This document shows positions 1 through 30,645 of a DNA stretch of 30,645 nt, piece by piece. Both the position numbers and the translations under genes were made by a program. Origin of the DNA: a virus; the IMG/VR virus record IMGVR_UViG_3300017783_000122, positions 1-30,645 of that record. One strand, written 5' to 3'. The notes below the pieces were generated by a model. That model saw nothing but the letters and a program-made list of their open reading frames with translations, was not told where the DNA came from and made no database searches. Position 1 is the stretch's first letter. Every line of letters begins with the position of its first letter.

Positions 1-32
1 AGAGTGTAGTTCATGATTAGAGTGAATGAGTG

Positions 33-227
33 TTAGTTAGTGGGGAAGTTGGTACAGACTGCATCACATAACAATGCTACAAGTTCTTCACTACCTTTAC
101 CACACATATCATCAACAATGTTCTCAATGTCCTCCATTAGTTGTTCTCGTTGCATCAACATTTCAAGATGAGGATTAGGAGTGAAAGTTTTCATTTGTTC
201 GTGAAGATAGGATTTGATTAGTGACAT
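33..227 (-). CDS. Small hypothetical protein, 64 aa
   Basis: I do not recognise this protein. It is a short, mostly helical-looking, acidic sequence with three cysteines in its second half and a run of Glu/Asp around residues 30-40. I place the start at the ATG at 227 rather than the upstream TTG at 236, because the preceding gene ends with TGA at 230-232 and only two bases separate that stop from the ATG, which is typical translational coupling here. No clear Shine-Dalgarno is visible, so translation may depend on the upstream gene. It is the last complete gene of the window and follows repeat copy 1 and the 84-aa gene. No membrane segment or signal peptide is seen. Confidence 0.7.
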   Translation of the reverse strand: MSLIKSYLHEQMKTFTPNPHLEMLMQREQLMEDIENIVDDMCGKGSEELVALLCDAVCTNFPTN

Positions 228-229
228 AA

Positions 230-484
230 TCACCAACGAGTTTGAATCAGTGCAGAGTTGAAAAGTTGTGGTTCTAGGTGCATATCAGTCACCTCATACT
301 TATAACCCTCAATACGATTCTCAACCTCTTTTTTGAACGATTCTGTGTTAATGTAGGACTTAGATTGCGTTTTTCCGCAGAATGTAACCGTTTTATACAT
401 CAGGCGTTCGCTGATAGTTCCGTCAGAATACTTAACGGGGTAGAAGTCAACTACCATGTGAGCGCCGTTTGCTGTGAGTTGCAT
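230..484 (-). CDS. Small hypothetical protein, 84 aa
   Basis: I do not recognise a family. The protein has mixed beta/alpha character, with a hydrophobic strand near residues 9-16 (HMVVDFYP), a Lys/Ser-rich middle and a Glu/Lys-rich helix around residues 48-60. It is the first gene after repeat copy 1; about 33 bases separate the core of the repeat from the ATG. An AAGGA in the repeat tail lies 17 bases before the ATG, too far for a normal ribosome-binding site. It is followed two bases later by the 64-aa gene, so the two probably form one unit. Confidence 0.75.
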   Translation of the reverse strand: MQLTANGAHMVVDFYPVKYSDGTISERLMYKTVTFCGKTQSKSYINTESFKKEVENRIEGYKYEVTDMHLEPQLFNSALIQTRW

Positions 485-516
485 GTTTTGTTAGTTGGTT
501 GTCCTTACACTATTGA

Positions 517-537
517 GACAGTTTAGAAGCTTCAGTT
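517..537 (-). repeat. Intergenic repeat element, copy 1
   Basis: Minus-strand core CTGAAGCTTCTAAACTGTC with an inner 8-base palindrome GAAGCTTC. It differs from the majority core by C for G before TGTC, a variant shared with copies 2 and 4. The TAA stop of the 47-aa gene overlaps its first bases. The element is identical to copy 2 over 44 bases (498-541 against 1139-1182), including the downstream tail with AATAGTGTAAGGACAAC. It sits directly upstream of the 84-aa gene. Confidence 0.9.
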
Positions 538-679
538 ATTGTAACGCAGCATTCACTCCCATAACTTTTGCATTAGGATTACGTGATTTTGCTGTTTGAA
601 TAGCATCGCTAGAATTTGAGGCATGAACTTCTTCATTAAAGACTTTGCCAGAACTATACAATTTAACTTGCCATTTCAT
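536..679 (-). CDS. Micro-protein, 47 aa
   Basis: This short gene begins MKWQVKLYSSGKVFNEEV and ends with a TAA that overlaps repeat copy 1. It is supported by an ATGA overlap with the stop of the preceding gene (676-679), an uninterrupted frame and normal amino-acid composition. The pattern, an N-terminal beta-strand with alternating hydrophobics, a helix with SSDAIQTAKSRNP and a final strand NAKVMGV, resembles small alpha/beta folds such as KOW-less ribosome-associated or DUF-type phage proteins, but I cannot name a family. It is the last gene of the three-gene cassette between repeat copies 2 and 1. Confidence 0.7.
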   Translation of the reverse strand: MKWQVKLYSSGKVFNEEVHASNSSDAIQTAKSRNPNAKVMGVNAALQ

Positions 680-981
680 AATGACATTGCCTCATCGAAT
701 GAACGGATTGATCCTCTCCATGCTTGCATAGTTTTACGGGAGTTAATGTAATCCCATCCAGCATCTTCGGCATCTATGTAACGAACATACCTTTGACGGA
801 ATGTTTTATAATGATGACGAATCACTCCATCATCTCCCATTTTGCTGGATGAATACACCCATACATTGTAATCATACTTGCCCAGATTGACCTGAACTGG
901 TGAATGATTGCTGCCTTTTTTGATCATTGTAATAAAAAAATTTGTGGAGTTTGAATCAAAAAGGGTTAGACCATGACTCAT
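676..981 (-). CDS. Hypothetical protein, 101 aa
   Basis: I do not recognise this protein. It starts MSHGLTLFDSNSTNFFIT and is rich in aromatic residues and basic residues in the middle (YKTFRQRYVRYIDAEDAGWDYI), suggesting a compact soluble alpha/beta protein. It overlaps the 3' end of the 57-aa gene by 26 bases and its own stop overlaps the ATG of the 47-aa gene by four bases, so the three are translationally coupled. It lies in the cassette bounded by the 44-base direct repeats. The predicted product has no membrane segment. Confidence 0.75.
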   Translation of the reverse strand: MSHGLTLFDSNSTNFFITMIKKGSNHSPVQVNLGKYDYNVWVYSSSKMGDDGVIRHHYKTFRQRYVRYIDAEDAGWDYINSRKTMQAWRGSIRSFDEAMSL

Positions 982-1129
982 ACTTCTTCATGGTGATGTA
1001 ACCCTCACGGCACAATTCATCAGTGAAGATGCCCCATGCCTCACGTTTTGCGACCTTATCTGTTGATCCACTTACCATCCAATTGTAACGGAATTGATCA
1101 AGTGCTTGTGCTTTGGTGATGGTTCGCAT
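956..1129 (-). CDS. Small hypothetical protein, 57 aa
   Basis: This gene encodes a protein starting MRTITKAQALDQFRYNWM and ending with an aromatic, basic tail (KKYESWSNPF). It is predicted mostly helical, with features of a small DNA- or RNA-associated or regulatory protein (TKAQALDQF, EAWGIFTDELCREGY), but no family is recognised. It is the first gene after repeat copy 2; AAGGA lies 13 bases before the ATG. Its last 26 bases overlap the 101-aa gene. The frame is open from ATG to TGA with natural composition, and it fills what would otherwise be a gap of about 200 bases. Confidence 0.75.
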   Translation of the reverse strand: MRTITKAQALDQFRYNWMVSGSTDKVAKREAWGIFTDELCREGYITMKKYESWSNPF

Positions 1130-1157
1130 GATGGTTGAGTTGTCCTTACACTATTGA

Positions 1158-1178
1158 GACAGTTTAGAAGCTTCAGTT
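1158..1178 (-). repeat. Intergenic repeat element, copy 2
   Basis: Minus-strand core CTGAAGCTTCTAAACTGTC followed by the same tail as copy 1; 44 bases (1139-1182) are identical to copy 1. It lies just after the TGA of the 70-aa gene and about 29 bases upstream of the 57-aa gene. Together with copy 1 it brackets three coupled genes in direct orientation. Confidence 0.9.
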
Positions 1179-1186
1179 ATTGAAAG

Positions 1187-1399
1187 TCACCCATGATTTT
1201 CCATAAACTCATCAAGAGTATAATATTCTCCAGTTGATGTTTCTTCTATTAATTCTTCTATTGAATAACATTCTAAATTCAGTTGATATTGTTCTACTGT
1301 ATCATCTACTTCGGGGTCAAAGTCATCATGAATTAGATAATCATATTCATGAACCAGTGCATCGATTAATTGTTGTTTAGTGTATTTTTTATCAAACAT
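1187..1399 (-). CDS. Acidic hypothetical protein, 70 aa
   Basis: The protein is strongly acidic, with DYLIHDDFDPEVDD in the first half and EELIEETSTGEYYTLDEFMENHG at the C-terminus. From memory such short acidic proteins ending in a YTLDEFM-like motif recur in T4-like cyanophages, but the function is unknown. I chose the ATG at 1399 rather than an upstream in-frame start at 1534: the 1399 ATG overlaps the stop of the upstream nucleotidyltransferase-like gene by eight bases, and GGGAG lies eight to nine bases before it. Acidity could suggest DNA mimicry or protein binding, which is speculation. Confidence 0.8.
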   Translation of the reverse strand: MFDKKYTKQQLIDALVHEYDYLIHDDFDPEVDDTVEQYQLNLECYSIEELIEETSTGEYYTLDEFMENHG

Positions 1400-2276
1400 T
1401 AGCGAATCTCCCGTTGTTGAAGTTTGCATGTGAGAATTGTTCACGGTTGACGAGTTTGAACATGCCATAATTGTTGATCTTGACATAACCTTCGCCACCA
1501 CATTGACGATCTCCAATGTATGCACTAGGTCCATTATTACGCATCAAGAATAACATGTCATCTTTGATAGACTTGATCAAGAACCAGTAACTAATCAAAC
1601 GAGAGTTGTTGAATGTTTCTGGCACAACTTCACGACCTTCACGAATACATTTGTTCAGTGATACTTGAAGCTCTGCTGCTTCTTTCTTGTCGGCAAATGT
1701 CACCAACTGTGCCATCTGTCGTGCAAAACCAACAATCTCATCAAAATCTTCATAGACTTGCCAACACTTAGGTTGAACAAACTTACAAGACTCAGTATCA
1801 TTGAAGATTTCAATATCTACCATGTCATTGATGACATAGGCATCTTTCATGTCACCATCAGTTGCATACAATGTGTGAGGTGCGATGACAATGTTTTGAT
1901 GAATTACTTCATCAAAAATATAAGTAATCGTATTGGGGCAAAAAGTATCATCACCACCAAACCCAATAAAATCACCTTGAACAATCCCGTCGAAACTAGG
2001 AAGACAATCAAGGCAATGGTGTAATATATCAGCAACATTGCCAACATGATTAACATCAATGTCAGAATGTGTTTCATTAATCTTGATAAGTTTCTTATTA
2101 AAGACCGATTTTGTACCAACAAAGAATCGACCCGTCTGCGGATTCGTACCCCATACAATCGCAGGAGCGCCATCGATCTTCGCAGAGATTTCACCATCAG
2201 AAAGGAACCAATCAAGGACAGAAAGATCACCCGTCAGAATAGAATCTTCAGGATGTTGGAGATGAGTGTTCTTCAT
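1392..2276 (-). CDS. Nucleotidyltransferase/ligase-like phage protein (KxDG motif), 294 aa
   Basis: The N-terminal part carries signatures reminiscent of covalent nucleotidyltransferases (DNA/RNA ligases): K33-I-D-G in SAKIDGAPAIVWG as motif I, FFVGTKS at 51-57 in the place of motif III, and DGIVQGDF at 96-103 in the place of motif IIIa. The opening THLQHPED and later PNTITYIF also resemble a conserved T4-like cyanophage family, recalled from memory, with a THLEHxED start and a VKWDGAPAIF motif. An adenylated-lysine enzyme acting on nucleic acid is therefore a reasonable guess, but motifs IV and V are not clear and a non-catalytic relative is possible. The ATG lies immediately after repeat copy 3 with almost no leader; the 70-aa gene overlaps its end. 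Confidence 0.75.
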   Translation of the reverse strand: MKNTHLQHPEDSILTGDLSVLDWFLSDGEISAKIDGAPAIVWGTNPQTGRFFVGTKSVFNKKLIKINETHSDIDVNHVGNVADILHHCLDCLPSFDGIVQGDFIGFGGDDTFCPNTITYIFDEVIHQNIVIAPHTLYATDGDMKDAYVINDMVDIEIFNDTESCKFVQPKCWQVYEDFDEIVGFARQMAQLVTFADKKEAAELQVSLNKCIREGREVVPETFNNSRLISYWFLIKSIKDDMLFLMRNNGPSAYIGDRQCGGEGYVKINNYGMFKLVNREQFSHANFNNGRFANV

Positions 2277-2284
2277 ACTATAGG

Positions 2285-2305
2285 GACACTTTAGAAGCTT
2301 CAGTT
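2285..2305 (-). repeat. Intergenic repeat element, copy 3
   Basis: Minus-strand core CTGAAGCTTCTAAAGTGTC followed by CCTATAGT and then directly the ATG of the nucleotidyltransferase-like gene at 2276. The stop of the 79-aa gene lies four bases upstream. If the TATAGT were a -10 box, the transcript would begin inside the coding sequence, which argues against that reading for this copy. Confidence 0.9.
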
Positions 2306-2308
2306 TAA

Positions 2309-2548
2309 TTAAATTGGAAGTTTTGCTACAGATTTACCCTTACTATGCTTGTCTATAAAGTTTATTGCAGACTGACGATTGCGACAGACTTTAAGAACCT
2401 TTGTCTGATGTACCACTGCTAGTTTAGTATCACTTCCCGCAATAGGCACAGCAGCATACATCAATGGATCATCATATTTTCCAACAATAAACCCTTGCTC
2501 TACAGGTTTGGGATTAAGAATGTCTCTCTTGGATTGTGTTAATTTCAT
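2309..2548 (-). CDS. Hypothetical protein, 79 aa
   Basis: I do not recognise a specific family. The protein begins MKLTQSKRDILNPKP and has a central beta-rich segment with GFIVGKYDDPLMYAAVPIAGS followed by a basic helix (VLKVCRNRQSAINFIDKHS), so it is likely a small soluble, basic protein. Its ATG overlaps a TGA that terminates a second copy of the helicase tail (SEIRK) in another frame, which suggests that this gene originally followed the helicase directly. It ends a few bases before repeat copy 3. Confidence 0.75.
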   Translation of the reverse strand: MKLTQSKRDILNPKPVEQGFIVGKYDDPLMYAAVPIAGSDTKLAVVHQTKVLKVCRNRQSAINFIDKHSKGKSVAKLPI

Positions 2549-2599
2549 TTACGAATCTCACTTTCTAATTTCACTGATTGCTGGCATTCCTTGACGGAA
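2545..2599 (-). pseudogene. Orphan 3' tail(s) of a DEAH helicase gene
   Basis: Read on the minus strand, 2599-2558 encodes FRQGMPAISEIRK-stop. The intact helicase upstream ends FNQGQPAISEIRR-stop, so ten of thirteen residues match while the DNA differs at many third positions. A second, shorter tail SEIRK-stop follows in a different frame at 2562-2545 and its TGA overlaps the ATG of the 79-aa gene. These fragments lie on the far side of the 143-aa gene, as if a cassette carrying a substitute helicase 3' end had been inserted and the old end left behind. The 13-residue match is strong for its length; the five-residue one could be chance. Confidence 0.8.
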
Positions 2600-2633
2600 A
2601 CCATTCCCTGTGGGGAAATGATGGACACTTCAA

Positions 2634-3065
2634 TCAACTGGCACACTCTTCACTCATAAACAAATAGAGTGCCAAATCTCTAGTTTTCGCACTATTTTGA
2701 TGTCCTGATCCAATAGATCTAGCAGTATCAAAAACACGACCTAAAGATCCTTTATCATCACTCGAATAATCTATATTTTTTGAGTGTATAAAATCTACAT
2801 CAAAACATTGAAATTCCCCATAAGACTTCCATGGATTATATTGAGACAACCCCCGAATCTTAACAAGGGCTAAATTTATAGAGTCGCAATCATTGGTGTT
2901 AGATGACTTAGATACAATAAGAGATATATCTCCAGGTTTAAGTGTGTAGTTATTAGTACCATATCCAAGCATACTTGAAAGTTTTCCGGTTTTGAAAAGA
3001 TCATGATGTGTAAATTCACAATCTTCTGGGGGTTGATAGATGCGAATGTAAACGTTGGGATTCAT
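2634..3065 (-). CDS. Hypothetical protein inserted downstream of helicase, 143 aa
   Basis: No family is recognised. The sequence has an N-terminal beta region (NVYIRIYQPPEDCEF), a segment KPGDISLIVSKS, a central LALVKIRGLSQYNPW and a C-terminal helix (KTRDLALYLFMSEECAS). H-N-H, GIY-YIG and LAGLIDADG endonuclease signatures are not visible. The ATG follows the helicase stop by two bases. The gene is flanked by two helicase 3' ends, one intact and one fossil, so it is likely a recently arrived cargo gene. A function in mobility, such as an unfamiliar endonuclease, is possible but is only inferred from context. Confidence 0.75.
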   Translation of the reverse strand: MNPNVYIRIYQPPEDCEFTHHDLFKTGKLSSMLGYGTNNYTLKPGDISLIVSKSSNTNDCDSINLALVKIRGLSQYNPWKSYGEFQCFDVDFIHSKNIDYSSDDKGSLGRVFDTARSIGSGHQNSAKTRDLALYLFMSEECAS

Positions 3066-3067
3066 AA

Positions 3068-4270
3068 TTAACGACGAATTTCACTGATAGCGGGTTGACC
3101 TTGATTAAACACAACATCAACAACTGCCTGAACTTTCTTGGCAGTGCTGATGCCAACTCTGTCATAAGTTGGGATGCAAACTAAACCAAAGGTCTTAGAC
3201 TTGTCACCCAATCTAATCACACGACCAATAGACTGACTGATGCCAATGTAGTCCATGTTCCGCATGAAAATAACAGCTTCAAGACCACTCACGTTAATAC
3301 CCTCAGACAGAATAGAGTGGTGAAGAACAACAAATTTCTTGGTCTTGTCCTTGCCCCAAGTATTCAGTGTGTCAAAGAATACGTCGCGATTGACTTTCTT
3401 ACCATCAATGATTGCACCTGTCTTCGATGTAATCGTCATCCAAGAGTAACCACGTTCAGCAAGTTGTAGGCAGAAATCTGAATGAGTGAGAAGATTGATG
3501 ATTTGCTTTGTTGTGCGAGCACAAATCAAAGTCTTGTCGATGTCGTTGTCATCGATAGTCTCAATCAAGTTGTCACAATCATCAGCAAACATCACCTTGC
3601 GACCTTTAACCATAGGCAATTGTTTGACTACAACTTTAGGAGGGAGAATGTAACCCTGTTCAACTAACTCAGGAGCAGGAACATTACACAGAACCTGACC
3701 ATAAACAGACCAATTCATGCCTGGTTTAGTGGCAGCAAGAGAATGTTTAGGTGTTGCAGTAAAGAAATAGCAACGATTTGCTTCATTAGCAAAGAACTCA
3801 GTCGCAGGAAAGAAGTTCTTCTTTACACTATTGTGTGCTTCATCAAAATAGATGTTGTCAACCTCAATATCTGCCTCCATGACACGATGCAAAGAATTGT
3901 ATGTGGTGAAGATGATACAATTCTCACCCATAGTGCGAGCACAATTTGCATACACGGCAATCTTTTCTGCTTTAGTAGTGCTGACGTGATGTGTTTCACC
4001 ACTGTGAACGTGCATCACATGCAAATATGGGTCACTATTGTTAGGATCAATGACCTCCATAAATTCAGAACACAGTTGCTCTGCCAGCAAAATACGCGGA
4101 GAAACAACAACAGTTGTCACACCACTATTGCAACGATCCATAGAAGATTTTGCATCCATTATCATCGTCAATGTTTTACCACCACCAGTGGGAACGATCA
4201 CCTGACCTTTGTTGTAGTTTTGCAGACGATCAATGATGCGTTCCTGATGTGGACGAAGGGTCAGAGTCAT
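3068..4270 (-). CDS. DEAH-box SF2 DNA/RNA helicase, 400 aa
   Basis: A superfamily 2 helicase with clear motifs in order: RPHQ (Q-like) at residue 6, Walker A PTGGGKT at 27-33, motif Ia SPRILLAEQL near 57, DEAH box at 143-146, TAT (motif III) near 171-173 and a QSIGRVIR motif VI near 346-353. Such proteins unwind or translocate on nucleic acid using ATP. From memory, very similar helicases occur as conserved genes of T4-like cyanophages, distinct from UvsW. No nuclease or extra domain is fused. I start at the ATG at 4270; an in-frame TTG precedes it. It follows repeat copy 4, and its 3' end is duplicated as a fossil at 2545-2599. Function may be in recombination or replication. Confidence 0.93.
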   Translation of the reverse strand: MTLTLRPHQERIIDRLQNYNKGQVIVPTGGGKTLTMIMDAKSSMDRCNSGVTTVVVSPRILLAEQLCSEFMEVIDPNNSDPYLHVMHVHSGETHHVSTTKAEKIAVYANCARTMGENCIIFTTYNSLHRVMEADIEVDNIYFDEAHNSVKKNFFPATEFFANEANRCYFFTATPKHSLAATKPGMNWSVYGQVLCNVPAPELVEQGYILPPKVVVKQLPMVKGRKVMFADDCDNLIETIDDNDIDKTLICARTTKQIINLLTHSDFCLQLAERGYSWMTITSKTGAIIDGKKVNRDVFFDTLNTWGKDKTKKFVVLHHSILSEGINVSGLEAVIFMRNMDYIGISQSIGRVIRLGDKSKTFGLVCIPTYDRVGISTAKKVQAVVDVVFNQGQPAISEIRR

Positions 4271-4293
4271 CAAAGGAGTATCAGTAATATTGG

Positions 4294-4314
4294 GACAGTT
4301 TAGAAGCTTCAGTT
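4294..4314 (-). repeat. Intergenic repeat element, copy 4
   Basis: Minus-strand core CTGAAGCTTCTAAACTGTC then CCAATATTACTG, located between the methyltransferase stop (4318) and the helicase ATG (4270). It carries the C variant before TGTC also seen in copies 1 and 2. Confidence 0.9.
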
Positions 4315-4317
4315 AAT

Positions 4318-5265
4318 TTAACTGACCATTGCATCTAATAATGGGTTTTTAATTGTTTTTTTGAATATTTTCTCTCCATCACGATTAAGATCAAATAAAA
4401 TGTAATTTCTATTTGTATGAATAGCACTCCTACCCACAGTACCTGATCCAGCACATGGATCTAGAACGATTGAATTTTTATTACTGAACATACGCAATAT
4501 TCGATTTAATAATGCAATAGGTTTTTGAGTTGCATAATCTAACTTTTCATTTCCTTGAATTTGTTTAATGTCATTCCATACATCTTTAACAGGGATTCCA
4601 TCCATTTCATCCAGATACTTTTTAACTCTAGGAATACCTGTATTTGAAGAATACTCTAGTCTATTATCATCATGAAGCATCTGCATTCTTTCTTTTGATA
4701 TATGCCATTGGAGATGATTACCATTCCATTCATATCTTAAATTAGGACGAGATACAACGTTTGGTTGACGATTAACAAGTGCAGATGTGTTATATTTCTT
4801 TTTGCGAAACTTACAGATCTTTGCTTTGTTTATTGTATCTTTATCATATTCTTTGTGCTCTGGATTATAAATTGATTCTTTACCTTTTTGATAGACAATA
4901 ATCGTATCATGATTGCGTTGCAGTTGCTTTTTAGATTTGTGATTACCACCAGAAATCCATGCAATCTCATTCTTGAATTTATTTTCACCAAATACATCAT
5001 CAAGGACAATACGAATATGGTGAGAGATCTTGGGTTCTACATGAACAACAATATTACCATAATCAGTTAGAACTCTATGGCACTCCTGCAAAAGAGGACG
5101 CATTAATAACTCTCGATAATCTACACTAGATTTAAATCTATCATCAAAGTGATAAAAGTCTCTACCAGTACAATATGGTGGATCAATATAAATTAAATCC
5201 ACAGAGTTTGCATCAACTTCTTTTAGAAGTTCTCTACTATCACCAATTGTATATTCATTTAGCAT
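4318..5265 (-). CDS. Beta-class DNA methyltransferase (DPPY), probably N6-adenine, 315 aa
   Basis: The catalytic motif IV DPPY is at 28-31 and the S-adenosylmethionine-binding motif I, DPCAGSGTVG, is near 269, preceded by a motif X-like TQKPIALLNRI. This order (IV before X and I) defines the beta class, as in Mod subunits and several type II enzymes. DPPY favours methylation of adenine N6. The region around 140-230 would be the target-recognition domain; the specificity cannot be read. The ATG lies inside the end of the nuclease-like gene (11-base overlap), so the two are co-translated. It is a complete-length enzyme with no visible inactivating change. It may protect phage DNA from the host or from its partner nuclease. 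Confidence 0.95.
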   Translation of the reverse strand: MLNEYTIGDSRELLKEVDANSVDLIYIDPPYCTGRDFYHFDDRFKSSVDYRELLMRPLLQECHRVLTDYGNIVVHVEPKISHHIRIVLDDVFGENKFKNEIAWISGGNHKSKKQLQRNHDTIIVYQKGKESIYNPEHKEYDKDTINKAKICKFRKKKYNTSALVNRQPNVVSRPNLRYEWNGNHLQWHISKERMQMLHDDNRLEYSSNTGIPRVKKYLDEMDGIPVKDVWNDIKQIQGNEKLDYATQKPIALLNRILRMFSNKNSIVLDPCAGSGTVGRSAIHTNRNYILFDLNRDGEKIFKKTIKNPLLDAMVS

Positions 5266-5788
5266 TATTTAAAGAAACCAGAACTTCTTTAGCACAACCA
5301 GTGTACTTTCTACGAATAGAAGCAGGAACAGAACCTACACAATATCCAGGCATATTAGTATCTTCTAATTCACTACTAGGAATAGCAAGATACTCCCACT
5401 CAGAAATATCTTCATGACCTTTAGGGACAATAAACAGTATAACATCAAAAGAGTCTACTGCATAGCGAACTTGTCCATTTTTAGACCCAGCAGTTGCATT
5501 TTTACCTGTAGTTCTTCTAGTTTGTTCCATGTGTAGAGTTTTTCCACCACGAAACTTTACTTGTATTCTTAAACCTTTATCTGATAATCTATCATACTTT
5601 TCTTGCTGTCCCTCATTATCATCAGGTGATTTATCATTTTCAATTTTACATTCTTCACGCAACCATTGTGGTGCAATAATACGCTCAGTTGGAAAAGCAA
5701 GAAATTTACCAATTTCTCTTGTGTCACCTTCAGTAATGAGTTCTTCAAAACCAAGAGCAACGATTTCCGAAAGTTTAGAAACTCCCAT
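5255..5788 (-). CDS. Putative PD-(D/E)XK-like restriction endonuclease, 177 aa
   Basis: The protein has a plausible nuclease core: D66/D70 followed by the strand GLRIQVKFRGG with Q76-x-K78, a QxK form known from Mrr-like enzymes. It continues with a basic stretch (EQTRRTTGKN) and the strand VDSFDVILFIVPKG, as in restriction-enzyme folds. The neighbour in the same transcript is a methyltransferase with which it overlaps by 11 bases, the usual layout of a type II system. Translation should be strong: AAGGAG lies seven bases before the ATG. It has its own sigma70-like promoter and upstream terminator. The nuclease assignment rests on motif and context; a non-catalytic partner or another DNA-binding role is possible. 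Confidence 0.65.
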   Translation of the reverse strand: MGVSKLSEIVALGFEELITEGDTREIGKFLAFPTERIIAPQWLREECKIENDKSPDDNEGQQEKYDRLSDKGLRIQVKFRGGKTLHMEQTRRTTGKNATAGSKNGQVRYAVDSFDVILFIVPKGHEDISEWEYLAIPSSELEDTNMPGYCVGSVPASIRRKYTGCAKEVLVSLNNAK

Positions 5789-5809
5789 CGGTGATCTCCT
5801 TAAAATAGT

Positions 5810-5838
5810 AGTTTAACAGAATGAAGACCGCCTGTCAA
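5810..5838 (-). promoter_or_regulatory. Sigma70-type promoter of the nuclease-methyltransferase cassette
   Basis: Minus strand: TTGACA (5838-5833), exactly 17 bases of spacer, then TAAACT (5815-5810). The -35 box is a perfect consensus and the -10 box matches TATAAT at four of six positions. AAGGAG follows at 5801-5796, then the ATG at 5788. The promoter starts two bases after the T-tract of an intrinsic terminator. Confidence 0.75.
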
Positions 5839-5841
5839 CAA

Positions 5842-5881
5842 AAAACAACCTTAAGGATACAAATATACTTAAGGTTGTTTT
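5842..5881 (-). terminator. Intrinsic terminator upstream of the nuclease-methyltransferase cassette
   Basis: A perfect 14-base-pair stem, AAAACAACCTTAAG with its complement, encloses a 12-base loop. On the minus strand it is followed by T residues (six in a row at 5845-5840, four of them in the stem). It would stop transcripts arriving from the upstream gene and repeat copy 5, insulating the cassette. Confidence 0.85.
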
Positions 5882-5897
5882 AGGAGTCTTGTAGGAG

Positions 5898-5917
5898 GTC
5901 TCAGACACTACTGAGAC
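5898..5917 (-). other. Small hairpin attached to repeat copy 5
   Basis: Minus strand GTCTCAG-TAGTGT-CTGAGAC forms a perfect seven-base-pair stem with a six-base loop directly after the core of copy 5. There is no T-tract, so it is not a terminator by itself. Copies 6 and 8 have related, weaker stems between GTGTCT or GTGTTT and a downstream AGACAC. Confidence 0.6.
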
Positions 5918-5935
5918 ACTTTATAAGCTTCAGTT
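5915..5935 (-). repeat. Intergenic repeat element, copy 5 (TATAAA variant)
   Basis: Minus-strand core CTGAAGCTTATAAAGTGTC: the one C-to-A change compared with other copies breaks the GAAGCTTC palindrome and creates TATAAAG, closer to the T4 late-promoter octamer TATAAATA. It begins directly after the TAA of the basic protein gene. Downstream are a hairpin, a terminator and the sigma70 promoter. Confidence 0.9.
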
Positions 5936-6480
5936 TACTTTTGGTACTCACTTGCGGGTTTGTTCTTACCCTGCCTAATATCTTTAATAAGTCTATCCCC
6001 AGTTCTTTGTAGTTTCTGCCTTTCAGTTCTATTAAGACCACTTGCTTTTTTTGGTTTATAATCAGGACTCACTTTCTTTTCACTCTTTTTAGTTAAAAGT
6101 TGTGATGCAGTTGGTGTTGGTTTCTTTTCAGGTGTAGATGATCCAGTTTTCTTTGCTGCTGCTCTTGCTTGTGCTGCTTTTTTACGTTCTGCTTTTACTT
6201 TATCAGCATATGATTGTTTAACTTCGGCAGAACCTCTTGCTTTTTCTGGTTGTTGTACTCTTGTAGATGCTTGTTTTTGTTGACCAATATCTTTTCTGTC
6301 TTTATATGATTTTGCAGGAACCATTTTACCACCACCCGCAGATTTCATTCTACGTTTTTCGGGTTCACTTTTACGTCTATCAGCACCAACTCTTCCACCT
6401 TCACCAGTTTTTTTAATTTGACTGCGTGACATTACGTCAGAATCATATGCTTCTGTCATAAATTGGGAAAAAGTTTTCAT
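5935..6480 (-). CDS. Basic virion-internal-type protein with capsid-targeting-like leader, 181 aa
   Basis: The N-terminus MKTFSQFMTEA closely resembles the capsid-targeting sequence of T4 internal proteins (MKTYQEFIAEA type), which is removed by the prohead protease after a hydrophobic-x-Glu motif; here cleavage could follow E10. The rest is disordered-looking and highly basic: many KK, RK and KKA stretches, APR- and Gln-rich linkers, and a repeated EPEKRR/QPEKAR motif. This suits packaging with DNA in the capsid and injection into the host. I start at ATG 6480; a TTG at 6492 is in frame and better spaced from AGGAG, so it cannot be excluded. The gene follows a strong hairpin and ends at repeat copy 5. 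Confidence 0.8.
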   Translation of the reverse strand: MKTFSQFMTEAYDSDVMSRSQIKKTGEGGRVGADRRKSEPEKRRMKSAGGGKMVPAKSYKDRKDIGQQKQASTRVQQPEKARGSAEVKQSYADKVKAERKKAAQARAAAKKTGSSTPEKKPTPTASQLLTKKSEKKVSPDYKPKKASGLNRTERQKLQRTGDRLIKDIRQGKNKPASEYQK

Positions 6481-6493
6481 TTTAGAAAGCAAA

Positions 6494-6526
6494 AAATCTC
6501 CTATTATTTAGAATAATAGGAGATTT
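6494..6526 (-). terminator. Hairpin, terminator-like, overlapping a late-promoter-like box and a Shine-Dalgarno
   Basis: The 15-base arms AAATCTCCTATTATT and AATAATAGGAGATTT pair perfectly around a three-base loop. On the minus strand the 3' arm runs into six T residues, so it can terminate transcription from 6535-6886. The loop and adjacent arm contain TCTAAATA (6512-6505), seven of eight matches to the T4 late consensus TATAAATA. The 3' arm contains AGGAG, the likely Shine-Dalgarno of the next gene, which would be hidden in read-through transcripts. Confidence 0.85.
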
Positions 6527-6534
6527 AAATTAAA

Positions 6535-6756
6535 TTAGATTTCTTCTTTCTCTACTTCCTTTTCTTTAGTTACTTTAGGACCAACTTGAACTCTCCCAGT
6601 TTCATAAAACCAAGAAACTCGCTCGCGCCTTGCTTTAAGAAGCATATCATATTGTTCTTTTTGGTCTTTAGTGAAACGAAAATCTTGACGACGCCAAGTT
6701 TGCTTCAATTCTTGAAGATGAGACAGCACGTTTACAGTTTCTGTAGGAAAATTCAT
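6535..6756 (-). CDS. Basic-then-acidic hypothetical protein, 73 aa
   Basis: The protein has a predicted helical core, LQELKQTWRRQDFRFTKDQKEQYDMLLKARR in meaning two helices with alternating charges (about residues 15-45), then SWFYETGRVQVGPK and a Lys/Glu tail. From memory, small proteins with a KARRxRVxxxYETxRVxVGP pattern are common in T4-like cyanophages, with unknown function. I use the ATG at 6756, one base after the TGA of the preceding 42-aa gene; an in-frame TTG upstream would overlap that gene. The strong hairpin at 6494-6526 follows its stop by only eight bases. Confidence 0.8.
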   Translation of the reverse strand: MNFPTETVNVLSHLQELKQTWRRQDFRFTKDQKEQYDMLLKARRERVSWFYETGRVQVGPKVTKEKEVEKEEI

Positions 6757-6757
6757 T

Positions 6758-6886
6758 TCAGTAGTCAATGTTGGAGTTTAGGTATTCGTTCATATTGAAA
6801 TTATTACTTTCTTCAAAGAGTTCAGTAAAATCAGTTTCAACATGATCAAAGTTTTCAAGTTCTTCAATGTCTGAATAATGATCCAT
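6758..6886 (-). CDS. Acidic micro-protein, 42 aa
   Basis: This is a very acidic, mostly helical peptide (MDHYSDIEELENFDHVETD onward), ending NSNIDY. A longer open frame reaches back to an ATG at 6940, but those first 18 codons are the translated repeat copy 6, so I place the start at ATG 6886 downstream of the repeat. No clear Shine-Dalgarno is visible. The 73-aa gene begins one base after its stop. No family is recognised; the acidity would fit an inhibitor or DNA-mimic, but nothing shows this. Confidence 0.6.
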   Translation of the reverse strand: MDHYSDIEELENFDHVETDFTELFEESNNFNMNEYLNSNIDY

Positions 6887-6911
6887 CGGTTTTGTGTCTC
6901 TACAATAATAA

Positions 6912-6932
6912 GACACTTTAGAAGCTTCAGTT
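6912..6932 (-). repeat. Intergenic repeat element, copy 6
   Basis: Minus-strand core CTGAAGCTTCTAAAGTGTC followed by TTATTATTGT and AGAGACAC, giving a six-base-pair stem (GTGTCT with AGACAC, 6916-6894). It lies between the 93-aa and the 42-aa genes and happens to be open in the reading frame of the latter. Confidence 0.9.
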
Positions 6933-6951
6933 TTTTTCATATATCAAAAAT

Positions 6952-7233
6952 TTAAATTTCTCTAACAAATACGTCCATATCTTCTAAATTTTTACCATAT
7001 TTGTTTTTTCTTGTATAAACATATTTTAAATCTTTCCATTGATTAGGAAAACATAATACAAGTGTATGAATATATTTGTGTCTTTCTTCGGTAGTATATT
7101 CGCAATTGGGTTTTGGTTTTACCCCAGTCTCAATTGTAATATATTGCTCATCACAAAAATATACCCAACCCTCAAGATTAGTGTGTTTGGAATTCCACTT
7201 AACATAATCATCAATTTGAGGAATGTATTTCAT
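6952..7233 (-). CDS. Conserved-type hypothetical protein, 93 aa
   Basis: The protein begins MKYIPQIDDYVKWNSKHTN and has a beta-rich first half (LEGWVYFCDEQYITIETGVKP) that resembles an SH3- or Tudor-like barrel, then a segment HTLVLCFPNQWKDLKYV. From memory, a family with DYVKW, EGWVYF and LVLCYPxxW signatures is widespread in T4-like cyanophages; its function is not known to me. Its ATG overlaps the stop of the 100-aa gene (7230-7233, ATGA). It ends about 20 bases before repeat copy 6. Confidence 0.85.
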   Translation of the reverse strand: MKYIPQIDDYVKWNSKHTNLEGWVYFCDEQYITIETGVKPKPNCEYTTEERHKYIHTLVLCFPNQWKDLKYVYTRKNKYGKNLEDMDVFVREI

Positions 7234-7532
7234 GAGAAAGCAGACATTAAAGGATTGAGATTAAGTTGCATTGCCGTATATGGACTAGTATTTGATATAT
7301 CTACCTCCTTTCCGCACTTGGTGTGGTTAATAGGTGCTGAGTAACACCCTTTTTTTGTGTTGTAGAATCCCCAAATACACTTTGCCACAGCGCCACTGTT
7401 GTAAGAGAATTGAGAATGATTGCAAGTCCAAATAGAAACAACATTTTTTTTGAATTGCTCAACTTCATATGTGTATCCTTCAGGTGGATTGTGAGGAAAA
7501 TTTGATGGTAGTTCTAAATTAGTCTTTAACAT
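7230..7532 (-). CDS. Conserved-type hypothetical protein, 100 aa
   Basis: Starts MLKTNLELPSNFPHNPPEG. The C-terminal half has the pattern WGFYNTKKGCYSAPINHTKCG and SPYTAMQLNLNPL, which I recall from small cyanophage proteins of unknown function that carry a YxPIN...PYTAMP signature. The N-terminal part has several aromatic and cysteine residues (IWTCNHSQF), so metal binding is conceivable but not shown. It is coupled to the 93-aa gene by an ATGA overlap and follows the 80-aa gene after 14 bases. Confidence 0.85.
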   Translation of the reverse strand: MLKTNLELPSNFPHNPPEGYTYEVEQFKKNVVSIWTCNHSQFSYNSGAVAKCIWGFYNTKKGCYSAPINHTKCGKEVDISNTSPYTAMQLNLNPLMSAFS

Positions 7533-7546
7533 AATATTAGTAAATT

Positions 7547-7789
7547 TTATGTAGTAAACTCCTCAATAATTTTGGACTCAAGATCTTCTGCAAGTGCATA
7601 TGTACGTGAATTGAGAATATTTTCACGAAGATGTGCATAGAATTTTTGATTAAAATCTCCTTCATCTGCATCTGTAATGAGATCAAAGCACTCATTATCA
7701 TTCTCTGCGATTACATTCCATAGACCACCATATTCACTAGATGGAAATGGAATATAGTGATCAACAATGTAGAAAAACTTTTGTGCCAT
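7547..7789 (-). CDS. Conserved-type hypothetical protein, 80 aa
   Basis: Starts MAQKFFYIVDHYIPFPSSEYG, with a strand-rich N-terminus, then NVIAENDNECFDLITDADEGDF and a helical C-terminus. The beginning, FFYIVDHYIPFPSSEYGG, recalls a small family seen in marine cyanophages, function unknown. An in-frame TTG at 7831 would add 14 residues that look non-coding, so I use the ATG at 7789; GAGGAG lies unusually far upstream (16 bases). The gene sits between the 38-aa and 100-aa genes. Confidence 0.8.
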   Translation of the reverse strand: MAQKFFYIVDHYIPFPSSEYGGLWNVIAENDNECFDLITDADEGDFNQKFYAHLRENILNSRTYALAEDLESKIIEEFTT

Positions 7790-7854
7790 TTGTGTGTTTA
7801 AATTACTCCTCAATTTTAGTTTATTCAACAAGATTAGTCAACCATCTTTCTAGT

Positions 7855-7971
7855 TCATTCAGAATAAAACTCTGCAAGATAATAATCAACTGTAACCTCT
7901 AGTCGCTCTGCTTCAGATTCAATTTGAATCCAAAACTTTTCTGCAACAGATTCGAGTTCTTTTTCAGTCAT
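7855..7971 (-). CDS. Acidic micro-protein, 38 aa
   Basis: A short frame starting MTEKELESVAEKFWIQI, predicted to be one long amphipathic helix with an aromatic C-terminus (VDYYLAEFYSE). Support is the ATG overlap of eight bases with the stop of the 63-aa gene (7964-7971), an intact frame and a composition like the neighbouring proteins. No Shine-Dalgarno is seen; translation by coupling is likely. No family is recognised. Confidence 0.65.
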   Translation of the reverse strand: MTEKELESVAEKFWIQIESEAERLEVTVDYYLAEFYSE

Positions 7972-8155
7972 TTTGAGGTGGTTTGCTGATGAAACGATCA
8001 AATAATTCAATTCTATATCCCTCTTTTAATGCTTGAATGATAATATTATCATAAGAATGTGAGAAGAGGGGTATGTGACGATGAAGAAGATAGTCCTCAC
8101 AATCTTCAGATAGTGCTTCTTTTTGTTCGTGAGAAAAATCCTCTAAATCAATCAT
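7964..8155 (-). CDS. Small hypothetical protein, 63 aa
   Basis: Starts MIDLEDFSHEQKEALSEDC; helical, acidic at the N-terminus, then HRHIPLFSHSYDNIIIQALKE and an RxELFDRF segment. No family is recognised. I prefer the ATG at 8155 to an in-frame TTG at 8164 because it forms an ATGA overlap with the stop of the secreted-protein gene upstream. Three histidines close together (RHIPLFSH) could bind a metal, but that is speculative. Confidence 0.75.
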   Translation of the reverse strand: MIDLEDFSHEQKEALSEDCEDYLLHRHIPLFSHSYDNIIIQALKEGYRIELFDRFISKPPQND

Positions 8156-8406
8156 TGGGTACAATCTCCTGATGTTTTTCGAATGCCAAATAAGAACAAA
8201 TCAATCTCACTTTCACGGCAAGATTTTTTTGACTCATTGTGCATATAAGTTCTAGGTGGAGATGTATTTATTACCGTTGGAGGAACAACTACAGGACCAG
8301 AATTTGATGGTTGAAATGATGGAGGATAATATACAGGTTGAGCAAAAACAGGAGTAGCTAAAAATACCGAAAAAGGAATAGTTAGAATAAAATTGATTTG
8401 ATTCAT
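8152..8406 (-). CDS. Predicted secreted/periplasmic small protein, 84 aa
   Basis: There is a clear signal peptide: a short Asn-containing start, a hydrophobic core (INFILTIPFSVFLATPV) and a typical cleavage site AFAQ-like at VFAQ-PVYY (about residue 23). The mature part is Pro- and Ser-rich (PSFQPSNSGPVVVPPTV), with two cysteines near the C-terminus, which may form a disulfide. The protein would be exported to the periplasm or envelope of the host. Phage proteins of this kind can act in superinfection exclusion or lysis, but neither is shown. It lies next to another exported protein. Confidence 0.75.
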   Translation of the reverse strand: MNQINFILTIPFSVFLATPVFAQPVYYPPSFQPSNSGPVVVPPTVINTSPPRTYMHNESKKSCRESEIDLFLFGIRKTSGDCTQ

Positions 8407-8425
8407 AATAAAGATTTAAAGAAAA

Positions 8426-8818
8426 TTACCTTGCACAAGATGCTCTATCGAGTGCAACACCACCTACGACACCAAGTGGTATTGACCATGCATAAGCATC
8501 CTTTTTAGAAACTAATGCAGAAACTCCACCACCAATGAGACCAGATAATAGTCTACCATGACGATTGCAAGTTCTTTTTGATACTGTATTGTGTTGGGGA
8601 GAAGAATACTGCCTGTTACTAAGTTGGTTACAAGAAACTTTTTGACGATTTCTTTTAACATGACCACCAATATACTTACCTGAATTATCGTAATAACCAG
8701 GAAGATATTGTTCTGATGTCTGATGACATACAGATTCTTCATATATTCTTACTTCTTGAGCATAAGATATGCTAGGAATAAAAATAAATGCAGAAAGTAG
8801 TAGTGATTGCAATCTCAT
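8426..8818 (-). CDS. Predicted secreted protein with glycine-zipper-like segment, 130 aa
   Basis: The signal peptide MRLQSLLLSAFIFIPSISYAQ has a cleavage site after YAQ (about residue 21). The mature protein contains five cysteines, a repeat-like GYYDNSGKYIGGHVKRNRQK, and a C-terminal Gly-rich hydrophobic segment LLSGLIGGGVSALVSK then IPLGVVGGVALDR, like the glycine zippers of 17-kDa-antigen or SlyB-type envelope proteins, which insert into membranes. A role in altering the host envelope is plausible. The following gene also encodes an exported protein. It follows repeat copy 7, with a 14-base palindrome just before the ATG. Confidence 0.8.
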   Translation of the reverse strand: MRLQSLLLSAFIFIPSISYAQEVRIYEESVCHQTSEQYLPGYYDNSGKYIGGHVKRNRQKVSCNQLSNRQYSSPQHNTVSKRTCNRHGRLLSGLIGGGVSALVSKKDAYAWSIPLGVVGGVALDRASCAR

Positions 8819-8823
8819 GAGAT

Positions 8824-8837
8824 CAATTGATCAATTG
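8824..8837. promoter_or_regulatory. Perfect 14-base palindrome before a secreted-protein gene
   Basis: CAATTGATCAATTG is its own reverse complement and ends six bases before the ATG at 8818. It contains two CAATTG boxes overlapping GATC. It could be an operator, a methylation-sensitive site (GATC) or chance in AT-rich DNA. Confidence 0.5.
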
Positions 8838-8863
8838 TTTAGATACTGTGCTTACGTTACTGG

Positions 8864-8884
8864 TACACTTTAGAAGCTTCAGTT
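8864..8884 (-). repeat. Intergenic repeat element, copy 7
   Basis: Minus-strand core CTGAAGCTTCTAAAGTGTA (last base differs), beginning immediately after the TAA of the 72-aa gene. The tail reads CCAGTAACGTAAGCACAG. About 46 bases further is the ATG of the secreted-protein gene. Confidence 0.9.
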
Positions 8885-9102
8885 TAATTGTTTTTTGGAG
8901 ATACTGGAGTCCACTCATATCCAAAAGAAGGATCTTCTTTTGATTGTTTACGAACTTTTTTCATTTCTTTCATTTCTGCTTTAATCATTTGAAATGCATC
9001 TTCAGGACTTAATTTCTTTGCCATCTCCATGGCAGTAATGATTTCTACTCTTGTACCAAAATGAGACAATGCTTTTTCAAAATCATTTAATTCTTCATAC
9101 AT
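8884..9102 (-). CDS. Small helical protein, 72 aa
   Basis: The protein is predicted to be two helices, with MYEELNDFEKALSHFGTRVE and a Lys/Glu-rich AEMKEMKKVRKQ, and a terminal WTPVSP. From memory, short proteins with an FEKALxHFGTRVE motif occur in many T4-like cyanophages, without known function. Its start is secure: the ATG overlaps the preceding TAA (TAATG) and AGGAG lies seven bases upstream. The TAA stop lies at the beginning of repeat copy 7. Confidence 0.85.
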   Translation of the reverse strand: MYEELNDFEKALSHFGTRVEIITAMEMAKKLSPEDAFQMIKAEMKEMKKVRKQSKEDPSFGYEWTPVSPKNN

Positions 9103-9410
9103 TATTGATCTCCTGATTTTTTACGTTTTGAATTGCTAGAAGAGTTTCTAGTGGAATCCATGCTGGATTTTCTTTTGCAAACTGAACTTGAACTTCTGTT
9201 ATTTTTCTTTGAAGTTGACGATTCCAAGTTTCTCTTGTGTTTTTTACGGGACTCAAAGGATTCTCCATCTTTATTTGTTATATTACATTTTTTAGGTTTT
9301 AATTTATACCTATCTAAGTATTTTTGTAAGTGTTCTTTACATACAAAATGACATATCATGTCACCATTTTCTAATCTCCATGGAAATCCTTCTTTATGAT
9401 GAATATTCAT
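9102..9410 (-). CDS. Cys/His-containing protein with basic serine-rich tail, 102 aa
   Basis: The N-terminal half (MNIHHKEGFPWRLENGDM then ICHFVCKEHLQKYLDRYKLKPK) has a C-x3-C-x2-H arrangement that could bind zinc; a similar HFxCExHxQKYLDRYKL segment is familiar to me from short cyanophage proteins. The C-terminal half is very different: low-complexity Ser/Lys/Arg/Asn (SSTSKKNNRSSSSVCKRKS) and probably disordered, suiting nucleic-acid or membrane interaction. The tail may be a recent addition. The stop overlaps the next ATG. Function unknown. Confidence 0.8.
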   Translation of the reverse strand: MNIHHKEGFPWRLENGDMICHFVCKEHLQKYLDRYKLKPKKCNITNKDGESFESRKKHKRNLESSTSKKNNRSSSSVCKRKSSMDSTRNSSSNSKRKKSGDQ

Positions 9411-9423
9411 ATGAATGATAGTC

Positions 9424-9639
9424 TTAACTAAAACCTTTTGATTGTTTTACATCAAGTACTTCTACATGAGATAGAAATTGTGTAGGTACTTCAAACCATC
9501 TAGATTGAACTAATTCCCATGAAGGATAGTGTTCTAACTGACCATTAGAAAACACAATGTTATATGTGTGGCGATCATATGGAGCATTAGAAGTCTGTTT
9601 GAAATACCTTTTATCGGTAGGATGAATTACTTGTGTCAT
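9424..9639 (-). CDS. Conserved-type hypothetical protein, 71 aa
   Basis: Starts MTQVIHPTDKRYFKQTSN. The pattern YDRHTYNIVFSNGQLEHYPSWE then QFLSHVEVLDVKQSKGF resembles a small beta-rich cyanophage family that I recall with a YDRHTYxVVFSNG...FLSHVEVLD signature; its function is unknown to me. It stands 36 bases from the next gene upstream and 13 bases from the one downstream. Confidence 0.8.
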   Translation of the reverse strand: MTQVIHPTDKRYFKQTSNAPYDRHTYNIVFSNGQLEHYPSWELVQSRWFEVPTQFLSHVEVLDVKQSKGFS

Positions 9640-9675
9640 TTGAAAAAATAATGAATTTGAATTAAATTGTAACTA

Positions 9676-9891
9676 TTACGTCCAACGTTTGGTTTTTAAA
9701 TATTTCAGAACATCTTGACGAATATCCATCAACTCATTATAACATCTTTGATTGTGAGCACAATCTCGTAAAGATGCATCTGGTTTGATTACAGACTCAA
9801 TAAAAATATCGAGTCCACGATTCCATTTCTCTTGTTTAGATTCACTGTCCTCAATGCTGTTCTGATCTCTCATTAAACACTCCAAATTCAT
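9676..9891 (-). CDS. Small hypothetical protein, 71 aa
   Basis: Starts MNLECLMRDQNSIEDSESK; mostly helical and charged, with cysteines at C5, near DCAHNQRC (two cysteines five residues apart) and a basic end (LKYLKTKRWT). No family is recognised. The ATG is 17 bases after the stop of the 67-aa gene, with a weak AAG upstream. It probably belongs to the transcript from the consensus promoter at 10137-10165. Confidence 0.7.
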   Translation of the reverse strand: MNLECLMRDQNSIEDSESKQEKWNRGLDIFIESVIKPDASLRDCAHNQRCYNELMDIRQDVLKYLKTKRWT

Positions 9892-9908
9892 TCTTACTAA
9901 TTAGTCAA

Positions 9909-10112
9909 TCAAATTACTTCCCAGTGATCATCTGATGATTCATTAATCCAAAAAAAGTAATTACCACTAATTGAAGCAAGAAATACTCTATCGTTCTCTC
10001 TTTTTTCAATACGACAAGAATGAAGACCATTCATAAGATTAGCAAATCTATTCTTTGCCTTAGAGGACTTAGGTTTAACACAAAGGAATTGAGTCTTAGT
10101 AATAATAGCCAT
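9909..10112 (-). CDS. Small hypothetical protein, 67 aa
   Basis: Starts MAIITKTQFLCVKPKSSKAK. It has a basic first half and a beta-rich end (DRVFLASISGNYFFWINESSDDHWEVI). The composition suggests a small soluble nucleic-acid or protein-binding domain; no family is recognised. It is the first gene after a consensus sigma70 promoter (10137-10165), which puts its start of transcription about 18-20 bases before the ATG, with AAGG as a possible Shine-Dalgarno, so it is a good candidate for an early gene. Confidence 0.8.
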   Translation of the reverse strand: MAIITKTQFLCVKPKSSKAKNRFANLMNGLHSCRIEKRENDRVFLASISGNYFFWINESSDDHWEVI

Positions 10113-10136
10113 AATTTGATTAACCTTAGCAAAGAG

Positions 10137-10165
10137 ATTCTAATTGGTTTTTGAGATGTTGTCAA
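10137..10165 (-). promoter_or_regulatory. Consensus sigma70 promoter for the 9.1-10.1 kb accessory genes
   Basis: Minus strand: TTGACA (10165-10160), a 17-base spacer, then TAGAAT (10142-10137). Eleven of twelve consensus bases match. It lies in the 96-base gap between the 53-aa and 67-aa genes. This is the strongest host-type promoter that I found and probably fires early in infection. Confidence 0.85.
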
Positions 10166-10208
10166 GAGGTAAGAAAAATCTTTCTTTAATCTCTTTAGTT
10201 TCTTAGTT

Positions 10209-10370
10209 TTAAGATTGAATAAAACAATCCACACGAGAGTAGTCTAAGACCCTCCAGAAGCGTTTATTGCTATTTCCCTTTAGATTCCCCCATAAAATGA
10301 TTTTAGACGTGTTAGAGTTCATATATGGGGGTTCTGATTCAATGGAAATTGAGTTTTCAGTAGTTGACAT
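10209..10370 (-). CDS. Micro-protein, 53 aa
   Basis: A complete frame starting MSTTENSISIESEPPYMNSN and ending with LKGNSNKRFWRVLDYSRVDCF then three more residues. The acidic, Ser-rich N-terminus is probably disordered; the basic aromatic C-terminus may fold. It is the first gene after repeat copy 8 (25 bases away). An inverted repeat CCCCCATA/TATGGGGG within it is explained as coding DNA. No family is recognised, and the Shine-Dalgarno is weak. Confidence 0.65.
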   Translation of the reverse strand: MSTTENSISIESEPPYMNSNTSKIILWGNLKGNSNKRFWRVLDYSRVDCFIQS

Positions 10371-10394
10371 TAAAAGTGTCTCTGGTATAATTAA

Positions 10395-10415
10395 AACACT
10401 TTAGAAGCTTCAGTT
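10395..10415 (-). repeat. Intergenic repeat element, copy 8
   Basis: Minus-strand core CTGAAGCTTCTAAAGTGTT, then TTAATTATACC and AGAGACAC (a six-pair stem with GTGTTT, one G-U pair). It stands between the last structural gene (stop at 10432) and the 53-aa gene, at the border of the accessory region. No further copies occur to its right. Confidence 0.9.
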
Positions 10416-10431
10416 TTGTTAAGTTAAACCT

Positions 10432-12192
10432 TTAAGCAGATAAACCTTTAATAAGAATACCAAATTCTACATCATCTTGGTAATCAGGATCATAGATAGT
10501 ACTTTGATTATTAGGGTTTGCTGTGTATAATCCTGTAGTTAATCCACTGGATTTACGACCTTCAGTAGCAACACATACAAGAACTCCATCATAAACTTTC
10601 CATTGTTTAAAAGTGGCATCAAAAACGGTTTTCTTGTAATCTGTTTCACCCTCAAAAAATACCCATGCAAATCTCTCATCGTCGTTTACACTGTACGCCG
10701 GGTAATGTGGTGGATTAAAGAGATTAACGTTAGTAGGCGAATTCAGGGGGCGTACTATCCATTGTGATTCTTCTGTAGGTTTCCTAGGTATACCGAATGG
10801 ATATCCATTTCCATTCAATGGAGGGGGCCCCCCTTGATTTGGAATATATGTATTCTTTTGAGTACCATCATAGTTCATAACAAGTACACAATCCACATAT
10901 AAATCTATTGCACCCCTACTATGAGTTGTATATATTTTTTGGTTTTGTCGATCAACTGCTAATCTATTTCCTACTTTTGCATTACTAATAATTGTATATC
11001 CTGTCCAATCTCCACTTACTACTATTTGACCGGTTCCATCTAAATTAAGTACAAAAATCCCTCCCGAGTCTGTACTATTATTACTCCAGTACCCACCCCA
11101 AGCTGCATATGGTTTATAACCTGGAGATGCGATGAAAACCTTTCCTGCGGACACATCAATTGCCACTTGTCTTGCGGCTCTAGAGATGGAATCATTATAT
11201 GTAGTTCCATATGGAGGGTTTAGATAACCATCCCTTTGGGGAGTTATTTTTACTTCATTTGTTCCATCTAAATCATAAACAAAAGCGGTGTTCCCCCATC
11301 TTTGACATCCAACAATCATCTTATAACCATCAGTTGAATTTCCATCAGCATCGATTGAATTTCCAAATTGTATATTAGAGGATGCTGTACTATAATAAGA
11401 ATCTGATGGAACAATTCCAACTTCACCACTTCCATCATAATTGTAAGTATATACTTTCCCATATCCATTGGGTCCACCTTTTCGAGCCGTAACTATTAAT
11501 TTATTATTAATAGCAATTAGAGCATAACCAAAATGATCATCTTGATTTAATACCCTATCTGATGCTTGAATTGTAGTAGGAGTTCCCCAATCACCTGGAC
11601 CCTTGGGGGATCCGTCCCAATCATAAACGTAAACTATACCACCTTCTCCAGTGCGTAGCGAAGAACCACCTGAATTATAACCTCCACTAGAAGTATAACC
11701 TGATGAATTATCATGATGTCTTATAGCCCCAACAAATAATTTTTTAGATCCTAAATCGTAGGCTACAGACGTACCAAATAGTGCAAAAGACCCATTGTCC
11801 GGCGATTCCAATATACTATTAATCTTTCCGTCTTTTGTATAAATAAAAACTACTCCTGTTTTCCATCCAGTAGAACTTGTGTCTGTGGAAACAGTACTGT
11901 ATCCAGGAACACCAGCAACTATAAAATCACCTTTAAAGTCAATAGACTCAAAACGATCAGTCGCCAAAAAATCGCCGTTTGAGTCGAAACTGTAATCTCG
12001 TGGTGTGGTGAATGGAATTGATCCATAATACTTTCCAAATAACTCACCCGTCTTTGGATCATTTAGTTTATTAGTATATGCAGTGCTGTTTATTGGTCTT
12101 GAATGTCCTTCAAAAGACAATTCGGATAAATTTTGCTCTGCCCTAAGGTTATTAGGAATAGATCCTCTTGAATTGATTGATTTTATTGACAT
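10432..12192 (-). CDS. FG-GAP-like beta-propeller fibre or receptor-binding protein, 586 aa
   Basis: Several repeated segments of about 55-60 residues have the integrin-like FG-GAP pattern: FGTSVAYDLGSKKLFVGA, FGYALIAINNKLIVTA, FGNSIDADGNSTDGYKMIVG, each followed by a strand ending in a D-x-D-G-(S/T)-type loop (YDWDGSP, YNYDGSG, YDLDGTN, LNLDGTG, MNYDGTQ). This predicts a beta-propeller, probably Ca-binding. The N-terminal 70 residues are probably a virion-attachment part. The position after the fibre genes suggests an adhesin. A late-promoter-like AATAAATA lies 26 bases before the ATG. No enzymatic motif is visible. Confidence 0.85.
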   Translation of the reverse strand: MSIKSINSRGSIPNNLRAEQNLSELSFEGHSRPINSTAYTNKLNDPKTGELFGKYYGSIPFTTPRDYSFDSNGDFLATDRFESIDFKGDFIVAGVPGYSTVSTDTSSTGWKTGVVFIYTKDGKINSILESPDNGSFALFGTSVAYDLGSKKLFVGAIRHHDNSSGYTSSGGYNSGGSSLRTGEGGIVYVYDWDGSPKGPGDWGTPTTIQASDRVLNQDDHFGYALIAINNKLIVTARKGGPNGYGKVYTYNYDGSGEVGIVPSDSYYSTASSNIQFGNSIDADGNSTDGYKMIVGCQRWGNTAFVYDLDGTNEVKITPQRDGYLNPPYGTTYNDSISRAARQVAIDVSAGKVFIASPGYKPYAAWGGYWSNNSTDSGGIFVLNLDGTGQIVVSGDWTGYTIISNAKVGNRLAVDRQNQKIYTTHSRGAIDLYVDCVLVMNYDGTQKNTYIPNQGGPPPLNGNGYPFGIPRKPTEESQWIVRPLNSPTNVNLFNPPHYPAYSVNDDERFAWVFFEGETDYKKTVFDATFKQWKVYDGVLVCVATEGRKSSGLTTGLYTANPNNQSTIYDPDYQDDVEFGILIKGLSA

Positions 12193-12217
12193 CTAAGACC
12201 ATAGTTTATCTGATTAA

Positions 12218-12225
12218 TATTTATT
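12218..12225 (-). promoter_or_regulatory. T4-type late-promoter-like octamer AATAAATA
   Basis: The minus-strand octamer matches seven of eight bases of TATAAATA and overlaps the stop codon of the TPR gene. Transcription starting a few bases downstream would give a leader of about 20 bases for the propeller protein. Confidence 0.55.
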
Positions 12226-12919
12226 GCTTCTGTTTATTTTTCCATAATTCATATAATTCATCATCAAGTAAGTCTTTTGCAAGATCATCAATTTCACTTT
12301 TTTTCAATTTAGATAGATCAATATCTGAACGATCCCATTTATTGAATTGATTCAAAGCAATTTTTGCCTTCTTACGATAATCTAAATCATCCGAATCATA
12401 AATGTCATTCAATATTTTTATTGATTCATCAACTTTTCCCCAATACCATCCAGAAGCTGCTTTTTCAAATAAAAGACCAATCTCTCCATCATATCCAATG
12501 TCAAATTTAAAGTCATTATCTGCATTGTCAATAAATTTCAATCCCAATGATGCAGAAATATATGCATCTTGATGATGATTTCTTTCCCTATAAAAATTAC
12601 TTAAAAGAAAATATGCTTCTGGTCTTTCTGGTAAAGTGAGCATTGCATGTTGAAACAAAGTTTTAGTAGTCCAATCTCTTCCACCTTGTTTTTTATAACA
12701 ATATCCACCACGAATTAGTGCCTCATATGCTAAAAAATCATCGTCTGTTCTTTCTGCACATCTAAGAAAGTATGAGAGTCCTGGTGCAGTATGACCTAGA
12801 CTTTCATAACAAACTCCTAGATAAAAATTAATATCTGGATCTTCTGGATTTTGTGCATATTTGATTAGAAGTTTTTCTAGTCCTTCAATTGATTCTTTGT
12901 TGATTAATGTAACTGACAT
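12221..12919 (-). CDS. TPR-repeat protein of the glycosylation cassette, 232 aa
   Basis: Helical repeats have the TPR pattern: PDINFYLGVCYESLGHTAPGLSYFLRC-like units (about residues 27-56), EALIRGGYCYKKQG (65-80), then PEAYFLLSNFYRERNHHQDAY (95-118) and a later GDEG/LLFEKAASGWYWGKVDES unit. TPRs are protein-interaction scaffolds and often accompany glycosyltransferases. Here its ATG overlaps the FkbM-GT25 gene by 16 bases, and GGAGGT is its Shine-Dalgarno, so it probably cooperates with the transferase. No enzymatic domain is seen. Confidence 0.85.
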   Translation of the reverse strand: MSVTLINKESIEGLEKLLIKYAQNPEDPDINFYLGVCYESLGHTAPGLSYFLRCAERTDDDFLAYEALIRGGYCYKKQGGRDWTTKTLFQHAMLTLPERPEAYFLLSNFYRERNHHQDAYISASLGLKFIDNADNDFKFDIGYDGEIGLLFEKAASGWYWGKVDESIKILNDIYDSDDLDYRKKAKIALNQFNKWDRSDIDLSKLKKSEIDDLAKDLLDDELYELWKNKQKQ

Positions 12920-14307
12920 AACACCTCCAAGTTTACTTTATGACCGTTGTCTCTCCACCATTTCATTAAATACTGATTTGAAAAATAGTGTCCTAACTTT
13001 TGTCCTTGAAAAATTTCACTAGTATCACTAAAATCTTCTGGTGTAAATGTTGAATTGATTTCCTTTGTATTTTCTGTAAATATTGGAATTGTATAATTTC
13101 TACCTGGAAATGTAAATAAAATATTCTCGACTAGTGGAGTTATATCTGTATACTTAATATGTAAGTTGAAAACAACTCCTCTGGTATACTCATCTATAAT
13201 TTTTTTAGCATGTTCACGAGTCATGATGTAAGCAGTTGCTCCCCAATCATCCCAATATCTTCTCCTTAAATGAACTGCTCTACTATTCTCTATATTTCCC
13301 CTGACAAACATTAATTGAACAGTATCCCATTCATCTGGAAGATGATTTATAAAATCTTCCCAAGTAAAATTCCAATACTCTGCTATATCTAAAAGAATAT
13401 CATCTTCACAGAAAAATCCATAATCATCATTTGTTTGATAGTAAAAATGTTTAAGAGCTTTCAAGTGAGAAATTGCACACCCGATTGTTCCTCCATCCAT
13501 TTCTGCCAAATAATTTCCAGTGAAAAGATCATTTGATTCATAAAATCTTGGTGAAAGAATAGGATGAACTCTTTTTATTCCACATTTATCAAAAGAATGT
13601 TGTAAAATTTCTCTCCTATTCTCACATTCATCTAATGAAACATAATGAACTACTGGAAAATTCTTAAATTTGTCCTTTAAACTCAAACTCATTTTTTTCT
13701 CCTTTACATAAAAAGCATTTCCCCACACTTGAGTGTGCCACCACTCAGTTTCAACTCTCTTAAATGAATAATTTTCTAAGAAAGAATCAATGTCACCTAT
13801 GAGTGCATTTCCCTCATAAACTTCATCTTGATTAACTTCACAATAAAGATATTCTACAGTTTCTAATGTTTTAGTTGCACCCTTCAAGACTTCAAGTTCA
13901 TAACCTTGAACATCAATTACCATGAAGTTATAATCGTAATTATAGTCATCTAATTTTGCAAGATTTACAATCTCTGTACCATCAAATACCACTTCAGGAT
14001 GAGCTATAAGATGAACTTTTGGATTTAGGATAGAACTACTCTGGCAATCATTACTACTAATATTCATAGTAACTGACCTATTACCAGAACCTAAAGCAAC
14101 TTTATGAATAGAAACCTTATCGGAATAATTTTGAACAGTTTGTTCTAAAACTTCAAAATTTTTCTGAAGTGGTTCAAAAAATGCAACTTTAGGAACACCA
14201 TGTTGCATGTACTCATCAACTTCAGTACCATAATGTGCTCCAACATGAATGATTCCTGTTATTTCTGGTTTATATTTTTCAAAAACATTTTTAAATGATA
14301 ATTGCAT
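12904..14307 (-). CDS. FkbM-type methyltransferase fused to GT25-type glycosyltransferase, 467 aa
   Basis: Residues 1-205 form an FkbM-like SAM-dependent methyltransferase: motif I HVGAHYG (21-27), FFEP near 43-46 and IDVQGYELEVLKG (131-143). Residues 206-467 form a family GT25 (LPS-type) glycosyltransferase: VVHYVSLDECENRRE, GCAISHLKAL (276-285) and the acidic EDD (301-303) for nucleotide-sugar/metal binding. The joint contains M206 preceded by a perfect AAAGGAG six to seven bases upstream, i.e. an old ribosome-binding site translated as VKEKK, so the GT half may also be made alone. The gene starts with GGAGG seven bases before ATG 14307. The likely role is glycan synthesis and methylation on fibres or host. 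Confidence 0.9.
   Translation of the reverse strand: MQLSFKNVFEKYKPEITGIIHVGAHYGTEVDEYMQHGVPKVAFFEPLQKNFEVLEQTVQNYSDKVSIHKVALGSGNRSVTMNISSNDCQSSSILNPKVHLIAHPEVVFDGTEIVNLAKLDDYNYDYNFMVIDVQGYELEVLKGATKTLETVEYLYCEVNQDEVYEGNALIGDIDSFLENYSFKRVETEWWHTQVWGNAFYVKEKKMSLSLKDKFKNFPVVHYVSLDECENRREILQHSFDKCGIKRVHPILSPRFYESNDLFTGNYLAEMDGGTIGCAISHLKALKHFYYQTNDDYGFFCEDDILLDIAEYWNFTWEDFINHLPDEWDTVQLMFVRGNIENSRAVHLRRRYWDDWGATAYIMTREHAKKIIDEYTRGVVFNLHIKYTDITPLVENILFTFPGRNYTIPIFTENTKEINSTFTPEDFSDTSEIFQGQKLGHYFSNQYLMKWWRDNGHKVNLEVLCQLH
13699..13705 (-). promoter_or_regulatory. Internal Shine-Dalgarno at the domain junction
   Basis: AAAGGAG on the minus strand, six bases before the in-frame ATG 13692 (M206) of the FkbM-GT25 gene. 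It is as strong as the ribosome-binding sites of real genes here. It marks a gene fusion and may direct a second product of about 262 aa. Confidence 0.7.
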
Positions 14308-14309
14308 TA

Positions 14310-15290
14310 TTAATCCTCCATGAATGTTTCAAGAAAAGTTTTAGGAAATCTAATCATGTATGCAGCATTGTCTTGGAATCCAAAAGTAATTAGGACATCA
14401 TCTTTGTAATAGTCCATACCGACAGCAAATTCAATAGATCCCTCCAAGAAAGAAAACTGTTTAGAAACTTTAATAATTTTCCAATCTTTATCCCAAATAA
14501 CAAATCTATGTCGATAAACGGCATCTTTTCTATCAGCATCACTCCTTGCTAAATGAGTTTCGTGTGTTAATGCAATATATCCATCCCCCCACTTTAAAAC
14601 TTGAGATCCTCCACGAAGATCAATACACCCAAAATCTTTCCAGTCTGTTAATGATACAGTCTCGCAAGTTTCTTTTTCAATATCATATTTTACAACTTCT
14701 GTTGAGTTCGTCCACTTTACATAATGATATGGAAGATCCTTAATTGGCATCCAATTCTTTTCGCAATAAGAATCATTGGCACCAGGAGCAGGAATTCTAT
14801 GTCTTGATATTTCTTTTATACCATCGTCAGAAATTTGAAGTTCTGACAATTCCATTCTACCAGTTCCAATATTGTCAATATCTCTTCTAACCCCAGTAAT
14901 ATAAAGTTTGTCGTCCCAACGAACAATTCTTGCATCTTCTAATCCAACAAACTCCCATAAGGGAGTTTTATCCAATTTAGAAGTATCGACACGGGAGTAT
15001 GTCTTCATTTTCATGTCATCATCATATCCACAAAGAATATTATTTGTTCTAAGATGACAATCATTTTCGGGGTGAATATAAACTAAAGGTCCCCAGTGGT
15101 GCTCATATTTTTTCTTTTCGGCATGATATAATGTATAGCTAATATTTCTAATATTAACTAAAATTTTATCATTTTTATCTACAAATACTGATGGATTTGT
15201 AAGTCCAGGACCTTTTAGATAGTCAGATGGAAATAGAAGAGGATGAATTGTTCCACCCTCCTCTACTATTTGATTGACAAAGTTCTTCAT
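14310..15290 (-). CDS. GH130-like five-bladed propeller protein, 326 aa
   Basis: The sequence follows the GH130/GH43-type propeller: GPGLTNPSVF near residue 28 as the first blade, GLEDARIVRWDDKLYITGV near 117-135 with the ED-R motif, EKNWMPI near 175, LRGGSQVLKWGDGYIALTHE in the third quarter and EGSIEFAVGMDYY near 295. GH130 enzymes phosphorolyse or hydrolyse mannosides; several catalytic residues seem in place but I cannot assign the substrate. The gene sits directly before the FkbM-GT25 gene (its GGAGGAT stop region is that gene's Shine-Dalgarno). I use ATG 15290; an in-frame TTG precedes it. A non-catalytic sugar-binding role is possible. Confidence 0.8.
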   Translation of the reverse strand: MKNFVNQIVEEGGTIHPLLFPSDYLKGPGLTNPSVFVDKNDKILVNIRNISYTLYHAEKKKYEHHWGPLVYIHPENDCHLRTNNILCGYDDDMKMKTYSRVDTSKLDKTPLWEFVGLEDARIVRWDDKLYITGVRRDIDNIGTGRMELSELQISDDGIKEISRHRIPAPGANDSYCEKNWMPIKDLPYHYVKWTNSTEVVKYDIEKETCETVSLTDWKDFGCIDLRGGSQVLKWGDGYIALTHETHLARSDADRKDAVYRHRFVIWDKDWKIIKVSKQFSFLEGSIEFAVGMDYYKDDVLITFGFQDNAAYMIRFPKTFLETFMED

Positions 15291-15336
15291 CAAAAAACCA
15301 AAACATATGAATCATTATGCTATATGTAGGTAGGTT

Positions 15337-18300
15337 TTATGCCTGCGATTCTGACCAAGAAAGTCTAGACGCAACCTGGAATGATGAAGTAGAGTCAATT
15401 TCAGAAGTGTTAATTACATTACATGCAACAGTAAGTATATCTGGTCCATCAGGATATACACCGTTTCCACCAAGAATAGAATTGCCTAAATCAACCAAAG
15501 AAGAAAGATCAAATGCGTTTGAAGAAACAAATCGTCTTCCATTTGAATCTTCTGTACCACCAGAAGCACGGAAAGAGTAAATAACTGTTCCTCCACTTAT
15601 AGTATCTCCAGATGAGTGATCGACATATTGAGTAAGTGATGGTGATCCGATATTCTGATAAGCGATGTTACTTAAATTTCCATTCAAAATCACACTAATA
15701 TTTGCATCATGAGATACAGATATTCCAAGTTCCTTTAACTTTAATTGCATTCGGTTAATAATATCCCTTTCACCCAACTCTCCAATCAGATTATTATCGA
15801 CGGAGGGAGCAAGTCTAACACTAATCAGTGGAATATTTGAATTCAAATCAACATCAGTTGCACCAACAGTTTCTGCACCAATATTAACGGTTTCTCCTGA
15901 AGCAACAGATGGATATACTGCGGGGGCACTATATCCACTACCTACAAAAACATAAACATAGAAATCAGTACCGCCACCAGTTTGTGTGAAAGATACAACG
16001 TCTCCACTTAATTCTTGATCTGAAGTGTAAAGTGGAATACCTGTAGAGAATTTAGATGCATCTGAAGATGCAAATTGTAATTGAACATAATATTGTTTGA
16101 AGAATCCACGTCCAGTTGAAACAAGTGTAGAAGCTCCTGTAGTTGTTGCAGTATCAGCGTCACCATTAGTGAACGTAAGAGATTTTCCTGATGCAGTGAA
16201 TAAGTAACTATCATCATTATCAAATCCACCATCCATAATAATTGATGTTCCCCAGTGGAATAGTGATGGGACAAAAGTAGGAATTCCATTATTAAATGCT
16301 TCATATCTTGCAGGAACATTACCAGTTCTCATATATGCTTCATTCAATCTATTATTATGAATGAATTGATGAGTATACTTAACATGACCGACACTATCCT
16401 TGAATCCAAAACGAATTTTTCCAGCACCATACCAAGAATAGTCCATATATGCCATTTGGATTTTATTAATATCCAATATATAACCAGATGGTCCAGTTCC
16501 ATCCGACTTATCAATATTCCAATCAGACTGTTTGACTCTAGTATCTACAGTTCTGGTTACAACTGCACCACTTGTCGTCGTTCCTCTATATGAAGGTTGG
16601 ACATGAAGTACAGTATCGCTTTCAATACTTATAACTTTATAACTTTGCCCACGAATGACGATAGAATCTTTTACTTTCAACTGTTTAGTAAAAACAGTAT
16701 TAGTTCCAGTAACTATATTTGAATCATTAACGACATTTGAAACGCCAGACAATTGTTGAACAGAGGATCTCCTTACACAAAATAAATCTTTTCCATCGTA
16801 TTCAAAGAAGAACCCATTTTGATAATCAAATAATCCAGCACGAATTCCTGCATTCTTATAACTTGCAATATGGTATTCAACATACCCTTCGGGATTTGAT
16901 ACTGCTACTGTACCTCCAGAAGTATATGAAAATGTAAAGTCGGTAGAGGAAGTGATTAGATAAGTTCCATTATATGCATTAGATATGTCTACATGAGTTA
17001 CAGCATTTGAAGCAATTGCTGTAACAGTATGAGATGATGTGTTTGTGGAAGTACCAACGTCAACAGTGATAGTATTAGTTGTTTTTGATCGAATCGTTAA
17101 TCTTGTTTCATTACCAGCTGGATCAGTAGATCTTGGGTATAAGTGATCAGTTGCATAACTATCCTTTGCACATTGAAGTGTAAATGATTCGTATGCTAAG
17201 TAAATTTCTTCTCCAACTGAGAATCCATGAGAATTTATTGTTATTGTAAGTAAACCGGTGATTGGATCATAAGTAGCACTTGATGGTGTATACTGAATAT
17301 GCTCCTCTGCACCTTTAATTGTAACCGTATTTCCTGCAACAAGACCATGAGGATACTCTGTTGTCATTACAATATTAGATCCACTTCCAGATGCTGATCT
17401 TATTTGTCTTGATGGATTAAAGTTGATTGCCATCGAGCACTGAATTCCCTTACCAGACTGATATCTAAAATATTTTCTAGTCTGTCTAACAATAGAAGAA
17501 TCTGGAGATTTTCCTGCTGTAATATCAACACCACCATCAAATGGTCTATGTAAGAATTCTCCGTCAGATCTTACGTTAATCTTAGTATCTACAAAATAAT
17601 TTTTATTGGTTATAGCAAATCCAACTGGACTGGATAATGTAACAGTTGTATCATTGACAATTGTTAAAATGTCTCTACTTATAAAATTATTTACAGTAGA
17701 TCCTTCACTTTCTATTGTAAATAAATCTCCAGGTTTAAATGTTGTTGTAAATTTACTAGATGATCCTGTAACAATTGCAGTACTATCGTTTGCTACACTC
17801 ACTAATCCAATGCCAGAAACTGTACCATTAATAGAGTATACTTTAATATTATAAGATCCACTACCTGCTGGTGCTGCACTAATAGCATTTGTACCGGTTT
17901 CAGCATCAGAAATAGTAGATCCTAATCTAATATGCAAAGAATCCTCCACAATTGCATAATACTCTGTTGAATTAGATAGTCCTCCTATTGAAGATCCACT
18001 TACTAAATTGAAAGTTACTTTTTGACCTTGTTGAGTTCCATGTCCAGTTGGAAATTTGAGGTAGAAATCACCGTTAAAACTAATTACCTCAGAATTGGTA
18101 AACGTTAAGGTTCTGGGGGCAAATGTATTGTCAGAATTGATACTAAATGTATTGTCAGTTGTTGAGTTTATTGTATAATAATTATCCAATACTCCTGTGA
18201 CAGTATTAGTTTCTATATTGATTGGACCAGTTCCAGAATTAGAGAATTTATATTCCTTTCCAATATTTTCATCGGTTTCTAAACGTATTCTATTGCCAGA

Positions 18301-20295
18301 ATCAATAATCGATCTAACAGTGTTGATTCCAGATGGATTTGACCAGGGAGGATCGCTCAGAGTAGATTTAATATCTGTCATGATTGCTTGTGCAACCTGA
18401 GAATAGGTATACTTAGTACCAGTACTGGTGGTGTTATTAAATGTATATGGTTTTATTCCTCCGTTTAATGGATCTCCCATATACGGAATAAGAATCTCTA
18501 CCCGCCAATGATCACTATGATAGCTATAGTCATTGATGTGTAATGCTAAACTGGGACCAACATTTCGGAAATTCCATGAAGTGCTGTTGCTACTATACCA
18601 GTTAGTCCAACCAGTATTCTGAATGGTGAGGTTCATATGCATATATCCCATCCAAGCGCGGTTGCCACTATAGAATTTGGGGGGATATTTCACTACAGCA
18701 TACTTATATCTCCAACCATTAGTATCATTGATCCACGAACTGGTGAAAGGGATGGCAGTGTTACCATAATTATAATTGACATATTTGGATTGGTATGAAT
18801 AATTATACTCACGAATATAAGTATCTCCGGAAGGCCGTTTAATTTCTCTCACCGTCAAAAGATATGGGACAAAAGAATTATCAACGTATGGTGTTGATTG
18901 TAAGTGAATTGTTCCAGATGCGTTAGTGGATCCACTAAGATAATACTGTCCTATATTAACAGGTTGCCCTGTATATAATGTACTATTACCTTCACCATAC
19001 ATGTTCCAACTGTAGCTGCTGCTGCTGGTGTTGGTGCGACTCTGACTGTTGCTGTAGTCGCCATATGACAGTGATTGTACGTGTCCACCAGCATCTGCGT
19101 AACCGGGAATTTGCATTGTGTACAAATTCTGAAAATTATTATAAAAAGCTCTATTAGGATCACCACCTGAAATACTACTCTTCATATAGAAGAGTCCATT
19201 TTGATATGTGGACGCTAAATTGGTGATAATATCATTTAGTGTTCCATTTACACTATTGTAAACTGAATTTATTGAACTTGTACCTGATGGTTCAACTATT
19301 CCTGTTTCTAAAGTGGGAAGAGTTCCACCACTTCCAGGTGAAATGTATACTTGTTGACCTGTATATAAATTATGTGATGGGATGTATAAGGTATCAGTTG
19401 TTGGATCAATTGTTGTAGTTCCATCTGCAGCTGCAGATGATGTATTGGTTAATACAAATTCCTGTTTTCCTACACTGTTGGTAATATAAAGGCTAGTTGA
19501 TGTGGATAGACCATGTTTAGATTCTGTTTCAACTGATAAAACAGATTGAGCTGCCCCATCAGTTTCAATTCCTTTATTGCGATTAAATTTAATATCTGAT
19601 GAAGAAAAGAATGCACCAGGAATAATAGTTGTATATGCTGTTTTTATGTTTTGTGCTGCATTTTGAGATCCACCTGCTCTATATTTAAATTCTGTGGTAG
19701 ATGGAACTGCTGTGATTAAATATTTTCCATCTGCAGTTTTAGATCCAGTTCCCCTAACTTCAATTGGATCTCCAACAGATAAATTATGGGCAATAGAAGT
19801 GCTGACAGTTATACTGTCAGAATTTAAAATAGTTTGTATTACATTAATTCCACCAATAGAAGTAGCAGAATCTCTTGCATAAACAGAAGGAATATTATTT
19901 ACAAGTTCTAGAGTTTCCCACTTAGAAGATTGTAGTCCATATTCAAAGTCAGTATCAATTAAGTTTTCTGGATTAGAAACTCTAAATTTATTTACTGGAT
20001 CTAATAAAGATTCTCCAGCATCAATTTTAGTATCTCCAGCATCATCAAGTAAAATTTGCAATTCATCACTATCACTCATTGTGGTAGTGTCATATTCTAA
20101 AGTAATTGTTGTTTTATTTAAGAATTCATTATATGCAACTGATCCACCAGAACTGGCATCGGCAAAATTGTATATAATTGCTCCATCAGTAACATTAGTG
20201 ATCAGAATTAACTGTCTAAGAGTAAAATTTCCTTCAATATCAACTGTTTTCTCTGAAGCGTCAAAGGTATAGTTATATACAAGTTTCTTTGCCAT
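15337..20295 (-). CDS. Giant tail-fibre/baseplate-type structural protein, 1652 aa
   Basis: The N-terminus MAKKLVYNYTFDASEKTVDI resembles, from memory, large virion proteins of T4-like cyanophages sometimes annotated as VrlC or structural. The body contains repeated beta modules with an H-(G/N)-L/F-x-x-G-x-x-(V/I) pattern (AHNLSVGDPIEV, SHNLYTGQQVYI, GHGTQQGQKVTF, PHGLVAGNTVTI, SHGFSVGEEIYL). Residues about 392-615 are a distinct Tyr/Ser/Asn/Trp-rich insert. The C-terminal third has a Tyr-rich beta domain (MAYMDYSWYGAGKIRFGFKD) and an ending like SSFQVASRLSW. It is likely a trimeric fibre or baseplate component. Late-like octamers lie before the ATG. Confidence 0.88.
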   Translation of the reverse strand: MAKKLVYNYTFDASEKTVDIEGNFTLRQLILITNVTDGAIIYNFADASSGGSVAYNEFLNKTTITLEYDTTTMSDSDELQILLDDAGDTKIDAGESLLDPVNKFRVSNPENLIDTDFEYGLQSSKWETLELVNNIPSVYARDSATSIGGINVIQTILNSDSITVSTSIAHNLSVGDPIEVRGTGSKTADGKYLITAVPSTTEFKYRAGGSQNAAQNIKTAYTTIIPGAFFSSSDIKFNRNKGIETDGAAQSVLSVETESKHGLSTSTSLYITNSVGKQEFVLTNTSSAAADGTTTIDPTTDTLYIPSHNLYTGQQVYISPGSGGTLPTLETGIVEPSGTSSINSVYNSVNGTLNDIITNLASTYQNGLFYMKSSISGGDPNRAFYNNFQNLYTMQIPGYADAGGHVQSLSYGDYSNSQSRTNTSSSSYSWNMYGEGNSTLYTGQPVNIGQYYLSGSTNASGTIHLQSTPYVDNSFVPYLLTVREIKRPSGDTYIREYNYSYQSKYVNYNYGNTAIPFTSSWINDTNGWRYKYAVVKYPPKFYSGNRAWMGYMHMNLTIQNTGWTNWYSSNSTSWNFRNVGPSLALHINDYSYHSDHWRVEILIPYMGDPLNGGIKPYTFNNTTSTGTKYTYSQVAQAIMTDIKSTLSDPPWSNPSGINTVRSIIDSGNRIRLETDENIGKEYKFSNSGTGPINIETNTVTGVLDNYYTINSTTDNTFSINSDNTFAPRTLTFTNSEVISFNGDFYLKFPTGHGTQQGQKVTFNLVSGSSIGGLSNSTEYYAIVEDSLHIRLGSTISDAETGTNAISAAPAGSGSYNIKVYSINGTVSGIGLVSVANDSTAIVTGSSSKFTTTFKPGDLFTIESEGSTVNNFISRDILTIVNDTTVTLSSPVGFAITNKNYFVDTKINVRSDGEFLHRPFDGGVDITAGKSPDSSIVRQTRKYFRYQSGKGIQCSMAINFNPSRQIRSASGSGSNIVMTTEYPHGLVAGNTVTIKGAEEHIQYTPSSATYDPITGLLTITINSHGFSVGEEIYLAYESFTLQCAKDSYATDHLYPRSTDPAGNETRLTIRSKTTNTITVDVGTSTNTSSHTVTAIASNAVTHVDISNAYNGTYLITSSTDFTFSYTSGGTVAVSNPEGYVEYHIASYKNAGIRAGLFDYQNGFFFEYDGKDLFCVRRSSVQQLSGVSNVVNDSNIVTGTNTVFTKQLKVKDSIVIRGQSYKVISIESDTVLHVQPSYRGTTTSGAVVTRTVDTRVKQSDWNIDKSDGTGPSGYILDINKIQMAYMDYSWYGAGKIRFGFKDSVGHVKYTHQFIHNNRLNEAYMRTGNVPARYEAFNNGIPTFVPSLFHWGTSIIMDGGFDNDDSYLFTASGKSLTFTNGDADTATTTGASTLVSTGRGFFKQYYVQLQFASSDASKFSTGIPLYTSDQELSGDVVSFTQTGGGTDFYVYVFVGSGYSAPAVYPSVASGETVNIGAETVGATDVDLNSNIPLISVRLAPSVDNNLIGELGERDIINRMQLKLKELGISVSHDANISVILNGNLSNIAYQNIGSPSLTQYVDHSSGDTISGGTVIYSFRASGGTEDSNGRRFVSSNAFDLSSLVDLGNSILGGNGVYPDGPDILTVACNVINTSEIDSTSSFQVASRLSWSESQA

Positions 20296-20312
20296 TTATA
20301 AGACCACGAATC

Positions 20313-20335
20313 TTTTTATAGTATTTTTATTTATT
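20313..20335 (-). promoter_or_regulatory. Late-promoter-like octamers before the 1652-aa gene
   Basis: In the 43-base gap the minus strand has AATAAATA (20335-20328) and TATAAAAA (20320-20313), each seven of eight to TATAAATA. The AATAAATA copy gives a more usual leader (about 25 bases). Confidence 0.5.
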
Positions 20336-20338
20336 TAA

Positions 20339-23300
20339 TCACAATGCTGCTGCTAAAGCAATTGCAAGTGCATTTGTTACACCACCAGCAGCACCTGATG
20401 TACCTTGAGTACCTTGAGATTCTCCAGCTTGTCCTTGAGTTCCAGATCCTTCTGGTCCTTGAACTCCTTGAGGTCCTACAATACCTATAGAACCTTGAGC
20501 ACCATCTATTCCAGCAGATCCTGTTCCTTGAACACCCTGAACACTTTCTCCTTGAAGACCTTGAGAACCTTGAGGACCGACAACTGTTGAATCAGCACCT
20601 ATTTGACCCTGTTGTCCTTGAACACCTAAAGCACCTTGAACACCTAAAGCACCTTGAGGTCCAACAACTGTTGAATCAGCACCTATTTGTCCTTGAACAC
20701 CTAACGTACCTTGAGAACCTAAAGCACCTTGAGTTCCTTGTGCGGAACCTGCTGGTCCTTGAACAGAAGCACCTTGAACACCTTGAACACCTAAACCTTG
20801 AGAACCTTGAGTACCTTGAACACCTTGAGTTGCTCTTCCGACATTCCATCCAAGTTCATCACTGTTCGCCCATTGCCAAGTACTATGACCATTATCTTTA
20901 TGATAACCTCCTGTATAAGCACAAGTGTATCGTTTTCCGTTTCCACCAGCACTGATGATGTTAGAGCTGTTTGAAATAAAGAAGTAGTCAGTGCCTAGAG
21001 AAGATGTAATAGCTAAATCTGTATTGTAAATAGTTTTATGTGAATAAGTAGTCCCATCAATATCTGTGATTGAAATTCCAATGGTTATACTACTACTACT
21101 GCTAGAAGGAACAGTAGTATTACTAACTTCTAGTTTTCCTGAAGCAATACCATTATAAACATTGGTACTTGAATTGTCATATTCAAATTGTATACCAATA
21201 GATCCGACTCCACCTTGAGAACCTTGAGTTCCAGAACCTTGAGTACCTTGTGCGGAACCTGCTGGTCCTTGAATAGAAGTACCTTGAACACCTTGAACAC
21301 CTAACGTACCTTGAGGTCCAACAACTGTTGAATCGGCACCTGTTTGTCCTTGTTGTCCTTGAACACCTTGAACACCCAACGTACCTTGAGGACCAACAAC
21401 TGTTGAATCAGCACCTGTTTGTCCTTGTTGCCCTTGAGTACCTAACGCACCTTGAGTTCCAGATCCTTGTGTTCCTTGTGTTCCTTGAGCAGATCCAGCA
21501 GGTCCTTGAATAGAAGTACCTTGAGCACCTTGAGAACCTTGAGGACCGACAACTGTTGAATCGGCACCTATTTGACCTTGTTGCCCTTGAGTACCTAACG
21601 CACCTTGAGTTCCAGATCCTTGTGTTCCTTGCGTACCTTGTGCGGAACCAGCTGGTCCTTGTAGACCTAATGTACCTTGAGCACCTAACGTACCTTGGGG
21701 TCCAACAACTGTTGAATCAGCACCTATTTGTCCTCTTTGTCCTTGAACACCTTGAGAACCTAAACCTTGTGATCCTTGTGTTCCTTGTGTTCCTTGAGCA
21801 GATCCAGCAGGTCCTTGAATAGAAGTACCTTGAGCACCTTGAGAACCTTGAGGTCCAACAACTGTTGAATCAGCACCTATTTGTCCTCTTTGTCCTTGAA
21901 CACCTTGAGAACCTAAACCTTGTGATCCTTGTGATCCTTGAGTACCTTGTGAGGAACCAGCTGGTCCTTGAATACCTGTACCAACTATACCTTGAGAACC
22001 TTGAGGACCGACAACTGTTGAATCGGCACCTATTTGTCCTCTTTGTCCTTGAACACCTTGAGAACCTAAACCTTGTGATCCTTGTGATCCTTGCGTACCT
22101 TGGGAAGAACCAGCAGGTCCTTGAATAGAAGTACCTTGAACACCTTGAGATCCAGATCCTTGTGATCCTTGCGTACCTTGGGAAGAACCTGCTGGTCCTT
22201 GAACAGATTCCCCCTGAAGTCCTTGAGAACCTTGAGTTGCTTGTGTTCCTTGAGTTCCTTGAGCAGATCCAGCAGGTCCTTGAGCACCTGCACCAATTAT
22301 ACCTTGAGAACCACCAGAACCTTGAACACCCTGAGCAGATCCAGCAGGTCCTTGAGCACCTGCACCAATTATACCTTGAGAACCACCAGAACCTTGGACA
22401 CCTTGGGAAGAACCAGCAGGTCCTTGAATACCTGTACCAAATATACCTTGAGAACCACCAGAACCTTGGACACCCTGAGCAGATCCAGCAGGTCCTTGAA
22501 TACCTGTGCCAACTATACCTTGAGCACCTTGAGTACCCTGAGCAATAGTTGCTGAGAATGTTATTGCTTTTGTGGTAGTAATACCAGAAATAATACTTGG
22601 ACTGGTAGTAACTGCAATACCTGGTCCTGCAATAATTTTAAGTGGTTCTTCACCATCTGCTTTTAATGAATCTTCACCATCAATAAACCAAGGGTTGAAA
22701 GTAGATCCAAGGTCAACAAAAACTTCACCACTACCATTGTCAGTAATATTAAATCCACTATTATTATCAAATATAATTGTGTTTACATCTTCTACAGGAG
22801 TATTTGCATCACTCCCACCATTACCAAGAGTATTTTTAACTGTAAGAGCTGATCCCCCACCACCACCTTCAAAGAATATTTCTGCTGCTCCTGTTCCAGA
22901 GTTAAAAGTAGCAGTAGATACACCAGCACCTTTTAATACAAGAGATGTTGCATTTCCTAAAGACGCACCCTCAGTAGAAATAGCTATAGTATTACTACCT
23001 TGAGAACCTGTTTGACCTTGTTGTCCTTGAACAGATTCACCTTGAAGACCTTGAGCACCTTGAGGTCCAACAACTGTTGAATCAGCACCTGTTTGGCCTT
23101 GTTCTCCTTGAACACCTAAAGCACCTTGAACACCTAACGTACCTTGAGGACCGGCAACTGTTGAATCAGCACCTGTTTGGCCTTGTTCTCCTTGAACACC
23201 TAAAGCACCTTGAGTACCTTGAGATGATGGAGTTCCTTGAATACCTTGAACACCTTGAACAGATTCACCTTGAAGACCTTGTGAACCTTGAGCACCCTGA

Positions 23301-25273
23301 AGTCCCTGAAGACCTTGTGCTCCTTGAACACCCTGAACACTTTCTCCTTGAAGACCTTGAGAACCTTGAGTACCTTGGACACCCTGAGTTCCAGAACCCT
23401 GAACACCTTGAACAGATTCACCTTGAAGACCTTGTGAACCTTGAGTACCCTGAGATGATGGAGTTCCTTGAATACCCTGAAGACCTTGTGCTCCTTGTAA
23501 TCCTTGAGTACCTTGAGATGATGGAGTTCCTTGAATACCCTGAAGACCTTGTGCTCCTTGAGTACCTTGAAGAGAGTCTGCGTTAAGGGTTTTAATTGTA
23601 ACTTCACCACCCATTCCTTGGTGATATTCGCATCTATAATATAAAGTATCAGGTGCGTCTGCTGGTACAATAAAAACTACTGTTCCACTATCGTTTCCAT
23701 CTCCAGTGACACCAGTAGTGTATACATTTAAAAAATCATATGATCCAGAATTATCTGTAGTTTGGAAATGCCAAGGATGGCCAGATACAGATCCTTGGAG
23801 ATCAAAAACATACTTTTGACCTCTGATCAAATAAAGAGTATCTTGCTTTACATTATCAAGATAATATTTGTTTCCTACACCATCGAATGCAACTGTAACT
23901 GTATAGGTTCTTGCAATGAATAAGTCACCAGATTGACCTTGAACTCCCAGAAGACCTTGAATACCCTGTTGTCCTTGTACTCCCTGTTGACCCTGAGTTC
24001 CCTGTTGACCCTGAGTTCCTTGTAAACCCTGTAAACCTTGAGAACCTTGTGTTCCCTGTTGACCTTGAGTTCCCTGTAATCCTTGGGATCCTTGAGCACC
24101 TTGTACTCCCTGAGTGCCTTGTAGACCTTGAGTACCTTGTGGACCTTGAGTACCTTGAGTACCTTGAGATGATGGGGTTCCTTGAATACCCTGAAGACCT
24201 TGAGTACCTTGTAATCCTTGAAGACCTTGAGTACCTTGTAATCCTTGAAGACCTTGTGAACCTTGAGTACCTTGTGGACCAGAATCTCCCTTATCACCAG
24301 TTCTTGCAAAAGTGATAATTAAATCTTCACTATTGGTAAATGATGTTGCACTACCAGAAACATATGAACAAGAAACTTCAAAATAACCAGTTTGTTCTGT
24401 TAAAGAGGTGATAGTAAACAGAGCAAAATCTGAAGCATCTAAACGATTTGATACTCTAAAATGTCCTTTGATTGTTGATGATGAATCATCAATTGTTCTT
24501 AAATATGTTTGAATATCTGTGGCATCAGTATCTTCATCATCAATATTAAGTATGGTTGCTAATGATAAAGTTGCGTTATTAAATCCTAGATTACCTGAAC
24601 CAGGATCTCCTGTTGTTGAATTTGTAAATGTAAATGCAAAAGTTGCTCCACCAAAATTTCCTTCAGTACCTTGAGATCCCTGAAGACCTTGTGATCCTTG
24701 AGTTCCTTGAACACCCTGAACAGATTCCCCCTGAAGACCTTGAGAACCTTGAGTTCCTTGAGTTCCTTGAGTACCCTGAAGACCTTGAGAACCTTGAGTA
24801 CCCTGAAGTCCCTGAAGACCTTGAGAACCTTGAGAACCTTGAGTTCCTTGAGTACCCTGAAGACCTTGAGAACCTTGAGTACCCTGAAGTCCCTGAAGAC
24901 CTTGAGAACCTTGAGTACCCTGAAGTCCCTGAAGACCTTGAGAACCTTGAGTTCCTTGAGTTCCTTGAACAGATTCACCTTGAAGACCTTGTGAACCTTG
25001 AGGACCCTGAAGTCCCTGAAGACCTTGTGTTCCCTGAACACCCTGAACAGATTCCCCTTGAAGTCCTTGAGAACCTTGAGTTCCTTGAGTTCCTTGAGTG
25101 CCCTGAAGACCTTGAAGTCCCTGCAATCCTTGAGCACCTTGTATTGAAGGAGACCAAGATACTTTACCTTCAGATCCAGTAGCAGTTAATATAGAATTAG
25201 CAGCACCAACATTTCCATTAGAATCATATACATCAACTTCTAATCTTATTGGCTCTTTACCGTTATATCCCAT
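20339..25273 (-). CDS. Collagen-like fibre protein with globular inserts, 1644 aa
   Basis: After an N-terminal beta domain of about 45 residues, five blocks of G-x-Q triplets (mainly [12 protein letters not shown]) predict collagen-like triple helices. They are interrupted by globular inserts near residues 205-325, 448-562 (cupredoxin-like), 762-910 and 1365-1485. Recurring interruptions [14 protein letters not shown] and [11 protein letters not shown] break the repeat. The cupredoxin-like insert carries H499, H502, C548, H551 and M554. The C-terminus ends [11 protein letters not shown]. This is almost certainly a trimeric tail fibre or capsid fibre. The ATG follows GAGG by nine bases and the 111-aa gene by 11 bases. 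Confidence 0.9.
20400..25140 (-). repeat. Collagen-coding degenerate 9-base tandem repeats (five blocks)
   Basis: DNA blocks at about 24660-25140, 23940-24290, 22980-23580, 21210-22545 and 20400-20830 are tandem multiples of 9 bases encoding G-x-Q triplets. Longer units (about 45-130 bases, e.g. the [11 protein letters not shown] unit) are repeated many times in 20.5-22.1 kb. The low complexity invites slippage and unequal recombination, so fibre length can vary and the assembly here deserves caution. Confidence 0.9.
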
Positions 25274-25284
25274 TACTTATTACC

Positions 25285-25620
25285 TCAGGTTTGCTCTAAT
25301 ACGCTGACCATAATATCAACAGAATTCAATGTATTTGAAACTGCTCTTATTTTATCTCCAGTTTCTAAAATAATTTTTCCCGTGTCTGAAAGAGTATATG
25401 CTCCCCCATCATATAATTTTACGTTCCTAACAAGATATACATCATCTTCCGAAACATCTGCTTTATCTACCAATACATCTGCATATGTTATTCCAGTACC
25501 TAATCTATTCGTCAAAACAATACCAATAACTGTTGCTGTGGTTCCACCGGCAACAGTATAAACATCTACTGTAGATGTACTTACAGATGATTTTGTATAA
25601 CTTTTGAATGCGTTTGCCAT
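25285..25620 (-). CDS. Small virion protein, 111 aa
   Basis: The protein is nearly all beta-strand: TSTVDVYTVAGGTTATVIGIVLTN in meaning an N-terminal pair of strands, then DVLVDKADVSEDDVYLVRN and TGKIILETGDKIRAVSN. This pattern (TVYTVPxGTTATVIG...ILEAGDxI) is familiar from cyanophage virion proteins near the tail fibres. It is predicted to be structural, possibly a fibre adaptor or decoration. Its ATG follows the 1524-aa gene by three bases and its stop lies inside the ribosome-binding region of the collagen-like gene, so all three are co-translated. Confidence 0.85.
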   Translation of the reverse strand: MANAFKSYTKSSVSTSTVDVYTVAGGTTATVIGIVLTNRLGTGITYADVLVDKADVSEDDVYLVRNVKLYDGGAYTLSDTGKIILETGDKIRAVSNTLNSVDIMVSVLEQT

Positions 25621-25623
25621 TTC

Positions 25624-28600
25624 TTACCCTAGAGCGATTGCAAGTGCGATTGCCTCATCACTAGCACTTTGAAGGACACTGGTTCCATTAATTTGTACGT
25701 CCGTAGTGCTATTTATAGAACCTGAAACTATCAATGATTCAAGAGTTCCAACTGAAGTTAATGATGATTGTGTAACTCCAGATCCCAATGTTGTACCAGT
25801 TAAAACATCAGTTCCATTAATTTTATATGATTTGGTTGCTGCAATATCTATATTTTCTGAGAATGTCCAAGAGTCTGTAGAATCTGCCCAATTGATGGTT
25901 TTATTTCCATCACCAGATTCGAGTGTAATACCACCACCATCTGCAGCTGCATCATTAATCGCTCCAGAAGCGAGAACAATATTTTTATCATCAAGTGTAA
26001 TGGATGTAGAATTGATTGTGGTTTGAGTTCCATCAACTTGAAGATCACCTTTAATAACAACTGTTCCAGTATTATCTCCAACTCCAGCTGGATCAATAAT
26101 AATTTCAGCAGGACCAGTAATTGTGCTTACGCCAATACCAATACCATTTGGACCAGTATTTAATTCTGATGATGTTACAATACCAGTAACATTTAAATTT
26201 CCAGTGACATTTGTTTCTGATGAACCACCTGGATCGATTGTAATGTCACCTGCAGTAGAAGAAAATGTATTTGCTGCTAATTGTAAGTTTCCTACAGTTA
26301 AACTTGTTGGAGATAATACAGATTGATTAGATCCACCATCAGTAACGGTTAGATTGCCAGTTGTTTCTAAGTTATATGTTGTTGCAGCAAATGAAACACT
26401 TCCAGTTTCCTGACTGACAATAAATGCGTCACCAACTCTAAAGTCTCCAGATTGATCAATACTTACAAAAGAAACTTGACCATCATTAGACTCAACAACC
26501 TCATTTGCTTGAATTGTTAATGTGTCATCGTTTGAAAAATCTTTTCCAGAACCAACGTGATTAAAGTTAGTTGCAAAGAGTCTTAATTTTACTCCAATTC
26601 CATCAGCAACAACACCTTGAGATCCATATTCAACAGCACAACCAACTGAACGCATTTCTGCGCCGAATTTAGTATAATCTGCAAGATTAATTGCACTTGC
26701 AATACCTGTTTGAGTTACTCCATCAGATTGATAGAACTTAACATCTTGAGTTGCTCCAACTCCTACAGTAAATGTTCCATGACCTTTACCATTAATTTCT
26801 GCATATGGACTCGTATAAGATGTAATTGTTCCGACAGCAACAACTGTTCCTCCATTATTGCGTAGTTTTACAACATCATTGATTGATGGTGTTACACTTG
26901 GATTATTAAATTTCAATCTTACGTTGGCAGTCCCTGCAATACCAACCGTTCCAGAAGTTCCAACAATTGCTTGTGATGCAAAGTAATGGAAGCAATTTAA
27001 GTATTCTGCCCTTGCACCATTGGTGAGTGTTATACCGGCATTATTTGGCGTAAAGAATGTTACTTCATTGAAGAGCATTCCTGCTTCTAATGAATTTGAA
27101 GAGACTTTAGATCCGTCAACTAATGCACCACGACCAGCAACATATGTGGTTGGTGGATTATCTGCAGTATCATATCCATAAGGATCTGTTGTTGAAGTTA
27201 CAGATCCTTTATTTAAAACAGTAACTCTCTGAACATATGGAGACCTAGTTGTGATTGCAATACCAGTTGCATAAGAAAATGCATATCCAGTATCTGTCGT
27301 TGAATTATAAAATGAATCTTTAATTGTAAAGTCTTCAATTGTCGATATATCGTTTAATAATAAAATGTTGTTTGTTTTTGTTGCATCTGTTGGTTTAATT
27401 GTAGTTGATCTTAAACCAGAACCCTTAAGAGTAACACCTCTTGGGATAGTTAATGGGCAAGTTTCTTCAAATACACCTGCACTAACATTAATAATATCTC
27501 CATTAGTTGCAACACTTAATGCCTGCTCAATAGTAAGGAATGGTTTATTAATATTATCGCCATCATTGGAATTATTTCCACTTTCAGCAACATAATAAGT
27601 ATTACCAAGAGGAGTTAAGTCAATATCAACAGAACCACTTATATCCAGTGATGTTGCTGTTATAATTCCAGTAATATTGAGATTATCTGCTGATAATCCT
27701 GCGCTATGTAAAGAACTAGATCCAATATCAAAACCACCATTATGAATTGAACTACTGCCAACATCAATACCAGTTGCATGAACTGTTGATATGCCAATAT
27801 TAAAACCAGTATTACTTACTGTTGATATTCCACCGACTGTAATATTATCATTTGGACCATCAAATATAATTGAACTGGTTCCAACTGTTAGTATGCCAGT
27901 GACTCTTGCATCACCTTGAACAACTAAATCTTCAGTGAATGTTGTAGCAGCACCAATCTTTGCAGTTGTTGTTGAAGTTACTCCACTGACTAGAATTCCA
28001 TCATTAGTAGTTTCAATCTTCTTAGAATTATCATAATAAAGTTCTGATGCACCATCTACATTAAATCTTGCATATCTCTCAGTTCCTGCAGAATTCTCAA
28101 GTTCTATACTTGTAGATCCTCTAAGGAACATACTTCCAACGCCTACATCAACAATGTAAGAATTTAATCCATCATTATAAATTTGAAGATCATTTAATGT
28201 ACCTAGATTAATCCTATCATCATTACCGAAGAAAACATCATCTTGGAAAGTTACTATCCCAGAAATTCTTACGTCATCTAATTCAGTATGCCCATCAACA
28301 TCTAAACTGCCACTTACATTAACGTCTGTGAAAGTTGAAACTCCTGTGATTGCAACTCCACCACTAGCACGAATATTACTAAACTCTACATCGTTTTGGA
28401 AAGTTGAAATTCCAGATACTCTAAGATTATCTAATTCAGTATGTCCATTAACATCTAATTCTGTAAGAGTACCAAGATTTGTTAGTGATGAATTAACTAC
28501 ACCTGAACCAATCGTAGTTGAATTTAAAACACTGGTATTATTAATTTTATATTCTTTACCAGAAGCAACGTTTAAGTTCTCAGAAGAACCCAGATTGTCA

Positions 28601-30198
28601 CCTGTTGATTCAAATTGGAATGTCTTATTACCTTCTCCAGAAACAACAGTAATGCCACCACCATCTGCAGCTGCATCATTAGCAGCACCTGTACCAAGTT
28701 CAAGATTTTTATCATCAACAGTAACTGTTGTTGAATTAACAATAGTCTGTGTACCATCAACTTGAAGATCACCTTTAATAACAACTGTTCCAGTATTATC
28801 TCCAACTCCAGATGGATCAATATTTAATGTTGCCGGACCTGAAATTGTATCACTAGTAATTCGAATAGCAGATCCTTCTGCTCCAGTATGAAATTGTGTT
28901 GCAGTAGCTAAACCAGATACATTTAAGTTTTCTAGTTCGGTATGACCATCTACATCCAGATTTTGACTTACATTTAAATCTGTAGTTAAAGTGACAACAT
29001 CAGTAAAAGTTGAAACCCCATAAACATATACTGTATTTAAATCAGTATGTCCATCTACAACTACGTTTCTAGTTACGTTTAAATCTTGCCCAATAGTTAC
29101 ATCGTCAGGTAATCCAATTTGCGGTATAGAACCTTCTCCTGTTCCACTAGTAACCTCAATTTCATTTGTAGTCCCAGTAATAGACTGTACATAGTCACCA
29201 GTAGTATCAGTTCCCAATCCAACACTATTGGGTTGAATAGTCGCTGCTAAAGATACATTACCTGTCCCATCAAAACTGATTGCAGATGCAACAACATCCC
29301 CAGTCAATTCAAATGTTCTAGAATTTAATAATGCTGTTGCAGTGCCAGCATTGCCAGTCAAATCTCCCGTAAATGTGGTGGCAGTAATTGCGCCAGAAAC
29401 ATTTACATTATCTAATTCAGTGTGCCCATCAACATCTAAATTTGTAGTTAAACTAACATCACCAGCAAAAGTTGATACACCGGATACATTTAAATTGTCA
29501 GTATCAGTTGTTCCAACAACAGAAATACCACTAGAACTTGTATTAAGTCTATTACTTCCATCAAAATATAAAACTACACTAGAATCATCTAGAGCTGCTA
29601 TTGAATTTTCTCCAGATTTTGCCTGGATATAAATATCGCCACCGTGATCTGTGATCGTATTATTTCTAATATACAATCTACCAGAACTTATATCAATATA
29701 ACTGTTTGTTCCATTACTATAGATACTTAATTCTTCACTTGTTCCAAAATTAAGTTCTTGATTATCATTAAACCTAGCATTACTTGTAAATACAACATTA
29801 TTATTAAATGTAACAATACCAGTTACATTGAGACTACCATTAGCAGCATTTATTCCACTGAAAGATAAATTACCCTCACCATCAGTGATGAGAATATTTC
29901 CATAAGAACCATCTGTTCCAGGAAGAGTATATGTTGTAATTCCTGATAAAGATCCAGGTGCCTGTAGAGTTAAAAATGCAGAACCATTATCAGAACCTTC
30001 AACCAGGTTAATTCCACTACCTGTTGTCCCTGATTCTCTTATCCAATATCTATGAGATCCAAAAAACTTATTACCACTTGTAGTGGAATTTAAACCAATA
30101 TAAAGTTCATTTGTATCGAGAGTAAATGCTGGCTCTCCTGGTTGAAGTGCAGGTAAATTCGCATAATTACCTCTTTTAAACCGAATCGGAACTGCCAT
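25624..30198 (-). CDS. Giant tail fibre with Mtd-like N-terminus and beta-helix, 1524 aa
   Basis: The N-terminus FKRGNYANLPALQPGEPAF then LDTNELYIG matches the major-tropism-determinant-like attachment domain of many phage fibres. Residues about 110-860 consist of short beta repeats with NVSGVSTF and LDVDGHTELDN units. Residues about 865-1290, from YYVAESGNNSNDGDN through IPRGVTLKGSGL, form a right-handed parallel beta-helix like pectate-lyase-type folds, common in cyanophage fibres. A module of about 150 residues (INDAAADGGGIT) occurs twice (about 450-610 and 1345-1500). The C-terminus ends EAIALAIALG. A TATAAAAG box precedes the gene. The role is host recognition. Confidence 0.88.
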   Translation of the reverse strand: MAVPIRFKRGNYANLPALQPGEPAFTLDTNELYIGLNSTTSGNKFFGSHRYWIRESGTTGSGINLVEGSDNGSAFLTLQAPGSLSGITTYTLPGTDGSYGNILITDGEGNLSFSGINAANGSLNVTGIVTFNNNVVFTSNARFNDNQELNFGTSEELSIYSNGTNSYIDISSGRLYIRNNTITDHGGDIYIQAKSGENSIAALDDSSVVLYFDGSNRLNTSSSGISVVGTTDTDNLNVSGVSTFAGDVSLTTNLDVDGHTELDNVNVSGAITATTFTGDLTGNAGTATALLNSRTFELTGDVVASAISFDGTGNVSLAATIQPNSVGLGTDTTGDYVQSITGTTNEIEVTSGTGEGSIPQIGLPDDVTIGQDLNVTRNVVVDGHTDLNTVYVYGVSTFTDVVTLTTDLNVSQNLDVDGHTELENLNVSGLATATQFHTGAEGSAIRITSDTISGPATLNIDPSGVGDNTGTVVIKGDLQVDGTQTIVNSTTVTVDDKNLELGTGAANDAAADGGGITVVSGEGNKTFQFESTGDNLGSSENLNVASGKEYKINNTSVLNSTTIGSGVVNSSLTNLGTLTELDVNGHTELDNLRVSGISTFQNDVEFSNIRASGGVAITGVSTFTDVNVSGSLDVDGHTELDDVRISGIVTFQDDVFFGNDDRINLGTLNDLQIYNDGLNSYIVDVGVGSMFLRGSTSIELENSAGTERYARFNVDGASELYYDNSKKIETTNDGILVSGVTSTTTAKIGAATTFTEDLVVQGDARVTGILTVGTSSIIFDGPNDNITVGGISTVSNTGFNIGISTVHATGIDVGSSSIHNGGFDIGSSSLHSAGLSADNLNITGIITATSLDISGSVDIDLTPLGNTYYVAESGNNSNDGDNINKPFLTIEQALSVATNGDIINVSAGVFEETCPLTIPRGVTLKGSGLRSTTIKPTDATKTNNILLLNDISTIEDFTIKDSFYNSTTDTGYAFSYATGIAITTRSPYVQRVTVLNKGSVTSTTDPYGYDTADNPPTTYVAGRGALVDGSKVSSNSLEAGMLFNEVTFFTPNNAGITLTNGARAEYLNCFHYFASQAIVGTSGTVGIAGTANVRLKFNNPSVTPSINDVVKLRNNGGTVVAVGTITSYTSPYAEINGKGHGTFTVGVGATQDVKFYQSDGVTQTGIASAINLADYTKFGAEMRSVGCAVEYGSQGVVADGIGVKLRLFATNFNHVGSGKDFSNDDTLTIQANEVVESNDGQVSFVSIDQSGDFRVGDAFIVSQETGSVSFAATTYNLETTGNLTVTDGGSNQSVLSPTSLTVGNLQLAANTFSSTAGDITIDPGGSSETNVTGNLNVTGIVTSSELNTGPNGIGIGVSTITGPAEIIIDPAGVGDNTGTVVIKGDLQVDGTQTTINSTSITLDDKNIVLASGAINDAAADGGGITLESGDGNKTINWADSTDSWTFSENIDIAATKSYKINGTDVLTGTTLGSGVTQSSLTSVGTLESLIVSGSINSTTDVQINGTSVLQSASDEAIALAIALG
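26030..26087. repeat. 58-base internal duplication, copy A
   Basis: Identical to 28754-28811. It encodes GVGDNTGTVVIKGDLQVDG in the second of two homologous modules of the 1524-aa fibre; the surrounding DNA has diverged much more. Confidence 0.85.
28754..28811. repeat. 58-base internal duplication, copy B
   Basis: Identical to 26030-26087, in the first of the two homologous fibre modules. Local identity within a diverged duplicate suggests gene conversion or a recent shuffle. Confidence 0.85.
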
Positions 30199-30219
30199 CT
30201 CTTACTTTAACAGAAAAAA

Positions 30220-30227
30220 CTTTTATA
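30220..30227 (-). promoter_or_regulatory. Late-promoter-like octamer TATAAAAG
   Basis: Minus-strand TATAAAAG, six of eight to TATAAATA, in the 37-base gap 22 bases before the ATG of the 1524-aa fibre. Confidence 0.45.
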
Positions 30228-30235
30228 TCAAAGTG

Positions 30236-30454
30236 CTAAAACAAGCCACCATCAATACTATTATTAGTAAAATTATTTAGGTCTATATTATTGGCGATAA
30301 ACTCTACAAAATCTTCTGGTAATTCTATAACTTCTAAAAATTGATCTACTGAATCATTTTTAAAATTATTATCTGTAGAGTTGTATTGTATTGTTGAGTT
30401 ATTATTTACTGCTTTAAATTTAGTGTCATTAAAATCTTGAATACGTGATGCCAT
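30236..30454 (-). CDS. Small virion-associated protein, 72 aa
   Basis: Starts MASRIQDFNDTKFKAVNNNS and ends with LNNFTNNSIDGGLF. It is Asn-rich and probably elongated. The end aligns with that of the preceding gene, which finishes LPDGFITNIE... and PDIDGGTF: both have LP-(E/D)-(D/G)-F, then a D-G-G-x-F end. A structural or adaptor function at the fibre base is a guess from position. The ATG overlaps the upstream TAA by one base (TAATG). Confidence 0.75.
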   Translation of the reverse strand: MASRIQDFNDTKFKAVNNNSTIQYNSTDNNFKNDSVDQFLEVIELPEDFVEFIANNIDLNNFTNNSIDGGLF

Positions 30455-30645
30455 TAGAAAGTCCCCCCATCAATATCAGGGATAATTCCATCAAAAGTGA
30501 GTTGATTTTCTATATTTGTTATAAATCCGTCAGGAAGACTATCATCTTGAATAGATTCTAAAAGAAGATCATCTGCAGTTTTTAGATTAAATTTGCCTGT
30601 AGAATCATTATATGCAACAAATCTTCCATCTTGGACTGAATTTAA
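30454..30645 (-). CDS. Partial upstream protein, C-terminal 63 residues
   Basis: The window edge cuts this gene; the visible end reads LNSVQDGRFVAYNDSTGKFN and finishes PDIDGGTF-stop. The middle has an acidic helix, KTADDLLLESIQDDSLPDGF. The D-G-G-T-F end and LPDGF motif are shared with the 72-aa downstream protein, suggesting paralogues or a shared interaction tail. Probably a virion structural protein. Confidence 0.8.
   Translation of the reverse strand, partial: LNSVQDGRFVAYNDSTGKFNLKTADDLLLESIQDDSLPDGFITNIENQLTFDGIIPDIDGGTF

Follow-up and report, generated by a model that had tools for sequence, protein, structure and literature searches.

The closest described counterparts of the locus considered here are the bacterial Type II restriction-modification systems of the PvuII fold class, with which it shares adjacent genes, a small nuclease of predicted PD-(D/E)XK type and a separate beta-class methyltransferase, but from which it differs in having been found only in virus contigs and in a nuclease bearing QXK rather than (D/E)XK. 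Members of the BisI family, typified by NhoI and Eco15I, provide the best structural match to this nuclease and possess the same E-D-Q-K site; in Eco15I the residues E49, D69, Q79 and K81 are each needed for activity, as demonstrated by mutation (PMC11347163). The BisI enzymes, however, depend on methylated DNA and lack a partner methyltransferase, and their identity to the nuclease is about 14%. Complete restriction-modification systems are also found in large lytic viruses, namely the chloroviruses and marseilleviruses, although these viruses are eukaryotic and are likened to the present locus by type of system, not by sequence. Chlorovirus nucleases are believed to break down host DNA (PMC7019647); marseillevirus systems spare host DNA but can cut the DNA of related viruses that lack the system, and the restriction enzyme of melbournevirus is transcribed before its methyltransferase (PMC7253447). 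Among phages other than prophages, complete systems are nearly absent, with nine in 831 phage genomes (PMC4176335), a figure that documents the rarity in lytic phages asserted by an earlier note on this DNA.

The window, meaning the whole stretch of DNA analysed, is the 30.6-kb (30,645 nt) virus record IMGVR_UViG_3300017783_000122, positions 1 to 30,645. It is a fragment of a T4-like Synechococcus phage; its closest isolates, among them S-SM2, Sf-FS3 and SynMITS9220M01, belong to the same group of phages. It carries genes for a UvsW-type helicase, the baseplate and other structural proteins. The cassette is encoded on the minus strand, immediately upstream of the UvsW helicase gene, and comprises the following features:

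4318..5265, minus strand: ORF of 315 aa, predicted beta-class DNA methyltransferase, with DPPY motif
5255..5265, minus strand: 11-nt overlap of the nuclease and methyltransferase frames, from the ORF coordinates
5255..5788, minus strand: ORF of 177 aa, predicted restriction endonuclease, with PD-QXK site E35, D66, Q76, K78
5796..5801, minus strand: AAGGAG resembling a Shine-Dalgarno sequence, 7 nt upstream of the ATG
5810..5838, minus strand: promoter-like site, TTGACA (5838-5833), 17 nt, TAAACT (5815-5810), with TG preceding the second hexamer
5842..5881, no strand assigned: hairpin with perfect 14-bp arms (5842-5855 and 5868-5881) around a 12-nt loop, flanked by T-rich sequence on either side

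The earlier note had described an insulated unit composed of a 14-bp terminator hairpin, a TTGACA-17-TAAACT promoter, AAGGAG and a 177-aa reading frame overlapping that of the methyltransferase, and all of these elements are indeed present. Insulation holds on the upstream side, where the hairpin lies, but not downstream, as a scan of the 44 bp that separate the methyltransferase from the UvsW helicase found no terminator. The nuclease-first order that the note considered notable is as it stated, but has a virus precedent in melbournevirus (PMC7253447). The hairpin folds at -16.4 kcal/mol (z = -6.9 against shuffles, with equally stable shuffles in 0/200), and because T runs follow on both strands, it could terminate in both directions and is probably a bidirectional terminator. 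The promoter-like site scores 10/12, joint best in 2200-8500 in a consensus scan; since sites of this class are not above chance in that region (22 observed against 24.4 expected), the candidate promoter rests on its position and on the recurrence of TTGACA in relatives. A TTGACA site and an AAGGAG-like sequence occur at the same place in many related cassettes; L004 and L017 are among the few that lack them. The nuclease and methyltransferase frames overlap by 4-29 nt in nearly all relatives, and the 11-nt overlap in the window probably couples their translation. A search of the window for tRNAs and Rfam families found none. The G+C content of the two genes (0.31-0.35) falls inside the range of the window, making base composition uninformative as a clue to foreign origin.

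The cassette is best read, with a probability of roughly 85%, as a Type II restriction-modification system carried by a phage and belonging to a virus-borne family; it represents a known type of system in a new family and an unusual setting. As in Type II systems generally, the nuclease and methyltransferase are encoded by separate, adjacent genes, and the nuclease presents the appropriate fold with an intact active site, as judged from a structural model, Foldseek and residues conserved in 52/52 sequences. This assignment could not be drawn from curated families, to which the 177-aa protein had chance-level matches only, with no meaningful score against the nuclease families of Pfam, NCBIfam, PHROG or PADLOC. 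Its profile matches to known nucleases are weak (NhoI, E 0.69; PDDEXK_5, 0.018; PADLOC mREase_II, 0.0073, one member). A first model based on 18 close relatives only gave a pLDDT of 55, while the addition of relatives at 35-66% identity yielded a good AlphaFold2 model from a 27-sequence alignment (pLDDT 86.9, pTM 0.82). The top Foldseek matches of this model in the PDB are NhoI (4.7e-4), I-Ssp6803I, Eco15I, Holliday junction resolvases (Hjc) and PvuII, with full-length TM-scores to the best PDB matches that are modest (0.37-0.48 by query length), and PD(D/E)XK endonuclease proteins are among the top named matches to viral models.

The D...QxK core perceived by the earlier note is present as D66-x9-Q76-x-K78, with D-to-Q and Q-to-K spacing identical to that of D69, Q79 and K81 in Eco15I. 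Together with E35, these residues are all retained in 52/52 complete nuclease homologues, down to about 25% identity, and the complete set of residues invariant at that depth is G27, K28, E35, D66, Q76, K78, R80, T90-R91-R92, G105, D115 and P137. E35 sits in a long N-terminal helix of the model, as Eco15I E49 likewise sits in a helix (PMC11347163), and its invariance and position suggest that it serves as the helix glutamate of the active site. The protein thus displays the core fold, acidic helix residue and Asp of the PD-(D/E)XK superfamily, with the variant QXK, and on the strength of the model is a PD-(D/E)XK-type nuclease with an intact predicted active site. An unrelated fold, which the note had named as grounds for abandoning its reading, was not what the search returned: PD-(D/E)XK nucleases match, restriction enzymes first. 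A longer homologue of 309 aa, with an N-terminal extension of approximately 120 residues, is encoded at 2995-3927 of contig L107.

The likeness to BisI enzymes raises the prospect that the nuclease is modification-dependent, cutting methyl-marked DNA like BisI, NhoI or Mrr, and that the methyltransferase has another purpose. Indeed, the closest solved folds, NhoI and Eco15I, cut methylated GCNGC and the PD-QXK site is of the Mrr/BisI type (PMC11347163), while the best PADLOC match is a methyl-directed enzyme (E 0.0073, one member). This account is nonetheless very unlikely, as a nuclease co-expressed with the maker of its own target would destroy the phage, QXK is also found in BtgZI, which is not described as methylation-dependent (PMC4081073), and modification-dependent enzymes are described as lacking a methyltransferase partner (PMC11347163) where 53/54 contigs here are paired. 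Membership in the BisI family itself was rejected on the same pairing and on the NhoI profile score of E 0.69.

The partner gene is more readily classified. The methyltransferase matches Pfam N6_N4_Mtase (4.7e-40), phrog_67 (9.5e-48) and PADLOC MTase_II (1.1e-48), and its solved relatives include EcoP15I Mod, MboIIA and RsrI. Its DPPY motif lies near the N-terminus and its SAM motif, DPCAGSG, near the C-terminus, the order that defines the beta class, so that the note's assignment to this class was right. The DPPY motif suggests methylation of N6-adenine, or possibly N4-cytosine. A Type III system involving the neighbouring ResIII-like helicase was considered and rejected, as such systems pair a Mod subunit of some 600 aa with a Res subunit that has its own nuclease, and the methyltransferase here has 315 aa; the helicase is UvsW-like and common to cyanophages, with relatives in 415 phage records, 0 of which match the nuclease. 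The same helicase (window 3068-4273) is labelled a type III restriction enzyme in the cyanophage records RB11-B and RN05-S, probably from the ResIII Pfam name.

Relatives were sought in 2.9 million virus contigs by nuclease and then, separately, by methyltransferase clade. The nuclease query returned 25 close relatives (77-88%), two at 66% and nine others, one of these cut by a contig end, and a methyltransferase follows the nuclease in 35/35 complete copies. The methyltransferase-clade query (at least 47% identity) returned 54 contigs, in 53 of which a nuclease lies directly upstream, a count that includes L146, whose nuclease is cut by the contig end. Two unrelated neighbours would lack such conservation, and the proposal of the earlier note that the two genes form one functional pairing is accordingly supported by the contig counts, by the fold match and by the invariant catalytic residues. 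The sole unpaired contig, L163, has the methyltransferase only, and no complete nuclease without a methyltransferase was seen among the contigs found, which is the direction expected if an unprotected nuclease were lethal. In L163 the methyltransferase (2429-3436) is located upstream of a gene resembling that of DNA polymerase III alpha, and the full pair of L104 adjoins such a gene too. Nine more distant methyltransferases (at most 40%) have no such nuclease.

The nucleases of the family fall into 29 clusters at 97% identity. Relatives were absent from 72,556 plasmids and from 50,697 phage records, though 415 of the latter carry a close UvsW; two pattern scans of 84,980 GTDB genomes, which may miss distant relatives, also found none. 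The records nearest the window may be absent from these collections. Two weak Klebsiella phage matches (E 0.7-0.9) were dismissed, the one inspected consisting of short genes near rII with no annotated methyltransferase. From these searches, the pair appears to represent a family not named before, with members seen to date in environmental virus sequences alone.

A further account would see the methyltransferase as an anti-restriction or regulatory enzyme, with the nuclease reduced to a helper or an inactive remnant. Solitary methyltransferases occur frequently on mobile elements (PMC4176335), and L163 itself has a methyltransferase alone. Median dN/dS, however, is 0.10 for the nuclease and 0.086 for the methyltransferase, so both genes are, as judged by substitution patterns, under purifying selection, and with all four catalytic residues kept in 52/52 nucleases the nuclease is not decaying, leaving this account the least probable of the alternatives to a Type II system. 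The distance matrices of the two genes correlate (r = 0.66, 0/2000 permutations), and in contigs L067 to L072, where the methyltransferase is approximately 80% identical to that of the window and the nuclease only approximately 40%, the nuclease has been either exchanged within the pair or subject to divergence there.

The genomic setting of the cassette is varied, placed before UvsW, after UvsW, before DUF6267, or beside polymerase or recombination genes in other phages. This association with different genes in different phages would suit a homing-endonuclease-like mobile gene, spreading the cassette by cutting cassette-free genomes, as would the match to I-Ssp6803I, a PD-(D/E)XK homing enzyme with the best TM-score in the top ten (0.48/0.56). 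Such a role is very unlikely, as homing enzymes have no need of a methyltransferase partner, whereas the two genes here overlap and evolve together, and the contexts reveal no single target gene or fixed insertion site. No integrase was found in 26 cassette contigs of up to 169 kb, and two of the cassette contigs, of 154 and 169 kb, encode the T4 gp23 major capsid protein.

The isolate S-SM2, a close T4-like cyanophage, carries a restriction gene in the corresponding slot beside UvsW. This gene, SSM2_066 (L108, 5950-7724), encodes an MjaI-family enzyme (PF09568, 1.2e-46) one gene from the UvsW helicase, and so belongs to another nuclease family than that of the window. The adjoining SSM2_067 (379 aa) has no Pfam match, so that no methyltransferase is recognised there, and neither gene is homologous to the window pair. 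In P-SSM2 a dam methylase gene lies two genes away from the UvsW-type helicase, and these examples, from eight isolates examined, suggest that such genes may recur in the neighbourhood of UvsW.

In the proposed Type II system, newly made phage DNA would be methylated at a short site by the methyltransferase before it is packaged. The nuclease would be the first protein translated from the shared message and could be made early in the next infection without harm to the phage, because the incoming genome would already be methylated, and would cut unmethylated DNA at the same site, that of co-infecting phages lacking the cassette and probably that of the host chromosome. We infer that the two enzymes are functional, recognise a common site, and work in this sequence and to this end. 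Under this reading, virion DNA is predicted to contain a motif that is fully methylated. Of the roles considered, addiction is the least likely, the phage having no sign of lysogeny.

A more tentative proposal concerns host DNA. The genes denA, ndd and denB are missing from cyanomyoviruses, which have been proposed to break down host DNA by some means not yet described (PMC2984593). It is possible, though rather doubtful, that the cassette replaces denA and denB in some T4-like cyanophages, such that virion DNA methylated on arrival would be spared while the early nuclease selectively cut the unmethylated host chromosome along with rival phages. The cassette is too sporadic to be a general answer for the cyanomyoviruses but could serve its carriers. 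The family appears intact and under selection, occurs in at least 53 virus contigs from the environment, some of them from T4-like phages that infect marine picocyanobacteria, and has a nuclease outside every curated family. In a virus group of ecological importance, it would provide a means of phage-phage exclusion and perhaps of degrading host DNA.

The window displays several other features. A 15-bp hairpin followed by a minus-strand T run at 6494-6526, between ORFs of 77 and 185 aa, is a probable terminator. The 467-aa protein encoded at 12904-14307 has an FkbM methyltransferase domain fused to a glycosyltransferase family 25 domain, and a 1644-aa protein (20339-25273), located between probable tail and structural genes, is composed mostly of GxQ-type collagen-like repeats (TQGSQGLQG).
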